Source of the DNA: Halegenticoccus soli
GTDB lineage: Archaea; Halobacteriota; Halobacteria; Halobacteriales; Haloferacaceae
Reading direction: 5' to 3'
DNA: 64,000 bases
Assembly: GCF_002844195.1 (NCBI RefSeq)
Contig: NZ_PEND01000002.1
Span: 62,001 to 126,000, forward strand
Part shown: positions 1-64,000 of the stretch, piece after piece
Numbering within the stretch: position 1 is the stretch's first letter
Layout: the number at the start of each line of letters is the position of its first letter
The notes under the pieces: model-generated
What the model was told of the DNA's origin: nothing
The model's input: the letters and a program-made list of their open reading frames with translations, nothing else
Database searches by the model: none
Program-made: the position numbers and the translations under genes

Positions 1-114
1 ACGTTCGTCGCGTCGAGCCGCCGGAGCGCCCGCGCCGAGGTCGACGCCGGGAAGCGCGCCGACGATGCTCTCGTACACCCACGCCTCGCCGCACTCCGTC
101 CCCGAGTCGCCCAT
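1..114 (-). CDS. Partial CDS, N-terminal 38 codons of an unrecognised protein
   Basis: An open minus-strand frame runs from an ATG at 114 off the left edge of the window without a stop. The visible N-terminus (MGDSGTECGEAWVYESIV) has the acidic composition of a haloarchaeal protein and is followed by an Ala/Gly-rich stretch. Too little is present to assign a family. The gene would start about 60 bp from the stop of the next minus-strand gene, so it may be the downstream member of a short directon. Confidence 0.45.
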   Translation of the reverse strand, partial: MGDSGTECGEAWVYESIVGALPGVDLGAGAPAARRDER

Positions 115-176
115 ACCCCGGCGCAGCGCGCCCCCGACCTGAACCGACCCGAACCGACCCGCGTCGGCCCGGCCGG

Positions 177-1046
177 TCACCACCCCGGCGTCGGTGGTGC
201 CCCTCGATCCTCCTCGACAGACGCGGCGAGGCCGGCCGCGTCGGCCGCGTCGCCCCCGCGGTCGCCCGCTCGCTCCTCCCACTCCTCGACGGCTCGACCG
301 ACCCACGAGTCGGCGGCCCGCGCCCGCGCCGCCGCCTCGGCCGCGCGCGACTCGTCGACCTCGGTCGCCCCGGGCGTCGATCCGACCGCGACGCCGACGA
401 ACTCGGCGCGGTCGGCCGCGGTCAGCCGCCCCTCGGCGGCGCGCCCGACGATCCCTCCGAGTCGCCCGGGCTCGGGGTGGACGAACAGCACCGATCCCAC
501 CGCCTGCGGGCCGAACCGGGGGCCGTGGAGGTCGTCCGGAACCGTCCGGTCGAGCAGCCGTTCGCCCCCGTGGGCCGCCTCGACGCGCTCGCACTCGGTT
601 TCCCGGTCGAGCGCGAGGTTCCGTCCCGGGTAGTCGGCGCACGCCTCCGGGTACAGGTCGTCGTCGTGGATGCGACACTGGAGCGTCTCCGGGTCGAGGA
701 AGACGCAGGCGTCGAGCCACCGCCGCCCGAGCCCGAACGGGTCGACGGGCTTCGGCGGCTTCCGCAGGCCGACGGCGAACACCGGTCGTCCGTCGAGCGC
801 GGCCAGGTCGCGACCGTCGATCGTCGCCGCCCCGTCCGCGCCGCCCGCCGCGAACAGTCGCGGGATCAGCGCGTCGCCGTAGCCCGCGTCGAGGAAGTCG
901 CGGACCTCGTCCCGCGTCAGCGGCACGAGGTTGTACGTGTCGTCGAGCGGCCGGCGCGAGCCGCGGCGCTCCCGGTCGAGCGAGTCGGGCCCGATCGGAC
1001 GCCAGTCGATGCAGCACCCGGCGCACCCCCGGCAGTTCACCTCCAT
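177..1046 (-). CDS. YkgJ-family cysteine-cluster protein
   Basis: The 289-residue protein opens with a C-x2-C-x2-CC cluster (Cys5, 8, 11, 12) and has further Cys residues mid-protein in a CRIHDDDLYPEAC-type segment. Together these are the zinc/iron-chelating signature of the YkgJ/UPF0153 family. The molecular role of the family is unsettled; metal binding is inferred from the cysteines. I chose the ATG at 1046 because it places the Cys cluster at the extreme N-terminus, and a TATA-like CTTATTG (minus strand, about 1074-1080) lies 28 bp upstream, as expected for a leaderless transcript. The open frame continues upstream but only as low-complexity GC-rich sequence. The C-terminal ~100 residues are Ala/Glu-rich and probably variable. 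Confidence 0.85.
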   Translation of the reverse strand: MEVNCRGCAGCCIDWRPIGPDSLDRERRGSRRPLDDTYNLVPLTRDEVRDFLDAGYGDALIPRLFAAGGADGAATIDGRDLAALDGRPVFAVGLRKPPKPVDPFGLGRRWLDACVFLDPETLQCRIHDDDLYPEACADYPGRNLALDRETECERVEAAHGGERLLDRTVPDDLHGPRFGPQAVGSVLFVHPEPGRLGGIVGRAAEGRLTAADRAEFVGVAVGSTPGATEVDESRAAEAAARARAADSWVGRAVEEWEERAGDRGGDAADAAGLAASVEEDRGAPPTPGW

Positions 1047-1167
1047 GCGTTGGTGTTCGGTACGGTAGCGCGGCACAATAAGGACGCGGCCTCGCGCCCG
1101 CCTCTCCGCCGTCTCGCTCGCGACGACGTCGGTGCCCTCTTCTCTCTCGCCCCCCTGGGTTCGAGCC

Positions 1168-1374
1168 ATGAGCAGCGAACCGTGCGACGGCTGCGGTCGG
1201 AGGGTGCGGATCGCCGGCGGCATCGGCGACTTCTGGTCTTTCGCGGAGGGGTCGACCGGTGGCATCGACCTCGAACTCGCAGACGGGAGCCGGCACTTCC
1301 TCTGCTTCGACTGCCTCGAACGGCTGCCGGACGACCGGGAGGTCACGGCCGCGGACGTGCGACGGCTGGGGTGA
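1168..1374 (+). CDS. Small zinc-finger-like protein
   Basis: A 68-residue protein with two CxxC knuckles (Cys6/Cys9 and Cys46/Cys49), consistent with one zinc-binding site joining the N-terminal and central parts. The region between is rich in Gly and acidic residues and includes a GDFW motif. The in-frame extension upstream to 1132 lacks protein character, so the ATG at 1168 is preferred. The gene is divergent from the YkgJ-type gene and reads toward the helicase. Small proteins of this layout are common and largely uncharacterised in Halobacteria. The function is unknown. Confidence 0.75.
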   Translation: MSSEPCDGCGRRVRIAGGIGDFWSFAEGSTGGIDLELADGSRHFLCFDCLERLPDDREVTAADVRRLG

Positions 1375-1475
1375 CGAGGGGAGGGCCCCCCGCCCGACTC
1401 CCGTCGCCGAGTCCGGCGTCGAATCCGCGTCGCCGAAGCCGGTGGATTTAGGCCGGCCGCCAGTCACAACCGACC

Positions 1476-3284
1476 GTGGACCCGGAGCGCATCCTCGACG
1501 AGTTTCCCGCCCCGAGCTTCCGCGGCAACCAGGAGCGGGCGCTCCGCGACGTTCGGGACGCGTTCGCCGCCGGCAACGACGTGGTCCTCGTCCGCGCGCC
1601 GACCGGCAGCGGCAAGTCGCTGCTCGCCCGCGCGATCGCCGGGGCCGCCCGCCGGCTCGACGAGGCGGAGCCGAAGGAGGCGACCGGCGCGTACTACACG
1701 ACCCCGCAGGTCTCCCAGCTCGACGACGTCGCCGGCGACAAGTTGCTCTCGGATCTGAAGGTCATCCGGGGAAAGCGAAACTACACGTGCATTCTCCCCG
1801 GCGAGCACGACACCCCGGTGAACCGCGCCCCCTGCGCCCGGCAGAAGGGGTTCGACTGCTCGGTGATGCACCGCTGCCCGTACTTCTCCGACCGCGCCAT
1901 CGCCTCGGGCGGCGGCGTGGCGGCGATGACGCTCGCGTACTTCATGCAGACCGCCGGCTCGGACGTGTTCAGAAAGCGCGACGTGGTCGTCGTCGACGAG
2001 GCGCACGGGCTCGCCGAGTGGGCGGAGATGTACGCCACCATCGAGCTGAAGCCGCGGACGGTCCCCGTCTGGGACGACGTCGGCGTCCCCGAGGTCGACG
2101 CGGCCGCCGATCCCGTCGAGCGGGCCGCCCGGTTCGCCGAGACGCTCGTCGGGGTCTGCTCGCGCGCCAAGGACGACCTGCTGGCGAAGCCGGAGCTCAC
2201 GCCCGAGGAGGCCGCCCGTCGGGACCGGCTTCAGGAGCTCATCTCGGAGCTGAACTGGTTCGTCGACGACTACCGCGACCCCGAGAGCCCGACGACGTGG
2301 GTGGTGGACCAGGCCCCCGGAGCGTCGACGGCCGGCGGGAGCGGCGCAGACGGGAAGGGGGGACCGATCACCATCAAGCCGCTGAACCCGGAACGGTACC
2401 TGCACCACACCGTCTGGGACCGCGGCAACGCGTTCGCGCTCCTGTCGGCGACCATCCTGAACAAGGACGCCTTCTGCCGGCAGGTCGGGCTGAACCCGGC
2501 GAACGTGGCGCTGGTCGACGTGGCGCACACGTTCCCCCTCGAAAACCGCCCGCTGTACGACGTGACGCGGGGGAAGATGACGTTCGAGCACCGGGACGAG
2601 ACCGTCCCGAAGATCGCCCGGCTGCTCGTCCGCCTCATGGCGAAACACCCCGACGAGAAGGGGATCGTTCACGCGCACTCCTACGCGATCCAGGAGCGCC
2701 TCGCCGACCTGCTCGTCGACTTCGGCGTCGGCGAACGCGTGCGCGTCCACGGCCGCGACGACCGCGACGCCGAACTGGAGGCCTGGAAGGCGAGCTCCGA
2801 CCCCGAGCTGTTCATCGCGGTGAAGATGGAGGAGGCGCTGGACCTCAAGGGCGACCTCGCGCGGTGGCAGGTGCTCTGCAAGGCGCCGTACCTCAACACC
2901 GGCGACTCCCGCGTCGCCCGGCGGCTCGAAGAGGGGCAGTGGGCGTGGTACCACCGCGCCGCCCTCCGGACGGTCATCCAGGCCTGCGGCCGCGTCGTGC
3001 GCGCGCCGGACGACTACGGCGCGACCTACCTCGCGGATTCGAGCCTCCTCGACCTGTTCGACAGGGCCCGAAGCGACATGCCGCCCTGGTTCGAAGCGCA
3101 GGTGTCCGCGATGACCGAGCCGACCCTGCCCGAGTTCGACCCGGCGGCCGCGCTCGGGAACGTGTCGGCGGGCGGACGATCCCGGCGGTCCCGGCGGTCG
3201 CGTCGGGGACCGTCGCGGACGACGCGATCGAGCGCCGACAGGCGGAAGGATCACCCGCTGTCGGACGTGTGGGGCGACAACTAG
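1476..3284 (+). CDS. DinG/XPD-like superfamily 2 DNA helicase with predicted Fe-S cluster
   Basis: This 602-residue protein has Walker A APTGSGKS (residues 41-48), a VVVDEAH Walker B and a C-terminal QACGRVVR motif VI, the layout of the Rad3/XPD/DinG group of 5'-3' helicases. Between Walker A and DEAH lie four Cys residues (TCILP, APCAR, DCSVMHRC), spaced as in the 4Fe-4S domain of XPD and DinG. ATP-dependent unwinding during repair or removal of DNA-RNA/DNA structures is inferred from family. It starts with GTG at 1476, and a TATA-like GGATTTAGG about 28 bp upstream suggests a leaderless mRNA. The last ~40 residues are Arg/Ser-rich. Its final bases overlap a small antisense gene. Confidence 0.9.
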   Translation: MDPERILDEFPAPSFRGNQERALRDVRDAFAAGNDVVLVRAPTGSGKSLLARAIAGAARRLDEAEPKEATGAYYTTPQVSQLDDVAGDKLLSDLKVIRGKRNYTCILPGEHDTPVNRAPCARQKGFDCSVMHRCPYFSDRAIASGGGVAAMTLAYFMQTAGSDVFRKRDVVVVDEAHGLAEWAEMYATIELKPRTVPVWDDVGVPEVDAAADPVERAARFAETLVGVCSRAKDDLLAKPELTPEEAARRDRLQELISELNWFVDDYRDPESPTTWVVDQAPGASTAGGSGADGKGGPITIKPLNPERYLHHTVWDRGNAFALLSATILNKDAFCRQVGLNPANVALVDVAHTFPLENRPLYDVTRGKMTFEHRDETVPKIARLLVRLMAKHPDEKGIVHAHSYAIQERLADLLVDFGVGERVRVHGRDDRDAELEAWKASSDPELFIAVKMEEALDLKGDLARWQVLCKAPYLNTGDSRVARRLEEGQWAWYHRAALRTVIQACGRVVRAPDDYGATYLADSSLLDLFDRARSDMPPWFEAQVSAMTEPTLPEFDPAAALGNVSAGGRSRRSRRSRRGPSRTTRSSADRRKDHPLSDVWGDN

Positions 3285-3367
3285 AGGAAGAGGCTCACGC
3301 TGTAGACGATCGAAGACCCGACCATGAGCGCCGCGAGCAGCAGCGCGATGAGCTGTTGGCGGTCCAT
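3281..3367 (-). CDS. 28-residue membrane microprotein
   Basis: A very short minus-strand ORF encodes MDRQQLIALLLAALMVGSS followed by IVYSVSLFL. It is a single hydrophobic helix after a short polar N-terminus, so it is predicted to be a one-pass membrane peptide. Its stop overlaps the helicase stop on the other strand by two bases (3282-3283). A TATA-like ACATAAACC (minus strand, about 3389-3397) sits about 27 bp before the ATG, the spacing of a leaderless haloarchaeal gene, which argues that it is real. Similar Leu-rich microproteins are known in haloarchaea but I cannot assign a function. Confidence 0.65.
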   Translation of the reverse strand: MDRQQLIALLLAALMVGSSIVYSVSLFL

Positions 3368-3588
3368 GTGCGCGGCTCGGTCCGGCTCGGTTTATGTCCT
3401 TTGGCGCGCCGCTCCGACTGGGCAAATATTGCAAGTGTCGCGAATATTGCCGGACAAGTCCAACACGATTCTTCATACAGCAATACGAACGTATGATAGT
3501 CTCGGGAAATAGATAACGAATGTACTGATTTAGACGGAGCAAATCGAAGTATTGCTACTATTTCTCACGATACCTTTACATGCTTTGT

Positions 3589-3607
3589 TTCGGTACGTGG
3601 TACCGAA
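3589..3607. promoter_or_regulatory. Perfect inverted repeat, candidate operator
   Basis: TTCGGTAC and GTACCGAA form a perfect 8-bp inverted repeat separated by GTG. The repeat ends 5 bp before the ATG at 3613, and a weak TATA-like CTTTACA lies just upstream, so it would cover the transcription start. The position and symmetry fit an autoregulatory operator for the small HTH-like protein that follows. The site is seen directly; its function is inferred. Confidence 0.5.
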
Positions 3608-3612
3608 GACTG

Positions 3613-3804
3613 ATGCACACCCACTCCCTCACGCAGGCCCTGACCCTGTATCAGAGCGGCACGCTCACGCTCGGTCAGGCCGCCGCCCGCGCCGGCCGCT
3701 CGGAGGACGAGTTCGAGAAAACGCTCCGTCGCTACGGCCTCCCCGTCCGCCCGGAGCCGGTTTCGGTCGAGACGACGACCCGTCGCCGGGTCGGAGCCGA
3801 CTGA
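3613..3804 (+). CDS. Small HTH-like haloarchaeal protein
   Basis: The 63-residue protein contains a segment reading SGTLTLGQAAARAGRSEDEF, which looks like a helix-turn-helix: a first helix, a turn, and a recognition-type helix around residues 15-40. It resembles small haloarchaeal HTH or UPF0175-type antitoxin-like proteins; this is similarity by eye only. An ATG at 3580 is in frame, but it would put the palindrome at 3589-3607 inside the gene, so 3613 is preferred. The ~245 bp upstream are unusually AT-rich for this genome and contain several near-palindromes (GCAATATT/AATATTGC types and ATACG-AA-CGTAT). This suggests a regulated promoter. Confidence 0.65.
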   Translation: MHTHSLTQALTLYQSGTLTLGQAAARAGRSEDEFEKTLRRYGLPVRPEPVSVETTTRRRVGAD

Positions 3805-3864
3805 GACACCTGAGTCGACTCAGGGCCGGTCTCGCCCCGACGCCCGGCCGCCCGATCGTCCCCT

Positions 3865-4602
3865 TTAGCAGAAGTTCTGCGTCGCGTAGACCGCCGTCCG
3901 CCCGTCCTCGGTCGTCACCGCGACGCCGATCCCCTCGTTCTCCCAGTACGGCTGGAGGAGGTTCTCGCGGTGGCTCGGGGAGTTCATCCACCCCTCGACG
4001 ATCGCCGCGGCCAGCTCCTCTTCGGTCTCGTACCGCTCGACGCCCCCGTCGGTCGCGACCGGCGCGCCGCGGTAGTTCTTCGCGATGTTCTCCCCGCCCG
4101 TCGCGTACTTGAGCCCGGAGACGCGCACCCGGCACTCGTAGCCGAACTTTTCGTAGCGGTCGCTCAGGTCCTCTCCTTCGGGGGAGACGTGGGCGAAGTA
4201 GCCGCGCTCGGCCATGTCCTCCGAGTGGTACCTCGCGACCTCGCGGAGCTCCGGATCGAACGCGACCGGGTCGAGGCCCCGTTCGGTCCGCCGGTCGTTC
4301 ACCTCGGCGTGGATCGCGTACTCCAGCGCGGTGCGGTTGACGCCGTGCTGAACCGCCTCGTCCGAGACCGCCGGCCGGTCGGCGGGCTCGCGGTCGTCCC
4401 CGCCGAGCGGCGGGAGGTCGGGCCCGCCGTCGATCCCCAGCGCGCCGAACTGCGCGGCGAGGAGGGCCGCGCCGGCGAGGACGGCGACGAAGAGCAGAAA
4501 TCGGACGATCGCGCCGACGATCGATCCGACGATACCCGCCCGAAGCGGGCCGGAGGGCTCTGCCCCGCGCCGTCGCCGGTCGCGGGCTTCGTGCGTAGAC
4601 AT
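3865..4602 (-). CDS. Membrane-anchored CAP (SCP/PR-1) domain protein
   Basis: The 245-residue protein begins with a short cytoplasmic Arg-rich stretch, then one strong transmembrane segment (around residues 25-50: IVGAIVRFLLFVAVLAGAAL). An acidic linker follows, and then a C-terminal CAP domain. Family hallmarks are visible: HSEDMAERGYFAH, GENIAKNY, and GWMNSPSHRENLL. CAP proteins are extracytoplasmic and their biochemical role in archaea is not established. The ATG at 4602 is the first Met before the TM helix. The open frame continues upstream only into frame-shadow sequence of NMD3. Confidence 0.88.
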   Translation of the reverse strand: MSTHEARDRRRRGAEPSGPLRAGIVGSIVGAIVRFLLFVAVLAGAALLAAQFGALGIDGGPDLPPLGGDDREPADRPAVSDEAVQHGVNRTALEYAIHAEVNDRRTERGLDPVAFDPELREVARYHSEDMAERGYFAHVSPEGEDLSDRYEKFGYECRVRVSGLKYATGGENIAKNYRGAPVATDGGVERYETEEELAAAIVEGWMNSPSHRENLLQPYWENEGIGVAVTTEDGRTAVYATQNFC

Positions 4603-4784
4603 CGTCTCTCGGACGACCGTGCGGTCCGGAGGACTATGTGCCGTTCGGCTCCTCTCACTCGGTGGGAATTCCGCGCCGCCGGGCGGTGCGGCGTATCGGC
4701 GCGTCGCGTCGCCCGGCACGTCGCCCCGGTCGACGCGACCGCGGCTACCGTCGCCGAACGAAGTGGTCGTCGAGCGATCGTCGG

Positions 4785-5900
4785 TCAGCCGTCGAGGGCG
4801 TCCTCGGGAACGACGTGGAGCCCGGCGCGGCTCTTGAACACGGGCACGGTCGCGGCGTCGGGATCGAAGAAGTCCGGCCGGGGGATCGTCTTCGACTCGA
4901 ACGTCTCCGGGTCGAGCACCTGCACGGCGTGTTCGTCCTCGACCGTGACGACGGTCGTCTCCGCCGCGTCCTCGACGGTTCCGAGCGATCGGGCGTCGGG
5001 CGCTTCGCCCTCCTCGAAGCTCGACTCGTACCGTTCGCCGGAGACCAGCCTGATTCCCTTGAGGTTCCCGCGGACGCTCCGGACCAGCACCGGTCCCTCC
5101 CCGTCGGACGGATCGATGATGTCGCCCGGCGTGAACTCCGGCAGGCGGACCGCGTAGGTGACCCGGTAGACCTCGTTGCCGTCCTCGTCCTCGGTGACGA
5201 GCGTCGGGTGGGTGTTCACGCGCCCGCCGAGCTCGCGGGTGATGCGGTTCGCGATCGCCTGCCCGAGCTGGTTCGTCGAGACCTTGACGTCGACCCCGTC
5301 GGCGACCTCGTCGATCTCGGTGATGAACGCGTCGCGGTCGCCCGCTTCCTCGCGGTCGGCGACGAACTCCTCCGCGATCTCGACCGCGCGGCGCTCCTCG
5401 TCGGCCGTCGGCGTCCGCTCGTCCGCGCGGACCTGCACGACGCCCGCGTAGTAGCCGCCGGCGATGCGGCCGCAGCGCTGGCAGGTCCCCCGGGAGATCT
5501 TCACCGGGACGACGACTTCCTCCTCCACGGGCGTCCCGCGGACGACGCCCGAGAAGTAACAGTGCATCCGGATGGTGTTCTGGTCGACCTGCTCCGGTTC
5601 GACGGCCCAGGCGACGTCCTCGGCCTTCACGTGGACGCCGAGCGCCTCGGAGACCGACTCGACGGCGACGTCCGTGTAGTCGCGCGCCCCGACGTCGACC
5701 CAGCGGTTCCCCCGGTGGACCGCGCCGCAGCTCGAACAGACGAGCACCTCGACGCGCTCCGGCGCGTCCACGAGGTCGAAATCCTCGAAGTAGCACGCGT
5801 CGCAGAGCGCCTCGTCGCGGTCCCGCGGCGACCCGGGCAGCGGCTCGTCCCGCTCGGGCACCGGGTTTCCGCAGCGCGGGCAGAACTCGCGGGATGTCAT
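4785..5900 (-). CDS. NMD3-family protein
   Basis: A 371-residue protein with four CxxC zinc knuckles in the N-terminal half (CPRC, CDAC, CSSC, CQRC), the arrangement of the archaeal/eukaryotic NMD3 N-terminal domain. A KH/OB-like central part and a C-terminal beta-rich part follow. In eukaryotes NMD3 is the 60S export adaptor. In archaea, which lack a nucleus, it probably acts in late large-subunit maturation. The start at 5900 puts the first CxxC at residues 8-11. A TATA-like run TTAAACG lies on the minus strand just upstream (around 5925-5932). Confidence 0.9.
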   Translation of the reverse strand: MTSREFCPRCGNPVPERDEPLPGSPRDRDEALCDACYFEDFDLVDAPERVEVLVCSSCGAVHRGNRWVDVGARDYTDVAVESVSEALGVHVKAEDVAWAVEPEQVDQNTIRMHCYFSGVVRGTPVEEEVVVPVKISRGTCQRCGRIAGGYYAGVVQVRADERTPTADEERRAVEIAEEFVADREEAGDRDAFITEIDEVADGVDVKVSTNQLGQAIANRITRELGGRVNTHPTLVTEDEDGNEVYRVTYAVRLPEFTPGDIIDPSDGEGPVLVRSVRGNLKGIRLVSGERYESSFEEGEAPDARSLGTVEDAAETTVVTVEDEHAVQVLDPETFESKTIPRPDFFDPDAATVPVFKSRAGLHVVPEDALDG

Positions 5901-6117
5901 CGCCCCCGCTACGCCGGTGCGACGTTTAAGCCCCCCGAACGCGGTCCGCCCCCGGTTTCGATCGACCGTCTCGATCACCGCCCCCACCGCCGACCACCGC
6001 CTCCCCACCGCCGATTACCGCCGATCCCCGTCGACCACCGTCGAGCGCCGGATCGTCGCGCTCCGCGACCGCGCGGTTCCCTCGCCCCGAGGGCGACTCA
6101 CGCGCTCCGGGGGTGAG

Positions 6118-6744
6118 TCACTCGTCCCGGAGGTACTCGATCGCCTCCTCGTCGGGGACCTGCCTGAAGTCCCGGTAGTACGCGCCGACCGCGCCGAAGC
6201 CGGCGGGCGTCTCCACCGCGACGATCCCGTCGGCCTCGCCGCGGAGCTCTTCGACGGCTCTGGGCGGGGCGACCGGCACCGCGAGCACGGTTCGCTCCGC
6301 GCCGGCCTTCCGGATCTGCCGGAGGCAGGCGACGGCCGTCGCGCCCGTGGCGAGCCCGTCGTCGACGAGCGCGACCCGCTTTCCCTCCAGGTCCGGGAGC
6401 GCTTCGCCGCCGCGGTACTGTTCGACTTTCCGCCGCGCGGCTTCCGCCTCCTCCCCCCGGGTCCGCTCGACGTACTCCTCGGAGACGCCGAGCTGTTCGA
6501 CGAGGTCGTCGTTGAGCCAGACGCTCCCGTCGCCGGCCACCGCGCCGATCGCCAGCTCCGGGTTGTGCGGCGCGCCGAGCTTCGACGCGACGATCACGTC
6601 GAGCGGGACGCCGAGGCGGTCCGCGACGGCGCGCCCGACCGGGAGCCCGCCGCGCGGGATCGCGAGCACGACGTCGACTTCGATCCCGCGCTCGACGAGG
6701 CGATCGCCCAGCCGCCTCCCCGCGTCGGTTCTGTCGGTGAACAT
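6118..6744 (-). CDS. Phosphoribosyltransferase family protein
   Basis: The 208-residue protein has the type I PRTase PRPP-binding loop VALVDDGLATGATA at about residues 145-158 and an N-terminal AIPRGGLPVG strand-loop typical of the family. The closest functional class by eye is the ComF/hypoxanthine-like or orphan PRTase group found widely in haloarchaea, often as erythromycin-resistance-neighbour type PRTases. The substrate base cannot be read from sequence. A short upstream gap contains a purine-rich stretch before the ATG at 6744. Confidence 0.85.
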   Translation of the reverse strand: MFTDRTDAGRRLGDRLVERGIEVDVVLAIPRGGLPVGRAVADRLGVPLDVIVASKLGAPHNPELAIGAVAGDGSVWLNDDLVEQLGVSEEYVERTRGEEAEAARRKVEQYRGGEALPDLEGKRVALVDDGLATGATAVACLRQIRKAGAERTVLAVPVAPPRAVEELRGEADGIVAVETPAGFGAVGAYYRDFRQVPDEEAIEYLRDE

Positions 6745-6823
6745 GGCTCACCGGAACTAGGACCGCGACGATGTTAAGGGCTCACACGCGTCGCCCCGCT
6801 CACTCGTCGAGAAATCGCACCGC

Positions 6824-7717
6824 TCACCGATCCAGGAGCGACGGCGGCTCGACCGCCTCGTCGGCCGCTTCGCGCCACGAGTGCGCCGGCGTCCAGCCGA
6901 GCAGGCGTTCGGCCTTCGCGGTCGACAGCGCCGACTCGTCGCCCTCGACGCGGCACGGCTCCGGGACCGCGCCGAAGAACTCCTCGACGACCGCGGCGGT
7001 CGGGCGGTCGAGGTAGTTCTCCGCCGCCGCGGCGTGGAACGCCTCGTGGCCGTCGAAGTCCGCGTCGAGCGCGGCGGCGACGACGCCGGCCACGTCGCGC
7101 GCGTCGACGTACGACCAGAAGTTGCCCGCGCCGGCCGCGAGATCGCCGAGCACCTCCTCGGACCGGCAGTTGTACTCCCCGGGATACTGAATCCACGACG
7201 GGCGGATCGAGGCCACCGGCACGCCGTACCGCCTGGTCACCATCTTCGCGATCTCCTCGCCGACGACCTTCGAGGTCCCGTAGGGGTCCTCGGGGCGCAT
7301 CGGGTGCGTCTCCGCGATCGGGAACTCGTCGGGGAGCGTCTTCTCGCGGGCGAACGGGAAGCCGTACGCGCTCTCGCTGGAGGCCCAGACGACCCGCGCC
7401 CCGGCGCGGCCGGCGGCGACGAGCGCGTTGTACGTCGAGAGGGCGTTCGTCTCGAAGACGCGACCGCCCGGGTGCCGCGTCGGCGAGGGCAGCGCCGCCC
7501 AGTGGACGACGGCGTCGGGGCCCACCTCGGCGACGAGGTCGAACGCCTCGCCGCGGTCGGTGAGGTCGGCGGCCCGGAAGTCGATCCGGTCGCGCTCGGG
7601 CACTTCGAACCCCGGCTGCGACAGGTCGACGCAGACGACGTCGTACTCCCCGGCGAGGCGGTCGACGATCCAGCGGCCCGAGCGGCCGAGGCCGCCGGTG
7701 ACGAGCGCGGTTTCCAT
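6824..7717 (-). CDS. NAD-dependent epimerase/dehydratase (extended SDR)
   Basis: This 297-residue protein has the Rossmann motif GGLGRSG at residues 8-14, an Asp after strand beta2 (CVDLSQ) implying NAD(H) preference, a Ser in SSESAYG and the YxxxK pair in DPYGTSKVVGEE. These are the catalytic features of extended short-chain dehydrogenases acting on nucleotide sugars or related substrates. The substrate is unknown. The gene stands alone, convergent with no obvious partner and divergent from the FNT channel downstream of it. Confidence 0.9.
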   Translation of the reverse strand: METALVTGGLGRSGRWIVDRLAGEYDVVCVDLSQPGFEVPERDRIDFRAADLTDRGEAFDLVAEVGPDAVVHWAALPSPTRHPGGRVFETNALSTYNALVAAGRAGARVVWASSESAYGFPFAREKTLPDEFPIAETHPMRPEDPYGTSKVVGEEIAKMVTRRYGVPVASIRPSWIQYPGEYNCRSEEVLGDLAAGAGNFWSYVDARDVAGVVAAALDADFDGHEAFHAAAAENYLDRPTAAVVEEFFGAVPEPCRVEGDESALSTAKAERLLGWTPAHSWREAADEAVEPPSLLDR

Positions 7718-7894
7718 GCGTCGACCGACGGCCGCGGCCGACTATTAGTCCCCTCCGGCGGCAATCCCGGCCGGCTCTTCGGCGTCACGGAGCGCCTCCG
7801 GAGAGCGATTCCGATCGGCGGCGCCCTCCTGCCGGCAAGTACGGTTATGCCCTCTCGCCACCTCAGTGGAAACGCCTACAGGAGCGAGTGCAGC

Positions 7895-8866
7895 GTGAGT
7901 GACGACGAATCCATTTCAGAGACGGACGTTCGAGAGGCTGTCGAGCGCTCGCGGAGCGGCGCGCCGGCCGCCGGGAAGGCGGTCAGAGATCGGTTCTCCC
8001 CGGACGAGATCTTCCAGCGCATCATCGCCGCGGCCGACGAGGAGATCACCGCCGGCAACCGGGAGCTGTTCTTCAGCGGGCTCGCGGCCGGCTTCGCCAT
8101 CACGCTGACGTTCTTCCTCCACGCGTCGGTGACCGCGTCCACGGGGGACGAGACGGGGCTCGTCGGCGGGTTGCTGTACCCCCTCGGCTTCGTCTACATC
8201 ATCCTCGGCGGCTATCAGCTGTACACCGAGAACACGCTCCCGCCAGTCGCGCTGGTCCTCGAACGCATCGCGAGCGTTCCGGCGCTCCTGCGAATCTGGA
8301 CGATCGTCCTGATCGCCAACGTCGTCGGGGCCGGCGTCGGCGCGTTCGTGCTGGCGAACACGGGCGTCCTCTCGACGGAGGCCGTCACCACCGCCGCCAC
8401 GTTCGGCGCCGAAGGGCTCGAAACCTCCTGGTGGGACCTCTTTTTCAAGGGCGTCTTCGCCGGGTTCATCGTCGCCGGCGTCGTCTGGCTGGACTACGCG
8501 GCGCGCGACACCATCTCCCGGCTCGTCCTGGTGTACCTGGCCTTCTACACCATCGCCGCCGGCCACCTCTACCACGTCGTCGTTTCGGTCTGCGACATGT
8601 TGTTTCTCGTCTTCCGGGGGGAGATCGGCCTGTTCGCCGGCGCCTGGGAGTTCGTCTTCCCGGTGTTTCTCGGCAACACGCTCGGCGGCGTCGTGCTGGT
8701 GACCGTCGTGAACTACGGGCAGACCAGCCAACGGCGGTTCAAGACTCCGCAGGAGTCGCCCACCGAGCTTCAGCCGGAGCTGAGCTTCAAGGAGTGGATC
8801 CTCGGCGGCTTCGCGGGACGATCGTACGTGCCGCCGTCGGGCGAGCGCGAGGCGCGCCAGCGGTGA
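7895..8866 (+). CDS. Formate/nitrite transporter (FNT) family protein
   Basis: The 323-residue membrane protein has an acidic cytoplasmic N-terminus of about 60 residues, then six hydrophobic segments with FNT-like half-helix Gly/Pro breaks (LVGGLLYPLGFVYIILGG; LYTENTLPP; NTLGGVVLVT). FNT proteins are pentameric channels for formate, nitrite or hydrosulfide; the anion here is not predictable. I prefer the GTG at 7895 (SDDESISE N-terminus), preceded by AGGAG about 10 bp upstream. The in-frame ATG at 7847 lies inside the probable TATA element CGGTTATGC. Confidence 0.85.
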   Translation: MSDDESISETDVREAVERSRSGAPAAGKAVRDRFSPDEIFQRIIAAADEEITAGNRELFFSGLAAGFAITLTFFLHASVTASTGDETGLVGGLLYPLGFVYIILGGYQLYTENTLPPVALVLERIASVPALLRIWTIVLIANVVGAGVGAFVLANTGVLSTEAVTTAATFGAEGLETSWWDLFFKGVFAGFIVAGVVWLDYAARDTISRLVLVYLAFYTIAAGHLYHVVVSVCDMLFLVFRGEIGLFAGAWEFVFPVFLGNTLGGVVLVTVVNYGQTSQRRFKTPQESPTELQPELSFKEWILGGFAGRSYVPPSGEREARQR

Positions 8867-8982
8867 GCGCCCGTCGAACGAAGGAGCTCCCCTCGAACGG
8901 AGCGAACGGAGCGAACGGGGCGCCCCTCGAACGAACGTCTCGCGTCGGTAGAGTTTATGCCGCTGAGACGGTAGGTTAGTGC

Positions 8983-9849
8983 ATGAAGTGGAAACCGGAC
9001 TGGGGACTCCGTGGGCGGATGGTGCTCACGATGTTCCTGCTGTTCGCCCTCTACGTCGTCTTCGTGGGGGCGCTCCTCCGAACGGGGTACGGCGTGTTCC
9101 TCCCGCTCATGGCCCTGTTCGTGCTCGCGCAGTTCTTCTTCAGCGACAAGCTCGCGCTCTACAGCATGGGCGCCAAGGAGGTCAGCGAGGAGGAGTACCC
9201 CGAGCTCCACGCGATGATCGGCCGGCTCGCCCAGCAGGCCGACCTGCCGAAGCCGAAGGTGGCGGTCGCCGACACCCGCGTCCCGAACGCCTTCGCCACG
9301 GGGCGGTCGCAGAAGAAATCCGCCGTCGCCGTGACGACGGGGCTGCTGCGGACGCTCGACCGCGACGAACTCGAGGGCGTGCTCGCGCACGAACTCGCGC
9401 ACGTCAAGAACCGCGACGTGGCCGTGATGACCATCGCGTCGTTCCTCTCGACGATCGCGTTCATGATCGTCCGCTGGAGCTTCTGGTTCGGCGGCGGCCG
9501 CAACCGCAACAACGGGAGCGTCTGGGTCGCCGTGCTCGTCTCCCTCGTCGTGTGGATCGTCTCGTTCATCCTCATCCGCGCGCTGTCGCGCTACCGCGAG
9601 TTCGCGGCGGACCGCGGCGGGGCGGTCATCACGGGAAAGCCGGGCGCGCTCGCCTCGGCGCTCCTCACCATCGACGGCACGATGGATCGCGTCCCCGAGC
9701 GGGACATGCGCGAGCAGGCCGAGATGAACGCGTTCTTCATCATCCCGATCAAGAGCGGGTTCATCGGCAAGATCGCCAGCACGCACCCCTCGACCGAAAA
9801 GCGCGTCGAGCGGCTCCGCGAACTCGAACGCGAGATGGAAACCGCCTAG
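8983..9849 (+). CDS. htpX: HtpX-family membrane zinc metalloprotease
   Basis: A 288-residue M48 peptidase with two N-terminal transmembrane helices (about residues 12-55), the zinc motif HELAH in a LEGVLAHELAHVKNRD context, two further TM helices, and the third zinc ligand in FAADRGGA. It is inferred to degrade misfolded membrane proteins, as in bacteria. A TATA box (GTTTATG, around 8951-8957) lies about 27 bp before the ATG, so the mRNA is probably leaderless. It abuts pspAB with no gap, and this gene pair recurs in archaea and bacteria. Confidence 0.95.
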   Translation: MKWKPDWGLRGRMVLTMFLLFALYVVFVGALLRTGYGVFLPLMALFVLAQFFFSDKLALYSMGAKEVSEEEYPELHAMIGRLAQQADLPKPKVAVADTRVPNAFATGRSQKKSAVAVTTGLLRTLDRDELEGVLAHELAHVKNRDVAVMTIASFLSTIAFMIVRWSFWFGGGRNRNNGSVWVAVLVSLVVWIVSFILIRALSRYREFAADRGGAVITGKPGALASALLTIDGTMDRVPERDMREQAEMNAFFIIPIKSGFIGKIASTHPSTEKRVERLRELEREMETA

Positions 9850-10455
9850 ATGGGCCTCCTCGACTCCATCCGCTCGGTGTTCGGGCTCAGCGCCGAGGCG
9901 GACGCGACGCGCAAGGCGGACCCCGAGGACCTCTTCGGGATGAGCACCGCCTACCTGACGATGGAAGCCGACCTGGGCTACGAACCCGGTGGCGTCGCCG
10001 CGCTCTGCTTCTCGTCGGTCGACAGCACCGACTTCGCCGACACCCTCGCCGAGGTCGAGGCCATCCTCGAAGCGGGAGAGGAGGAGACGGGGACCACGTT
10101 CCGCCGACGCGAGGACTCCCACGGCTACAACTGGGTGATCCTGGAGGACTCCGACCCCGAGGATCTGCTGACGAGCGTCCACTTCGCCGCCGACGAGTTC
10201 GTCGAACAGGGGTACGGCTCGCGGCTCCTCGCGGCCGTCTTCGCCTTCGAGAAGGGCGGCGACCGCGCCTACTGGATCTACTCGTTCCGCCGCGGCGCGT
10301 ACTACCCGTTCGTTCCGAAGCGCGGCCACGAGCGGGACCAGCGCGCGGAGTTCAAACTCCAGTCGGTGCTCGACGGCGAACTCGAAGTCGAGGGCGACGA
10401 GCAGTACTGGTACCCCCTCTGGCCCGACCGATCCGGCGGCCACCCCTGGGAGTAG
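9850..10455 (+). CDS. pspAB: PspAB-like protein, HtpX partner
   Basis: The 201-residue soluble acidic protein starts at the base after the htpX stop, so the two are translationally coupled. The N-terminus [14 protein letters not shown] and the body with [16 protein letters not shown] and a C-terminal QYWYPLWP match what I recall of the PspA-associated PspAB family, which is coded next to HtpX. A role in membrane-stress response with HtpX is inferred from this pairing. No enzyme motif is visible. Confidence 0.75.
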
Positions 10456-10595
10456 CGACGTCGGCCCGGACGTAGCGACGCCGGCCCGAGAGCCACGCCG
10501 TCGGTTCGGGACCGACGCGTCCGACGTCGCGGCCGTCCCGTTTTCACCCATAACGTTCACGAATCGTTTGCAGTCCGCATCGTTTCCGTCTTCCA

Positions 10596-10631
10596 TTTTC
10601 ACTTCCACCACGCTGTTAACGAGACTTTATG
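10596..10631 (+). promoter_or_regulatory. radA copy 1 promoter with upstream element
   Basis: A TATA box ACTTTATG (10624-10631) lies 27 bp before the radA start at 10658. Upstream, a TTTTCACTTCCACC block (10596-10609) and a GCTGTT block (10612-10617) occur at the same relative positions in front of the second radA gene. The shared block suggests common control, possibly DNA-damage induction; that function is inferred. Confidence 0.55.
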
Positions 10632-10657
10632 TACCGGGCGGAACAAGCGGGAAGTAC

Positions 10658-11689
10658 ATGGCAGAAGACGACCTCGAAAGCCTCCCCGGAGTCGGCCCCG
10701 CGACCGCGGATAAGCTCGTCGAAGCGGGCTTCGACAGCTACCAGAGCATCGCGGTGGCGAGCCCCTCGGAGCTCTCGAACACGGCGGACATCGGCGAGAG
10801 CACGTCGGGCGACATCATCCGGGCGGCCCGGAAGGCGGCGGACATCGGCGGATTCGAAACCGGCGCGGCGGTCCTCCAGCGGCGCGAGACGATCGGCAAG
10901 CTGAGCTGGCAGATCCCCGAGGTCGACGACCTCCTCGGCGGCGGGCTGGAGACGCAGTCGATCACCGAGGTGTACGGCGAGTTCGGCGCGGGCAAGTCGC
11001 AGGTCACCCACCAGATGGCCGTCAACGTCCAGCTCCCCCAGGAGTACGGCGGCCTGCGCGGCAGCTGCATCTTCATCGACAGCGAGGACACGTTCCGGCC
11101 CGAGCGCATCGACGACATGGTCCGCGGCCTCGACGACGAGATCATCCAAGCGACCATGGACGACCGCGAGATCGAGGGCTCCCCCGGCGACGAGGACGCG
11201 ATGGAGGAACTCCTCGCCGACTTCCTCGACAGGATCCACGTGGCGAAGGCGTTCAACTCGAACCACCAGATCCTCCTCGCCGAGAAGGCAAAGGAACTCG
11301 CCGGCGAACACGAGGACACGGAGTGGCCGGTGCGGCTGCTGTGCGTGGACTCGCTCACGGCGCACTTCCGCGCGGAGTACGTCGGCCGGGGCAACCTCGC
11401 CGAGCGCCAGCAGAAGCTCAACAAGCACCTCCACGACCTGATGCGCATCGGCGACCTGTACAACACCGCGATCCTCGTGACAAACCAGGTCGCGTCGAAC
11501 CCCGACTCGTACTTCGGCGACCCGACCCAGCCGATCGGCGGGAACATCCTGGGTCACACCTCGACGTTCCGCATCTACCTCCGCAAGTCCAAGGGCGACA
11601 AGCGGATCGTCCGGCTGGTCGACGCGCCGAACCTCGCCGACGGCGAGGCGATCATGCGCGTCCAGGGCGCCGGGCTGAAGCCCGAATAG
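10658..11689 (+). CDS. radA: DNA repair and recombination protein RadA (copy 1, canonical)
   Basis: This 343-residue recombinase has an N-terminal helix-hairpin-helix domain ([12 protein letters not shown], residues 9-20), Walker [10 protein letters not shown] (107-115), Walker B LLCVDSL and the C-terminal ATP-cap region. RadA forms filaments on ssDNA and catalyses strand exchange in homologous recombination and repair. The start at 10658 gives a HhH domain at the very N-terminus and follows a well-placed TATA box. No intein is present. A second complete radA lies 7 kb downstream. This copy carries the more usual GEFGAGK Walker A and follows htpX-pspAB, so I take it as the ancestral locus. 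Confidence 0.97.
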
Positions 11690-11836
11690 GATCGTTTTAC
11701 TTCGTCGGGCGTCCTCGCGCGACGCGGTGCGTCGCGCTGCGAGCACCACTCCTCGCAACACGCTCCGCCAAAAATCTCCGCTCGCCCCTTTCAGTCGCTC
11801 GCGGTGAGTGCGCTCGTGCTCCCGCCCGAGGAATCG
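11690..11836. other. Intergenic segment after radA copy 1
   Basis: No gene is visible here. A T-rich stretch GTTTTAC just after the radA stop could help termination. A CCAAAAATCTCCGCTCG stretch near 11767 resembles one near 33320-33335 in this window (CAAAAAATCTGG-type with CGCTC blocks), and looks like a degenerate dispersed intergenic motif. Confidence 0.4.
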
Positions 11837-11925
11837 AGGCGTCTCCGGCGGCTTCGCGTCCGACCCGGTCGACGAAGTGGCGACGAACGCCCGGCGCTCC
11901 TCCGCGAGACGTCGCCCCTCCTTCG
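11837..11925 (-). pseudogene. Remnant of an HD-domain gene 3' end
   Basis: About 89 bp are nearly identical to the last codons of the HD-domain gene at 12765-13391 (11837 aligns with 12767). On the minus strand the fragment reads EGRRLAEERRAFVA in frame. One base missing after GAAGT then throws it out of frame; with the base restored it continues DFVDRVGREAAGDA like the intact gene. No start or HD motif remains. The fragment and the intact gene tail bracket the toxin-antitoxin pair as direct repeats. Confidence 0.75.
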
Positions 11926-11986
11926 TCTTCGGGTGTAGAGACGCTAGCTGGACCCTCCCCATCCCCTCGACTACCCCAAATCTAAG

Positions 11987-12005
11987 GTATTACGGCACGT
12001 ATTAC
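11987..12005. promoter_or_regulatory. Direct repeat ahead of vapB, candidate antitoxin-binding site
   Basis: GTATTAC occurs twice (11987-11993 and 11999-12005) with a 12-bp period just before the GTG start at 12011, and AATCTAAGGTATT provides a TATA-like region. Spacing near one helical turn and the location fit a site at which the AbrB-type antitoxin represses its own operon. Function is inferred. Confidence 0.4.
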
Positions 12006-12010
12006 CGAGC

Positions 12011-12271
12011 GTGAGCAAATCCACGCGCATCACGGAGAAGGGGCAGGCGACCATCCCGAAGGAGCTGCGGGACAAGTACGATCTCGAACCCGGTGACGAG
12101 GTCGTCTGGCTGGACACCGAAGAGGGTATCGTCGTGAGAAAGCGCACCCGCACCGCCGGCCGCGGGATGCTCCTCCCCGACGACACGTCGGCGGAAAAAC
12201 GCGAAGAGGTGGCCGAGGAGCTCGATCGGCGCATCCGCGAGCGCCGCGACCGTAACTACGGCGAGGCGTGA
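12011..12271 (+). CDS. AbrB/MazE-type antitoxin
   Basis: The 86-residue protein has an N-terminal swapped-hairpin AbrB DNA-binding domain: STRITEKGQATIPKELRDKYDL followed by PGDEVVWL (about residues 4-34). A charged, Arg/Glu-rich C-terminal tail follows, which would bind the toxin. It starts with GTG and overlaps the next gene by 4 bp (GTGA), as is normal for antitoxin-toxin operons. Role: neutralises the PIN toxin and represses the operon, inferred from family. Confidence 0.9.
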   Translation: MSKSTRITEKGQATIPKELRDKYDLEPGDEVVWLDTEEGIVVRKRTRTAGRGMLLPDDTSAEKREEVAEELDRRIRERRDRNYGEA

Positions 12272-12681
12272 CCGTGACGACGTACACGGCCGACGCGGTC
12301 GCCCTCCTCGTCTATCTCGTCGACGCACTCCCGCGAGGGGCCGATCGCGCGTTCGCCGAGGCCGAAGCCGGGGAGACGGTCATCCAAGCGCCGGCCACGG
12401 TTCTCGCCGAAGTTCTCTACTCGGTTTCGCGGGACAAGGACGTCCGCGGAGTCACGCTGACCGGTACGCCGGCGGCCGCCCGACGGGCGCTCGTCGCTGA
12501 CGGCCCCGTTTCGCTGACGCCCGTCGGCGACGAGGAACTCGCTGAACTCGCCGGTATCGTCCACGAATTCAGCATTCACGACGCGTTCGTCGTCGCCAGC
12601 CACCGGGCGCGAGGAACGGACGCGATCATCACGACCGACGGCGCCGTTCGGGACGCCGGCGTCGAAACCATCTGGGAGTGA
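12268..12681 (+). CDS. VapC-type PIN-domain toxin
   Basis: This 137-residue PIN protein shows the acidic active-site residues in order: Asp in TADAVALLVYLVD near the N-terminus, Glu in TVLAEVLYS, and the Asp pair in SIHDAFVVASHRARGTDAIITTDG. VapC proteins are Mg-dependent ribonucleases, commonly cutting tRNA or rRNA. The GTG start overlaps the antitoxin stop. All catalytic residues appear intact, so it should be active. The pair sits between direct repeats of a gene tail, which suggests gain by a mobile or recombining segment. Confidence 0.9.
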   Translation: MTVTTYTADAVALLVYLVDALPRGADRAFAEAEAGETVIQAPATVLAEVLYSVSRDKDVRGVTLTGTPAAARRALVADGPVSLTPVGDEELAELAGIVHEFSIHDAFVVASHRARGTDAIITTDGAVRDAGVETIWE

Positions 12682-12764
12682 GAACGGCTCGCAGACGGTT
12701 TCTCTCACAGGGTATCACGTTTATTGCTCACGACGATCGGGGTCGTCATCCCGGCACAAGGGGT

Positions 12765-13391
12765 TCAGGCGTCTCCGGCGGCTTCGCGTTCGACCCGGTC
12801 GACGAAGTCGGCGACGAACGCCCGGCGCTTCTCCGCGAGACGGCGGCCCTCGTCCGTGTACATCCGCTCCGGCAGCAAGAGGATCTTCTTGCGGAGGTGA
12901 TTCACCTGCGTGCGTCCCGCGGACGAATCGTCGACCGAAGCGGGGAAGTCCGGATCGTAAATGGGCTGACCGAGCTCGCCGCCGTAGCAGAAACACCGGG
13001 CGAGGCCGACCGCGCCGAGAGCGTCGAGGTTGTCGGCGTCGCACAGCAGTTCGGCCTCGATGCTCGCGGGCTCGATCTCGTTCGAGTAGCGGTGGCTGTG
13101 AATACACTGCTGCACGCGGGTGATCGCACCGTCGCTCACCCCGAGACCTTCGAGAATCTTCCCGGCCTCCGTTGCACCCCACTCGGCGTGATCGTCGATC
13201 TCTCCGCGATCCTCGCGGCCGCGGCCGATGTCGTGGAGGAGAGCCGCCACCCGTAGAATACGCGTGTCGACATCGTAGGATTCAGCCAGCGTCACGGCGA
13301 GGCGTTCGACGCGTTCTACGTGGTGCCAGTCGTGCGACAGTGCGACGTCTCCGAAGTAGCTCCGCGCGCGCTTCCGAACGTCGGCGAGCAT
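12765..13391 (-). CDS. HD-domain phosphohydrolase
   Basis: The 208-residue protein carries H...HD...D metal-ligand motifs: SHDWHHVERV (residues ~19-28), AALLHDIGRG (~49-58) and LLCDADNLDALG (~117-128). This is the order of small HD hydrolases of the YedJ-like type, which act on nucleotides or other phosphate compounds; the substrate is unknown. A minus-strand TATA-like TGTTAAATTC about 25 bp above the ATG at 13391 suggests a leaderless transcript. Its last ~90 bp are duplicated at 11837-11925. Confidence 0.9.
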   Translation of the reverse strand: MLADVRKRARSYFGDVALSHDWHHVERVERLAVTLAESYDVDTRILRVAALLHDIGRGREDRGEIDDHAEWGATEAGKILEGLGVSDGAITRVQQCIHSHRYSNEIEPASIEAELLCDADNLDALGAVGLARCFCYGGELGQPIYDPDFPASVDDSSAGRTQVNHLRKKILLLPERMYTDEGRRLAEKRRAFVADFVDRVEREAAGDA

Positions 13392-13478
13392 CGTTCTTCC
13401 AAGAACGACAGAGAATTTAACAGTTCGGACGCGCTCCGCCGCGCTCCCCGCGTCGGTAGGATCCGAAGAAGAGAGCGG

Positions 13479-13904
13479 TCAGACGTCGTCTTCGGTCGTC
13501 GTCTCCTCGATCTCGATCTCGCCCTCGTAGATCATCGCGCCGTCCTGCGCCACCTTCTCGGCGAGCACGGCGCACTTGATCCGCATCGGGCTGATGTCGA
13601 CGCCGAGCATGTCGATCACGTCGTCGCGGTCCATCTCCTTCAGCTCCGACAGCGTCGCGCCCGGCAGGCGCTGGGAGAGCATGCTCGCGCTGGCCTGGCT
13701 GATCGCGCAGCCGTCCCCGGAGAAGGCGACGCGTTCGATGGTCTCGTCGTCGTCTTCGAGGCGCACGTCGATCCGGATCGTGTCGCCGCAGGAGGGGTTC
13801 TCGCCGACGTGCGAGAACGTCGCGTCCGGAAGCTCCCCGTAGTTCCGGGGATTCTTGTAGTGATCCAGAATCTGCTGCCGGTACATGTCCGAGCCCATAC
13901 CCAT
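13479..13904 (-). CDS. sufU: SufU/IscU-type iron-sulfur scaffold protein
   Basis: This 141-residue protein has the three conserved Cys of the SufU/IscU fold: NPSCGD, GDGCAIS and RIKCAVLA. It either accepts sulfur from the desulfurase SufS or scaffolds nascent Fe-S clusters. Two ATGs (13904, 13898) are possible. A TATA-like CTTTTACA on the minus strand (about 13930-13937) is 27 bp from 13904, which favours the first. The partner sufS lies two genes away on the same strand, with thrC between them. The C-terminus is strongly acidic. Confidence 0.92.
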   Translation of the reverse strand: MGMGSDMYRQQILDHYKNPRNYGELPDATFSHVGENPSCGDTIRIDVRLEDDDETIERVAFSGDGCAISQASASMLSQRLPGATLSELKEMDRDDVIDMLGVDISPMRIKCAVLAEKVAQDGAMIYEGEIEIEETTTEDDV

Positions 13905-14063
13905 AGTTGAACTGGGCTAGGCGAGTGCGCTGTAAAAGGATTCCGGGGAGACGTCCCGCGCGTCCGGCTCTTCCCGGGGCGGCGGATCACCCCGGTGCCG
14001 AGGCTGCGGTCGTCGGTGCCCGCCGGACCTCAATCGCCTCCCGTCCCGCCGGTCGCCGGCCGA

Positions 14064-15257
14064 CTACCGCTTCGCCAGACGCTCGTCGAGGTCCGAGAGC
14101 GCGACCGTCTCGGTCTCGTCGCCCGCTCCGGTCCGCGCCTCCTTGAACCCGCTCCCCGTCGCGACGAGCACGACGTCTTCGTCCGCGCCGAGTTCGCCCT
14201 CCGACGCCAGCTTTCGCGCCGCCGCCAGCGCCGTCGCCGACGAGGTCTCGACGCAGAACCCCGCGGCGCGCGCGAACTCGTCCCTGGCGTCCAGGATCTC
14301 GCCGTCCGTCACCGCGACGACCGCGCCGCCCGTCTCTCGCGCGGCGACGAGCGCCCGTCGCCCGCTCGGCGGATCGGCGTTGGCGATGGAGTACGCGACC
14401 GTCTCCCCCGCGTCGACGGGCTTCACCTCGTTCGCGCCCGCCTCGAACGCCTCGGCGATCGGGGCGCACGCGGCGGCCTGCGCGAAGTAGAGCCGCGGGG
14501 CGCGGTCGATCGCTCCGGCGGCGGCGAGTTCGCGGGCGGCCTTCCAGACGCCGCTCGCGTGGCCGCCGCTGCTGACCGGAACGATGACGGCGTCGGGCGC
14601 TTCGGGGGCGAACGCCTCGCAGATCTCCAGCATCGTGGTCTTCTGCCCCTCGACGCGGAGCGGCGCGTCGGAGTTGAGAAAGGCGACGCCGCGCTCCTCG
14701 CCGAGCCGGAGGGACTCCTCGTACAGCCGCCCGTAGTCCCCCTCGACGCGGAGGACGGTCGGGCCGTACTGCGCGATGATCCCGAGCCGCTCCGCCGGGA
14801 TGTCGTCCGGCACGAGCACTACGCAGTCCAGCCCGGCGCTCGCCGCGTGCGCGGCGGTGCTCATCGCCATGTTGCCGTGCGAGACGGTGCCGACGGTTTC
14901 GACCCCCGTCTCCAGCGCGAGCGCGACGCCGAGCGCGCTGCCGCGGTCCTTGAAACTCCCGGTCGGGTTCTCGCCCTCGTCCTTCACGTGGACGCGAACG
15001 CCGCCCGGATCGTCGAGGCTCGGCGTCCTGACGAGCGGCGTTCCGCCGGCCGCGTCGGCGACGCCGCCGGGGGAGGCGGCGGGCAACAGCGCCCCGTACC
15101 GCCACACGCCCGGCGCGTCGACCGTCGAGTTCCAGTCGAAACCACGGGGGTCGGTACGGACCCAGAGGTGCTCGCCGCACTCGCACCGGTAGTCGGCGAC
15201 CGGCGGGGCCGCCGGCGCGGTTCGACCGCAGTCGCAGCAGGTGAGTTCGAGCGCCAT
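14064..15257 (-). CDS. thrC: Threonine synthase
   Basis: A 397-residue PLP enzyme of fold type II with an N-terminal zinc-ribbon-like element (CCDCG...CECGEH) common in archaeal threonine synthases. The PLP lysine lies in NPTGSFKDRG, and a Gly-rich phosphate loop VSSGGHASG is present. It converts O-phosphohomoserine to threonine. The ATG at 15257 is chosen; a GTG three codons upstream is possible. It is placed between sufS and sufU on the same strand. Both Suf proteins and threonine synthase use PLP or sulfur chemistry, but a functional link is not evident. Confidence 0.92.
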   Translation of the reverse strand: MALELTCCDCGRTAPAAPPVADYRCECGEHLWVRTDPRGFDWNSTVDAPGVWRYGALLPAASPGGVADAAGGTPLVRTPSLDDPGGVRVHVKDEGENPTGSFKDRGSALGVALALETGVETVGTVSHGNMAMSTAAHAASAGLDCVVLVPDDIPAERLGIIAQYGPTVLRVEGDYGRLYEESLRLGEERGVAFLNSDAPLRVEGQKTTMLEICEAFAPEAPDAVIVPVSSGGHASGVWKAARELAAAGAIDRAPRLYFAQAAACAPIAEAFEAGANEVKPVDAGETVAYSIANADPPSGRRALVAARETGGAVVAVTDGEILDARDEFARAAGFCVETSSATALAAARKLASEGELGADEDVVLVATGSGFKEARTGAGDETETVALSDLDERLAKR

Positions 15258-15338
15258 GTCGAACACTCGGAAGGGGAGGCGGCGAGAAATAAGTAGGCGG
15301 CGGAAGCGGGTGCGGGCAGATGCGTCGGGGCGGTGACT

Positions 15339-16619
15339 CTATGCGAACAGCTGGCGCGCGTCGTCGACCGCGTCGATCAGCGCGTCGATCTCCTCGCGGG
15401 TGTTGTACACGTAGAACGACGCCCGCGTCGAGGCCGCGACGCCGAGTTTGTCGTGCAGCGGCTGCGTGCAGTGGTCGCCCGCGCGGATGGCGACCCCGTG
15501 GTCGTTGAGGATGCTGGAGAGGTCGTGGGCGTGGACACCCTCGAGGTTGAACGCGACCAGCCCGCCGCGGTCGTCGCCCGGCGGGCCGTAGATCTCGACG
15601 TCGTCGAACGCCGCGAGGCGATCGTATGCGTACTCGGCGAGGAGCTCCTCGTGCCTCTTCACGTTGTCCATCCCGAGGTCGTCGAGGTAGTCGACGGCCG
15701 CGTGCAGGCCGATTCCCTGCGCGATCGGCGGCGTGCCGGCCTCGAACTTCCACGGGAGGTCCTCCCACGTCGACTCCTCGTAGGTGACCTTGCGGATCAT
15801 CTCGCCGCCGTAGAGGTACGGCTCCATCTCATCGAGGACGTGGCGCTTCCCGTAGAGGACGCCGATGCCGGTCGGTCCGCACATCTTGTGCCCGGAGAAG
15901 GCGAAGAAGTCGGCGTCGATCTCCTCGACGTCGACCGGCCGGGTCGGGACGGACTGCGCGCCGTCGACGAAGACGTACGCGCCGACCTCGTGGGCCACGT
16001 CGGCCAGCTCGGCGACGGGGTTCACCGTGCCGAGGGTGTTCGAGATGTGGACCGCGCTCACGAGCTTCGTGTCCCCGTCGATAAGATCGCGCGCGTGATC
16101 CATGTCGAGCCGCCCCTCGTCGTCGGTGCGGACGTACTTCACCTCCGCGCCCGTCTTCTCGCCGATCTGCTGCCAGGTGACGAGCGAGGCGTGGTGCTCC
16201 ATCTCGGTGAGCACGATCCGGTCGCCCGGACCGAGTTCGTTCAGCCCCCACGCGTAGGCGACGAGGTTCATCGCCTCGGTGGTGTTCTTCGTGAAGACGA
16301 CCTCCTCGCGGCCGCCGGACGCGCCGATGAACTCGGCGACGCGGTCGTGCGCCTCCTCGTAGGCGACGGAGGCCTCCTGGCTCAGGTGGTGGATGCCGCG
16401 GTGGACGTTCGAGTTGTAACCGTAGTAGTAGTCCACGATGGCTTCTACCACCTGCTTCGGGGTCTGGCTCGTCGCGGCGTTGTCGAGGTACACGAGCGGC
16501 TTCGTGTCGTCCGGGCCCTCGCCAGGCGTGGTGACGTCGCCGCCGACCTTCCGCCGCAGGATCGGGAAATCCTCCCGGACGGCCTCGACGTCGATCGGGT
16601 ACTGTTCCTGCGTACTCAT
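15339..16619 (-). CDS. sufS: Cysteine desulfurase SufS
   Basis: The 426-residue aminotransferase-class-V enzyme shows the PLP lysine in FSGHKMCGP, the His-rich TEMEHHAS motif and the active Cys in AGDHCTQPL. It releases sulfur from cysteine as an enzyme persulfide for Fe-S assembly, with SufU (13479-13904) the likely acceptor. The length is normal for SufS. An acidic insertion around residues 30-45 (DVTTPGEGPDD) is a haloarchaeal feature. The start at 16619 follows a GAAACCGAAACC-type GC-poor upstream region. Confidence 0.95.
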   Translation of the reverse strand: MSTQEQYPIDVEAVREDFPILRRKVGGDVTTPGEGPDDTKPLVYLDNAATSQTPKQVVEAIVDYYYGYNSNVHRGIHHLSQEASVAYEEAHDRVAEFIGASGGREEVVFTKNTTEAMNLVAYAWGLNELGPGDRIVLTEMEHHASLVTWQQIGEKTGAEVKYVRTDDEGRLDMDHARDLIDGDTKLVSAVHISNTLGTVNPVAELADVAHEVGAYVFVDGAQSVPTRPVDVEEIDADFFAFSGHKMCGPTGIGVLYGKRHVLDEMEPYLYGGEMIRKVTYEESTWEDLPWKFEAGTPPIAQGIGLHAAVDYLDDLGMDNVKRHEELLAEYAYDRLAAFDDVEIYGPPGDDRGGLVAFNLEGVHAHDLSSILNDHGVAIRAGDHCTQPLHDKLGVAASTRASFYVYNTREEIDALIDAVDDARQLFA

Positions 16620-16724
16620 TGTCGACTAGCAGGAACTCTACCATCAACATCCCTTCGGTCCGACCGGGCGGAAGAAACCGAAACCGGTTACGTGCGCGGC
16701 GATCGTCGGCGCGGCGGTCCGACG

Positions 16725-17027
16725 TCAGCGCATCCAGAGCAGCTGCGCGTGGCGCGTCTCGCCGACGTCGAGCACCGTCTCCTCGTCGATGATGCCCGCC
16801 TCGACGGCGATCCCGACCGCCTTCTCGCCGACGATGTTCGCGACGGTCGCGCGGGTGAGGCTGTCGACGACGGCGTCGGCGTCGGCGAGGGTGGCCTCCT
16901 CGCCGCCGTAGAAGTCCTCCGTGACGGTGAGCGTCACCTTCCCGTTCCGGTACGTCTCGCCGAGGCAGTCGGGGTCGCAGACCGAAACCAGGAGCCCCTC
17001 GGGCGTCTCGCGTTCGCGGACGAGCAT
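16725..17027 (-). CDS. DUF424 family protein
   Basis: The 100-residue protein has the DUF424 pattern: MLVRERETPEG, VCDPDCLGET, then a central LTVTEDFYGG and a C-terminal AVGIAVEAGIID. DUF424 is restricted to archaea and has no established function. Its ATG overlaps the last base of the upstream TPR gene stop (TGATG arrangement), so the two are translationally coupled. It may therefore act with the TPR protein. Confidence 0.85.
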   Translation of the reverse strand: MLVRERETPEGLLVSVCDPDCLGETYRNGKVTLTVTEDFYGGEEATLADADAVVDSLTRATVANIVGEKAVGIAVEAGIIDEETVLDVGETRHAQLLWMR

Positions 17028-17764
17028 CAGTACTCCTCGACGAGGCGCTGTTCGGCCTCCTCGCGCAGCTCGTCGGCCCGCTGTTGGACCTGTTCGGCCT
17101 CCTCGTCCTCTCCGAGCTCCTCCAGCGCGATCGCCTTCTCCTCCAGCACCTCGGCGTCGCGCATACCGAGCCGGATGGCGTTGTCGAGGGCGGTGAGCGC
17201 GTCCTCGTGGAGGCCGCGTTCCGAGAGGAAGTACCCGCGGTTGTACCACGCCTGCGCGAACCGGGGGTCGATCTCGACCGCGCGCTCGGCGTGTTCGAGC
17301 GCCTGCTCGGTGTAGCCGGACTCCCACAGCGCGTACGCCAGGTTGGTCTCCGCCGTGGCGGCGTGTTCGGAGTCGTCGTCGATGCGGAGCGCCTCGCGGT
17401 ACGCGCCGATCGCCTCGTCGTACTCCTCCAGTTCGGCGTGGGCGACGCCCTTGTTCACCCACGCCTCCTGGGCGTCGAGGCTGTCTTCCTCGGCGAAGCG
17501 TCCGGCGCGCTCGAACGTCTCGGTGGCCTCCTCGAAGCGGTGGATCTGCATGTACGCGAGGCCGACCTCGATGAGCCCCTGGACGTCCACGTCGTCGCGG
17601 TCCACGTTCCGCCGATCGAGGATGTCGGTCAGCGCGTGCGAATCGACCGGATCGACCTTCGTCGGATCGACCTTGAGCTCCGGCGGGTCGAGCGAGAATT
17701 CGTCGTAGTCATCGCTGAACCCCTGTCCTTCGGAGTAGCGATGCGGTCGGTCGCCGTCTTTCAT
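17027..17764 (-). CDS. Tetratricopeptide-repeat protein
   Basis: A 245-residue soluble protein with a divergent N-terminal 50 residues, then about five TPR units (for example EAWVNKGVAHAELEEYDEAI and AQAWYNRGYFLSERGLHEDAL). A Glu-rich coiled-coil-like C-terminus follows. TPR arrays bind partner proteins or peptides; no enzymatic motif is seen. It is translationally coupled to the DUF424 gene. The ATG at 17764 is preferred over in-frame upstream codons because the protein-like sequence begins there. Confidence 0.88.
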   Translation of the reverse strand: MKDGDRPHRYSEGQGFSDDYDEFSLDPPELKVDPTKVDPVDSHALTDILDRRNVDRDDVDVQGLIEVGLAYMQIHRFEEATETFERAGRFAEEDSLDAQEAWVNKGVAHAELEEYDEAIGAYREALRIDDDSEHAATAETNLAYALWESGYTEQALEHAERAVEIDPRFAQAWYNRGYFLSERGLHEDALTALDNAIRLGMRDAEVLEEKAIALEELGEDEEAEQVQQRADELREEAEQRLVEEY

Positions 17765-17855
17765 GCCCCGGGCTTGGCGGTCGCCGCGGTTAAGCGCTAC
17801 GTCCTGCGCGCGAAGCGAAACTATCATTTCGATTACCTCCGTCGAAGAACGTCCG

Positions 17856-18428
17856 ATGCAGACGATCGTCTCGCTCGTCCGTCACGCCCACGCCCCCCGC
17901 GTCCGCGATCTCGAAGCGACGCGGGAGCTCTCCGAGCGCGGCCGCCGGGACGCCGCCCGCTTCGCGGCGCTGCTCGCCGGAGAGTGCGACGCGGTCGTCT
18001 CCAGCCCGTACCTGCGGGCCGTCCAGACGGTCGAACCGCTCGCGGAGGCGCTTGAAACCGCCATCGTCGTCGACTCGGACTTCAAAGAGCGACGCCTCGC
18101 CGACGGCCGCGTCGAGGATTCCGCGGGCGCGACCGCGGCGCTGTGGGACGACTTCGACGCCTCGCTCCCCGGCGGCGAGTCCAACCGCGAGGCGCAGCGC
18201 CGGGGGGTGGCGGCGGTCGAGCGCGTGCTGGATCGCTTCGCGGGCCGACGGGTGGCCGTCGGAACGCACGGGACGATCATGACGCTCGTGCTGAACGCGT
18301 ACGACCACCGGTACGGCGAGGCGTTCCGGCGCGAGCTTTCGACGCCGGACGTCTACCGGCTGACGTTCGAGGGGACCGATCTCGTCTCCGTGGAGCGCAC
18401 GTGGGAGGCGCGAGACCCGTCGGAGTAG
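17856..18428 (+). CDS. Histidine phosphatase family protein (SixA-like)
   Basis: The 190-residue protein begins MQTIVSLVRHAHAPR, with the phospho-acceptor His in RHAHA. It has a second His in VGTHGTIM near the C-terminus and an Arg in PYLRAVQT, the catalytic set of the branch-1 histidine phosphatase superfamily. The substrate could be a small phosphorylated metabolite or phosphohistidine and cannot be read here. It is divergent from the TPR/DUF424 pair and is followed by an 8-bp inverted repeat. Confidence 0.88.
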   Translation: MQTIVSLVRHAHAPRVRDLEATRELSERGRRDAARFAALLAGECDAVVSSPYLRAVQTVEPLAEALETAIVVDSDFKERRLADGRVEDSAGATAALWDDFDASLPGGESNREAQRRGVAAVERVLDRFAGRRVAVGTHGTIMTLVLNAYDHRYGEAFRRELSTPDVYRLTFEGTDLVSVERTWEARDPSE

Positions 18429-18472
18429 ATCGCTCCGGCGGGGACCGCGAGCGAATCGGACGCGGCGAAAGC

Positions 18473-18502
18473 GATCACTTCCGCGCTCGATCGTAAGTGA
18501 TC
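18473..18502. repeat. Perfect 8-bp inverted repeat with 14-nt loop
   Basis: GATCACTT (18473-18480) and AAGTGATC (18495-18502) are perfectly complementary. The repeat lies 45 bp after the histidine phosphatase stop and about 60 bp upstream of the shared promoter block of radA copy 2. It may be a terminator hairpin or a binding site for a dimeric regulator. There is no T-run after it, which makes the regulator reading slightly better. Confidence 0.45.
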
Positions 18503-18559
18503 GAGGGGCCCGAAATCGTGGCTCTGGAGCCGGGATAAGCGCGCGTCGGACTCCCTCGG

Positions 18560-18592
18560 TTCACTTTCACCCTGCTGTTGGCGACGGTTTAT
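18560..18592 (+). promoter_or_regulatory. radA copy 2 promoter with upstream element
   Basis: TTCACTTTCACC (18560-18571) and GCTGTT (18574-18579) precede a TATA element GGTTTATC (about 18586-18593), which is 25 bp from the ATG at 18617. The two upstream blocks match those before radA copy 1 within a base or two of spacing, while the flanks differ. This argues for selection on a regulatory site. Induction by DNA damage is an inference. Confidence 0.55.
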
Positions 18593-18616
18593 CCTCGTTC
18601 GAGGACTACGGAGAGC

Positions 18617-19651
18617 ATGGCAGCGACGGTTACTCTCGAAAACCTCCCCGGCGTCGGACCGGCGACCGCGGAGAAGCTCAGCGAGGCGGGCTACGACTCC
18701 TACAAGGGGATCGCGGTCGCGAGTCCGGGGGAGCTCTCGGACGCGGCGGACATCGGCGAAAACAGCGCGGCCGACATCATCCGGGCGGCCCGGAAGGCGG
18801 CCGACGTCGGCGGGTTCGAAACCGGCGCGGCGGTCCTCCGGCGTCGCGAGACGATCGGCAAGCTACGCTGGGGCGTCCCGGCGGTCGACGACCTCCTCGG
18901 CGGCGGCGTCGAGACGCAGTCGATCACCGAAGTGTACGGGCAGTTCGGCGTCGGCAAGTCGCAGATCACCCACCAGCTCGCGGTGAACGTTCAGCTTCCC
19001 CGGGAGCACGGCGGGCTCGCCGGGAGCGCGCTGTTCGTCGACAGCGAGGACACGTTCCGGCCCGAGCGCATCGACGACATGGTCCGCGGCCTCGACGACG
19101 AGGTACTCGCGAGCGAGTTCGAACGTCGCGGAATCGAGGGTTCGCCGGACGACGGGGGCGCGATGGAGGAGCTCGTCGCCGACTTCCTCGATCACATCCA
19201 CGTGGCGAAGGCGTTCAACTCGAACCACCAGATCCTCCTGGCCGAGAAGGCCAAGGAGCTCGCCGCGGAGTACGAGGAGACGGAGTGGCCGGTGCGGCTG
19301 CTGTGCGTGGACTCGCTCACGGCGCACTTCCGCGCGGAGTACGTTGGGCGAGGCACCCTCGCCGAGCGCCAGCAGAAGCTCAACAAGCACCTCCACGACC
19401 TCGTTCGGATCGCCAACCTGTACAACGCGGCCGTCGTCGTCACGAACCAGGTCCAGAGCAACCCCGATTCGTACTTCGGCGATCCGACCCGCCCGATCGG
19501 CGGGAACGTCCTGGGTCACGCCTCCAGCTTCCGCCTCTACCTGAAGAACTCGAAGGGGACGAAGCGGATCGTCCGGCTGGTCGACGCGCCGAACCTCCCG
19601 GACGGCGAGGCCGTCATGCGAGTCGAAGGAGCCGGACTCCTCGCCGAGTAG
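18617..19651 (+). CDS. radA: RadA recombinase (copy 2, full-length paralogue)
   Basis: This 344-residue protein has the same architecture as copy 1: HhH domain ([12 protein letters not shown]), Walker [10 protein letters not shown] (residues 108-116), Walker B LLCVDSL and the complete C-terminal core. It is not RadB, which lacks the HhH domain. Catalytic Lys and Ser are kept, so it should bind ATP. Several DNA tracts of about 40-65 bp are identical to copy 1, while the region around residues 165-190 and the ends differ. This implies gene conversion or fairly recent duplication. It might be a specialised, regulatory or redundant recombinase. Confidence 0.93.
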
Positions 19652-19678
19652 CGCCGAGGGAGGGGCGGAGTAGCCACC

Positions 19679-19741
19679 GCACGCCGCTTCGCTTGCGAAC
19701 AGACGGCACGGAGCGCGGGAGCGAAACGCGAAGCGGGGTGC
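19679..19741. repeat. Imperfect inverted repeat after radA copy 2
   Basis: A 14-bp arm beginning GCACGCCGCTTCGC (19679-19692) pairs at 13 of 14 positions with GCGAAGCGGGGTGC (19728-19741). A related CGGCACGCCGCTTCGC stretch occurs near 47193-47207. The size and dispersed nature suggest a degenerate MITE-like or REP-like element. It could also form a terminator hairpin for radA. Confidence 0.4.
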
Positions 19742-19902
19742 CGTGCTTCCGCGGACCGCTTCGCGGCGGTCGTCAGGTCACGGGGGGTCTGGTTCATCCT
19801 CGTATAAAAGAATCCGCACCCGATCCGTCCCGAAGCGCCGCCGGTCGGGTCTTCGGCGCGCCGACCCCGAACGTTAACCGCCCCGTCGTTCGATACTCGG
19901 TC

Positions 19903-20457
19903 ATGCGTCTGTTCGTAAGTATCGACCTCCCCGACTCGCTTTCCGCGGCGATCGCGGACGTTCAGGACCGCCTGCGGGACGCAGAGGGGCTCCGGTTCGT
20001 CGACCCCGACCAGGCACACGTGACGCTGAAGTTCCTCGGCGAGACGCCCGAAGACCGTGTGTCGGCGGTCGAGGACGCGATCGAGACCGCGGTCGACGAC
20101 GCCGGCGTCGATCCGTTCGAGGCGACTCTCGCCGGCCTCGGCGTCTTCCCGAGCCTGGACTACATCAGCGTCGTCTGGGCGGGCGTCGGGGACGGGGCGC
20201 CCGAGATGACGCGACTCCACGAGGCGGTAGAGCGCGAGACGACGGCGCTCGGGTTCGAACCGGAGGATCACGAGTTCACGCCGCACGTGACGCTCGCCCG
20301 GATGAACGACGCGCGCGGGAAGGACCTCGTCCGCCGAACGGTCGAGGGTCACGACGCGTCGCTCGGCTCGTTTCGGGTCGATCAGATCCGGCTGAAGGAG
20401 AGCACGCTGACGCCCGACGGCCCCGAGTACTCGACGGTGAGTCGCTTCGGGCTGTGA
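19903..20457 (+). CDS. thpR: RNA 2',3'-cyclic phosphodiesterase (2H family)
   Basis: The 184-residue 2H phosphoesterase has the two HxTx signatures HVTLKFLG (about residues 45-52) and HVTLARM (about 127-133). It opens 2',3'-cyclic phosphates in RNA; the same fold was first named 2'-5' RNA ligase. Length is normal. A TATA-like ACGTTAACC sits about 27-30 bp before the ATG at 19903, suggesting a leaderless mRNA. It stands alone between radA copy 2 and a convergent small gene. Confidence 0.93.
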   Translation: MRLFVSIDLPDSLSAAIADVQDRLRDAEGLRFVDPDQAHVTLKFLGETPEDRVSAVEDAIETAVDDAGVDPFEATLAGLGVFPSLDYISVVWAGVGDGAPEMTRLHEAVERETTALGFEPEDHEFTPHVTLARMNDARGKDLVRRTVEGHDASLGSFRVDQIRLKESTLTPDGPEYSTVSRFGL

Positions 20458-20491
20458 CCGTCGCTTTGGGCGGCCACCGCCGTCCGCCGAC

Positions 20492-20749
20492 TTACTCCCG
20501 CCGCTCCTGCGGTTCCCTGAGGCGGACCTCCTCGTCGGTCACTTCCTCGACGTGCTCGCCGTGGAGCCGGCCGCTGTCGTCGTCCGATCCCCACCCGAGC
20601 ATCTCCTTTATCCCCTTCGTGATGCCCGGCGCCGACTTCATGTCGGCGTACTCGTCCGAATCGCCCGTCAGTTCGACGGTGCCGACCTCGTTGCCCTCGT
20701 GGTCGACGACGCGCTTTCCGTCGTCCTCGCCGCGGAAGTTTCGCGCCAT
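20492..20749 (-). CDS. Small PRC-barrel-like protein
   Basis: The 85-residue protein begins MARNFRGEDDGKRVVDHEGNE and continues VGTVE, a beta-hairpin pattern seen in PRC-barrel-like domains. A short Met/Gly segment and an acidic C-terminal tail containing LHGEHVEEVTDEEVRLR follow. Proteins of this type are common in haloarchaea and have no settled function. I start at 20749 rather than at the in-frame ATG nine codons earlier because MARNF is the recurrent N-terminus of such proteins. Confidence 0.6.
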   Translation of the reverse strand: MARNFRGEDDGKRVVDHEGNEVGTVELTGDSDEYADMKSAPGITKGIKEMLGWGSDDDSGRLHGEHVEEVTDEEVRLREPQERRE

Positions 20750-20911
20750 GTCGACGTGTTGTCTCTCGATGGACATGTACCTGGTGCCCGCCGCCCGCGC
20801 CGCCCCTCGTAGAGGCGTTACGGGGGAGACTGCGGCGGTTCGGCGGTGCGCTCCGGGGGCGAGACGCGAAGGAACAAGATTTTATGGCGCGCAGGGGAAG
20901 TCAAAGCCACT

Positions 20912-21064
20912 ATGGGCAAGAAATCGAAGGCGAAGAAGAAGCGTCTGGCGAAACTCGAGCGCCAGAACAGCCGCGTTCCCGCGTGGGTCATGCTCAAGAC
21001 CGACATGCAGGTGACGCGAAACCCCAAGCGCCGTAGCTGGCGGCGGAGCGACACCGACGAATAA
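20912..21064 (+). CDS. rpl39e: Ribosomal protein L39e
   Basis: A 50-residue, very basic protein ([18 protein letters not shown] and a WVMLKT...[11 protein letters not shown] tail), which is diagnostic for eL39 at the exit tunnel of the large subunit. A TATA element GATTTTATG (20878-20886) lies about 27 bp upstream, so this is the first gene of the operon and probably leaderless. Its TAA stop shares a base with the ATG of rpl31e. Confidence 0.97.
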
Positions 21065-21342
21065 TGAGCGCGAGCGATTTCGAAGAGCGAGTCGTCACGG
21101 TCCCGCTCCGCGGCGTCAAGAACGAACCGGTCCAGAAGCGCGCAGACAGGGCGATGACGCTCGTCCGCGAGCACCTCGCGAAGCACTTCAAGGTCGACGA
21201 GGGCGACGTCCGCCTCGACCCCGCCCTCAACGAAGCCGTCTGGGCGCGCGGCCGGCAGAAGCCGCCGCGGAAGCTCCGCGTGCGCGCCGCCCGCTTCGAA
21301 GAGGACGGCGAAGCCGTCGTCGAGGCCGAACCGGCCGGGTAA
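21064..21342 (+). CDS. rpl31e: Ribosomal protein L31e
   Basis: This 92-residue eL31 protein has the family landmarks [29 protein letters not shown] and NEAVWARG. It binds near the peptide exit tunnel. It starts on TAATG with the rpl39e stop, and the next gene begins two bases after its stop. The C-terminus carries an acidic haloarchaeal extension. Confidence 0.97.
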
Positions 21343-21344
21343 CA

Positions 21345-22010
21345 GTGCTTCGCGCCTCCTTCGTCGGCTCGTCGTACGTGGGCGTCTTCGCCCGCGCCAC
21401 CGACGACGTGCTCCTCGTGCGCCCGGACGCGGGCGACGAACTCGTCGCCGACATGGCCGACGAGCTCGACGTCCGCGCCCTGCAGACGACCATCGACGGC
21501 TCCGGAACCGTCGGCGCGCTCGCCACCGGCAACGAGAACGGCGTGCTCGTCTCCAGCCGCGCGACCGACCGCGAGCGGGAGGAGATCGCCGACGTCGTCG
21601 ACCTGCCGGTCGTCGAGCTCCCCGGCCGCATCAACGCGGCGGGGAACGTCGTGCTCGCGAACGACTACGGTGCCTGGGTACACCCGGAGCTGGACGACGA
21701 TGCCGTCGCCGCGGTCGAGGAGGCGCTCTCCGTCCCCGTCGAGCGGGGTTCGCTCGGCGACGTCCGAACCGTCGGCACCGCCGCGGTGGCGACCAACAGG
21801 GGCGTCCTCTGTCACCCGAAGTCGCGCGAGCCCGAGCTGCAGGCGCTGGAGGAACACCTCGGCGTCCGCGCCGACATCGGGACGATAAACTACGGCGGTC
21901 CCCTCGTCGGCTCGGGACTCGTCGCGAACGACGCCGGCTACGTCGCGGGGCAGGACACGACCGGCCCCGAACTCGGGCGCATCGAGGACGCCCTCGGCTA
22001 CCTCGACTAG
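21345..22010 (+). CDS. eif6: Translation initiation factor aIF6
   Basis: The 221-residue protein has the repeated IF6 propeller blades, for example [46 protein letters not shown] and [11 protein letters not shown]. aIF6 is an anti-association factor that binds the large subunit. A GTG start two bases after the rpl31e stop implies coupling. The usual downstream gene rplX is reduced to a stub here. Confidence 0.96.
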
Positions 22011-22071
22011 CGCCGCGGGTTTCGATTCCCGAGTAGGAAGATACTTCCCGCTCGCTGCCGCATGTCCTTTC

Positions 22072-22152
22072 ATGAATCAGCACACTGTCAGCGGCCGCTT
22101 CCGATCGCAGGCCGGCCGGCGGAACCTCGAAACGGACGTGATGTGCGAATGA
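22072..22152 (+). pseudogene. rplX: Truncated ribosomal protein LX (L18a/rplX) remnant
   Basis: In the canonical position between eif6 and pfdA lies only a 26-codon ORF. It begins MNQHTVSGRF, matching the N-terminus of haloarchaeal LX (M-x-Q-[FYH]-TVSGRF), continues RSQAGRRNLETDV and stops. LX is normally about 57-60 residues, so roughly half is missing. The TGA overlaps the prefoldin start (ATGATG), so the lost portion looks like a deletion that preserved coupling. A functional mini-protein is unlikely but not excluded. Confidence 0.65.
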
Positions 22153-22613
22153 TGGGCGGCGGACAGCAGCAGCTGCAGCAGCTCTCGCAGGAACTGCAGG
22201 CGATCGACCAGGAGATCGAAGCGCTCGAAGGCGACATCGAGGAGCTGCAGTCCGAGAAGTCGGAGACGGACGAGGCGATCGAGGCGATCGAGACGCTGGA
22301 GTCAGGCTCGACCGTGCAGGTGCCGCTCGGCGGCGGCGCGTACCTCCGCGCGGAGATCCAGGACATCGACGAGGTCATCGTCGACCTCGGCGGCGGCTAC
22401 GCGGCCGAACAGGAGCAGAACGACGCCATCGAGGTGCTCCGTCGCAAGCAGGATCTCCTGGATCAGCGCATCGCCGAGGTGCGCGGCGAGATCGAGGACC
22501 TCGAAGACGAGGGCGAGGAGATCGAACAGCAGGCCCAGGAGATGCAACAGCAGCTCCAGCAGCAGCAGCTCCAGCAGATGCAGCAACTGCAACAGGAAGA
22601 CGAGGACGAGTAA
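22149..22613 (+). CDS. pfdA: Prefoldin subunit alpha
   Basis: The 154-residue protein has a long N-terminal coiled coil (QQLQQLSQELQAIDQEIEAL), the central beta-hairpins VQVPLGGGAYLRAEI and VIVDLGGGYAAE, and a C-terminal coiled coil ending in a Gln-rich tract. This is the alpha-prefoldin layout. It assembles with the beta subunit into the jellyfish-shaped chaperone that hands substrates to the thermosome. The start is ATG 22149 or 22152 (MMGGG). It overlaps the rplX stub and is 6 bp from ftsY. Confidence 0.95.
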   Translation: MMGGGQQQLQQLSQELQAIDQEIEALEGDIEELQSEKSETDEAIEAIETLESGSTVQVPLGGGAYLRAEIQDIDEVIVDLGGGYAAEQEQNDAIEVLRRKQDLLDQRIAEVRGEIEDLEDEGEEIEQQAQEMQQQLQQQQLQQMQQLQQEDEDE

Positions 22614-22619
22614 CCGCCG

Positions 22620-23954
22620 ATGTTCGACGGGCTGAAAGAGAAACTAAACCGCTTCCGCCAGGACGTCGAGGACACCGCCGAGGAGAAGGCGGAGGAAGCG
22701 GCGGCCGAAGACGGCGCGGCCGAGGTCGCAACTGAAGAAACCGCGGCGGAAACCGCGACCGACGGCGACATCGGGGCGGACCGCGCCGGCTCCGGCGAGG
22801 GGCCCCCCCCGGCCGACGATTCCGCGGTGGCGCCCGCGGCGGAGGGAACCGACGCGGCGGCTTCGACCGGCTCGACGGTCGACGCGTCCGCCGAGGGGGC
22901 CGAAGCCGCGGAGCCGTCGGAGGCGACCGGGGGCGCCGGCGCGTCGAGGCGGGAACCGGAACCCGAGTCGCCGCCCGCCGACGCCGCGTCCGAAGTCGAC
23001 GAGGCCGGTCGAGGAGATGACGAGACCGACGACGCCGAGGGCGACTCGGGATCGACGATCAGCCGGTTCAAGCGCGCGAAGGCGTTCGCCACCGGGAAGA
23101 TCATCATCGAGGAGGAGGACCTCGAAGGGCCGCTCTGGGACCTCGAGATGGCGCTCCTCGAAAGCGACGTCGAGCTGAACGTCGCCGAGGAGATCCTCGA
23201 CACGCTCCGCGAGAAGATGATCGGCGAGACGCGGGCGCAGGTCGAGACGACCGCGGAGCTCGTCGAGGTGGCGCTGCGCGACGCGCTGCTCGACGTCATC
23301 AGCGTCGGCCAGTTCGACTTCGACGAGCGCGTCCGCGAGGCCGAAAAGCCGGTCACGATCATCTTCACCGGCGTCAACGGCGTCGGCAAGACGACGAGCA
23401 TCGCGAAGCTCTCGGAGTACTTCGAGGAGCGCGGGCTCTCGACGGTGCTCGCCAACGGCGACACCTACCGCGCGGGGGCGAACGAGCAGATCCAGAAGCA
23501 CGCCGACAACCTCGGGCGGAAGCTCATCTCCCACGAGCAGGGCGGCGACCCGGCGGCGGTCATCTACGACGCCGTCGAGTACGCCGACGCCCACGACGTC
23601 GACGTCGTGCTCGGCGACACGGCGGGCCGCCTGCACACGAGCAACGACCTGATGGCGCAGCTCGAGAAGATCGACCGCGTCGTCGACCCGGACATGACGC
23701 TGTTCGTCGACGAGGCCGTCGCCGGCCAGGACGCGGTCCAGCGCGCCAAGAAGTTCGACGAGGCGGCGGAGATCGACGGGGCGATCCTCACCAAGGCCGA
23801 CGCCGACTCCAACGGCGGCGCGGCCATCTCCATCGCCTACGTCACCGGCAAGCCGATCCTCTTTCTCGGCACCGGCCAGGGGTACGACGACATCGAGCGC
23901 TTCGATCCCGAGCTGTTGGTCGACCGGCTGCTGGGCGAAGCCGACGGCGAGTAG
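22620..23954 (+). CDS. ftsY: Signal recognition particle receptor FtsY
   Basis: A 444-residue SRP GTPase. The first ~145 residues are an extremely acidic Ala/Glu/Asp-rich A domain with a short basic start (MFDGLKEKLNRFRQD) for membrane contact. The NG domain follows with G1 VNGVGKTT, DTAGRLH and TKADADSNGG. It docks SRP-ribosome complexes at the membrane. Tight spacing to pfdA makes it the last gene of the rpl39e operon. Its partner gene srp54 is 2.5 kb downstream. Confidence 0.97.
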   Translation: MFDGLKEKLNRFRQDVEDTAEEKAEEAAAEDGAAEVATEETAAETATDGDIGADRAGSGEGPPPADDSAVAPAAEGTDAAASTGSTVDASAEGAEAAEPSEATGGAGASRREPEPESPPADAASEVDEAGRGDDETDDAEGDSGSTISRFKRAKAFATGKIIIEEEDLEGPLWDLEMALLESDVELNVAEEILDTLREKMIGETRAQVETTAELVEVALRDALLDVISVGQFDFDERVREAEKPVTIIFTGVNGVGKTTSIAKLSEYFEERGLSTVLANGDTYRAGANEQIQKHADNLGRKLISHEQGGDPAAVIYDAVEYADAHDVDVVLGDTAGRLHTSNDLMAQLEKIDRVVDPDMTLFVDEAVAGQDAVQRAKKFDEAAEIDGAILTKADADSNGGAAISIAYVTGKPILFLGTGQGYDDIERFDPELLVDRLLGEADGE

Positions 23955-24159
23955 CGCCGGCGGCTGCTCGACCGTTCCGCGGCCGTCCGGCGGCGTTTCC
24001 GGATAATCGTCCCACCTCGGGCCGCGTTCGACCTGCGCGCCTCGGAGCGCGGGACGTTCGACGAGGTGCCGGATCGACGCTGAGACGATCCGGTCGCACC
24101 CGAAGACCCTCTCTTCCGCATCGGAGAGGAGTTATCTCCGCCGCAACCGTACGAGCGAC

Positions 24160-25008
24160 ATGGCAGTCGAATCCGTACTCGTCGCGGGCGCGACCGGCAC
24201 GCAGGGGGGCGCGGTCGCCGATCACCTCTTAGAGCGGGGCGTCGAGGTCCACGCCCTGACCCGGAACGCCGGGAGTGACGGCGCGCAACTCCTCGCTCGG
24301 CGCGGCGCGGAGGTCGTCGAGGGCGACATGACGGACCGGGAGGCGCTCGATCCGCTGGTGGCCGACGTCGACGGCGTCTACTGCGTGACGACGTTCTTCG
24401 AGGCCGGCGGCGTCGAGGCCGAGGTCGAACAGGGCGTCACCATGGCGGAGGCCGCCGCCGCCGCCGAGGTCGATCACTTCGTGCTCAGTTCCGTCGCGGG
24501 AGCCGATCGGGACACCGGAATCCCGCACTTCGACTCGAAGTACGAGGTCGAAGAGCGCGTTCGGGAACTCGACCTCCCGGCGACGATCGTCCGACCGGTC
24601 TTCTTCGTGCAGAACTTCGAGGGGATGCGCGAGGCGATCGAAGACGGTCGGCTGGCGATGGCGCTCCGGCCGCGCGTGCCGCTCCAGATGGTCGACGTCG
24701 ACAACGTCGGCGCGATCGTCGCGGAGGCGTTCGGGAAGCCCGACGAGTACGTCGGCGAGGTGTTCGAACTGGCGAGCGACGAGCTCACCCTCCAGGCGGC
24801 GGCCGCCCGGTTCGCCGACGTGCTCGGCGTCGAGATGGCGGTCGAGCACGTCCCGATCGACGGGCTACGAGAGCGCCGCGGCGAGGAGATGGCGACCATG
24901 TTCGAGTGGTTCAACGAGCGCGGCTACGACGTGGATCTGGCGGCGCTGCGACGCGACCACGACGTCGCGTTCACCCGACTGGAGGAGTACCTGGCGAGCG
25001 TCTGGTAA
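24160..25008 (+). CDS. NmrA-like NAD(P)-binding protein
   Basis: The 282-residue atypical SDR has an N-terminal GATGTQGG Rossmann loop (residues ~9-16), an Arg after beta2 (LTRNAG) that suggests NADPH, and the NmrA-type segments VFFVQNFEG and MVDVDNVGAIV. It lacks a YxxxK catalytic pair (the equivalent reads SKYEVEE with a shifted Tyr). Members sense redox ratio or reduce quinones and aromatic ethers, and the role here is open. It is monocistronic. Confidence 0.88.
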   Translation: MAVESVLVAGATGTQGGAVADHLLERGVEVHALTRNAGSDGAQLLARRGAEVVEGDMTDREALDPLVADVDGVYCVTTFFEAGGVEAEVEQGVTMAEAAAAAEVDHFVLSSVAGADRDTGIPHFDSKYEVEERVRELDLPATIVRPVFFVQNFEGMREAIEDGRLAMALRPRVPLQMVDVDNVGAIVAEAFGKPDEYVGEVFELASDELTLQAAAARFADVLGVEMAVEHVPIDGLRERRGEEMATMFEWFNERGYDVDLAALRRDHDVAFTRLEEYLASVW

Positions 25009-25080
25009 CCGCGGAACGGGACGAACCGGACGACGCGGAGGACGCGCGAAACCGGGAGCGGAGCGGCAGGCGCCGGCAGG

Positions 25081-25305
25081 TCAGGAGATCCAGAGGAGGT
25101 CGACCGCGAGCTTCGCCGTGCAGCCCGTGTCGCCCCCGTACCCCGCACAGCGCCCGGTTTCGACGATGCGGACGAACCGCGTCGGCGTCCCGCACTCGGG
25201 ACACTCGATGTAGTAGCCGTCGTCCTCCTCGCGCAGTTCGTCCGGGGTGATGCTCATGTGCGCCGCCTCCTCGATGTCGATGTCGACCGTGGTGTCGCCG
25301 GTCAT
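25081..25305 (-). CDS. Small zinc-ribbon-like protein
   Basis: The 74-residue acidic protein has Cys residues in ECPECGTPT and GRCAGYGGDTGC, spaced as a zinc ribbon, followed by a hydrophobic end (KLAVDLLWIS). The start at 25305 gives an N-terminus MTGDTTVDIDIEEA. The upstream in-frame region is Arg-rich frame shadow. Function unknown; such proteins are recurrent in haloarchaea. Confidence 0.7.
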   Translation of the reverse strand: MTGDTTVDIDIEEAAHMSITPDELREEDDGYYIECPECGTPTRFVRIVETGRCAGYGGDTGCTAKLAVDLLWIS

Positions 25306-25367
25306 AGCCGAACGTACGTCGGGCTCACGTAAATCCGCGGCGGCGAACGGCGTGCGGTCCGCCGCGC

Positions 25368-25475
25368 TCAGCGTTCGAACGCCGCGCCGTAGTGGTACGG
25401 CGGCAGGTCGACCGCCTCGACGTGGTCGAACCCGGCTTCGCCTCCCCGCCTGGTGTCTGGAATCGGGTATTTCAT
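25368..25475 (-). pseudogene. 35-codon ORF, probable deletion remnant of a larger gene
   Basis: A minus-strand ORF with ATG at 25475 reads MKYPIPDTRRGGE and then AGFDHVEAVDLPPYHYGAAF. The second half resembles the last strand-helix unit of a class I methyltransferase, but nothing of the cofactor domain is present. A TTTAAA box lies 29 bp upstream, so the promoter seems intact. I read it as an in-frame internal deletion that left both ends, though a genuine small protein is possible. Confidence 0.4.
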
Positions 25476-25503
25476 CTAAAAATAGTAATCTATCTGCCAA
25501 AAG

Positions 25504-25509
25504 TTTAAA
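25504..25509. promoter_or_regulatory. Symmetric TATA box serving two divergent starts
   Basis: TTTAAA within an AT-rich island (25476-25535) lies 27 bp before the ATG at 25536 on the plus strand and 29 bp before the ATG at 25475 on the minus strand. The box is palindromic, so it could direct transcription both ways. The island is conspicuously AT-rich in this GC-rich window. Confidence 0.5.
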
Positions 25510-25535
25510 ATTACAATATTAATTCCGATATTACG

Positions 25536-26357
25536 ATGTCAGAAGACAGTCCCTCCAGGAGAACGTTTCTGCGCGCCGCCGCGGGCGGTCTGACCCTCGC
25601 CGCCCTCGGCAGTGCGCCCGCTTCGGCCCGCGAGCCCTCCGAATCCTCGGCGTCCGACCCCAAGCGCGGTCGGCACACGATCCTCGAAGGGACCGAGTAC
25701 GAAACCGACGTTTACCACGTCGATTCAGTCGAACCGGGTCCGACGGCGCTCGTCGTCGGCGGTATCCACGGGGACGAGGCGGCCGGCTACGCCGCGGCGC
25801 GCGCCCTCGCCGCGCACCTGACCGTCGACGCGGGGCGGGCGGTCGTGATCCCCGAGGCGAACGCTCCGGCGGTCGAGGCCGGGTCGCGGGCCGAGCCGAA
25901 CGGCGACCTGAACCGGCAGTTCCCGGCCGGCGAGACGCCGACGACGGAACCGGCCCGAACGCTCTGGAACGAGACGCGCATGATCGAGCCCGACGTCGTG
26001 ATCGACCTCCACGAGACGCCCGGACTCTACGGCCGCGAGCCGTCCGGCGGCGGGCAGGCCGTCTTCTACACCGGCGCGGACGACGAACTGGCCGAACGGG
26101 AGATCGCCGAGCGCGCCGTCGAACCGGTGAACGAGTTCTTCGTCCCCCGGCCGGTCGAGCAGCACGAGTTCTACACCGACGTCACCTCGGAACTCGTTTC
26201 CGACCCGAGCAGCCTGTTCGTCACGAAGGCGGCCGAGGAGTTGGAAGCGCCGAGCTTCCTCGTCGAGACCTACGAGGACCTCCCGCTCCCGGTTCGCGTG
26301 AACATGCACTGGCTCCTCGTCGAGGAGCTCCTCGCGGTCGCGGGACTCGTCGAATAG
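25536..26357 (+). CDS. Tat-exported M14-like metallohydrolase (AspA/AstE family)
   Basis: This 273-residue protein starts with a Tat signal (SRRTFLRAAAGG, cleavage likely after ASA near residue 31). The mature part has zinc-ligand motifs GGIHGDEAAG (His and Glu) and VIDLHE (His), with an Arg in DLNRQFP, as in succinylglutamate desuccinylase/aspartoacylase-type M14 enzymes. It likely hydrolyses an amide or peptide outside the cell. It is transcribed from the AT-rich divergent region and is monocistronic. Confidence 0.88.
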   Translation: MSEDSPSRRTFLRAAAGGLTLAALGSAPASAREPSESSASDPKRGRHTILEGTEYETDVYHVDSVEPGPTALVVGGIHGDEAAGYAAARALAAHLTVDAGRAVVIPEANAPAVEAGSRAEPNGDLNRQFPAGETPTTEPARTLWNETRMIEPDVVIDLHETPGLYGREPSGGGQAVFYTGADDELAEREIAERAVEPVNEFFVPRPVEQHEFYTDVTSELVSDPSSLFVTKAAEELEAPSFLVETYEDLPLPVRVNMHWLLVEELLAVAGLVE

Positions 26358-26460
26358 CTCCTCGACACGCGAGCTCTCCGGCGTCCGCCTCGCTCGCGCC
26401 GACCGTCCGGCGCGACGGACGAATAAAGGCTTTACCGGCTCGGAACCGTAGCCCGGGGTA

Positions 26461-27846
26461 ATGGTACTCAACGATCTCGGGACGTCCCTCCGCGGCACGA
26501 TGGACAAGCTGCGGGGGAAGACCCGCCTCGACGAGGAGGACGTCGAGGAAATCGTCAAGGAGATCCAGCGGTCGCTCCTCCAGGCCGACGTCGACGTCGG
26601 CCTCGTGATGGACCTCTCGAACTCCATCAAGACCCGCGCGCTGGAGGAGGATCCGCCGGCGGGAACGAGCGCCCGCGACCACGTCCTCAAGATCGTCTAC
26701 GAGGAGATGGTCGCCGTCGTCGGCGACTCGACCGAGATCCCGCTCGAACCGCAGACGATCCTGCTCGCCGGCCTGCAGGGCTCGGGGAAGACCACCTCCG
26801 CGGCCAAGATGGCGTGGTGGTTCTCGAAGAAGGGGCTCCGCCCGGCGGTCATCCAGACCGACACGTTCCGCCCCGGCGCGTACGACCAGGCCAAGCAGAT
26901 GTGCGAGCGCGCCGAGGTGGAGTTCTACGGCGACCCCGACGAGGAGGATCCGGTGACGATCGCCCGCGACGGACTGGAAGCGACAGAGAGCGCCGACGTC
27001 CACATCGTTGACACCGCGGGCCGCCACGCGCTCGAAGCGGACCTCATCGCGGAGATCGAGGAGATCGAGAACGTCGTCGACCCGGACCTGAGCCTGCTCG
27101 TCCTCGACGCGGCGATCGGTCACGGGGCGAAAGAGCAGTCGCGCGAGTTCGACGAGGCGATCGGCATCGGCGGCGTCGTCATCACGAAGCTCGACGGGAC
27201 CGCGAAGGGCGGCGGCGCGCTGACGGCCGTCAACGAGACGGACTCGTCCATCGCCTTCCTCGGCACCGGCGAGACGGTGCAGGACATAGAGCGCTTCGAG
27301 CCGAACGGGTTCATCTCGCGCCTGCTCGGGATGGGTGACCTCAAGCAGTTGTCCGAGCGCGTCGAGCGCGCGATGGCCGAGACCCAGGAGGCCGACGACG
27401 ACTGGGACCCCGAGGACATCATGCGGGGGAAGTTCACCCTGAAGGACATGCAAAAGCAGATGGAGGCGATGAACCGGATGGGTCCGCTCGACCAGGTCCT
27501 CGACATGATCCCCGGACTCGGCGGCGGGCTGATGGATCAGCTGCCCGACGACGCGATGGACGTCACCCAGGACCGGATGCGCTCCTTCGAGGTGATCATG
27601 GACTCGATGACGGACGCGGAGCTCGAAAACCCGCGCTCCGTCGGCGCGAGCAGGATCCGGCGCATCGCCCGCGGCAGCGGCAAGGACGAGGAGACGGTCC
27701 GCGAGCTGCTCGAGCAGCACAAGATGATGGACCAGACGCTCAAGCAGTTCCAGGGCATGGGCGACGGCGACATGAAGCGGATGATGAAGAAGCTCGAAAA
27801 GCAGGGCGGCGGCGGCATGGGCGGCATGGGACCGTTCGGCGACTGA
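26461..27846 (+). CDS. srp54: Signal recognition particle protein SRP54
   Basis: The 461-residue protein has an N domain, G1 [20 protein letters not shown] and [13 protein letters not shown]-terminal Met-rich M domain follows ([16 protein letters not shown] and the [11 protein letters not shown] RNA-binding segment) and the tail ends Gly/Met-rich. It binds signal sequences and 7S RNA and pairs with FtsY. A TATA-like ATAAAGGCTTTA (26424-26435) precedes the ATG by about 27 bp. Confidence 0.97.
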
Positions 27847-27954
27847 TCCGTCGGCCGTAAAGGCCGACGGAACGCCGTCCTCCGTCAGAGCACCGTCCGT
27901 TGCCGACCGCCGCTTTCCGTCCCCTTTTTGTCGACCGCCGCCTCCGCCCGGACG

Positions 27955-29163
27955 ATGGCACTTCGCCTCCGAGGTCTCGCCCGATTCGACGCCCTCGCGC
28001 TGACGGCGCTGCTCTGGTTTCTGGCGAAGTTCCTCCGGTACGCGTTTCCTCCGCTCTTCGGCACCCTCCGGGAGACGTTCGGGGTTTCGAACGCGGCGCT
28101 CGGGGCGACCTTCAGCGCGCTGATGGTCGCGTACACCGCGATGCAGTTTCCGGCCGGGGCGCTCGCCGACCGACTGGGGTCGGTGCGAGTCATCGCCGCC
28201 GGCGCGCTCGTCGCCTCCGCCGCGGCGATCGCGCTGGTCGCCCCGCCGTCGTTTCTCGTGCTCGTCGGGGGCGCGGTCCTGGTCGGCCTCGGTACCGGGG
28301 TGCACAAGACCGTCGCCGTCCGACTCCTCTCGACGATCTATCCCGAGCGGACCGGCCGCGCGCTGGGCGCGCTCGACACCGTCGGGGCGTTCGGCGGGGC
28401 GGCGGCCCCCGCCGCGGTCGTCGCCGTCGCCGGCGCTCCCGGGTGGGGCGCGCTCTTTCTCGCGAGCGGCGTCGCCGGCGCCTGTCTGACCGTCCTGTTC
28501 GCCCGACGCGTCCCGCGACGGCTCCCGTCCGGCGGCGACGCGAGCCCCGACGACGGCGATCGATCCTGGCGCAGGTACACGGCGCGGTTCGCCGACCGGC
28601 GGTTCGCCGCGTTCGTCGCCGCGACCGTGCTGTTCTCCGCCGCCTACAACGGGGCGGTGGCGTTCCTCCCGCTGTATCTGACCGACGAGGCCGGGCTGTC
28701 GCCGGCGCTCGCGAGCCTGTTTTACAGCGCGCTGTTCCTCGTCAGCGTCGTGCAGATGGGGACCGGCGAGCTGAGCGACCGGGTCGGCCGGCTGTCGGTG
28801 ATCGCCGCACTGCTCGCGGTGGCGGCCGCCGGCCTCGCGGTCCTGCTCGTCGGTTCGACCCCGCTCGCGCTCGCCGCGGGCGTCCTCCTGTTCGGCGTCG
28901 GCGGGCACGGCTACCGGCCGGTTCGGGGCGCGTACCTCGTCGCCATCATCCCCCAGTCTCTGACCGGCGGCACCCTCGGCATCGTCCGCACCGCCAGCAT
29001 GGCCGCCGGCGCGGCGTCGCCCGCGCTCGTCGGCGCCCTCTCCGACGGGGCCGGCTTCGACGTCGCGTTCGGCGGCCTTTTCGTCTCGGCGTGCCTCTCG
29101 ACCGCGTTGGTCGCCGCGCTTCTCGCGACGCGCGATCGTCGGTCCGGCGTCGGCACGGCGTAG
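27955..29163 (+). CDS. MFS transporter
   Basis: The 402-residue membrane protein has about twelve hydrophobic segments in two six-helix halves. The MFS motif A-like loop GALADRLGSVRV (between TM2 and TM3) recurs in the second half as GELSDRVGRLSV. The central loop around residues 185-210 is acidic. The substrate is unknown. The ATG at 27955 is chosen because the nine upstream codons (from a TTG) do not look coding. Confidence 0.9.
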   Translation: MALRLRGLARFDALALTALLWFLAKFLRYAFPPLFGTLRETFGVSNAALGATFSALMVAYTAMQFPAGALADRLGSVRVIAAGALVASAAAIALVAPPSFLVLVGGAVLVGLGTGVHKTVAVRLLSTIYPERTGRALGALDTVGAFGGAAAPAAVVAVAGAPGWGALFLASGVAGACLTVLFARRVPRRLPSGGDASPDDGDRSWRRYTARFADRRFAAFVAATVLFSAAYNGAVAFLPLYLTDEAGLSPALASLFYSALFLVSVVQMGTGELSDRVGRLSVIAALLAVAAAGLAVLLVGSTPLALAAGVLLFGVGGHGYRPVRGAYLVAIIPQSLTGGTLGIVRTASMAAGAASPALVGALSDGAGFDVAFGGLFVSACLSTALVAALLATRDRRSGVGTA

Positions 29164-29254
29164 CCGACTGCGGACCGGCTCCGCTCCGGTCGCCGCGCTC
29201 CGCGGTACGTTCGTACACACCTGACTTTTAACCGTCGCGTCCGTCCGTCCCCAC

Positions 29255-29839
29255 ATGACGATCCGCGAGGTCTCTGTCAGTGCGTACCGGGAGGCGCTCC
29301 CGGTGCTGACGCTCAGCGCCGTCGGCGGGCTGTTCGCCGGCGTGGTGCTGGGAGGGATGGAAGAGGAGCTCCGCGTCATCCCCGGTCTGCTCGTGCTCGT
29401 CCCCGCGCTCCTCGCGACTCGCGGGAACGTCTACGGATCGCTCGGCGCGCGGCTCGGCTCCGGGCTCCACCAGGGGCTCGTCGAACCGCGCTTCTCCGTC
29501 GGCGACCGCCGCGTCAACGCCGCCGTCGCCGCGGCGCTGGCGAACGGCATCCTGATCAGCGTGCTCGCGGCGGTCATGGCCTACGCGCTCCTCTCGGTGC
29601 TGGCGCGGTCGGTTGCGCCGCTGTCGACGCTCGTCGCCATCGCGCTCATCGCGGGCGTGCTGTCGGGGCTCCTCCTCACCGCGGCGGTGGTCGGCGTGGT
29701 GTTCGTCGGCTACCGGCGCGGGGTGAACCCGGACACGCTGGCCGGCCCCGTCGTCACGACGACCGGCGACGTCGTCGGCATCGCCACGATGCTTTTCGCC
29801 GCGCGGCTCGTCCTCTCGCTCGGGGTCGGTGGTGCCTAG
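29255..29839 (+). CDS. MgtE-type divalent cation transporter half, unit 1
   Basis: A 194-residue protein with five predicted TM helices matching only the membrane domain of MgtE/SLC41 transporters. It has the PGLLVLVPALLATRGNVYGSLGARL segment (split here by the pore helix) and a TTTGDVVGI motif near the end that carries a Mg-coordinating Asp. It lacks the cytosolic N and CBS domains. The second half-gene follows after 2 bp, so the two probably form one heteromeric transporter. Confidence 0.88.
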   Translation: MTIREVSVSAYREALPVLTLSAVGGLFAGVVLGGMEEELRVIPGLLVLVPALLATRGNVYGSLGARLGSGLHQGLVEPRFSVGDRRVNAAVAAALANGILISVLAAVMAYALLSVLARSVAPLSTLVAIALIAGVLSGLLLTAAVVGVVFVGYRRGVNPDTLAGPVVTTTGDVVGIATMLFAARLVLSLGVGGA

Positions 29840-29841
29840 CC

Positions 29842-30399
29842 GTGCCCTCGGCGTGGACCGTCCGGTCGATCACGCGGGCGATGCTCCCGGTGCTCGTCGT
29901 CCTCACGGCGATCGAGCTGGGCAGCGGACTCGTCCTCGACACGTTCGAGGGAACTCTGCTGCGGTACCCGAGCCTCCTGGTGCTCGTGCCGGTCACCATC
30001 GGGATGGCCGGGAATCTCGGGAGCATCCTCGCCGCGCGGCTCTCCACGGCGTTCCACCTCGGCCTGCTCACGTTCGATCCGACCGACGACCAGCTCGCGG
30101 GGAACGCGGTCGCGACCGTCGGCCTCGCGGTCACCGTCTTCCCGTTCGTCGGCGCGGGCGCGTGGCTCCTCCAGTGGCTCCTCTCGGAGCCGGCGCTGGC
30201 GTTCGGAACCGTCGTCCTCGTCGCCCTCACGAGCGGCGTCGCGCTCGCGGTGCTCGCCGTCCTCGTCACGCTCACGGCGACGTACGCCGCCTACCACTTC
30301 GAACTCGACCCCGACGACGTCGTCATCCCGGTCGTGACGAACGTCTGCGACGTGCTCGGCGTGCTCGTCCTGTTCGGGGCGGTGCGGCTGTTCGTTTGA
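29842..30399 (+). CDS. MgtE-type divalent cation transporter half, unit 2
   Basis: This 185-residue protein is homologous in layout to its upstream neighbour: PSLLVLVPVTIGMAGNLGSILAARL, a soluble acidic loop, and a VTNVCDVLGV motif that takes the place of TTTGDVVGI. It starts with GTG, two bases after the upstream stop. Bacterial MgtE is one chain dimerising; here the symmetric membrane halves are separate genes, a known arrangement in archaea. Magnesium or related cation transport is inferred. Confidence 0.88.
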   Translation: MPSAWTVRSITRAMLPVLVVLTAIELGSGLVLDTFEGTLLRYPSLLVLVPVTIGMAGNLGSILAARLSTAFHLGLLTFDPTDDQLAGNAVATVGLAVTVFPFVGAGAWLLQWLLSEPALAFGTVVLVALTSGVALAVLAVLVTLTATYAAYHFELDPDDVVIPVVTNVCDVLGVLVLFGAVRLFV

Positions 30400-30483
30400 G
30401 TCTCAGACGGGCGGCGCGCGCGACGCACGCTCGGACGCGGCCGGACCGACGGCGCTTAGTTCGCCCGCCTCCGAACGCCGAAC

Positions 30484-31476
30484 GTGCAGGGATTCGTCGC
30501 GCAGGCTCTCGAATCGCTCGGGTGGCTCGTCCCGCTCCTCTCGGAGGTGCTTCCGCGGGTCGTCCAGATCGGCCTCCTCGTCGCCGTCGGGGTGTTTCTG
30601 GCGAACGTCCTCGTCGCGTTCGGGGTCGTAGAGCGGATCGCCGGTCTCTCGCGGTACCTGACGGGGCCGGCGAACCTCCCCGACGAGATCGGAACGGCCA
30701 TCCTGACGACGGCCGCCTCCACCACCGCCGGCTACGGCATGCTCGCCGAGTTCCGCGAGTCCGGGACGCTCGACGACCGCGCGACGCTCGTCGCGGTGAC
30801 GATCAACACGTTCTTCGGGTTCGTCCAGCACGTCTTCACCTTCTACGCGCCGGTGCTGATTCCGATCCTGGGGCTCGAAGTCGGCCTCCTGTACGTCGGC
30901 GCGCGCGCCGGAATCGCGCTGGCGATTACCCTCGTCGGGGTCCTCGCGGGGGCGCTGCTGCTCTCGGAGCGGAACGTCGATCCGAGCGCGAGCCTCGACG
31001 TCGACGGGCCGGACGGCGACGCCGCCCCTCCGGGGGAGACCGTTCGGCGCGCCTGGGAGCGGACGGTGCCGACGCTGTCGCGCATCGTCCCGCGGCTCGC
31101 GGTCGTCTACGCGGTCGTGGCGGTACTCGTCGAACGGTACGACCTCGAGGCGCTGACGGCCGCGGCCGATCCCCTCGCGACGGTCGTCGGCCTCCCCGGC
31201 GCGTCGATCCCGGTCATCGCCGTCTTCGCGCTGGACACGACCGCCGGCGCGGTCGCGATCGCGCCGCTCGTCGGCGGGACGTTCACGCCCGAGCAGGCGG
31301 TGGCGACGATGCTCCTCGGCGGCATCATCTCCTTCGCCGTCTCGACGTTCAAGCGCTCGATCCCGTTCCAGTTCGGGATCTGGGGGCCGTCGTTCGGAAC
31401 GAAGGTCGTCGCGGTCAACACCGCGCTGAAGGTGGCGTTCATCGGCGTCGCGCTCGTCGTGCTCCTCGCGCCGTAG
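30484..31476 (+). CDS. Nucleoside-recognition (Gate) domain membrane protein
   Basis: The 330-residue protein has about eight TM helices with two Gate-like halves, one around TTAASTTAGYGMLAEF and one around FALDTTAGAVAIAPLVGG. The substrate may be a nucleoside or another small molecule; proteins of this kind also occur in spore-maturation and ferrous-iron systems. It starts with GTG at 30484. An acidic loop (residues ~160-185) connects the halves. No partner is adjacent. Confidence 0.8.
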   Translation: MQGFVAQALESLGWLVPLLSEVLPRVVQIGLLVAVGVFLANVLVAFGVVERIAGLSRYLTGPANLPDEIGTAILTTAASTTAGYGMLAEFRESGTLDDRATLVAVTINTFFGFVQHVFTFYAPVLIPILGLEVGLLYVGARAGIALAITLVGVLAGALLLSERNVDPSASLDVDGPDGDAAPPGETVRRAWERTVPTLSRIVPRLAVVYAVVAVLVERYDLEALTAAADPLATVVGLPGASIPVIAVFALDTTAGAVAIAPLVGGTFTPEQAVATMLLGGIISFAVSTFKRSIPFQFGIWGPSFGTKVVAVNTALKVAFIGVALVVLLAP

Positions 31477-31572
31477 CGGGGGAGCCGGGGAGACCAGAAA
31501 CTGGGAACGAGGACGGAAAGGAACGGCCGAGGAGAAGGCGGCGGCCGAGAAGTCGACCGAGGCGCTCTCGGC

Positions 31573-32001
31573 TCAGCGTTCACGCCGGTTCCGGTCGGGA
31601 TCGACGGGCATCCCGTCCTCGGTCGGCGGGGCGACGTGGTCGACGAACTCCTCGACGCTCGGCTCGCGGACGGTGACGTGGACCTCGATGTCGCCGAGTT
31701 CGTCGGGGCTGCCGACGGCGAAGTTGACGACGCCGCGGAACGCTGCCTGCTTTTTCAGCGCGAACGAGAAGCCCTCGTCGGTCGCGCGCTTTTTGAACTC
31801 GCGGCGGGCGGTGTCGAGGATCTCCTGCTCGTGGAGCCGGTCGGAGAACGGGTCGAGCGTGTGCGTCTCGGCGACGAGTCGGCCGGCCTCGCGCCGGACC
31901 TCGGCGTTCGGAAAGAGGTTCTCGACGGCGTCGGCGACGCGATCGGTCACCTCCGTCTCGCGGACCGGCGCGACGATGCGGACGTCGACGCTGTAGATCA
32001 T
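31573..32001 (-). CDS. UPF0201-type RNA-binding-domain protein
   Basis: The 142-residue protein has the UPF0201 pattern: VDVRIVAPVRETE, VADAVENLFPNAEV, DTARREFKKRA and LKKQAAFRGVVNFA. The family adopts a fold related to ribosomal L5 and is thought to bind RNA; its role is unknown. Its ATG overlaps the 3' end of the kinase-like gene by 4 bp. The UPF0200-UPF0201 pairing is conserved in haloarchaea and other archaea. Confidence 0.88.
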   Translation of the reverse strand: MIYSVDVRIVAPVRETEVTDRVADAVENLFPNAEVRREAGRLVAETHTLDPFSDRLHEQEILDTARREFKKRATDEGFSFALKKQAAFRGVVNFAVGSPDELGDIEVHVTVREPSVEEFVDHVAPPTEDGMPVDPDRNRRER

Positions 32002-32591
32002 CGCTCCACCCCGGCGCTCGTCGAGCGGCCGCCGTCGGCCGTCCCCGCCTCCGTCCGGATGATCTCGCGGACGCGCGACCGGAACGCCTCCAGCGTGTCG
32101 GTGTTTTCGATCACGACGTCGGCGCGGTCCATCGCGTCCCGCATGCCGAACCCGAGTTCGCGCTCGTCGCGCCTGCGGAGGGCCTCGCCGCCGTCCTCCG
32201 CCGGCTTGTCGCGGCCGCGCTCCGTGACGCGGTCGGCCCTGAGATCGAAGGGCGCTTCGATGCTCACGAGCAGGAAGTCGTCGCCGAACGCCTCCTCGAA
32301 GCGGTCGACTTCGACGCCCGAACGGATGCCGTCGACGAGGACGGTGTCGGACGAGTCGAGGGAATCCTCGACGAGGGGGAGCGACCGGGCGGCGATGGCG
32401 TCCGGGCCGTTCTCCTCGCGGAGCGCCCGCGCGACGCGACCGTGGTGCTCGGCGGGATCGAGCCCCCGGTCGCGGCACTCCCGGCGGATCACGTCGCCCA
32501 TCGTCACGACGGGGATCCCCTCCTCGCGGGCGACCCTGGCGGCCTCCCCCTTGCCGCTTCCCGGCAGCCCGACGGTTCCGATGACTCTCAT
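31998..32591 (-). CDS. UPF0200 dephospho-CoA-kinase-like P-loop protein
   Basis: A 197-residue P-loop protein with Walker A GLPGSGKGEA at residues 7-16, a short-kinase LVDGIRSGVEVD segment and a lid Arg-rich stretch (RADRVTERGRDK). The family resembles dephospho-CoA kinase and adenylate-type kinases but its substrate is unproven. I start at the ATG at 32591; two GTG codons upstream are possible. It is coupled to the UPF0201 gene by a 4-bp overlap. Confidence 0.88.
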   Translation of the reverse strand: MRVIGTVGLPGSGKGEAARVAREEGIPVVTMGDVIRRECRDRGLDPAEHHGRVARALREENGPDAIAARSLPLVEDSLDSSDTVLVDGIRSGVEVDRFEEAFGDDFLLVSIEAPFDLRADRVTERGRDKPAEDGGEALRRRDERELGFGMRDAMDRADVVIENTDTLEAFRSRVREIIRTEAGTADGGRSTSAGVER

Positions 32592-32671
32592 CACCACCCG
32601 CTACTGGTGTCGCGGACTTAGGTTTGCTGTTCGTCCGCGACGCTTTTGCTCGCACCCCTCCTCCGAGTGGT

Positions 32672-33049
32672 ATGAGCGAGCGGTCCCTGCTGGTTCGGGC
32701 ACTGTGGTTCGTCCTCGTCGGCTGGTGGGCAACCCCCGCCGTCGTCAACCTGGCGTGGTTCCTGATCACGACGGTCGTGCTCCTCCCGCTCGGCGTCGCG
32801 CTGATCAACCTCGTCCCCACCGTGCTCTCGCTGAGGGAGCCGCGGTCGCGTTCGGCTCCGGAGACGGCCCGGGGTCAGCACTCGTTGCTCGTCCGGGCGG
32901 CGTACTTCGCGCTCGTCGGCTGGTGGCTGAGCTGGCTGTGGGCGAACGTCGCGGCGTTCCTCGCGGTGACGATCGTCGGCCTGCCGGTCGCGTACTGGAT
33001 GTTCAACCGGCTCCCGTACGTGACCTCGCTGTACCGCTTCGACGGCTGA
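32672..33049 (+). CDS. YccF-family inner-membrane protein
   Basis: The 125-residue protein consists of two similar halves, each with LLVRALWFVLVGWW or LLVRAAYFALVGWWLSW followed by hydrophobic helices, then LPxG/GLPVAYW. This is the duplicated YccF (DUF307) domain. It is predicted to have four TM segments. The function of the family is unknown. It lies directly upstream of the tRNA-Arg promoter. Confidence 0.85.
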   Translation: MSERSLLVRALWFVLVGWWATPAVVNLAWFLITTVVLLPLGVALINLVPTVLSLREPRSRSAPETARGQHSLLVRAAYFALVGWWLSWLWANVAAFLAVTIVGLPVAYWMFNRLPYVTSLYRFDG

Positions 33050-33063
33050 TCCAACCCAAATCG

Positions 33064-33072
33064 CTTTTTATG
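33064..33072 (+). promoter_or_regulatory. TATA box of tRNA-Arg
   Basis: CTTTTTATG lies about 25-30 bp before the first base of the tRNA and is the strongest TATA-like sequence in the 100 bp before it. Its spacing fits transcription starting near or at the mature 5' end. Confidence 0.65.
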
Positions 33073-33095
33073 CCGGCTCGTCTTTGACCGAGTGA

Positions 33096-33170
33096 GGGCA
33101 CGTAGCTCAGTCTGGATAGAGCGTCGGACTTCTAATCCGACGGTCGTGGGTTCAAATCCCATCGTGCTCG
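33096..33170 (+). tRNA. tRNA-Arg (anticodon UCU)
   Basis: The 75-nt sequence folds as a cloverleaf. The acceptor GGGCACG pairs with CGTGCTC (one G-U), the D arm is GCTC/GAGC, the anticodon stem TCGGA/TCCGA encloses CTTCTAA with anticodon TCT, and the T arm GTGGG/CCCAT encloses TTCAAAT. The discriminator is G and no CCA is encoded. It reads AGA codons. The last 21 bases are duplicated at 33259-33279. Confidence 0.95.
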
Positions 33171-33279
33171 CTTCTCCGCGAACGACAGTGAGCGGGAAGC
33201 GACGGCCATGGGATTTGAAGTACGGACCGAGGGAGCGGAAGCGACCGAAGGTCAGGTAGTTCAAATCCCATCGTGCTCG
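33150..33279 (+). repeat. Duplicated tRNA-Arg 3' end, att-like pair
   Basis: The 21 bp at the tRNA 3' end (33150-33170) recur exactly at 33259-33279, 109 bp downstream. Such copies arise when an integrative element uses a tRNA gene as its attachment site. No integrase or cargo lies between the copies, so this looks like an excision scar or a collapsed element. Confidence 0.6.
33208..33271. repeat. Inverted repeat built on the tRNA 3'-end copy
   Basis: The arm starting ATGGGATTTGAAGTAC at 33208 is complementary to the arm ending at 33271 (GTAGTTCAAATCCCAT) over about 21 positions with few mismatches. This gives a hairpin with a ~21-nt loop. Twelve bases of the left arm also match the T arm of the real tRNA in inverted orientation. 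A palindromic duplication of the attachment site is one reading. Confidence 0.55.
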
Positions 33280-33285
33280 TCCACC

Positions 33286-33327
33286 TTTTTTGCCTCGGGT
33301 GCGCTTCGCGCACCGCTCGGCAAAAAA
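33286..33327. terminator. Hairpin flanked by T/A runs
   Basis: TTTTTTGCC (33286-33294) pairs perfectly with GGCAAAAAA (33319-33327), and an inner GTGCGC/GCGCAC stem closes on a TTC loop. T-runs at the ends in both directions suggest a bidirectional transcription terminator between the tRNA locus and the next gene. It could instead be the end of a small repeat element. Confidence 0.5.
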
Positions 33328-33511
33328 TCTGGACCAAAAAGCCGCTCACTCCCTCCGGTCGCTCGCGGTACAAATCATACGGAACGAGCGGAACGACCAC
33401 AGTACAAATTCCGTCCGCCTCGTTTCGGACGGAGCCTCCCCGCTCGGTTGACTGTCTCAAGTGTCAACTCGAAGAACGATTATCCGTGTCCGCGATGAAC
33501 ACGCTACTGCC
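33328..33511. other. Gene-free remainder after tRNA-Arg
   Basis: The 341 bp from the tRNA to the next ATG hold no gene. After the repeats and hairpin, this part has AT-richer blocks including GTACAAAT twice (near 33370 and 33402). A TATA-like GATTATCC about 30 bp before 33512 could serve the following gene. Confidence 0.4.
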
Positions 33512-33838
33512 ATGGAGGACGCGCCAGACACCACCGGAAAGTTCCGCTCGCTCGACATCAACGGGATCTTCGACCTGTTCGACGGAACCGAGCTCCCGGC
33601 GACGACGGACGAGGTCCTCTCGGAGTTCGGCGACGTCGAGGTCACCTACCCCCGCGGGGGCTCCGAACCGCTCGACGCGGTGCTCAACGCTTCCGGGCGC
33701 GAGACGTACCGGACGATGGACGACCTGCAACTCGCGGTGCTCAACGGCGTCCAGCGGGACGCGGTCGGCCGTCCCCGCTACAGCGACCGCGACCCGCCAA
33801 CCATGGGCGAGACGCGGGACTTCCGACAGTCCTTCTGA
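33512..33838 (+). CDS. DUF5789-like small haloarchaeal protein
   Basis: A 108-residue acidic protein with a middle segment TTDEVLSEFGDVEVTYP, then LDAVLNASGRETY, LQLAVLNGVQRDAVGRPRYSDR and an end motif GETRDFRQSF. The pattern is what I recall of DUF5789, a family confined to halophilic archaea, with no known activity. The ATG at 33512 is preferred over an upstream in-frame ATG at 33461 whose codons look non-coding. Confidence 0.65.
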   Translation: MEDAPDTTGKFRSLDINGIFDLFDGTELPATTDEVLSEFGDVEVTYPRGGSEPLDAVLNASGRETYRTMDDLQLAVLNGVQRDAVGRPRYSDRDPPTMGETRDFRQSF

Positions 33839-33932
33839 CTCGCGTTTCCCGTTTCGGGACGGCCACCCGTCGGATTCGCGGACAGAACGTCTATGCGAGC
33901 CCGCGCGCATCCCTAGCCCGGTGGGAGTCCTC

Positions 33933-34490
33933 ATGAACATCGAGACGCTGCACGACCTCTTCCTGTACGAACTGCGGGGCGCGTACTACGTCGAAACCGA
34001 ACTCGCGGACGCGCTCGAGGGGATCCGCGACCGCGTGGCGGTCGACACGCTGGACGAGGTGGCCGACGAAGAACTCCACGAAACCGTCGCCGAGGCGTTC
34101 GCGTCGCACCGCGAGGAGACGGAACGGCAGGTCGAGCGCCTCGAACGCGCCTTCGACGCGATCGACCGGCAGCCGGAGACGCGGGAGATGCCGTCGCTGG
34201 ACGCCCTCGTCGACGAGACCGAGCGGTTCAACAACGTCGTCCTGAACGACGCGATCCGACCGCTGTTCTACCTCGACGCCGGGACGAAGATCGAGCGGCT
34301 CGAACTCCGAATGTACGACAGCCTCCTTCGTCTCGCCCGCGCGCTCGACGCGCCCGAGGACGCGATCGATGCCCTGGAGACGAACCGACGCGAGGAGGAA
34401 GCGGCGCTCACGAACCTCCGGGAGCTGTCGGACGGTTCGGAGGCCGACTCCGTTCTCGACGAGTTGGCCGAGCGGAGCTCGGGATTCTAG
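33933..34490 (+). CDS. DUF892/YciF-type ferritin-like protein
   Basis: The 185-residue all-helical protein starts MNIETLHDLFLYELRGAYYVE and then ELADAL, the DUF892 signature. Glu and His residues in ELxxAYxxE, HxxET and ExxRM positions fit a four-helix diiron bundle. In bacteria the relatives respond to stress. A GGAG about 8 bp before the ATG is a clear Shine-Dalgarno. It is monocistronic. Confidence 0.8.
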   Translation: MNIETLHDLFLYELRGAYYVETELADALEGIRDRVAVDTLDEVADEELHETVAEAFASHREETERQVERLERAFDAIDRQPETREMPSLDALVDETERFNNVVLNDAIRPLFYLDAGTKIERLELRMYDSLLRLARALDAPEDAIDALETNRREEEAALTNLRELSDGSEADSVLDELAERSSGF

Positions 34491-34566
34491 GGCGGGCCGC
34501 CGCGGCGACGACCGTTCTTCGAGGGCGATCGGCCGCCCGAAGCCGCGACCGGCCGCCGAGATCCCG

Positions 34567-34917
34567 TCAGCCGTCGTCGCCGCCCAGGTCGAGGTCGTCG
34601 AACTCGTCGGCGAGGCCCTCGAGAACGTCCTCGGCTCGCTCCTTCGTGTCGTCGTCGATGTCGTCGATCTGTTCGACGCTGTGCCCGCCGCTGTAGGCGG
34701 TCTTGATCGCGTTGCTGTTCAGGTTGCCGTCGGGGTCGACGACGGGGAGCTTCAGGTCGGTGAAGTTCTCCGGGTCGTCGAACCCTGACGACGAGAGGAC
34801 GAAGTGGGCCGCGATCTCCGAGAGGTCGTCCGCGTCGAAGTCGTTCTCCTGCGGCGCGCTCCAGTCGTCGGTCGTTGTGCCCGAGAATTCGGGCTCGTGA
34901 ACCTCGTAATCCGACAT
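34567..34917 (-). CDS. Uncharacterised acidic protein
   Basis: The 116-residue, extremely acidic protein has no membrane segment or metal motif. The centre reads FTDLKLPVVDPDGNLNSNA followed by AIKTAYSGGH. This faintly recalls a segment found in phage head-maturation and DUF2213-like proteins, where a processed product is a DLKLP-type element. That may indicate a viral origin, but the resemblance is weak. The next gene downstream on the same strand is far. Function unknown. Confidence 0.6.
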   Translation of the reverse strand: MSDYEVHEPEFSGTTTDDWSAPQENDFDADDLSEIAAHFVLSSSGFDDPENFTDLKLPVVDPDGNLNSNAIKTAYSGGHSVEQIDDIDDDTKERAEDVLEGLADEFDDLDLGGDDG

Positions 34918-34992
34918 CGGGGGACACTGTCGCCCGAGAGGCTCATCAGCGTTCGGGCCGGATTCGTCGGCCGCGCCCGTGCGATCGGCGGC

Positions 34993-36372
34993 CTACGTCC
35001 GTGTCGGTTCGGCCGCCTCCGAGGACCCGTCCGAGAGCGCGAGCAGCCCGACGCCGAGCGCCGCCCACGCGCCGACGATGACCCACTCGTACGGCCACGC
35101 GAGCGCCGAGCCGCCGCCCGGAAGGTAGAGCGTGAGGAAAAACAGCGTGACGAGCAGGCCGAACGCGCCGACGGCGTACCCGGCGGGGAGGCGCAGCGGG
35201 CGGTCCATCTCGGGCTCGCGCCGTCGGAGCACCAGAAAGGAGACGACGACGAGGAACCACGCGACGACGATGCCGAGGCCGCCGGCGTTGACGACCCAGA
35301 CGAGCATCTGCTCGCCGAACAGCGGGGCGAGCGCGGCGATGCCGCCGACGAGGAGCACCGCGTTGGCGGGCGTGCCGTGTTCGGGGTGCGTCCGGGCGAG
35401 CCAGGCCGGGAGCATCCCCGAGTCGGCGAGCGCGAAGACGGCGCGACTCCCGCCGATGACGAACGCGTTCCAGCTCGTGAGAATGCCGGCGACGCCGGCG
35501 AGCGCCATGATCCGCCCGATCGTGACGCTTCCGAAGAGAGACGACATCGCCGCCGCCGCGGGCAGCGGGCTCTCGACGAGCGCCGCGCCGGGCATCGCCC
35601 GCCCGGCCGCCCAGATGACCGCGATGTAGAACAGCGCCGCGCAGACGACGGCGGCGACGAGCAGGTACGCGAGGTACTTCGAGGACACGTCGGCCTCCTC
35701 GGCGGCCTGCGGGATGACGTCGAAGCCGACGAACATGAACGGGGTCATGAGCGCGACCGTGAACACGCCGGCCAAGCCGGCGCCCGCCATCGGCGCCTGA
35801 CCGGTCGGACCGCCGTTGGCGACCGCGCCGCCGACGAGCGTGACGCCCGCGAGCGCGATGACCACCGTGAGCACGGCCTGCACCTGCGCCGCGGGCCGGA
35901 CGCCGATGTAGTTGAGGTACGTCATGACCGCCGATCCGAGCAGGCCGACGGCGACCCAGGTCCCGTAGACGGGGACGCCCGCCACGCGCCAGAGCTCGAC
36001 CGCGTCGAACCCCGGGATCAGGTACGCGAGCGCCGACGGGAGCGCGACCGCCTCGAAGGCGACCACGCTCACGTACCCGAGGATGATCGCCCACGTGCAG
36101 ACGAACGAGCCGAGGGATCCGAGCGCTCGAAGGCTGTACGCGTGCTCGCCGCCGACGACCGGCATCGCCGACGCGAGCTCGCCGTAGATGAGCCCGACGG
36201 CCGCGACGAGAATCCCGCCGAGGACGAACGCCAGAATCGACCCCAGCGCGCCCGCCTCGTCGATCCAGTACCCGGTCTGAATGATCCAACCCCAGCCGAT
36301 CATGGCTCCGAACGCGAGGACGAACACGTCCCGCTTCGAGAGCACTCGCTTGAGCCCGTGTTCCGATTTCAT
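34993..36372 (-). CDS. APC-family amino acid permease
   Basis: The 459-residue protein has about twelve TM helices. The first contains the broken-helix motif GAMIGWGWII and the second half has FVGFDVIPQAAEE, both typical of the amino acid-polyamine-organocation superfamily. The substrate is unknown. The start at 36372 (MKSEHGLKRVLSKRD) gives a short cytoplasmic N-terminus. The region upstream holds a minus-strand TATA-like AAAAATTATCGG. Confidence 0.9.
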   Translation of the reverse strand: MKSEHGLKRVLSKRDVFVLAFGAMIGWGWIIQTGYWIDEAGALGSILAFVLGGILVAAVGLIYGELASAMPVVGGEHAYSLRALGSLGSFVCTWAIILGYVSVVAFEAVALPSALAYLIPGFDAVELWRVAGVPVYGTWVAVGLLGSAVMTYLNYIGVRPAAQVQAVLTVVIALAGVTLVGGAVANGGPTGQAPMAGAGLAGVFTVALMTPFMFVGFDVIPQAAEEADVSSKYLAYLLVAAVVCAALFYIAVIWAAGRAMPGAALVESPLPAAAAMSSLFGSVTIGRIMALAGVAGILTSWNAFVIGGSRAVFALADSGMLPAWLARTHPEHGTPANAVLLVGGIAALAPLFGEQMLVWVVNAGGLGIVVAWFLVVVSFLVLRRREPEMDRPLRLPAGYAVGAFGLLVTLFFLTLYLPGGGSALAWPYEWVIVGAWAALGVGLLALSDGSSEAAEPTRT

Positions 36373-36620
36373 GCGTGGGACACCCACACGAATACTCGGA
36401 CTCGATCCGATAATTTTTTCGGAAGCTGTCTGACACCAAGTGGACTTCGGACTCGTTCGGACGGAGTGCTTTCGCGGCGATCGGAGCCGCCGCTCCCCCT
36501 CTACTAGCTGCGCGAAAGAAACGGGGATCCGGAGGTTCGAAACGTCGGCCGATCGGCCGACCGATCGCGAGCGGTGCGGAACGGCGGTTTCGGTGGTGAG
36601 TGCGGCTCAGAGAGCGGGCT

Positions 36621-38303
36621 TCACATCGCGCCGCCCATGCCGCCCATACCGCCCATGCCGCCCATACCGCCCATGCCGCCGCCCGGCATGTCGTCGTCCT
36701 CGTCGTCGTCGCCGACCTGGCCGCCGGAGAGGTCGCCCGCGGCGATGACGTCGTCGATCCGGAGGATCATGACGGCGGCCTCGGTGGCCGACTCGATGGC
36801 CTGCGTCTTCACGCGGAGCGGCTCGACGACGCCCTCGTCTTCCATGTTGATCACGTCGCCCGTGTAGGCGTCGAGGCCGGCGTCGAACTCGCCGCCGTCG
36901 TGGCGCGACCGGAGGTCGACCAGCGAGTCGATGGGGTCGAGGCCGGCGTTCTCGGCGAGCGTGCGCGGGATGATCTCGAGCGAGTCGGCGAACGCCTCGA
37001 CGGCGAGCTGCTCGCGGCCGCCGACGGAGTCGGCGAAGTCGCGGAGTTCGAGGGCGAGCTCCGTCTCGGGAGCGCCGCCGCCGGGGAGGACCTTCCCGTC
37101 CTCCAGCGTCGTGCGGACGACGCCGAGGGAGTCCTCGATGGCCCGCTCGACCTCGTCGACGACGTGTTCAGTGCCGCCGCGGAGCACGAGCGTGACGGAC
37201 TTGGCGTCCTCGACGTCCTCGACGAAGATGCGCTCGTCGCCGCCGATGTCCTTCTGGGCGACGGAGCCGGCGAAGCCGAGGTCGTCCTCCTCGAGGTCGT
37301 CGAGGTTGCTGACGACGCGGGCCCCGGTCGAGCGCGCGATGCGCTTCAGGTCGCTGCTCTTGGCCCGGCGGACGGCGAGGATGCCCTCCTTGGCGAGGTA
37401 GTGCTGGGCCATGTCGTCGATGCCGTCGCCGACGAAGACCGCGTCCGCGCCGACGTCGACGAGCTTGTCGACCATCTCCTTGAGCTGCTTTTCCTCCTGG
37501 TCGAGGAACTGCTGGAGCTGGTCGGGGTCGGTGACGTTGACCTCCGCGTCGATCTCGGTCTCCTTGACCTCGAGCGCGCCGTCGAAGGCGACCACGTTCG
37601 CGTCCTCGACCATGTAGGGCATGTTCTCGTCGACGCGCTCCTTGTCGACGATGACGCCCTCGATGAGCTCCGAGTTGTCGATGGAGCCGCCGACGACCTT
37701 CTCGACGCTCACGTTCTCCGTGTCGATGCCGTCCTCGTCAGCGACGGCGAGCACGGCGTCGACGACGAGCTCGGCGAGGAGGTCCTTGGCGCTCTCGGCG
37801 CCCTTGCCCGTCATCGCCGTCGAGGCGATCTCGACGAGCGTCTCGCGGTCGTCCTCGCCCACGTCGATGGCCTCCTCCTCGAGGATCTCCTTCGCCTTCT
37901 CGGCGGCCTGCCGGTACCCCTGCGCGACGGTCGTCGCGTGGATCTCGGATTCGAGGAGTTCCTCGGCCTGGTCGAGCAGTTCGCCCGCGATGACGACCGC
38001 CGTCGTGGTCCCGTCGCCGACCTCGTCCTCCTGCGTCTCGGAGACCTCGACGATCATGTTCGCCGCGGGGTGGTCGATGTCCATCTCCTTCAGGATGGTC
38101 ACGCCGTCGTTCGTGACGACGACCCCGCCCGAGGAGTCGACCAGCATCTTGTCCATGCCTTTCGGACCGAGCGTGGTCCGAACGGCCTCCGCGACCGCTT
38201 TGCCGGCCGTGATGTTCATCGACTGCGCGTCCCGCCCGGAGGTCCGCTGGCTGTCCTCCGAGAGTACGATCATGGGCTGGTTACCCATTCGTCGCTGAGC
38301 CAT
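36621..38303 (-). CDS. Thermosome subunit (group II chaperonin)
   Basis: A 560-residue chaperonin with conserved motifs: [22 protein letters not shown], the nucleotide loop GDGTTT, and GGGAPE in the C-terminal equatorial half. The tail is a repeated GGM run (about residues 540-558). It folds proteins in an ATP-dependent ring, receiving substrates from prefoldin (pfdA, 22149-22613). In-frame codons upstream of 38303 run through the TATA box and are not coding. Confidence 0.96.
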
Positions 38304-38329
38304 AATCACTCCGGGATTGTTTGTGCTTC

Positions 38330-38340
38330 TATAAAAAATC
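38330..38340 (-). promoter_or_regulatory. Thermosome TATA box
   Basis: On the minus strand GATTTTTTATAG lies 27 bp upstream of the thermosome ATG at 38303. It is one of the most AT-rich core promoters in the window, in keeping with high or inducible expression of a chaperonin. The mRNA should have a very short or no leader. Confidence 0.65.
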
Positions 38341-38467
38341 TTCGCCACCGATCCGTGACAAACCGACGCACGGAATCGGGATGGGGGCCTTCGCGCTCCG
38401 TCCCGACGCGTGGACGGGGAGGCGCAGACGGGGAGGGCCTCCCATCCGCTCGGTCGGCGCTGCGACG

Positions 38468-39100
38468 CTACGCCCGATCGGCCCAGAGCTGCGTTCCGAG
38501 CAGCGCGAACGCGAGGCCGACCGGCAGCCCGAGCGCGAGCCAGGTCAGCTCCGCGCTGACCGACGGGCCGACGACCGTTTCGAGGAGCCAGACGCCGCCG
38601 AGCGCCACGGGAAGCGAGACGATGAGGAGCCCGGCCGCGAGGCGCGCCGGCACCCGCCCCGTCGCCTGCCTGAGGTCGATCCCGAGCGGAATGCCGCCGA
38701 TGACGACCGCGAAGTAGCCGAGCGAGACGGCGAGACCGCCCGGCGAGGTCATCGTTCGCTCGCCGGCGACGACCCCCAGGGCCGATCCGGCGGAGAGCGC
38801 GATCAGCCCGAGGCCGACGAGCGCCGCGCCGCCGAGGCCGACGGTGCTCGTCCCGTCGATGTACCGGAAGAAGACGCCGTACAGCCCGCCGAGAAGCAGG
38901 AGGAAGCTGGCGACCTCCGGCAGCGCGAAGACGACGGACGCCGGAACGAACGGGAACAGGTCCTTGACGATACTTTCGACGAACGGCAGGAGCACGAACA
39001 GCGCGCCCCCGGCCGTCGCGGCGATCCCAGCGCGGCGCGCGTGAGCGGAGCGAAGCCCGGTCTGTTGTGCCGTAACTGTCGGTGGTTGGCTGGTTGTCAT
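38468..39100 (-). CDS. Uncharacterised membrane protein with about six TM helices
   Basis: This 210-residue protein has a polar N-terminus of about 25 residues followed by six hydrophobic stretches, such as [31 protein letters not shown] and [16 protein letters not shown]. No family motif is recognised. The upstream region (39101-39200) is AT-rich, with a TAATAAGTCATTAAATG stretch that could be its promoter or that of a transcript in the other direction. Confidence 0.7.
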
Positions 39101-39260
39101 TGGTGGTTCACTCGTATTCGACTCAATACCGAACCTACGAGTGGGTGGGGCTCATGGGTAATAAGTCATTAAATGTCCGTCGGCGTTGAAAAGCTGATAT
39201 TTATCGAGAGGTAGACACGGTTCGAATCTCCGAACCGACCGCTTCGGCGGACGGACTCGG

Positions 39261-39803
39261 CTATCCCGACAGGTGGGGGTCGAACCCCCGCGTGAGTTCG
39301 TTGTGCTTGCGTTCGAGGAACGAGTACACCGCGCCGTGCGGCGCGCCGTCGAGGAGCATCCCGACCGCCCGGCGGACGGCCTCGACCTCCTCGGGCTGGC
39401 CGATGATGCCGAGCGTGGAGCCGTAGATCACCACGTTCGCGCCCGTGAGCTCCTCCATCAGCTCGCGCGTCCGTCCGTTCTCGCCGATGAGGCGGCCCTT
39501 CTGTCGGTGGAGGTCGTTCTTGTTTCTCGTCTGCTCGCCGAGGTCGATGAGGTCGAACATCCGCACGTCGTTTTCGAGCAGAGAGAGGGCGGCTTCCGGC
39601 GGGAATCCGCGACCGATCGCCCGGACGATGTCGGGCGCGACGAGCCCTGCAACGGGGTCGCCGACCGAGTCGATGGCGACCGCCCCGGTCTCGGAGTCGA
39701 TGTCGAGGCGGACTTCGGCCCGGCGCTCGATCTCGCGCATGGTCTCGCCGCCGTCACCGATGAGAACACCGATGCGGTCCTGCGGAACCTTCACGTGTTG
39801 CAT
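39261..39803 (-). CDS. KH-domain RNA-binding protein (Pno1/Dim2-like)
   Basis: The 180-residue protein has two KH domains. The GXXG loop of the first reads VLIGDGGETM (residues ~13-22), and that of the second LIGENGRTR (~103-111). The arrangement matches archaeal Dim2/Pno1, a small-subunit rRNA maturation factor that cooperates with RIO1. In many archaea it is encoded next to eif1A-rio1. Here it lies 5 kb from them on the same strand. A TATA-like CTCTTAAACGG is about 27 bp upstream of 39803. Confidence 0.9.
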   Translation of the reverse strand: MQHVKVPQDRIGVLIGDGGETMREIERRAEVRLDIDSETGAVAIDSVGDPVAGLVAPDIVRAIGRGFPPEAALSLLENDVRMFDLIDLGEQTRNKNDLHRQKGRLIGENGRTRELMEELTGANVVIYGSTLGIIGQPEEVEAVRRAVGMLLDGAPHGAVYSFLERKHNELTRGFDPHLSG

Positions 39804-40134
39804 ACGCGTGCTACCGGGCGGAGCCGTTTAAGAGTTTGTCCACGGTCGCGGCGTCCCGTCCCCGGCCTCGACGCCGGAACGCGACGCCGATACGCCCGCT
39901 CCGAGTCGATCGCGAACGGTCGAACTACGAGCCGACGCTCGGCCCCCGGCGTCGGCTTGGCGGTTCGCGAACGGTCGCGTTACTCTCAAATATCGATATA
40001 TTCCTCACAGAGCTACTGTTCGTGTCATTGTCGCTCTTCCGACTATTCTGCCGGCGGAGTCTCTGCGGATCAAACTCGGTTTCGGAGAACGAGCGCACGG
40101 CTCGGGGGAGCGACGCGGGACGAAGCAGCGCCGT
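39804..40134. other. Gene-free intergenic region between guaB-like and KH genes
   Basis: No credible gene was found in this 331 bp. It holds a perfect 8-bp hairpin GCCGACGC (39931-39938) with GCGTCGGC (39949-39956), a direct repeat CGCGAACGGTCG (39911-39922 and 39966-39977), and an AT-rich palindrome ATATCGATAT (39990-39999). This is a possible terminator plus an unused or unidentified promoter. Confidence 0.45.
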
Positions 40135-41220
40135 TCAGTCGGACTTCTCGGCGACGGCCCTGGCGACGGTGTCGACGCCCACGTTCTCCCACGCGTGGTC
40201 GTAGTGCGCGCCCTCGCGCTCCTGCGCGCTGGGGGCGACGCGGACGAACTCGGCCTTCTCGCGCGCCTCGGGGATGGTGCGGCCGCCGCAGTAGCTCACC
40301 CCCGACTGGATGCCCGCGGCGAACTCCGAGACGACCTCCGCGACCGGCCCCTTGTACGGCGTGAAGCCCTCGACGCCCTCGTCGGCGCGAACCTCGTTTT
40401 CCTTGTCGGATCGCTCCTCCGCCGCGGCCGTCGTGGCCATGCCGCGGGAGCGCTTGTAGCGGATTCCGTCGCGCTCTATGACCGCGCCCGGCGACTCCTC
40501 GGCCCCGGCGAACAGGCTCCCCATCATCACCGTGTCCGCGCCGGCCATGAGCGCCTTGACGGCGTCGCCGGAGGTGCGGATCCCCCCGTCGGCGATGACG
40601 GTGATGTCGAGGTCGCGGGCGGCGCTCGCGCAGTCGTCCACGGCGGTGAGCTGCGGCACCCCCGCGCCCGCCACCTTCCGCGTCGTGCAGTGCGATCCGG
40701 GACCGATGCCGACCTTCACGCAGTCCGCGCCGACGCCGTAGAGGTCTTCGACGCCGGCCGGCGTCGCCACGTTGCCGACGACCAGCTCGACCGCCGGGAA
40801 CTCCGCCCGGATGTGCTCAACGGCGTCGAGACACTTTTCGAGGTGCCCGTGCGCGACGTCCACCACGACCGCGTCGACGCCGGCGTCGACGACGGCCTCG
40901 GTGCGGTCGAGGTAGTCCTCGTTGATGCCGACGGCCGCCCCGACGCGCTCGCCCGCGTCCTTCACGGCGCGGACCTCGGCGGCCTGTTCTTCGATCGTCA
41001 GGAACCGATGGATCGTTCCGAAGCCGCCGACGCGCGAGAGCGCGATCGCGAGCTCGGCTTCCGTCACCGTGTCCATCGGGGCGCTCAAGAGCGGGGTGTC
41101 GAGCCGGATGCTCGGGGTGAGGTCGGTCGACAGGTCGACGTCGCTCCGGCTGTCGACCGGCGATCGCTGCGGGACCAACAGGACGTCGCCGTACGAGAGG
41201 CCGATTCTGAGGTTGTCCAT
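40135..41220 (-). CDS. IMP dehydrogenase/GMP reductase family protein without CBS domains
   Basis: The 361-residue TIM-barrel enzyme shows [10 protein letters not shown], the NAD-site SAPMDTVTE, the catalytic loop [11 protein letters not shown] with the active Cys, and a flap reading [11 protein letters not shown]. It lacks the CBS (Bateman) insertion usually found after about residue 90 in IMPDH. Both IMPDH and GMP reductase share this core; the flap looks IMPDH-like but the short length is reductase-like. Purine interconversion is certain at family level only. A start at 41220 is preferred to the ATG four codons upstream. Confidence 0.85.
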
Positions 41221-41306
41221 ACCGCCGAACATCTAGTCGGTCCCGTCTGTTAACGCCACCGGTTCCCTTCGCGCGGTGAGAACGCCGCCTTCGCCGGCGT
41301 CGCGGA

Positions 41307-42461
41307 TCAGAACACGTCCGGCCGAAGCCGCCCGCGCTCCTCCTCGGTCAGCCGGTACGGCGCGACCGCCTCGCTCACGTCCCCGTCCGGCCGCCGCGAC
41401 TGGTGCGTCGCCAGGAAATCCGCGATCCGCTCCGCCGCGTACTCTTTGAGCTCCCCCGTCAACAGCTCCCCGTCGCGGTACTCCCGGGCGAGCCGTTCGA
41501 CGGTCGCGTCGTCCTCCTCGAAGAAGTAAAACAGGAGCTGATAGGCGACGTCCACGTCCGGGTCGCCGCCCTTCTCGCGGTGCTCCTCGACGTCGGCGCG
41601 GCCGCCGGAGTAGGCGTACTTCATCACCTTCTCGCGGACCGCCTCCCGGTCGTCCGTGAGGAGGACGCTTGGCTCCTCGTCGGACGTGCTCATCTTCCCG
41701 CCGCCGCCGCCCAGCCGCGGGAGGAACTTCGACAGCAGCGCGCCGGGCTTCTCCACGTCGTGCCGACGCTTGCCCGCGATGTCCCGCGCCAGGCGGACGT
41801 GCGGATCCTGGTCGACGGCGATGGGGACGGTCGTCGGGTGGCGGCCGTGGACGAGCTGCGGCAGGAGGAGGTGCGTCGCCTGGATCGCCGGGTAGAAGGA
41901 CAGCCCGACGTTCGGCGGCTCGCCGTAGGTCGCCTCGACGGTCGCGGGGGTGACGTCCTTCGCGAACTCGGCGGCGAGCGGGTAGATCACGTCCGCGTCC
42001 GCGGTGTCGACGACGATGCGCGTCCGCTCCGGGTCGAAGCCGACCGCGAGCAGGTCGCGGACGTTGTCGCGCGTGGCCTCGCGTATCTCGTCGAAGGTGA
42101 GGTCCTTGGCGAAGTACTTCTCGTCGTCCGACAGCGGCACGTACACGTACGCGCCCGTCTCCTCCTGGAGCCACTTCGCGAAGTAGAAGGGGAGGATGTG
42201 GCCGAGGTGCATCGGGCCGGAGGGGCCGCGACCGGTCACGACGGAGGCCGTCCCCCCCTCGTTCGCGGCCTCGGTGAACCGGTCCACGTCGCGGCCGGCG
42301 TAGAACACCCGCCGGCGGAGCAGCGGGTGCGGCGGCTGCGGGAACCGCGAGAGCTGTTCGTCGGTCAGCGCGTCCGCGCCGAAGCGGTCGAGCAGGCGGT
42401 CGTAGTCGACCTCGCCCTCGACCGCGTACGGCGTGACGGTGAAATCCTGCGCGTGATTCAT
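41307..42461 (-). CDS. trpS: Tryptophanyl-tRNA synthetase
   Basis: The 384-residue class I synthetase has the HIGH-type signature PMHLGHILPF, the KMSTS sequence GGKMSTSDEE and archaeal-type N-terminal features (FPQPPHPLLRR). It charges tRNA-Trp. The start at 42461 lies 109 bp after the stop of a 27-codon upstream ORF that contains Trp-Arg-Trp. This arrangement may regulate expression in response to Trp supply. Confidence 0.95.
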   Translation of the reverse strand: MNHAQDFTVTPYAVEGEVDYDRLLDRFGADALTDEQLSRFPQPPHPLLRRRVFYAGRDVDRFTEAANEGGTASVVTGRGPSGPMHLGHILPFYFAKWLQEETGAYVYVPLSDDEKYFAKDLTFDEIREATRDNVRDLLAVGFDPERTRIVVDTADADVIYPLAAEFAKDVTPATVEATYGEPPNVGLSFYPAIQATHLLLPQLVHGRHPTTVPIAVDQDPHVRLARDIAGKRRHDVEKPGALLSKFLPRLGGGGGKMSTSDEEPSVLLTDDREAVREKVMKYAYSGGRADVEEHREKGGDPDVDVAYQLLFYFFEEDDATVERLAREYRDGELLTGELKEYAAERIADFLATHQSRRPDGDVSEAVAPYRLTEEERGRLRPDVF

Positions 42462-42569
42462 GTCGGTGGTTCGTGTCGGTGATTCGCGCCGACAGTTCGT
42501 GCCGGCGTCGCTCGGAAACGGTGCGAAGCGCGGAAGAACGGAGTGAGCGCCCGGACCGGCCGCGCAGGG

Positions 42570-42653
42570 TTACGCCGCGACGCGGTCGTCCGCGGGACTG
42601 TCCGCTCCCGGGAGCAGCTCCCGCCAGCGCCACGGCGTACCGGGTGCGGACAT
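42570..42653 (-). CDS. Candidate leader peptide with Trp-Arg-Trp, upstream of trpS
   Basis: A 27-codon minus-strand ORF begins MSAPGTPWRWRELLPGAD and ends at a TAA, 109 bp before the trpS ATG. Two TGG codons separated by one codon are unusual in so short an ORF. A TATA-like CTCATATCC lies about 28-34 bp before its ATG. A perfect 8-bp inverted repeat occupies the space between them. Whether it is translated, or is conserved as a leader, is not shown. Confidence 0.4.
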   Translation of the reverse strand: MSAPGTPWRWRELLPGADSPADDRVAA

Positions 42654-42654
42654 A

Positions 42655-42678
42655 GTCAGCCGGATCTACTCGGCTGAC
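42655..42678. promoter_or_regulatory. Perfect 8-bp inverted repeat in the trpS leader region
   Basis: GTCAGCCG (42655-42662) and CGGCTGAC (42671-42678) are perfectly complementary across an 8-base spacer. The repeat lies directly downstream of a TATA-like element (minus strand, about 42679-42687) and ends two bases before the leader ORF ATG, so it overlaps the probable transcription start. It could be an operator for a dimeric repressor or a 5' hairpin in the mRNA. Confidence 0.5.
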
Positions 42679-42854
42679 GGATATGAGAATTTCGCCGGCC
42701 GCGCCGCGAGAGCGGACTGTGAAAACTCGACCCGGCTCCCCGGCGGACCCGTCGCGATCTCGTCCGGTCCGCAGTGCGTCGACGGATGGACGTCGACGCC
42801 CATCGACCGTAGGCTGATCGCCCGGGACGCTCCGAGCCGTTCCCGCACGATCAC
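42679..42854. other. Intergenic region upstream of the trpS leader
   Basis: Beyond the TATA-like element at 42679-42687 no gene or clear repeat is seen up to the next stop at 42855. The sequence is of mixed composition and contains a CGACG-type direct repeat only. Confidence 0.35.
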
Positions 42855-43209
42855 TTAGTTTTCCGACTCCCTACCTATCTCTCTGTGCCTCGCGTGTTCC
42901 ACCCACTCTTCGACCACCGGCCTACTCACGTATCGAACCATCCCGCTACGGCTGTCGTATTCGACCACTCCGGCGGCGGCGAGTTTCGGCAGATCTCGTT
43001 GTAGGAGCGTCGGAGTCGTCCGCTCGACTCGCGAGTCCGTCGTCGAACCCGCCGGCGTCTCCGCGCAGAACCCGCTCTTCGAGCTCGTCAAACGACACTG
43101 CGCCGTCCTTCGACATCAGGTAGTACAGGAGACGCCGCCGCCGGCGCTTCGACAGCAGTTCGAAGACGCTATCGAGTAGTGCGGCGGTGCTATTCCCGTC
43201 GTTTCCCAT
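42855..43209 (-). pseudogene. Frameshifted DUF7344-like winged-helix gene
   Basis: Two overlapping frames together spell one protein. The first, from ATG 43209, reads LLDSVFELLSKRRRRRLLYYL and then DGAVSFDELEERVL before losing coding character. The second frame takes over at about 43020-43060 with RVERTTPTLLQRDLPKLAAAG and VVEYDSRSGMVRY, ending at 42855. The combined length is one base over a multiple of three, consistent with a single indel. The intact family is a haloarchaeal winged-helix regulator family often found near Bat-type proteins. A sequencing error cannot be excluded. Confidence 0.65.
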
Positions 43210-43314
43210 GCTTCCGTCCCCGTGCCGTCTCGGCATCTCTCCTCCCTGGTCCCTCCGTGCGGTATTTCTCCATCTACGGGAGTCAGTGTGCCCATCGGCC
43301 AATGAGAGTTCGCT

Positions 43315-43326
43315 ATGGTGTACCAT
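43315..43326. promoter_or_regulatory. ATGGT-GT-ACCAT inverted repeat
   Basis: A perfect 5-bp inverted repeat with a 2-bp spacer sits about 105 bp upstream of the DUF7344-like gene and 48 bp from the end of the Bat-type gene. The core TGGT-N2-ACCA is repeated upstream of the Bat-type gene at 44076-44085. This is a candidate shared operator. Confidence 0.4.
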
Positions 43327-43373
43327 GCTCCTCCCGCGGTTAGCGCCGAGAAATACCCGAAACGGGGCTGCGT

Positions 43374-44030
43374 TCACTCGTCGGAATCGCCTGTCAGAAG
43401 CGTGTTCGTTACCAGCGACGTGATCGCACGCCGCAACCGCTCAGTTACCGCCTGGTTGGAGATGTCGAGCTCGTCGGCTATCTCGACCGTCGTGCTTCGG
43501 CGCGGGATATCGTAGTAGCCGCGTCGGACAGCGAGTAGCAGGGCCTCGCGCTGGCGCGCTGTGAGCCCGTAGCCCGATACGGTCCCCGGCTTGCTCGGGT
43601 TGTACACGCGAAGCACGTCCAGCTCGATCCCCGTCGCATAACAGTGTTCTTGGAAGTCGGAGAGCGATTTGTGATCCGGAAAGCGTACTTCGAACGCCCA
43701 CGACTCCCCTTCGCCTTTCGCGCTCAGTATCTGCGCTTTCTGGGCGGCGATTCCTCCGAACAGATCGTCGCGTTCGATCGACCATTCGAGCGCGAACAGG
43801 GTCCGGTCCTGGAAAACGTCCACTTCTTTGAGATTCTGGACTGACTGATGGTTTCGCGTCCGCTCTTCGAACGAGCGGCGGTCCGCGTTGTACACCCAGA
43901 TAAACGGCACCGCCGTCCCGCCGACCGGTACCATCGTCTCGAGGTCGATCGTCGTTTCGCCTCCCATCTTCAGCATCCGGCCTAGCTCGAATGAGCCGGC
44001 CGGAATCCGAAACTCGACAATGACGCTCAT
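43374..44030 (-). CDS. Bat-type helix-turn-helix transcriptional regulator
   Basis: The 218-residue protein has an N-terminal BAT/GAF-associated domain (MSVIVEFRIPAGSFELGRML) and a C-terminal HTH-10 domain. The latter is YGLTARQREALLLAVRRGYYDIPR followed by TVEIADELDISNQAV. This is the family of bacterio-opsin activator homologues, which are haloarchaeal transcription regulators sensing unknown signals. The start at 44030 places TGGT-N2-ACCA-type repeats 13-55 bp upstream. Confidence 0.9.
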   Translation of the reverse strand: MSVIVEFRIPAGSFELGRMLKMGGETTIDLETMVPVGGTAVPFIWVYNADRRSFEERTRNHQSVQNLKEVDVFQDRTLFALEWSIERDDLFGGIAAQKAQILSAKGEGESWAFEVRFPDHKSLSDFQEHCYATGIELDVLRVYNPSKPGTVSGYGLTARQREALLLAVRRGYYDIPRRSTTVEIADELDISNQAVTERLRRAITSLVTNTLLTGDSDE

Positions 44031-44316
44031 CCACTCGTACCCTGATAGACCATGCTGCGGGATAGTGGGGGTGCCTGGTAGACCATGGCCGCTCGACGGA
44101 TCGAGGGATCGGTGCGAACGTGTCGAAGTTGTAGAGCTGCGAGCGCGGGTGCGAGGGGACGACTTATCCCTCCCCGTCGATTAGATCAGGCTGAGAATGC
44201 AAGCCTAGTGTTGCGAGGATTCCATCGTATCCCGTGGGTAGCGGAACTCCTTGCGTGCCTTTCGGTTCCTTCGCATCATTGATCCCGTATTTCTCCACGC
44301 GAACGGAGCTTCAAAA
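44031..44316. other. Upstream region of the Bat-type gene with paired operator-like motifs
   Basis: TGATAGACCA (44043-44052) and TGGTAGACCA (44076-44085) share the TGGT-N2-ACCA core, one of them perfect and one with a mismatch, and both lie within 55 bp of the Bat-type start. The rest of this 286-bp stretch shows no gene; a minus-strand ORF across 44205-44456 lacks protein-like content. Confidence 0.4.
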
Positions 44317-44516
44317 ATGGTACCTACAACGCCTTCGGACGACGCTATCACCACCGCGGAACAGTTCAACGCTCGACTCGGGCTGCTCGTTCGAGAGGCG
44401 TACGACAACGATATCTCCGTCGAGGGGGGTGGGAGTGTCGCAATGACGGCGAACACCCCGACTGGGACGTGACGATCCTCGTGGTCGAAAAACCGCCGGA
44501 CACCGACGAGTCGTAG
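44317..44516 (+). pseudogene. Frameshifted small haloarchaeal gene with a G6 run
   Basis: From ATG 44317 the frame reads AITTAEQFNARLGLLVREAYDNDISVEGG. At a run of six G (44424-44429) it goes out of frame, where the neighbouring frame continues GWECRNDGEHPDWDVTILVVE and stops at 44516. Adding one G would restore a 66-residue protein of a type common in haloarchaea. The length of 200 bp is one short of a multiple of three. Possible readings are a null allele, a phase-variable tract or a sequencing error. Confidence 0.6.
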
Positions 44517-44522
44517 CTCCGC

Positions 44523-45386
44523 TCAGCTCGACAGATCCGGCTCCGCCTCGGTCACGTAGTCGTACAAGTCGTCTCCGTCGACGGCGATACCCTGTCTCGA
44601 AAAGAAGTTCGAAACGTTCGTACAGTCGCGGCGGAGGAACTCGTCGGCGTTCGGGTGGTGGACCGTGACCGCCTGCCCGAGATCGATGACGAAGAGCTCC
44701 CCGTCGTGGACGATCAGGTTGTACTCCGAGAGGTCGCCGTGGACGAGGCCGGCGCCGTAGAGGCGGCGCATGTACTCTCGGACGACCTCGTAGGCGGTTT
44801 CGGGGTTTTCGACGCGGACCTCCGCCAGGCGGCGGGCGCGGTCGTCGACCTGGCCGACGAGCTCCATCACGAGAACGTTGCGCTCGACGGCGATCGGTTC
44901 CGGCACGCGCACGCCCGCCTTCTCGGCGCGTTCGAGGTTGGCGAACTCCTTTCGGGTCCACGCGAGGACGACCTTCTTCTTGTCGTTTCCGATGCCGCGG
45001 AATCGCGGATCCCCTTCGAGGTAGTCGCTCATGTGCCGGAAGTTCGAGGCGTTGATCCGGTAGACCTTGACCGCCACGTCGCGTTCCTCGGCCCCGAGCG
45101 CCTCGTAGACGTTCGCCTCCTTGCCCGTCGAGATCGGGCCGCCGAACGCCTCGACGTGGCCGTCCTGGACGAGCTTGTAGAGCGCGGCGAAGGTGGCGTC
45201 GTCGAAGACCGACTGCTCGACCTTGAACTGGTCGGCGTCCTTGATGCGCTTTCTGAACTCGTCGAACTCCCTGTCTCGGCGGCGCGCGATGCGGTCGGCC
45301 TCGGTGTCGGAGACGTCGATCTCCTCCCACTCGTCGCCGAAGCCCTCGCCCGCTTCGGGTTCGAGCAGGCCGAACTCGTCGCTCAT
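44523..45386 (-). CDS. rio1: RIO1-type serine/threonine protein kinase
   Basis: A 287-residue atypical kinase with the Rio1 ATP loop STGKEANVY, catalytic HGDLSEYN (around residue 220) and metal-binding VIDLGQAV. It has the helical N-terminal domain of the family. Rio1 acts in late small-subunit maturation. It is downstream of eif1A on the same strand with a gap of about 140 bp, a conserved neighbourhood. The C-terminus ends in an acidic segment. Confidence 0.95.
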   Translation of the reverse strand: MSDEFGLLEPEAGEGFGDEWEEIDVSDTEADRIARRRDREFDEFRKRIKDADQFKVEQSVFDDATFAALYKLVQDGHVEAFGGPISTGKEANVYEALGAEERDVAVKVYRINASNFRHMSDYLEGDPRFRGIGNDKKKVVLAWTRKEFANLERAEKAGVRVPEPIAVERNVLVMELVGQVDDRARRLAEVRVENPETAYEVVREYMRRLYGAGLVHGDLSEYNLIVHDGELFVIDLGQAVTVHHPNADEFLRRDCTNVSNFFSRQGIAVDGDDLYDYVTEAEPDLSS

Positions 45387-45524
45387 TCGCCTCCCCCTAC
45401 GGACGCCGGCGCCAAAAGCCTCACAGGTGACGGCGCGACTGCTCTCCCGCGAGCCGGACGGCGGCCGCTCACGGGCCGCGACGAGTCGGTTCGGCGTACT
45501 GGTGCCGTCACAGAAATCGAGGCG

Positions 45525-45809
45525 TTACTGGATGTGTCCTTCGCGGCGGAGCTGGTCCGCGTCAGCCTTCTCGTAGCGCCAGGTGATGTCGGCCTTCTCG
45601 TCCTGCCAGTCCCACGGCTCCACGAGGACGACGTCCCCCTCGCGGATCCAGATCCGCTTCTGCATTCGACCCGGGATCCGGGCGGTTCGCTCCTTGCCGT
45701 CCGCACAGCGCACTTTCACGCGGTTCGCGCCGAGCATGTTCGTCACCGTCGCGAACACCTCGTCGTCGTCGGGCATTCGGAGGTCGCGTCTGCCTTCGTT
45801 CTCGCTCAT
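45525..45809 (-). CDS. eif1A: Translation initiation factor aIF1A
   Basis: The 94-residue S1/OB-fold factor has the motifs [22 protein letters not shown], then [20 protein letters not shown] and a final acidic or polar tail. It binds the A site and promotes initiation. The ATG at 45809 gives the [19 protein letters not shown] start. A TATA-like TTTTATAGG in the minus direction around 45838-45846 is about 29 bp upstream. It precedes rio1. Confidence 0.97.
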
Positions 45810-45950
45810 GTGCGAGAGGTTCGGTCCCGCGACGTAAAACATTTTATAGGGGTGGGCGGTCGGATCAGGGCGCTCGGAGTCCGGTCAGTCTCGTTCGGAT
45901 CGAAGGGACGTCCCGATCGAAAGTCCACCCCCCTCCGACCGAGATTCGTC

Positions 45951-46940
45951 TCACTCCGATCGAATCATCTCTCGACCCGGTGCGATGAGCTCGTCCAGGT
46001 ACGCCGCGAGCGCCCCCTTCGCGTCCGCCGGGTGGAGCTCGCCCGATTCGAGGTCGGCCGCGAGCGACTCGTAGTCGTCGTAGGTCAGGTCGCCGCCGTA
46101 CTTCTCGGGGCGCTCGACCACGACCGCCTCGAAGCGCGGGAAGACGTGGTACTCGAATATCTGGAGCACCGGGTTCTCGCGCTCGTTGCCATCGTCGTCG
46201 GGCTCGGGATCGCGGGTCGGCGGACAGTACGCCCTGTTCACCTTCTCGCGGATGTCCGCCGTCGAGTCCTCCATCGAGATCGTGACGCCGGCGCTGGAGG
46301 ACATCTTGCCGACGCCCGTCGAGAGGTCGGCGATGAGCGGCGTGTGCAGGCACGTCGGCGCCTCCTCGCCGATGCTCGGGAGGGTGTCCCGCGCGAGCAT
46401 GTGGACCTTCCGCTGCTCCATCCCGCCCACGGCGAGGTCAACGTCGAGGTAGACGATGTCGAGCGCCTGCATGAGCGGGTACACCGCCTGCGACACCTTC
46501 GCCGTCTCGCCGCTTTTGATCTCGGCCATCGCGCGCTCGGCCCGCGCCATCGACGTTTCGAGTTCCAGCGCGTGCAGGTCGAGCACGTATTCGCGGTCGA
46601 ACTGGAACTCCGAGCCGAGGACGAACTCCGTCCTCTCCTCGTCGAGACCGTAGGCGACGAACTGCTCTCTCATCCGGTCGGCAGTCTCGCGGATCTCCTC
46701 GAACGTCCCCTTGTCGTTGAGGTAGGCGTGCACGTCCGCGAGCAGCACGGTCACCTCGAAGCCCGCCTCTTGGAGGTCGATGAGCTTCGTCGCCGTGAGC
46801 ATGTGGCCGATGTGGAGGACGCCCGAGGGCTCGTAGCCCACGTACGCCCGCTTGCCTTCCGGCTGTTCGGCTAGCGCGCGCACCTCGTCTTCCGTGACCA
46901 CCTCGGAGACGTTCCGGGTGATCCGCTCGTAGGCGTCCAT
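45951..46940 (-). CDS. tyrS: Tyrosyl-tRNA synthetase
   Basis: This 329-residue class I synthetase has the HIGH-type motif GVLHIGHMLT, the KMSKS-type loop GKMSSSAG and archaeal TyrRS features such as QALDIVYLDVDLAVGGMEQRK. It charges tRNA-Tyr. The start at 46940 follows a TATA-like GTCATATCC at 46966-46974 (minus strand), 27 bp away. In-frame codons further upstream appear non-coding. It lies upstream of, and on the same strand as, eif1A. Confidence 0.95.
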   Translation of the reverse strand: MDAYERITRNVSEVVTEDEVRALAEQPEGKRAYVGYEPSGVLHIGHMLTATKLIDLQEAGFEVTVLLADVHAYLNDKGTFEEIRETADRMREQFVAYGLDEERTEFVLGSEFQFDREYVLDLHALELETSMARAERAMAEIKSGETAKVSQAVYPLMQALDIVYLDVDLAVGGMEQRKVHMLARDTLPSIGEEAPTCLHTPLIADLSTGVGKMSSSAGVTISMEDSTADIREKVNRAYCPPTRDPEPDDDGNERENPVLQIFEYHVFPRFEAVVVERPEKYGGDLTYDDYESLAADLESGELHPADAKGALAAYLDELIAPGREMIRSE

Positions 46941-47331
46941 ACGAGAGTGCACTGTGGGGTGCGGGATATGACTTCTGAAAACGCGCCACGCGATCGGTGG
47001 TTCATGCTCACGAGGGCGGCAGGAGTCCCGGACCGACGGCGAGCGGATCGGCGTCGGGAGGCTGGCGGACATCGCGTGTCAGCGCGAGTTTCGGGATCGC
47101 TCGCTCTCGTCTCCGAGCGTTCAAATACGATGACGGGCCCACCGACGCTCGTGGAGGAGTGAGTCGCCGCGAAGCGAGTCGAGGCGGGTGCGCGGCACGC
47201 CGCTTCGCGGACGCCTGTGCCGCCTGTTCGCCCCCCTTTCCCCCGTTCTGGATTCGCCCGGTGCGGTCCGGACCTGCTCAGTCGCTGCTACCCGGCCGAT
47301 TCTCCGGTCGACGTTGCCGGCCGCCTCCCCG
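46941..47331. other. Gene-free region upstream of tyrS
   Basis: The 391 bp contain the tyrS TATA box, a weak hairpin CGGCAC (47193-47198) with GTGCCG (47217-47222), and a CGGCACGCCGCTTCGC stretch related to the repeat after radA copy 2. No ORF has coding character. Confidence 0.4.
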
Positions 47332-48339
47332 TCACGGTCGCTCTAACACCTCGTAGTGGTCGTCGAACACCTCGATCGTCGATTTGAACAGGCCGAGCAG
47401 GATCGGGGCGAAGAAGAGCCCCATCGGACCGAGCACGTACACGCCGCCGAACACGCCGACGAGGATGACCGCCGAGTGGATCGTCGAGCCGCGGTCGATC
47501 AGGATCGCTCGGAGGTAGTCGTCGATGAGCGCGACGATGGTGGCCCCGTAGAGGGCGAGGAGCGCGGCCGCCACGACGCGGTTGAGCACGAAGAGGTAGA
47601 CGACGGCCGGGCCGAGTACGGCCCCCACGCCGACGATCGGCAGCAGCGCGAGGAAGGTCATGACGAGCGTCCAAAAGCCAGCGTTCGGAATCCCGACGGC
47701 GAAGAGCCCTACGCCCGCGACGATCGCCTGCACGATCGCGACGAACACGTGTCCCTTGATCACCGCCCACGTCATCCGTTCGGCTCTCGCGTGCAGATCC
47801 TCCTGTACGGGCCGCGGAAGCGGCGTCGCGTACTTCGTCCACGACACCAGCTGTTCTCCGTCCTTGAGCAGGTAGTACAGCACGAAAATGAGGAGCAGTA
47901 CGCCGAACAGCGCGTGCAGTCCGGCGCCGGCGATAGTCGAACCCTCGTTGGCCAGCACGTCCGAGGCCTGGTCGATCGCCGCGTTCGCCCACGCTCCGAG
48001 CGACACCTCGATCCCGAGCACCCCCTCCAGGGTCCGTTCCGTCCGACGGACGATCGGGGCGCGGCCGAACGCGTCGGGCGCCCGCGGTGTCGCGTTCAGG
48101 GCGGCGTTCAAAAACGCGGCCAGCGGCGCGACCAGCGCCAGCATCGAAAACGCGACCAATCCGCCGGCCGAGAGCCGCTCCCCGACGGCGGGCGCCAGCC
48201 GACGGTGCAGCGGATACAGCACGAACGCCAGGAGCGCGGCTGCGAGGAGGTACGTGAGAAACGGGCGGAGCACGAGGGCGGATCCGAGCGTCAGGACCGC
48301 CACGAGGACGGCCGCGAACGCGACCCGGACGTTCGTCAT
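47332..48339 (-). CDS. AI-2E/UPF0118-family transporter
   Basis: The 335-residue membrane protein has eight predicted TM helices and the family segment VFVLYYLLKDGEQL, followed by the loop ALLPIVGVGAVLGPA and a final GPMGLFFAPILLG. Members export small molecules or exchange ions with protons; the substrate is not predictable. It stands alone. Confidence 0.88.
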   Translation of the reverse strand: MTNVRVAFAAVLVAVLTLGSALVLRPFLTYLLAAALLAFVLYPLHRRLAPAVGERLSAGGLVAFSMLALVAPLAAFLNAALNATPRAPDAFGRAPIVRRTERTLEGVLGIEVSLGAWANAAIDQASDVLANEGSTIAGAGLHALFGVLLLIFVLYYLLKDGEQLVSWTKYATPLPRPVQEDLHARAERMTWAVIKGHVFVAIVQAIVAGVGLFAVGIPNAGFWTLVMTFLALLPIVGVGAVLGPAVVYLFVLNRVVAAALLALYGATIVALIDDYLRAILIDRGSTIHSAVILVGVFGGVYVLGPMGLFFAPILLGLFKSTIEVFDDHYEVLERP

Positions 48340-48518
48340 CGCGACCGTCGCGCCGTCCCCCGGCCGTCGCTCGGACCGACGACCCGCGCGGCTTCGATGC
48401 GTCTGTCGGTGCGGGCGGAACCGATTGCCGGCGGCGCGCGTGACATCCCACCGTGTCCGTTCTCCCCGGCGTCTGATGGCTCTTTGGGCGTCGACGCAAC
48501 CGACGCTCGGGGAAGCGA

Positions 48519-50492
48519 TCAGTCGCTCCGACCCTCGCCCGCGCGGTGCTCGGAGATGATCTGGTCGACCATGTCGACCTTCTGTTCCCGGCGGCGCTCC
48601 CTCGCGCGCGTCTCCCAGTCGTCGATGACGCCTTCGATTTCGCGCTCGCGGGCGACCGCGAGTTCGTCGACCTCCTGGATCGTCACGTCGGCGGCGGGGC
48701 CGACCGGAACCTCTCGTTCGAACAGCACCTCGTCGGCGACGTCCGACAGCCCGCCGTCGCGGAGCACGACCCGCGGCTCCGTCTCGGCGAGCAGTTCGGC
48801 CGTGCTCCGGCCCGCACCGCTGGCGTCCCGGAGGTACACGACGTCGCCGGGAGCGAGGCCGTAGTTCTCGTCCGCGCGCTCGATCGCGCCCCTGGTGAAC
48901 TGATCTATCACCTTGACCGGCACGAGCCCGCGTCCTTCGGCCACGTCCGAGAAATTGGAGTGATCGAGCTTCCAGAGGGTTTTCAGGCGCGCGAGCTTGC
49001 TCTCCAGCTCGTCGACGCGCTCGCGTTCGGCGTCGAGTTCACGCTTCAGCCGCCCGTTCTCGCGTTCGAGGCGGTTCACCTCGCGCCGCTCTCGCGCCTT
49101 CCGTCGCTCCTCGCGCCGGGCGTCCGACAGTTCGCGTTTGTACTCCTCGATGCGCTCGTCCTTCTCGCGGAGCGTCTCCTTCAGGTCCTCGACGTGGCCT
49201 TCGAGCCGATCGACCTGCGTTTCGAGCCGGCGGACGCGCTTTTCCTCCTCGGTGAGCTCCCGCGGGCCGTGTTCTTCGGACTCCTCCTCCGGCTCGTCGT
49301 CTTCGGCGAGGTCCGAAAGCACCGCTTCGACCGACTCGCCGCCGGCGACGACGCGGGCGATGACCTCCTCGCGGTCGAACTGCGGCGGCACCTTCCGGCC
49401 GATGCGCTCGAACTGGTCCTCGTGGGCGTCGTACGCGAACAGCGCGGCCGCCATGGCGTCCCGCTCGTGGTCGTTGTCGTACTCCGCGTTCCGGGTGCGG
49501 TGGAGCTTCTCGTCGACCAGGAGGTCGGAGGTCGGCTCCCACCCGGCGGCGTCGAAGCTGCGGCGGAACTTCTCGACCGTCTCGGGCATCGGGGTGACGT
49601 CGGCGGCGACGACGATCGGCCGCCCGCGCTCTATGAGCCACTCGATCACGCCGGCCGTGTCCGCCGTCCGCGAGGAGTACATGTCGAGGACCGTCCCTTC
49701 GAGATCCACGACGGCCGCGGCGGTCGTCGTGCCGGGATCGATGCCGACGAGGACGTGGTCGCGACGCTTCGCGAGCGGCTCGAACTCGATCCCGTCGCGT
49801 CGGACCGGCTCGATCTCGATCCGCGTGTCCCCCGACCGGCGGGACGACACCGGGATGTCGCCGGGCCTCGCTCTGACCGTGAACGTCGCGTTCGCGTAGC
49901 CGCCGTACTTCTCGGTCACGTCGCGCTCGTACTCCAGCCCCGCCTCCTTCAGCTTCGACTCCACCTTCCGCGCCGCGTTCCTGACGTTGCCGTGGATGCG
50001 GCGGGTGTACCGGTCCTGGCTCCAGCCGCCCTTGCCCGTCGAACGGCCGCGGGAGACTTTCACCGTCGTCGTGTTCGTGAAGGCGGCTACCTCGTAGCCG
50101 ACGTTCGCGGCCGCGAGTCTCGCGGCGGCCTCGGCCTCCTTCATCGGGTTCTTTCCGTAGGGGACGCCGTGGCGCGAGGCGACGCGCGAGAGCGGCTCCG
50201 GCCGCTCCGCTCCCGTCACCTGCACCAGCTTCGTTTCCTCGGGGAGCGAGCGGAGAAAGCGCACGAGGGACTCTTTGTCCTCCGCGAGCTCGTACATGTT
50301 GTCCGTCGCGACGATGGCCGGCTTCTCTCGCGATACGAGGCGTCGCAGCTTTCGAAAGGAGACGACGTCGCGGTCGATGTGCTCGCCGTCGAACGCAACG
50401 AGAGCGTAGGAGGGAGCGTCGCCCCGGATGTCACCGCTCTGAACGTCGACGCCGAACACCAGCGAATCGAGCGCACTCGTCCGGGCGTTCAC
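48519..50492 (-). CDS. DUF460 protein with RuvC-like and coiled-coil regions
   Basis: The 657-residue protein has an N-terminal part with LVFGVDVQSGDIRG, a central RNase H-like domain VGIDPGTTTAAAVVDLEG, a long coiled coil (about residues 400-510, rich in Glu/Arg heptads) and a C-terminal domain. DUF460 is archaeal and of unknown function; the RNase H fold suggests nucleic-acid cleavage or processing. I start at GTG 50492, since GTATTTATTC about 25 bp upstream looks like the TATA box and would lie inside a gene started at 50528. Confidence 0.85.
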   Translation of the reverse strand: MNARTSALDSLVFGVDVQSGDIRGDAPSYALVAFDGEHIDRDVVSFRKLRRLVSREKPAIVATDNMYELAEDKESLVRFLRSLPEETKLVQVTGAERPEPLSRVASRHGVPYGKNPMKEAEAAARLAAANVGYEVAAFTNTTTVKVSRGRSTGKGGWSQDRYTRRIHGNVRNAARKVESKLKEAGLEYERDVTEKYGGYANATFTVRARPGDIPVSSRRSGDTRIEIEPVRRDGIEFEPLAKRRDHVLVGIDPGTTTAAAVVDLEGTVLDMYSSRTADTAGVIEWLIERGRPIVVAADVTPMPETVEKFRRSFDAAGWEPTSDLLVDEKLHRTRNAEYDNDHERDAMAAALFAYDAHEDQFERIGRKVPPQFDREEVIARVVAGGESVEAVLSDLAEDDEPEEESEEHGPRELTEEEKRVRRLETQVDRLEGHVEDLKETLREKDERIEEYKRELSDARREERRKARERREVNRLERENGRLKRELDAERERVDELESKLARLKTLWKLDHSNFSDVAEGRGLVPVKVIDQFTRGAIERADENYGLAPGDVVYLRDASGAGRSTAELLAETEPRVVLRDGGLSDVADEVLFEREVPVGPAADVTIQEVDELAVAREREIEGVIDDWETRARERRREQKVDMVDQIISEHRAGEGRSD

Positions 50493-50577
50493 GGCCCCGC
50501 GTAGGACGGCGCCGAATAAATACCCCACGGCGGCGACCCGCGCGCTCGCCGCCTCCTCGTGCGTTCATCGAACCGGA

Positions 50578-51492
50578 TCAGAGCAGTTGTCCCCTGGCGA
50601 TGGGGACGACGCTCCCTCCGACGTCGACGGTGATCTCCTCGCCTCGCTTTTCGGCTCGCAGGTGCAGGAGCGACGGCCGGCCCATCTCGTACCCCTGTTC
50701 CACCCGCGCGTCCACCGGTTCGTCGCCGAAGTACCCGTGCTCGGCGAGGTACGCCGCGAGACAGCCGTTCGACGATCCGGTCGCGGGATCCTCGGCGATG
50801 CCGAGGCCGGGGGCGAACATGCGAGCGGCGAGATCGTTGTCGCCGCTCCGGGGCTCCGGGCAGAACACGAGGACGTTCTTCGCGCCGGTCCGCTCGACGA
50901 ACGCGTCGTACGCCTGCCGGTTCGCCTCTGCCCGCGTCAGCGCGCTGCGGTCCGAGAGCGGGACGACGAGCGTCGGTAGCCCCGTCGAGACGACCTGCGG
51001 CCGCCACGCGCCGTCGAGCGCGCCGGGCGAGAGCGAGACGATCTCGGCGACGGTCTCGTCGTCGAACGCCTCCCCGAACGTCGGCGGGCGCTGCGTCATC
51101 CAAAGCGTCTCCCGCCCGTCCGTCTCCTCGATCCGGACCGGGATCTGCCCGACCGGCAGGTTGAGGACGATCTCGCCGTCCGGCTCGTCGTCGGAGCCCC
51201 CGGTGCCGGTCGCCGCGCCGTCGATCAGGCCCCGGAGGACCGACGCGGTCCCGAGCGTCGGGTGACCCGCGAAGGGGATCTCGGCCTGCGGCGTGAAGAT
51301 GCGGACGTCGTAGCCTCCCTCGTCGGGCTCCGTGGACTCGACGAACGTCGTCTCGGAGTAGCTCATCTCGGCGGCGATCGCCTGCATCTCGTCGTCGGAG
51401 AGGTCGGCGCCGCCTTCGACGACGGCGAGCGGATTCCCGGCGTACTTCCGCTCCGCGAAGACATCGACGATGTGGAACGTGGTAGTCGGCAT
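50578..51492 (-). CDS. PhzF-family isomerase/epimerase
   Basis: A 304-residue protein of the diaminopimelate-epimerase fold with the PhzF signatures: VFAERKYAGNPLAVV, ETTFV with the catalytic Glu, IFTPQAEIPFAGHPTLG, and DPATGSSNG. In phenazine producers PhzF isomerises DHHA; other members act on varied substrates. The ATG at 51492 is used. It follows RNase Z on the minus strand with a gap of about 160 bp. Confidence 0.92.
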   Translation of the reverse strand: MPTTTFHIVDVFAERKYAGNPLAVVEGGADLSDDEMQAIAAEMSYSETTFVESTEPDEGGYDVRIFTPQAEIPFAGHPTLGTASVLRGLIDGAATGTGGSDDEPDGEIVLNLPVGQIPVRIEETDGRETLWMTQRPPTFGEAFDDETVAEIVSLSPGALDGAWRPQVVSTGLPTLVVPLSDRSALTRAEANRQAYDAFVERTGAKNVLVFCPEPRSGDNDLAARMFAPGLGIAEDPATGSSNGCLAAYLAEHGYFGDEPVDARVEQGYEMGRPSLLHLRAEKRGEEITVDVGGSVVPIARGQLL

Positions 51493-51652
51493 GATCGGGG
51501 CGTGTTCCTCACCACAGAAGGGCAGCCTCGGGGTTAAAGTCTTCCTCGGTGGCCTTCGATTCCCCCTCGCGACCGTCGATTCCACCGCGGCCGACTCGAC
51601 TGGGCTCGGTCTCCGAAGTCCCTCCCCGGATTCGATCCGTGGTGGCGCTTCG

Positions 51653-52582
51653 CTACTCCGCGTCCGGGTACGGGATTTCGACCTTCTGGCCGTCGGCGGC
51701 GACGAACGACTCGCCGTCGAACGCCTCCGCGACCTCCCGGGCCAGCGGCGAGGGGTCGCCGGCGTACCGCGAGGAGACGTGCGTCAGCGCGAGGCGCTTC
51801 GCGTTCACCCGCGAGGCGATCTCCCCGGCCTCCCGCGCCGTCGAGTGGGCGGTCTGTCTGGCCCGCCCGGCGTTGTCGCTGGCGAACGTCCCGTCGTGGA
51901 CGAGCAGGTCGGCGTCCTCGGCGATCTCGACGGTCGCGTCCGTCGGCCGGGTGTCGCCGGTGTAGACGAACTTCCGGCCGGGCCGCGGCTCGCCGACGAC
52001 CTGTTCGGGTCGAACGACGCGGCCGTCCTCCAGTTCGACCGGCTCGCCCTCGTGGAGCGTTCCGAACTTCGGGCCGACCGGGACTCCCAGCTCCTCCGCC
52101 TTCTCCCGGTCGAACCGGCCGGGGCGTTCGTCCTCGATCAGGGCGTAGCCCACGGAGCGGGTGCGGTGTTCCGTCCGGAAGGTCCGCACCTCGCAGTCGT
52201 CCCCCCGAAGCGCGGTCGATCCGGGCCGGACCTCGTGAACGCGGACCGCGTACCCCGGCTGGTAGCCGCCGGCGTGGACGAGCCCCTCGACGTGCTTTCG
52301 GGTGCCGGCCGGGGCGTGGATGGCGAGCGGCTCCTCGCGGTCGTTGAAGTCCCAGCTCTGGATCAGCCCGGGGATCCCGAGGATGTGGTCGCCGTGCAGG
52401 TGCGTGACGAAGATGTGCGAGACGGCGAAGCCGGTGCCGAAGCGCATCATCTGCCGCTGGGTGCCCTCGCCGCAGTCGAAGAGGAGGCGCTGCCCCTCGC
52501 GGTTGACGAGGATCGCGCTCGGGGCCCGCTCCGTCGTCGGGACCGCCCCACTGGTTCCGAGAAACGTCACGCGCATCGACAT
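51653..52582 (-). CDS. rnz: Ribonuclease Z
   Basis: This 309-residue metallo-beta-lactamase-fold nuclease has the zinc motif THLHGDHILGIPG, the family GTSGAVPTTER start, an FTHVSSRY region and a YTGDTRP motif. It trims the 3' trailer of pre-tRNAs before CCA addition, which suits the tRNA here that lacks an encoded CCA. The N-terminus MSMRVTFLGT could equally begin two codons later. Confidence 0.95.
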   Translation of the reverse strand: MSMRVTFLGTSGAVPTTERAPSAILVNREGQRLLFDCGEGTQRQMMRFGTGFAVSHIFVTHLHGDHILGIPGLIQSWDFNDREEPLAIHAPAGTRKHVEGLVHAGGYQPGYAVRVHEVRPGSTALRGDDCEVRTFRTEHRTRSVGYALIEDERPGRFDREKAEELGVPVGPKFGTLHEGEPVELEDGRVVRPEQVVGEPRPGRKFVYTGDTRPTDATVEIAEDADLLVHDGTFASDNAGRARQTAHSTAREAGEIASRVNAKRLALTHVSSRYAGDPSPLAREVAEAFDGESFVAADGQKVEIPYPDAE

Positions 52583-52691
52583 ACCCCGCTCTCGGGGGCG
52601 ACGGACTAAACGCGTGTCGGAACGCGCCGCCGTCGCGTCTCCGAGCCGCCAACCGACCGATTCTTACCCCGGCGTCGACTACCCCGTCCCG

Positions 52692-53720
52692 ATGGACGCG
52701 CCGCTGTGGACGGAGACGCACGCGCCGACGCTCGACGACCTCCCCCAGGAGGAGGTCAGAGAGCGCCTTTCGCGCGCGGTCGACGAGCCCATGAACCTCG
52801 TCCTGCAGGGGCCGCCGGGCGTCGGCAAGACCGCGGCGGTCCGCGCGCTGGCCGAGGAAACGCACGCCGACCCGGACAACGACCTGATCGAACTCAACGT
52901 CGCCGACTTCTTTGACCGAACCAAGAAGGAGATCCGCGAGGACCCGCGCTTCGAGCCGTTCCTCGCCGGCAGGAGTCGGATGGCGAAGCGGGACATGATC
53001 AACCACGTCCTGAAGGAGTCTGCCAGCTACGCCCCCGTCTCGGGGGACTTCAAGACGCTCGTGCTCGACAACGCCGAGGCGATCCGCGAGGACTTCCAGC
53101 AGGCGCTGCGCCGGGTGATGGAGCGGCACCACCGGACCACGCAGTTCGTGATCACCACGCGACAGCCCTCGAAGCTCATCCCCCCGATCCGCTCGCGCTG
53201 TTTCCCCGTCCCGGTCCGAGCCCCGACGACGGACGAGACGGTCGCCGTCCTCGAACGGATCGTCGAAGCGGAGGGCGTCGAGTACGAGGCCGACGGCCTC
53301 GAATACGTCGCGGGCTACGCCGACGGCAACGTCAGGCGGGCGATTCTCGGCGCGCAGGCGACCGCGAGCGACGCCGGCGAGATCACCATGACCGCCGCCT
53401 ACGAGACGCTCGGCGAGATCGGCCGCGACGACGAGATCCGCGGCGCGCTCGAAGCCGCCGAGTCGGGCGACGTCGCCGCCGCGCGAAAGGCGCTCTCCGG
53501 CCTCCTCGACGAGGGGAGCTACGGCGGACAGGAGCTCCTCGGGGAGCTCCTCCGCGTCGCTCGGGGGACCTACGGCGGCGACGATCTCGCCCGCCTGCAC
53601 CTCCTGGCCGGGCGAGTCGACATGGATCTGGCGATCGGCACGGACGACCGGCTCCACCTCACGCACCTGCTCGCCGCCTGGGCGAACGACGCCGACGGCG
53701 CGGACGGATCGAGCGCGTGA
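52692..53720 (+). CDS. Replication factor C small subunit
   Basis: The 342-residue AAA+ clamp-loader subunit has Walker A GPPGVGKTA and the SRC motif SRCFPVP after RxxSKLIPPI. The Walker B region reads TLVLDNAEAI instead of the canonical DEAD, so the catalytic Glu is replaced by Asn. Such a degenerate site suggests a structural or regulatory subunit in the ring. It loads PCNA at primer termini. It is divergent from rnz and followed after 34 bp by a lipid gene. Confidence 0.92.
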   Translation: MDAPLWTETHAPTLDDLPQEEVRERLSRAVDEPMNLVLQGPPGVGKTAAVRALAEETHADPDNDLIELNVADFFDRTKKEIREDPRFEPFLAGRSRMAKRDMINHVLKESASYAPVSGDFKTLVLDNAEAIREDFQQALRRVMERHHRTTQFVITTRQPSKLIPPIRSRCFPVPVRAPTTDETVAVLERIVEAEGVEYEADGLEYVAGYADGNVRRAILGAQATASDAGEITMTAAYETLGEIGRDDEIRGALEAAESGDVAAARKALSGLLDEGSYGGQELLGELLRVARGTYGGDDLARLHLLAGRVDMDLAIGTDDRLHLTHLLAAWANDADGADGSSA

Positions 53721-53754
53721 TGTGCGTGATGCGCGTGACGCCCGCGGGGGCCGC

Positions 53755-54360
53755 GTGAGCGTCAGTCCGCGGTTCGCGCCCGGCGCGTGGCGGTTCGCCG
53801 CGCCGCCGCTGCTCCTCGGCGCGCCGCTCCTCGTCGCCTCGCCCGCCGTCGGCCTCCTCTGCCTTCTCGCCGGAGCCGCCGTCCTCGCGTTCTTCCGCGA
53901 CCCCGAACGGGCTCCGCCGCCGACCGGGGTCGTCTCGCCCGCCGACGGAAAAATATCGGTGATCCGCGAGGAAGGCGACAGGGTCAGGGTGGGCGTGTTC
54001 ATGAACGTCACCGACGTGCACGTCAACCGCGCGCCGCTGGACGGCTACGTCGAGTCGGTCCGCCACCGCCCCGGCGCGAACCGCCCGGCCTTCTCGAAGG
54101 AGTCCGAGCGCAACGAGCGGGTGGACGTCGACTTCGGCACCCACGAGGTGTCGCTCGTCGCCGGGTGGTTCGCCCGCCGCATCCACCCCTACGTCGAGGC
54201 CGGGGACGCGGTGACGCGCGGCGACCGGATCGGCCACATCGCCTTCGGGAGCCGGGCGGACGTGCTGCTGCCGGCCTGGGTCGATATCGGGGACGTGCTG
54301 GTGGAGAACGGGCAACGGGTGCGGGCGGGCGAGACGGTGCTCGTCGAGCGGCGGGAGTGA
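53755..54360 (+). CDS. asd: Phosphatidylserine decarboxylase (archaeal, small form)
   Basis: The 201-residue protein has two N-terminal TM segments (about residues 10-45), the SPADGKI segment, VTDVHVNRAPLDG and a self-cleavage region IAFGSRADVLLP, in which Gly-Ser is the expected pyruvoyl-forming site. It converts archaetidylserine to archaetidylethanolamine. GTG at 53755 is chosen; another GTG at 53722 is in frame. It is close behind the RFC gene and could be cotranscribed. Confidence 0.88.
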   Translation: MSVSPRFAPGAWRFAAPPLLLGAPLLVASPAVGLLCLLAGAAVLAFFRDPERAPPPTGVVSPADGKISVIREEGDRVRVGVFMNVTDVHVNRAPLDGYVESVRHRPGANRPAFSKESERNERVDVDFGTHEVSLVAGWFARRIHPYVEAGDAVTRGDRIGHIAFGSRADVLLPAWVDIGDVLVENGQRVRAGETVLVERRE

Positions 54361-54414
54361 GGCGCGGGTCGGTCGTCGCGTTCTCCGCGATCGTGAGCCT
54401 GCGTCGCCTCTCTC

Positions 54415-55419
54415 TTACGCCCGTTCCAGCACGTGCACGTGCCGAACCAGCGACCGGTGGACCCGCCGCTCGAAGACCGCCTCGACGCGCCACCCCGCGT
54501 CGACCGCCTCGCTCCGCCACGACCGGTCCGCCACCACGACCGCCCGCGGGGCGACCCGCCGCGCCTCCGAGAGCGCCCCGGCGACCAGATCGCGCAGGTC
54601 GTGGCGGGCGATCTTCGACTGCCGGCCGTACGGGGCGTCGAACGCGACGCCGTCGACCGCGTCGTCGCACAGCGGCAGCGCCGTCGCGTCGCCGCGGAGC
54701 ACGTCCCACGGCGCGCCCTCGTCCCGTCGCCGGTCCGCGGCGTCGCCGTCGAGGTACTCGCGCAGGTTCTCGCGCGCCCCCCGGACCATCTTCCGCTGGG
54801 CGTCGATCCCCAGGGCCCGCGCGCCGACGAGCCCCGCCTCGATCAGGACGCCGCCCGTCCCGCACATCGGGTCGAGCACCGTCGCGCCGGGGGCCGAGCC
54901 CGCGATGTTCGCCAGCGCTCGCGCGTCCAGCGGGTCCATGCTGCCGGGTTGGAAGAAGGGCCGGTCCGTGGGCTTTCGGCTGCCGAAGTCGCGGACGCTC
55001 TCTGCTTCGAGCCAGCCGAGCAGGCACGCGTCGTCCGAAAACAGCGCCCGGAGTTCGTGATCCGGGTCGTCGAGGTCGACCGCGAAGCCGCGCTCGACGA
55101 GCGTCCGCCCGAGTTCGCGCTCGACCTCGCGCGTGCTCACGCCGGTCGCCGAGTGGACGTCGCGCGCGCGGACCGCGACGGTGCCCTCGCGGTCGATCGG
55201 CGCGGCCACAAGCAGGAGCCGGGCGCTCTCGACGCTCGCGTCGGTCCGGCCGACGAGTTCGCTCGCCCGGCGGGTGTACGCGAGCGACCGAACCCGGTCC
55301 GGGCGGACGCCCCCCGCGACCGCGAGGCCGGGGGCGACGACTTCGACGCCGGCCGCGGCGCTCTCGGCCTCGCGCGCCGCGAACGCGTCGTCCTCCCCGG
55401 CGAGTTCGAGACAGTACAC
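54415..55419 (-). CDS. THUMP-domain tRNA (guanine-10) N2-methyltransferase (TIGR01177 type)
   Basis: The 334-residue protein has an N-terminal THUMP-like RNA-binding half and a C-terminal Rossmann methyltransferase with VLDPMCGTGGVL (SAM loop) and the catalytic motif DAPYGRQS, corresponding to DPPYG. This is the archaeal Trm11/Trm-G10 family. GTG at 55419 gives a VYCLELAGEDDAF start; upstream codons look non-coding. It is divergent from the TBP gene. Confidence 0.9.
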   Translation of the reverse strand: MYCLELAGEDDAFAAREAESAAAGVEVVAPGLAVAGGVRPDRVRSLAYTRRASELVGRTDASVESARLLLVAAPIDREGTVAVRARDVHSATGVSTREVERELGRTLVERGFAVDLDDPDHELRALFSDDACLLGWLEAESVRDFGSRKPTDRPFFQPGSMDPLDARALANIAGSAPGATVLDPMCGTGGVLIEAGLVGARALGIDAQRKMVRGARENLREYLDGDAADRRRDEGAPWDVLRGDATALPLCDDAVDGVAFDAPYGRQSKIARHDLRDLVAGALSEARRVAPRAVVVADRSWRSEAVDAGWRVEAVFERRVHRSLVRHVHVLERA

Positions 55420-55494
55420 GGTCGACCCTGTGCGCGTCCGGCCATGAGCGTGTCGGATCCGCCGCGTTCCCGAACTATCAGCGACCGGTACCAA

Positions 55495-55514
55495 CCTTTT
55501 TAAACCTTAAATAC
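55495..55514 (+). promoter_or_regulatory. TBP promoter region
   Basis: CCTTTTTAAACC followed by CTTAAATAC forms two overlapping TATA-like elements about 20-35 bp before the ATG at 55532, with another CTTAAATC nearer the start. The most likely box is the first at about 55497-55505, which gives a nearly leaderless mRNA. Multiple boxes near a TBP gene could allow autoregulation. Confidence 0.5.
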
Positions 55515-55531
55515 GACACTTAAATCGTTAC

Positions 55532-56092
55532 ATGACCGACCCCAAGGACACCATCAACATCGAGAACGTCGTCGCTTCCACGGGAATCGGCCAGGAACTC
55601 GACCTTCAGAGCGTGGCCATGGACCTGGAGGGGGCAGACTACGATCCCGAGCAGTTCCCGGGGCTCGTCTACCGGACCCAGAACCCGAAGTCCGCCGCCC
55701 TCATCTTCCGGTCCGGCAAGATCGTCTGCACCGGCGCGAAGTCGACCGACGACGTCCACGAGAGCCTCCAGATCGTCTTCGACAAGCTCCGCGAGCTGAA
55801 CATCCAGGTGGAGGAGGACCCCGAGATCACGGTCCAGAACATCGTCACGAGCGCCGACCTAGGGCGCAATCTGAACCTGAACGCCATCGCCATCGGCCTC
55901 GGCCTGGAGAACATCGAGTACGAACCCGAGCAGTTCCCCGGCCTCGTCTACCGCCTCGACGAACCCGAGGTCGTCGCCCTCCTGTTCGGCTCCGGGAAGC
56001 TCGTTATCACCGGCGGCAAGAAGCCCGTGGACGCCGAGCACGCCGTCGAGGAGATCACCGCCCGCCTCGAAGAACTCGGCCTACTCGACTGA
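55532..56092 (+). CDS. tbp: TATA-box-binding protein
   Basis: This 186-residue protein has the two direct repeats of the TBP saddle, each with INIENVVAST/ITVQNIVTSAD, a YDPEQFPGLVYR block (repeated at YEPEQFPGLVYR) and a GKIVCTGAKS/GKLVITGGKK strand. It nucleates preinitiation with TFB. Haloarchaea often have several TBPs; this is a normal full-length one. It is monocistronic. Confidence 0.97.
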   Translation: MTDPKDTINIENVVASTGIGQELDLQSVAMDLEGADYDPEQFPGLVYRTQNPKSAALIFRSGKIVCTGAKSTDDVHESLQIVFDKLRELNIQVEEDPEITVQNIVTSADLGRNLNLNAIAIGLGLENIEYEPEQFPGLVYRLDEPEVVALLFGSGKLVITGGKKPVDAEHAVEEITARLEELGLLD

Positions 56093-56241
56093 TCGCCGGC
56101 CGAGCATCGACTGACTGACCGTCCGGGAATCGACGGTCGCGGATCGTCGACGACGCCTCGCCGGCGTCGACCCGCGGGTTCTCCGCCCGACTCCGCCCGC
56201 GGAGCGGCAGGACCAAAGTCCCGGGGTCCGAACCCGCTCGC

Positions 56242-56616
56242 ATGGTCGTCACCCTGCAGACCGGGTCGGTCGGGAGCCCGCTGGCGATCGCCGGGACGTT
56301 CGGGCTGTTCGCCCTGTTCCTGACGCTCACCGCGCACATCGCCGCGCGGAACGTCCTCGGCGACGTCGAGGTGAAGAAGGCCTTCGCCGTCGGGCCGGTC
56401 CCGGCGGCCATCGGCGTCGTCTCGACCGCGCTCGGCGTCAACTCGTTTCTCGCCCTGCTCGTCGCCGTCCTCGCCGACGCCGGGATGATCCGCTACCTGT
56501 ACGGCCGGTCGGCCGGCGTCACCGCCTACATCACCCTGATCCACGTCGTCGTCAGCGTCATCCTCGGAACCGTGCTGTTCGGCGTGCTCTTTCTGGCGAC
56601 GAGCGCGCCGGGGTGA
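56242..56616 (+). CDS. Small four-helix membrane protein
   Basis: The 124-residue protein has four hydrophobic helices (AGTFGLFALFLTLTAHI, VGPVPAAIGVVSTALGV, FLALLVAVLADAGMI and a final VVVSVILGTVLFGVLF). It recalls a haloarchaeal DUF-type membrane protein; no function is known. It lies 110 bp before a CPBP protease gene on the same strand. Confidence 0.7.
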   Translation: MVVTLQTGSVGSPLAIAGTFGLFALFLTLTAHIAARNVLGDVEVKKAFAVGPVPAAIGVVSTALGVNSFLALLVAVLADAGMIRYLYGRSAGVTAYITLIHVVVSVILGTVLFGVLFLATSAPG

Positions 56617-56726
56617 TCTCGGAGCGAGAGCCCGAAGGGGAACCGTCCGCCGCGTTCGCCGCGGCCGAGCCGGACGACGAGAGCGGAGGGCACAGGAGTC
56701 AAGTCCGCCGCAGCCGCAACGCCGGT

Positions 56727-57716
56727 ATGCCCCTCGACCCCGCGTCGCTCGTCTGGAACCGTGACGAACGCCGCCTCCGCGCCCTCTGGCGGATCCTCGC
56801 CGCGATCGTCCTGCTCGCCGCCTCGTTCGTCGGATTCGGCCTCCTCGTCGCTCCGTCGCTCGGGGCGGTCCGGGTGGCGCTGGTCGGCTTCCTGGGAACC
56901 GCCGTCGCCGACGTGGCGATCGTGACCGTCGCGCAGGCGGCCGTCGGAACCCTGTTCGTCCTCGTCGTCCTCCTCGCCGGACTGCTGCTCGACCGGCGTC
57001 GGCTCTCCGATTTCGGCTTCCGCTTCGACCGCGACTGGTGGGTCGACTTCGGCTTCGGGCTGGCGCTCGGCGCGGCGCTGATGACGCTCGTCTTCGCGGC
57101 CGAACTCGCCCTCGGCTGGGTGCGCGTGACGGGGACGCTCCGGGCGGCGTCGGGGGCGTTCCTCCCGGGGTTCGTCTCGGCGCTCGCGCTCTTTCTGTTC
57201 GTCGGCGTGTACGAGGAGCTGTTCGCCCGCGGCTACCTCCTGACGAACGTCGCCGAGGGGCTCGACGGGTTCGGCCCGATCGGCCGACGCGGCGCGGTCG
57301 CCGTCGCGCTCCTCCTCTCGTCCGCGGTGTTCGGCGTCCTGCACGCGAACAACCCCAACGCCACGGCTCTGAGCACGTTCAACATCTCCCTCGCGGGGGT
57401 CTTCCTCGCGCTCGGCTACGTGCTGACCGGCGAGCTTTCGATCCCCATCGGCCTGCACATCACGTGGAACTTCTTTCAGGGCGCGGTGTACGGTTTCCCC
57501 GTGAGCGGGCTGGCCCCCTTCGCGACCGTCGTCGCCGTCGAACAGCGCGGCCCCGACCTCGTCACGGGCGGCGAGTTCGGCCCCGAGGCGGGCTTCATCG
57601 GCGCCGCCGCGATCGCCCTCGGCTCTCTGGCGATCGTCGGGTGGGTTCGGTGGCGGTACGGCGCGGTCCGGATCGACCCCGAGGTGACCGTTCCGGACCT
57701 CCGCCGCCGCGGCTGA
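56727..57716 (+). CDS. CPBP-family intramembrane metalloprotease
   Basis: The 329-residue protein has about eight TM helices and the three ABI/CPBP motifs: VYEELFARGYLL (EExxxR), FGVLHANN and LHITWNFFQG. The family acts as intramembrane proteases of the Rce1 type, although substrates are mostly unknown. The ATG at 56727 follows an unrelated frame from the upstream stretch. It is convergent with hisG (7 bp from its stop). Confidence 0.9.
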   Translation: MPLDPASLVWNRDERRLRALWRILAAIVLLAASFVGFGLLVAPSLGAVRVALVGFLGTAVADVAIVTVAQAAVGTLFVLVVLLAGLLLDRRRLSDFGFRFDRDWWVDFGFGLALGAALMTLVFAAELALGWVRVTGTLRAASGAFLPGFVSALALFLFVGVYEELFARGYLLTNVAEGLDGFGPIGRRGAVAVALLLSSAVFGVLHANNPNATALSTFNISLAGVFLALGYVLTGELSIPIGLHITWNFFQGAVYGFPVSGLAPFATVVAVEQRGPDLVTGGEFGPEAGFIGAAAIALGSLAIVGWVRWRYGAVRIDPEVTVPDLRRRG

Positions 57717-57722
57717 GAGGGG

Positions 57723-58568
57723 CTATTCGACGAGTCGTTCGATCTCCGTCACGAGGATGTCCGTCGCGCCCACCGCCCGGAGGTCGTCGATGACCGCGAA
57801 CACGTCGCGCTCGTCGACGACGGCGTGAACCGCGACCTTCGAGTCCCCCGCGATGTCCATCACCGTCGGCCCGCCCATGCCGGGGATGACCTCCCGGACG
57901 TCGTCCAGCCGCTCCTTCGGGGCGTTCATCATCAGGTAGCGCTTGCCCTCGGCCGCGAGCACGGATTCGAGCGCCGTCGCCACCTGCCGCACCTTGTCGT
58001 CGTCGGCGACGTCCGGCCGCGCGAACAGGCGGACGGAGCTCTCCAGCACCTCGTCGACGATCGCGAGTCGGTTCACCGCGAGCGTCGTGCCCGTGCTCGT
58101 GATGTCGATGATGGCGTCGGCCATCTCGACGTGGGGGGTGAGCTCGGTCGCGCCCGTCACGCGCACGATCTCGGGATCGATCCCCCGCTCCTCGAAGTAC
58201 GCGCGGGCGACGGTCGGGAACTCGGTGGCGACGGTCCTGCCGGACACGTCCTCGACCGCCTCGATGTCGCCGTCCTCCGGGGCGGCCAGGACGAGCCGAC
58301 ACCGGCCGAACCCCAGATCGAGCACGTCCACCAGGTCGTGGCCCGACTCGCGGACCTGATCGAGGCCGGTGACGCCGACGTCGGCGGCCCCGTCGCGGAC
58401 GTACTCGGGGATGTCGGCCGCGCGGACGAAAAGCACCGTCACGTCGGGGTCGACCGTTTCGGCGTACAGCTTCCGGTCCGCGCCGTTTTCGATGTGAAGC
58501 CCGGCGCGCTCTAAGAGCTCCATCGTCGGTTCGTGCAGGCGCCCCTTGTTGGGCACGGCGATGCGCAT
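57723..58568 (-). CDS. hisG: ATP phosphoribosyltransferase
   Basis: The 281-residue HisG long form shows the N-terminal [14 protein letters not shown] motif, the PRPP loop DIVTSTGTTL-like segment (here [16 protein letters not shown]) and a C-terminal regulatory domain. It catalyses the first step of histidine synthesis, joining ATP and PRPP. No other his gene is nearby. Confidence 0.96.
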
Positions 58569-58714
58569 ACCCTCCCCTCACGCCGACGGGGGAACACTGT
58601 TTCGACCCCGTCTCTTCGCCGACCGACGAGGGGGGTCAACGGCGAGTATGCCGACGTTACTCCCCCGTTTTGCGGTGATTAACAAAATCGCCCCGTGGTG
58701 AATGTTCGGATCGC

Positions 58715-59563
58715 ATGAACGATCGAAGGACACGACGGGCCGTTCTCGGTCTCGCGGGGACGACGGCCGCCGCGGGGCTGTCCGGCTGCACCGGGCTGCT
58801 GTCGGACGGATCGGAGGCCCGGAGCGGCGCGACGGACGCGCCCGACGATCGGGAAACGGAATCCCCGTCGGGGACGGAATCGACGCCGGAGAACGCGACC
58901 GAACGGTCGACCGACGAGCCCGCCGAACAGCCGAAGGAGTCGCCCCTGAAGCTCGAAAAGCCGGACGGGAAGATCAGCTCCGTCTCGGTTCCGAAGGACG
59001 CGGCGAAGCGCGAGTACCCGGTCGCCGGAACGGGGACGGCCCCGGTCCGGGTGACGCTGTACGGCGGCTGGAAGTGCCCGTACACGAAGCGGTTCGTGCT
59101 CGACGGCATGGGCGACCTGCTGGAGGCGTTCGTCGAGCCCGGCGACGTGGATCTGGAGTTCCGGGCCGTCCCCTACAGTGACGGCGAACCCTTCCACGGC
59201 CCCGACGAACCCGGCCTCGCGCGAGCCGGACAGGCGGTCTGGCACGGCGATCCAGAGTCCTTCTGGTCGTTCTTCGCGTACGTCTTCCACAACTACCGCC
59301 GCGAGAACGGCTGGTACACGGCCGACCGGATCGAGGCGATCGCGGACGCCGCGGGCGTCTCCGACGACGCCGACCTCGACGCGGCCGTCGAGAGCGATAA
59401 GTACGCGGACCTGATCGACGCGACGATGAAGCGGGTGCGGTCGATCCCGATCTCCACCGTGCCGCGGATCGTCGTCGACGGCGAGACGTACACGCCGACG
59501 GCGAACCCCGGCGGGACGCGCTCGGCGATCGAGGCCGCGGTTCGGAAAGCGAAGCGAAAGTGA
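58715..59563 (+). CDS. Lipoprotein with DsbA-like thioredoxin fold
   Basis: This 282-residue protein has a Tat-like N-terminus with RR and a lipobox LSGC near residue 24, then an acidic Ser/Thr/Glu-rich linker to about residue 95. A DsbA-type thioredoxin domain follows with GWKCPYTKRF. The active site has CPYT instead of CPYC, so only one Cys is present in the motif. This suggests an isomerase, a thiol-peroxidase-like function or a partner-binding role. It is anchored outside the cell by lipid, by inference. Confidence 0.88.
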   Translation: MNDRRTRRAVLGLAGTTAAAGLSGCTGLLSDGSEARSGATDAPDDRETESPSGTESTPENATERSTDEPAEQPKESPLKLEKPDGKISSVSVPKDAAKREYPVAGTGTAPVRVTLYGGWKCPYTKRFVLDGMGDLLEAFVEPGDVDLEFRAVPYSDGEPFHGPDEPGLARAGQAVWHGDPESFWSFFAYVFHNYRRENGWYTADRIEAIADAAGVSDDADLDAAVESDKYADLIDATMKRVRSIPISTVPRIVVDGETYTPTANPGGTRSAIEAAVRKAKRK

Positions 59564-59569
59564 CCCGCA

Positions 59570-59992
59570 CTACCTCCCCCGCGCCTCCCGCCCGACGGAG
59601 CCCCGGAGCGCCGCGCCCGCGAGGAACCCGACCGTCCCGACGGCGAACCCGTAGGCGACGCTCACGCCCAGTGCCGTCGCGAAATCGCCGCCGGCGGGCC
59701 CGGTCGAGACGCCGACGCGCACGCCCGCGCCGGCGGCGGTGCCGAGGACCAGGCTCGCGAACAGGCCCCCGCCCCGGTAGGCGCTCGCGGTCGCGGGGAG
59801 GGACATCAGGAGCACCGTCGCGACGAGGCCGGGGACGAGCGCGCCGGGGAGGAGTCCGAGTTCGCGCGCGCCGACGAACCCCGCGAACCCGACGAGAAAG
59901 AGCGCCGCGGCGAGCGGGACGACCGATCGGAACGCCCCCCGGCGCCCCACGAGCAGGCGGACGAACGGACGACGGGCGACCGGAACTGACAT
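59570..59992 (-). CDS. Small membrane protein with four TM helices
   Basis: The 140-residue protein has four hydrophobic helices (FRSVVPLAAALFLVGFAGFVGA, GALVPGLVATVLLMSLPATASA, GGLFASLVLGTAAGAGVRV and VSVAYGFAVGTVGFLAGAAL). No family is recognised. It is convergent with the DsbA-like gene (7 bp from its stop). Confidence 0.7.
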   Translation of the reverse strand: MSVPVARRPFVRLLVGRRGAFRSVVPLAAALFLVGFAGFVGARELGLLPGALVPGLVATVLLMSLPATASAYRGGGLFASLVLGTAAGAGVRVGVSTGPAGGDFATALGVSVAYGFAVGTVGFLAGAALRGSVGREARGR

Positions 59993-60173
59993 AGCGAGAC
60001 TGACGACCGCCGGTGGGATAATTCTGCGCGTCCGATCCCCTCGGCGCATCCGAAGGACGGCGCGGTAAGACGCCGACGGAACGCGGACGGAAAGACGCGG
60101 TGCGTAAGACGCGGACGAAGAGACGCGGACCGAAAGGCGGTGGATTAAGGCCCCGTCGCCCGGTACCCCGGGT

Positions 60174-61475
60174 ATGGACGCGCTGCTCATCGCCGGCGGA
60201 CGGGCGTTGCTTCCGGACCTGCGGGTCGTCGAGGCCGACGTGCTGGTCGACCGCGAGGCGGGGACGATCGCGGAGGTCGGGGACCTCGACGCGACGGCGG
60301 CCGACGCGGCCGAGACGCTCGACGCGTCGGGCGGGCTCGTGATCCCCGGCCTCGTCAACGCCCACACGCACGCCGCGATGACGCTCCTCCGCGGCTACGC
60401 CGACGACAAGCCGCTCGACGAGTGGCTCCGGGACGACATCTGGCCGGCGGAGGCGGAACTCTCCCCCGGGGACGTGCGCGCCGGGGCGGAGCTCGGGATG
60501 CTGGAGATGATCCGGTCGGGGACCACCGCCTTCGCGGACATGTACTTCCACGTCCCCGAGGTGGTCGAGGCAGTCGACCGGGCGGGGATGCGCGCCCGGC
60601 TGGGCCACGGCGCGGTCACCGTCGGGAAGGACGACGGCGACGCCCGCGCCGACGTGGAGGAGAGCCTCGACGTCGCGCGGGAGTTCGACGGCGCGGCCGA
60701 CGGCCGCGTCTCGACCGCGTTCATGCCCCACAGCCTCACGACCGTCGGCGAGGAGTTCCTCCGCGAGAGCGTCGCCGAGGCCCGCGAGATCGGCGTTCCG
60801 ATCCACTTTCACGCCAACGAGACGGCGAACGAGGTCGACCCGATCGTCGACGAGCGGGGGGTCCGCCCGCTGGTCTACGCCGACGACCTCGGCATGCTGA
60901 CCGGGGAAGACTTTCTCGCCCACGGCGTCCACGTGAACGCCGAGGAGATCGACCTCCTCGCCGAGCGGGGCACCGGGGTGATCCACTGCCCGGCGTCGAA
61001 CATGAAGCTCGCGAGCGGGATGGCGCCGATCCAGCGCATGCTCGACGCGGGCGTGACCGTCGGGGTCGGCACCGACGGCGCGGCGTCGAACAACGACCTC
61101 GACGCGTTCGGCGAGATGCGCGACGCGGCGCTGCTCGGCAAGCTCGCGGCGGACGATCCGAGCGCCGTCGCGGCCGAGAGCGTCGTCCGCATGGCGACGG
61201 CGGGGAGCGCGGACGCCGTCGGGTTCGGCTCGGGCCGGATCGAGCCCGGCGCGAACGCCGATCTCGCGGTAGTCGATCTCGGCGCTGCCCACCTGACGCC
61301 GGCCCACGACCTCGTGAGCCACCTCGCGTACGCCGCGCGCGGCTCCGACGTGCGGCACACGGTCTGCGACGGCCGGGTGCTCATGCGCGACCGGGAGGTG
61401 CTGACGCTCGACGCCGAGAGCGTGCTGGCGAGCGCGCGCGAGCGGACCGCCGCGCTGCTCGCCCGGCTCGACTAA
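60174..61475 (+). CDS. Adenosine/MTA/SAH deaminase-type amidohydrolase
   Basis: The 433-residue amidohydrolase has the metal motif NAHTHAAMTLLRG, HANETANE, an AHGVHV segment and GVGTDGAASNN. This matches 5-methylthioadenosine/S-adenosylhomocysteine deaminase and 5'-deoxyadenosine deaminases. It deaminates SAM by-products, a role consistent with the nearby S-adenosylhomocysteine hydrolase. The exact nucleoside cannot be read. Confidence 0.92.
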   Translation: MDALLIAGGRALLPDLRVVEADVLVDREAGTIAEVGDLDATAADAAETLDASGGLVIPGLVNAHTHAAMTLLRGYADDKPLDEWLRDDIWPAEAELSPGDVRAGAELGMLEMIRSGTTAFADMYFHVPEVVEAVDRAGMRARLGHGAVTVGKDDGDARADVEESLDVAREFDGAADGRVSTAFMPHSLTTVGEEFLRESVAEAREIGVPIHFHANETANEVDPIVDERGVRPLVYADDLGMLTGEDFLAHGVHVNAEEIDLLAERGTGVIHCPASNMKLASGMAPIQRMLDAGVTVGVGTDGAASNNDLDAFGEMRDAALLGKLAADDPSAVAAESVVRMATAGSADAVGFGSGRIEPGANADLAVVDLGAAHLTPAHDLVSHLAYAARGSDVRHTVCDGRVLMRDREVLTLDAESVLASARERTAALLARLD

Positions 61476-61637
61476 GGCGCGCTCGGAAAGGGTACTCGTG
61501 CTGATTGCTTCCCCGGGGTCGACGACCGAACATCATCTAAACCGGACTTTGGGGCCGTTTCACGCCGGACGAAACTGAATGAACGGATAGAACGAATGTC
61601 TCTATTTATTACAGTTGCCTCCGATCGGTCGGACGTA

Positions 61638-62402
61638 ATGGGAGGGAGAAGCCGATTCGCAGTGGCTCTCGCAGCGGTGCTGCTCGCGGCCGCCGTCGCC
61701 CCGGCGTCCGTCGGGGTCGCGGCGGCCGACGGCGGCGTCGAGGTGGCGATCGAACAGGACGGAGACGGCGGCGCGGCGACCGTGTCGGTGACGCGCGACG
61801 GCGGCGCCGTCGAGGGCGCGCCGGTCGCGGTCTCCGCCGATCGGGACTACGCCGGCGTCGGCAACTACACGACGGGCGAGAACGGCACGGTCGGGCTGCC
61901 CGCGCCGAACGAGTCCGTGAACGTCACCGCCGCGGCCGCCGTCGGCGGTGAGACGGCCGAGACGACGGTGAGGCTCGACCCCGCCGGAACCGAGACCGAG
62001 CCGACGCCGTTCGGCCTGCGCGTCTCCGCGTTCGTGGTGAGCCTCCTCGGGTCGGACGGGGCGGCCGACGACGAGGGCGGCATCGGCGAGCGCGTCTCGG
62101 CGTTCGCCCGGGAGAACAACCCGAGTTCGGAGCGGGCGTCCGGTCGCGCCGGTCCCCCGTCCGACGGAGCCGAGGGTACCGACGCCGTCGACGACCGCCG
62201 CGGGCCGCCTCCGTGGGCGGGACCGCCGACGGACCGCAGCCCGACGCCGGACGGCACCGCGGACGCCGGAAGCGACGAGAAGGGCGAGGACGACGAGAAC
62301 GACGGCGGTGACGACGGAACGGACGGCGACGACGAGCGAGGCGTCGACGTTCAGATCGAGGTCGGACTGGGCCCCGTCGTCGGCGGAGCGGCGATCCGCT
62401 GA
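61638..62402 (+). CDS. Secreted acidic protein with Ig-like and disordered regions
   Basis: A 254-residue protein with a Sec-type signal ([20 protein letters not shown], cleavage likely after AAA around residue 31). A beta-rich domain follows (residues ~35-130, [15 protein letters not shown] and [13 protein letters not shown]). The rest is a long, disordered, Asp/Gly/Pro-rich tail ending in [18 protein letters not shown]. No TM helix is apparent besides the signal. A TATTTATT box about 20 bp upstream is the likely promoter. It lies between the deaminase and ahcY genes. Function unknown. Confidence 0.7.
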
Positions 62403-62590
62403 CGTCGCGCCGGCGAGTCGACGACGGTCGGACGGCGTCCGGACGCCGTCCGCGACGGGAGCGACGGGTGCGATCCGCGACGGGGAGGGCGGACGCTGTC
62501 CGCGACGGACGAGCGGGACGCGTTTCCCCGGTTTCGCACGCGGCTCGACGCTTCGGTAGGGTTTTGGGCGGCGTCGCCGAACGCTCCCGT

Positions 62591-63880
62591 ATGAGCACGA
62601 CCGCGTATCCCCCCGTGAGCGAGCACCTCGACGACGTCGAGGCCGCGCGCGCCGAGGGGCGGCGCAAGATGGACTGGGCGCTGCAGCACATGCCGATCCT
62701 GCGGGCGCTCCGCGAGGAGTTCGAGGCCGAGAAACCGCTCGACGGACAGACCGTCGGAATGGCGATGCACGTCGAGGCGAAGACGGCCAACCTGGTCGAA
62801 CTGCTCGCGCTCGGCGGCGCGGAGGTCGCCATCACCGGCTGCAACCCGCTGTCGACGCACGACGACGTGAGCGCCGCGCTCGACGCCAACGAAAACATCA
62901 ACTCCTACGCCGTCCGCGGGGTGGACGAGGAGGGGTATTACGACGCCATCGAGGCCGTCGTCGCCCACGAGCCGACCGTGACGGTCGACGACGGGATGGA
63001 CCTCGTCCACGCCGTCCACGAGGACCGCCCCGACCTCATCGACACGATCGTCGGCGGCTGCGAGGAGACGACGACGGGCGTCCACCGCCTCCGGGCGATG
63101 GACGCCGACGGCGCGCTGAAGTACCCCGTCTTCGCCGTGAACGACACGCCGATGAAGCGGCTGTTCGACAACGTCCACGGGACGGGCGAGTCGTCGCTCG
63201 CGACCATCGCCATGACGACGAACCTCTCGTGGGCGGGCAAGAACGTCGTCGTCGCGGGCTACGGCTACTGCGGCAAGGGCGTCGCGAAGAAGGCCGCCGG
63301 CCAGAACGCGAACGTGATCGTCACCGAGGTCGACCCCCGGCGGGCGCTGGAGGCGCACATGGAGGGGTACGAGGTGATGCCGATGGAAGAGGCCGCCGAG
63401 GTCGGCGACGTGTTCCTCACGACCACGGGCAACCGAGACGTCGTCGTCCGCGAGCACTTCGAGCGCATGAAGGACGGCGTCCTCCTCGCCAACGCCGGAC
63501 ACTTCGACATCGAGATCGACCTCGACGCGCTCTCGGACCTCGCGGCCGACCGGTACGAGTCGCGCGAGGGCGTCGAGACGTACGAGCTGGCGGACGGCCG
63601 CCGCCTGAACGTGCTCGCCGAGGGCCGCCTCGTCAACCTCGCGAGCCCCATCGCGCTCGGACACCCGGTCGAGGTGATGGACCAGAGCTTCGGCGTCCAG
63701 GCGGTCTGCGTCCGCGAGGTGGTCGAGAACGCCGACGCCTACGAGCCCGGCGTCCACGACGTGCCCGACGCGCTGGACCGCGAGGTCGCGGAGATCAAGC
63801 TCGCGGCCGAGGGGATCGAGATCGACGCCCTCACCGAGGCGCAGGAGGAGTACATGGGAAGCTGGCAGCACGGCACCTGA
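62591..63880 (+). CDS. ahcY: S-adenosylhomocysteine hydrolase
   Basis: This 429-residue NAD enzyme shows the SAHH signatures: [22 protein letters not shown], the NAD-binding [13 protein letters not shown], and the C-terminal [13 protein letters not shown]. It hydrolyses S-adenosylhomocysteine to adenosine and homocysteine. The ATG at 62591 is chosen. The nearby MTA/SAH deaminase points to shared SAM-salvage duties. Confidence 0.96.
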
Positions 63881-63934
63881 AGTCACCTCGGCCCGCTTGG
63901 CGCGTCGCCGCCGCGCCGGCTCGACCGGTATTGG

Positions 63935-64000
63935 CTACCACTCGATCAGCCTGAGAAACCCGCGGACGCGGGCGGGGACAGTCGGCTCCTTTAAGTCCTT
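63935..64000 (-). CDS. Partial CDS, C-terminal 21 residues of an unrecognised protein
   Basis: A minus-strand frame enters from the right edge and ends at a TAG at 63935-63937. The visible end, with VPARVRGFLRLIEW, is too short for assignment. It is convergent with ahcY. Confidence 0.4.
   Translation of the reverse strand, partial: KDLKEPTVPARVRGFLRLIEW

Follow-up and report, generated by a model that had tools for sequence, protein, structure and literature searches.

The trpS locus and its upstream reading frame

In the haloarchaeon Halegenticoccus soli, the gene encoding tryptophanyl-tRNA synthetase (TrpRS) is preceded by a short open reading frame with two closely spaced Trp codons, and this locus raises the question of whether the frame serves as a leader through which the ribosome controls trpS. 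The window analyzed herein is a stretch of 64,000 nucleotides (contig NZ_PEND01000002.1, positions 62,001 to 126,000 of the forward strand), and the features listed below are numbered from its first letter.

41307..42461, minus strand: trpS, tryptophanyl-tRNA synthetase (TrpRS equivalog NCBIfam NF008927, above cut-off)
42570..42653, minus strand: upstream open reading frame (uORF), leader peptide MSAPGTPWRWRELLPGADSPADDRVAA, 27 codons, with the stop codon in the P2 loop region
42624..42632, minus strand: TGGCGCTGG, two Trp codons in the P1 loop, identified from the sequence and sharing the frame of the start codon

The Trp codons (42632-42630 and 42626-42624) specify the peptide W-R-W, and 108 nt lie between the stop codon of the uORF and the ATG of trpS. 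Because a trpS1 copy is also found elsewhere in the same genome (G000:C9:113696-115375), the trpS gene of the window was assigned as a second TrpRS of the trpS2 type. As is characteristic of leader peptides, the uORF is a short frame carrying codons for the amino acid handled by the gene it would control.

Conservation and reading frame of the uORF

An earlier note on this DNA had pointed out the 27-codon frame with W-R-W ahead of trpS, and had named a lack of conservation among relatives as an outcome that would speak against its role. Comparison of 70 haloarchaeal trpS loci (69 fetched loci of Halobacteria and the window) bore out the observation, in that a uORF with at least two Trp codons was located within 400 nt upstream of trpS in 65 of them, the window included, although these loci are related and their counts do not represent independent events. 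A recognizable leader was present at 67 of the 70 loci; the exceptions include L035, for which the upstream DNA was too short, and in L031 and L032 the leader was retained with a single Trp codon each. As a background, uORFs with at least two Trp codons were found ahead of trpC and trpD at only 4 and 2 of 29 loci, respectively, and these few shared no common pattern, indicating that neither gene has a Trp leader among the loci compared.

The start codon and the Trp codons were in the same frame in all 67 leaders, with the distance between them taking nine values from 15 to 54 nt, every one of which is a multiple of 3. From the Trp codons to the next hairpin arm, by contrast, the distance was not fixed modulo 3, and the position of the stop codon shifted. 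In Halorussus, the nucleotides downstream of the Trp codons are read in another frame with the motif GGAYAGT retained, and the same motif is kept in L031, L032, and L036, in which the frame terminates just past the Trp codons. Such a frame, fixed as far as the Trp codons and free thereafter, suggests that selection preserves translation of this first part and the RNA sequence of the rest. We thus infer that the uORF is translated, and we regard the existence and conservation of the element as practically certain.

Promoter and transcription start

42680..42693, minus strand: promoter, BRE/TATA-like GAAATTCTCATATC, about 27-40 nt ahead of the uORF start codon

The TATA-like hexamer CATATC (42685-42680, minus strand) is situated about 29 nt before the ATG of the uORF. 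In the 36 non-redundant leaders, the A+T content reached a maximum of 0.78 some 25 to 30 nt ahead of the uORF start codon, compared with about 0.35 in the surroundings, and no such peak was seen ahead of trpS itself. From the position of the peak, transcription is expected to start at the uORF start codon or close to it.

Published dRNA-seq data of H. volcanii are in line with this arrangement, as they list a 23-aa uORF (pI 5.4) in a 5'UTR of 150-250 nt of HVO_A0127, annotated as tryptophan--tRNA ligase, with transcription initiating upstream of the uORF and not again at the gene (PMC4983044 Table 2). Transcription beginning downstream of the ORF, the other outcome that the earlier note had set against its proposal, is therefore not what is found for HVO_A0127. 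This entry (row 12) is most likely the Trp leader described here. The leader of H. prahovense, which is related to H. volcanii, likewise encodes 23 aa with a pI of 5.43 but differs in mass (2625 versus the published 2743). In that table, uORFs in long 5'UTRs are given by size only, and the paper contains no discussion of Trp codons, RNA structure, or conservation, nor the terms "leader peptide" and "attenuation" (PMC4983044). The uORF of this Trp-codon leader RNA for trpS has thus most likely been catalogued previously, without interpretation in the literature searched.

RNA structure of the leader

42642..42651, minus strand: P1 5' arm GTCCGCACCC (covariation z = -8.3, 0/10,000)
42600..42609, minus strand: P1 3' arm GGGAGCGGAC (covariation), with the pyrimidine tract as alternative partner (P6)
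42590..42599, minus strand: P4 5' strand AGTCCCGCGG, directly 3' of P1 (covariation z = -6.4, 0/10,000; one mismatch in the window)
42568..42578, minus strand: P2 apical hairpin region GCGGCGTAACC, with the conserved loop CNTMA
42546..42554, minus strand: P4 3' strand CCGGGCGCT (covariation)
42532..42548, minus strand: GCTC box and pyrimidine tract GCTCACTCCGTTCTTCC, conserved across leaders

The proposal of leader-peptide control made in the earlier note is strongly supported by the conservation of place, Trp codons, frame, and a promoter suited to a leaderless uORF, and by the occurrence of the same element before trpS1; what that note missed are the RNA hairpins, which constitute the main evidence. 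Hairpin P1 bears the Trp codons (UGGCGCUGG) in its loop. The long hairpin P4/P2 adjoins it with no intervening nucleotides, and GCUC and a pyrimidine tract come next. The arms of P1 change together among leaders, as in the pairs GUCCGCUCUC/GAGAGCGGAC, GUCCACUUCC/GGAAGUGGAC, and GUCCGCUGGC/GCCAGCGGAC. An alignment-free comparison of cognate with permuted partners in the 36 leaders gave z values of -8.3 for P1 and -6.4 for P4, neither of which was reached in any of 10,000 permutations, and P1 and P4/P2 also came out first when 1008 segment pairs were scanned without bias. In the seed alignment, 88.4% of the cells were paired, versus 40-45% with slid partners. The corresponding values for 87 distinct model-aligned rows were 89.7% versus 37-45% (0/500 shuffles), with two-sided changes at 16 of 24 pairs, but this alignment was fitted to the structure and is hence biased in its favor. 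For the covariance model, the seed sequences were trimmed inside the P1 loop to align the arms, and the searches were run on untrimmed DNA; the first model (R1) had the register of P4 off by two positions and that of P2 by one, which were corrected in the second (R2).

Behind the GCTC box, a pyrimidine occupied positions 10-12 in 98% of 104 leaders, and the tract was weakly U-rich, with runs of at least four T in 19 of the 104. A further candidate, P3, in which the GCTC box would pair with sequence ahead of trpS, was dropped at z = -1.2.

Proposed mechanism

Taken together, a cis-acting Trp-codon leader controlling trpS by ribosome-mediated attenuation appears to be the best explanation, and a reasonably likely one. 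That the element is a sensor of Trp read by the ribosome is rather probable, while an output at the level of transcription through P1 and P6 has a somewhat better than even chance. As in an attenuator, the Trp codons lie within a conserved hairpin (P1) that a stalled ribosome would disrupt.

According to the proposed mechanism, the mRNA would start at the uORF start codon or a few nucleotides away from it. With ample Trp-tRNA, the ribosome would pass both UGG codons and P1 would re-form behind it, leaving the pyrimidine tract after P4/P2 single-stranded and able to signal a stop, most likely by serving as a weak, U-rich target of FttA/aCPSF1, a termination factor of archaea. A shortage of charged tRNA-Trp would make the ribosome stall on UGG in the P1 loop and mask the 5' arm of P1, upon which the freed 3' arm would pair with the pyrimidine tract (P6), hiding it and allowing read-through into trpS. 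The parts of this scheme that we infer are ribosome stalling, termination, and the direction in which trpS responds. In the literature, FttA/aCPSF1 has been described to bind and cleave U-rich RNA and proposed to be kept away by a coupled ribosome, and coupling of transcription and translation has been reported in H. volcanii.

P6, which excludes P1, is supported as the competing pairing, more weakly than the hairpins themselves. The predicted energy was -10.4 kcal/mol with the real tract versus -8.0 ± 0.4 kcal/mol with shuffled ones; the comparison of cognate with non-cognate partners gave z values of up to -3.3, a figure that depends on the segment chosen among the several tried, and a single-position test was borderline (p = 0.05). 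In Halomarina-type leaders, the P1 arm and the tract have changed together. The attenuation reading is weakened by the few leaders that have lost Trp codons or stand ahead of other genes, by the scarcity of runs of at least four T (19/104), and by trpC and trpD having no Trp leader. The literature searched contained no demonstration that the leader responds to tryptophan.

Alternative explanations

The same sensor might instead act on translation. In this possible, though rather unlikely, scheme, the GCUGGC of the Trp codons would pair with a GCCAGC located at the trpS start or shortly before it (P5), hiding the start until a ribosome on UGG frees it. Between -40 and +12 relative to the start, CCAGC, often as AUGCCAGC, is present in 60 of 86 trpS2 genes versus 9% of other genes. 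The duplex between loop and start was predicted at -23.1, versus -20.2 ± 0.4 once the downstream sequence was shuffled (cognate z = -4.0), and the start of trpS was predicted to become more accessible when the Trp codons, but not other places, were masked. However, none of the 18 trpS1 genes that follow the same leader has CCAGC, and the N-terminal MPA may simply reflect the ancestry of the protein. The partner in most relatives is GCCAGC, closer to the trpS start, whereas the window holds a G-U version alone, 40 nt upstream:

42501..42506, minus strand: GCCGGC, possible weak P5 partner of GCUGGC at the Trp codons (one G-U), weak in the window

P6 with termination at the tract was favored over P5, because P6 is common to the leaders of trpS1 and trpS2. 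Under either pairing, ribosome stalling on UGG is expected to switch trpS on.

Direct binding of the leader RNA by uncharged tRNA-Trp or by TrpRS itself, as in T-box-like control or autoregulation with an incidental ORF, would account for UGG in a hairpin loop ahead of a synthetase gene, as a T-box riboswitch presents its cognate codon. This explanation seems very improbable, as the frame from start to Trp codons is maintained in 67/67 leaders across nine lengths. In a T-box, the tRNA reads the codon without translation, whereas here the Trp codons belong to a conserved translated frame, and no T-box or other family in Rfam matched the leader.

Still less credible is a functional small protein as the product of the uORF, with structure and position being secondary. 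Residues such as ADS do recur after WRW, but Halorussus reads the C-terminal half in a different frame, and the peptides of L031, L032, and L036 are cut off after the Trp codons, with the nucleotides kept.

42655..42678: 8-bp palindrome (arms 42655-42662 and 42671-42678), outside the conserved element

Finally, the earlier note had described this perfect inverted repeat, which is indeed present and lies between the TATA box and the predicted start site, as an alternative repressor site, but an operator next to a chance frame can be dismissed and was dropped, since a perfect 8-bp repeat also arose when the region was dinucleotide-shuffled (39 of 200 shuffles), none was found in the sole same-genus relative (L004/L005), and the uORF itself is conserved.

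Distribution and target genes

Matches to model R1 were obtained in 156 of 391 Halobacteria genomes, representing 51 of 87 genera. Across 247 genomes of the phylum, all 14 matches to R2 were haloarchaeal, and the 30 pattern matches in viral contigs included no leader. A trpS2 gene (E ≤ 1e-80) was identified in 136 of the 391 genomes, 128 of which have the leader. Among the 28 genomes with a leader and no trpS2, 22 were inspected, and the leader preceded trpS1 in 21 and a GNAT acetyltransferase gene in one. Sequence comparison establishes the uORF with its Trp codons and their frame, both hairpins (P1 and P4/P2), and the association with trpS genes.

In other genomes, extra copies of the leader stand ahead of a GNAT gene, as seen in two related genomes, ahead of an ABC exporter, or ahead of no recognizable gene. 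The leader architecture ahead of GNAT acetyltransferase genes was observed in two unrelated lineages (L107, 449-559; L111, 2116-2226, minus strand; L144, 1429-1544, minus strand), and the uORFs of L107 and L111 have no Trp codon. One leader with a single Trp codon stands ahead of an ABC exporter gene (L106, 2121-2240, minus strand). Orphan leaders with no trpS behind them, in L108 (425-546) and on a Haladaptatus plasmid (L074, 4001-4091), are perhaps remnants of lost trpS2 genes.

The trpS2 gene and its leader are often plasmid-borne (L105 and further loci), and in H. mediterranei they lie between an integrase gene and a transposase gene; given this location and these neighbors, trpS2 looks like an accessory, movable synthetase.

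A DNA pattern of P1 only gave about 110 matches in 94 genomes versus about 7 for the reversed control; most were the Trp leader, and the rest look like chance or repeats. Separately, GTCCGCTTG(C/T)TGAGTTGTG...AGCGGACAGT recurred in six genomes (G035, G086, G131, G167, G047, and G214), some with several copies, and probably represents mobile-element ends unrelated to the leader.

Comparison with known systems

Leader-peptide attenuation is a textbook mechanism of bacteria, with trpL of E. coli as the trp-type example. The haloarchaeal leader resembles trpL in its short ORF with tandem-like Trp codons inside the first hairpin, in the downstream hairpin followed by a U/pyrimidine tract, and, presumably, in the use of the ribosome position as the sensor. 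It differs from trpL in being archaeal, in an mRNA that probably starts at the uORF start codon, in another RNA architecture with no classical U-run terminator, and in its target, which is trpS rather than the trp operon. In Streptomyces, the auxiliary indolmycin-resistant trpRS1 is reportedly under ribosome-mediated attenuation (Vecchione and Sello 2010, as cited in PMC4787780). There, too, a second TrpRS gene lies behind a ribosome-read leader; unlike in that bacterial case, the haloarchaeal element also stands ahead of the sole or main paralogue trpS1. No case of archaeal leader-peptide attenuation with cognate codons was found in the literature searched.

A Phe leader ahead of pheS

A uORF ending in a Phe-rich run (e.g., GFGFFF) was located ahead of pheS at 17 of 28 haloarchaeal loci (L179-L206), with a TATA box positioned for a leaderless start; that of the genome studied here reads MTSEPDVATIAREPAAIGFGFFFGA (L197, from about 700). 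The 26-aa uORF listed before pheS of H. volcanii (HVO_2948) is most likely this Phe leader (PMC4983044 Table 2, row 13). Judged from these sequences, pheS is a second synthetase gene with a cognate-codon leader, independent of the Trp leader. No analogous leader was found ahead of hisS or of the tyrS gene of the window.

These observations make it likely that haloarchaea have true amino-acid-sensing leader-peptide attenuators for trpS1 and trpS2 and, separately, for pheS, in which leaderless uORFs with FttA/aCPSF1-type termination, or a start codon hidden by the Trp codons, would replace trpL-type leaders and intrinsic terminators, a class undescribed for archaea in the literature searched. 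If so, archaeal ribosomes would link the expression of a synthetase to the charging of the one corresponding tRNA, and the Trp leader would constitute a new RNA family. Since haloarchaea are genetically tractable, it would also offer a test of transcription-translation coupling and of termination by FttA/aCPSF1, and the Trp and Phe leaders together suggest such control of aromatic amino-acid synthetases in haloarchaea.

By eye, the CGGTTTC of the Phe codons in the pheS leader was found to be complementary to a downstream GAAACCG.
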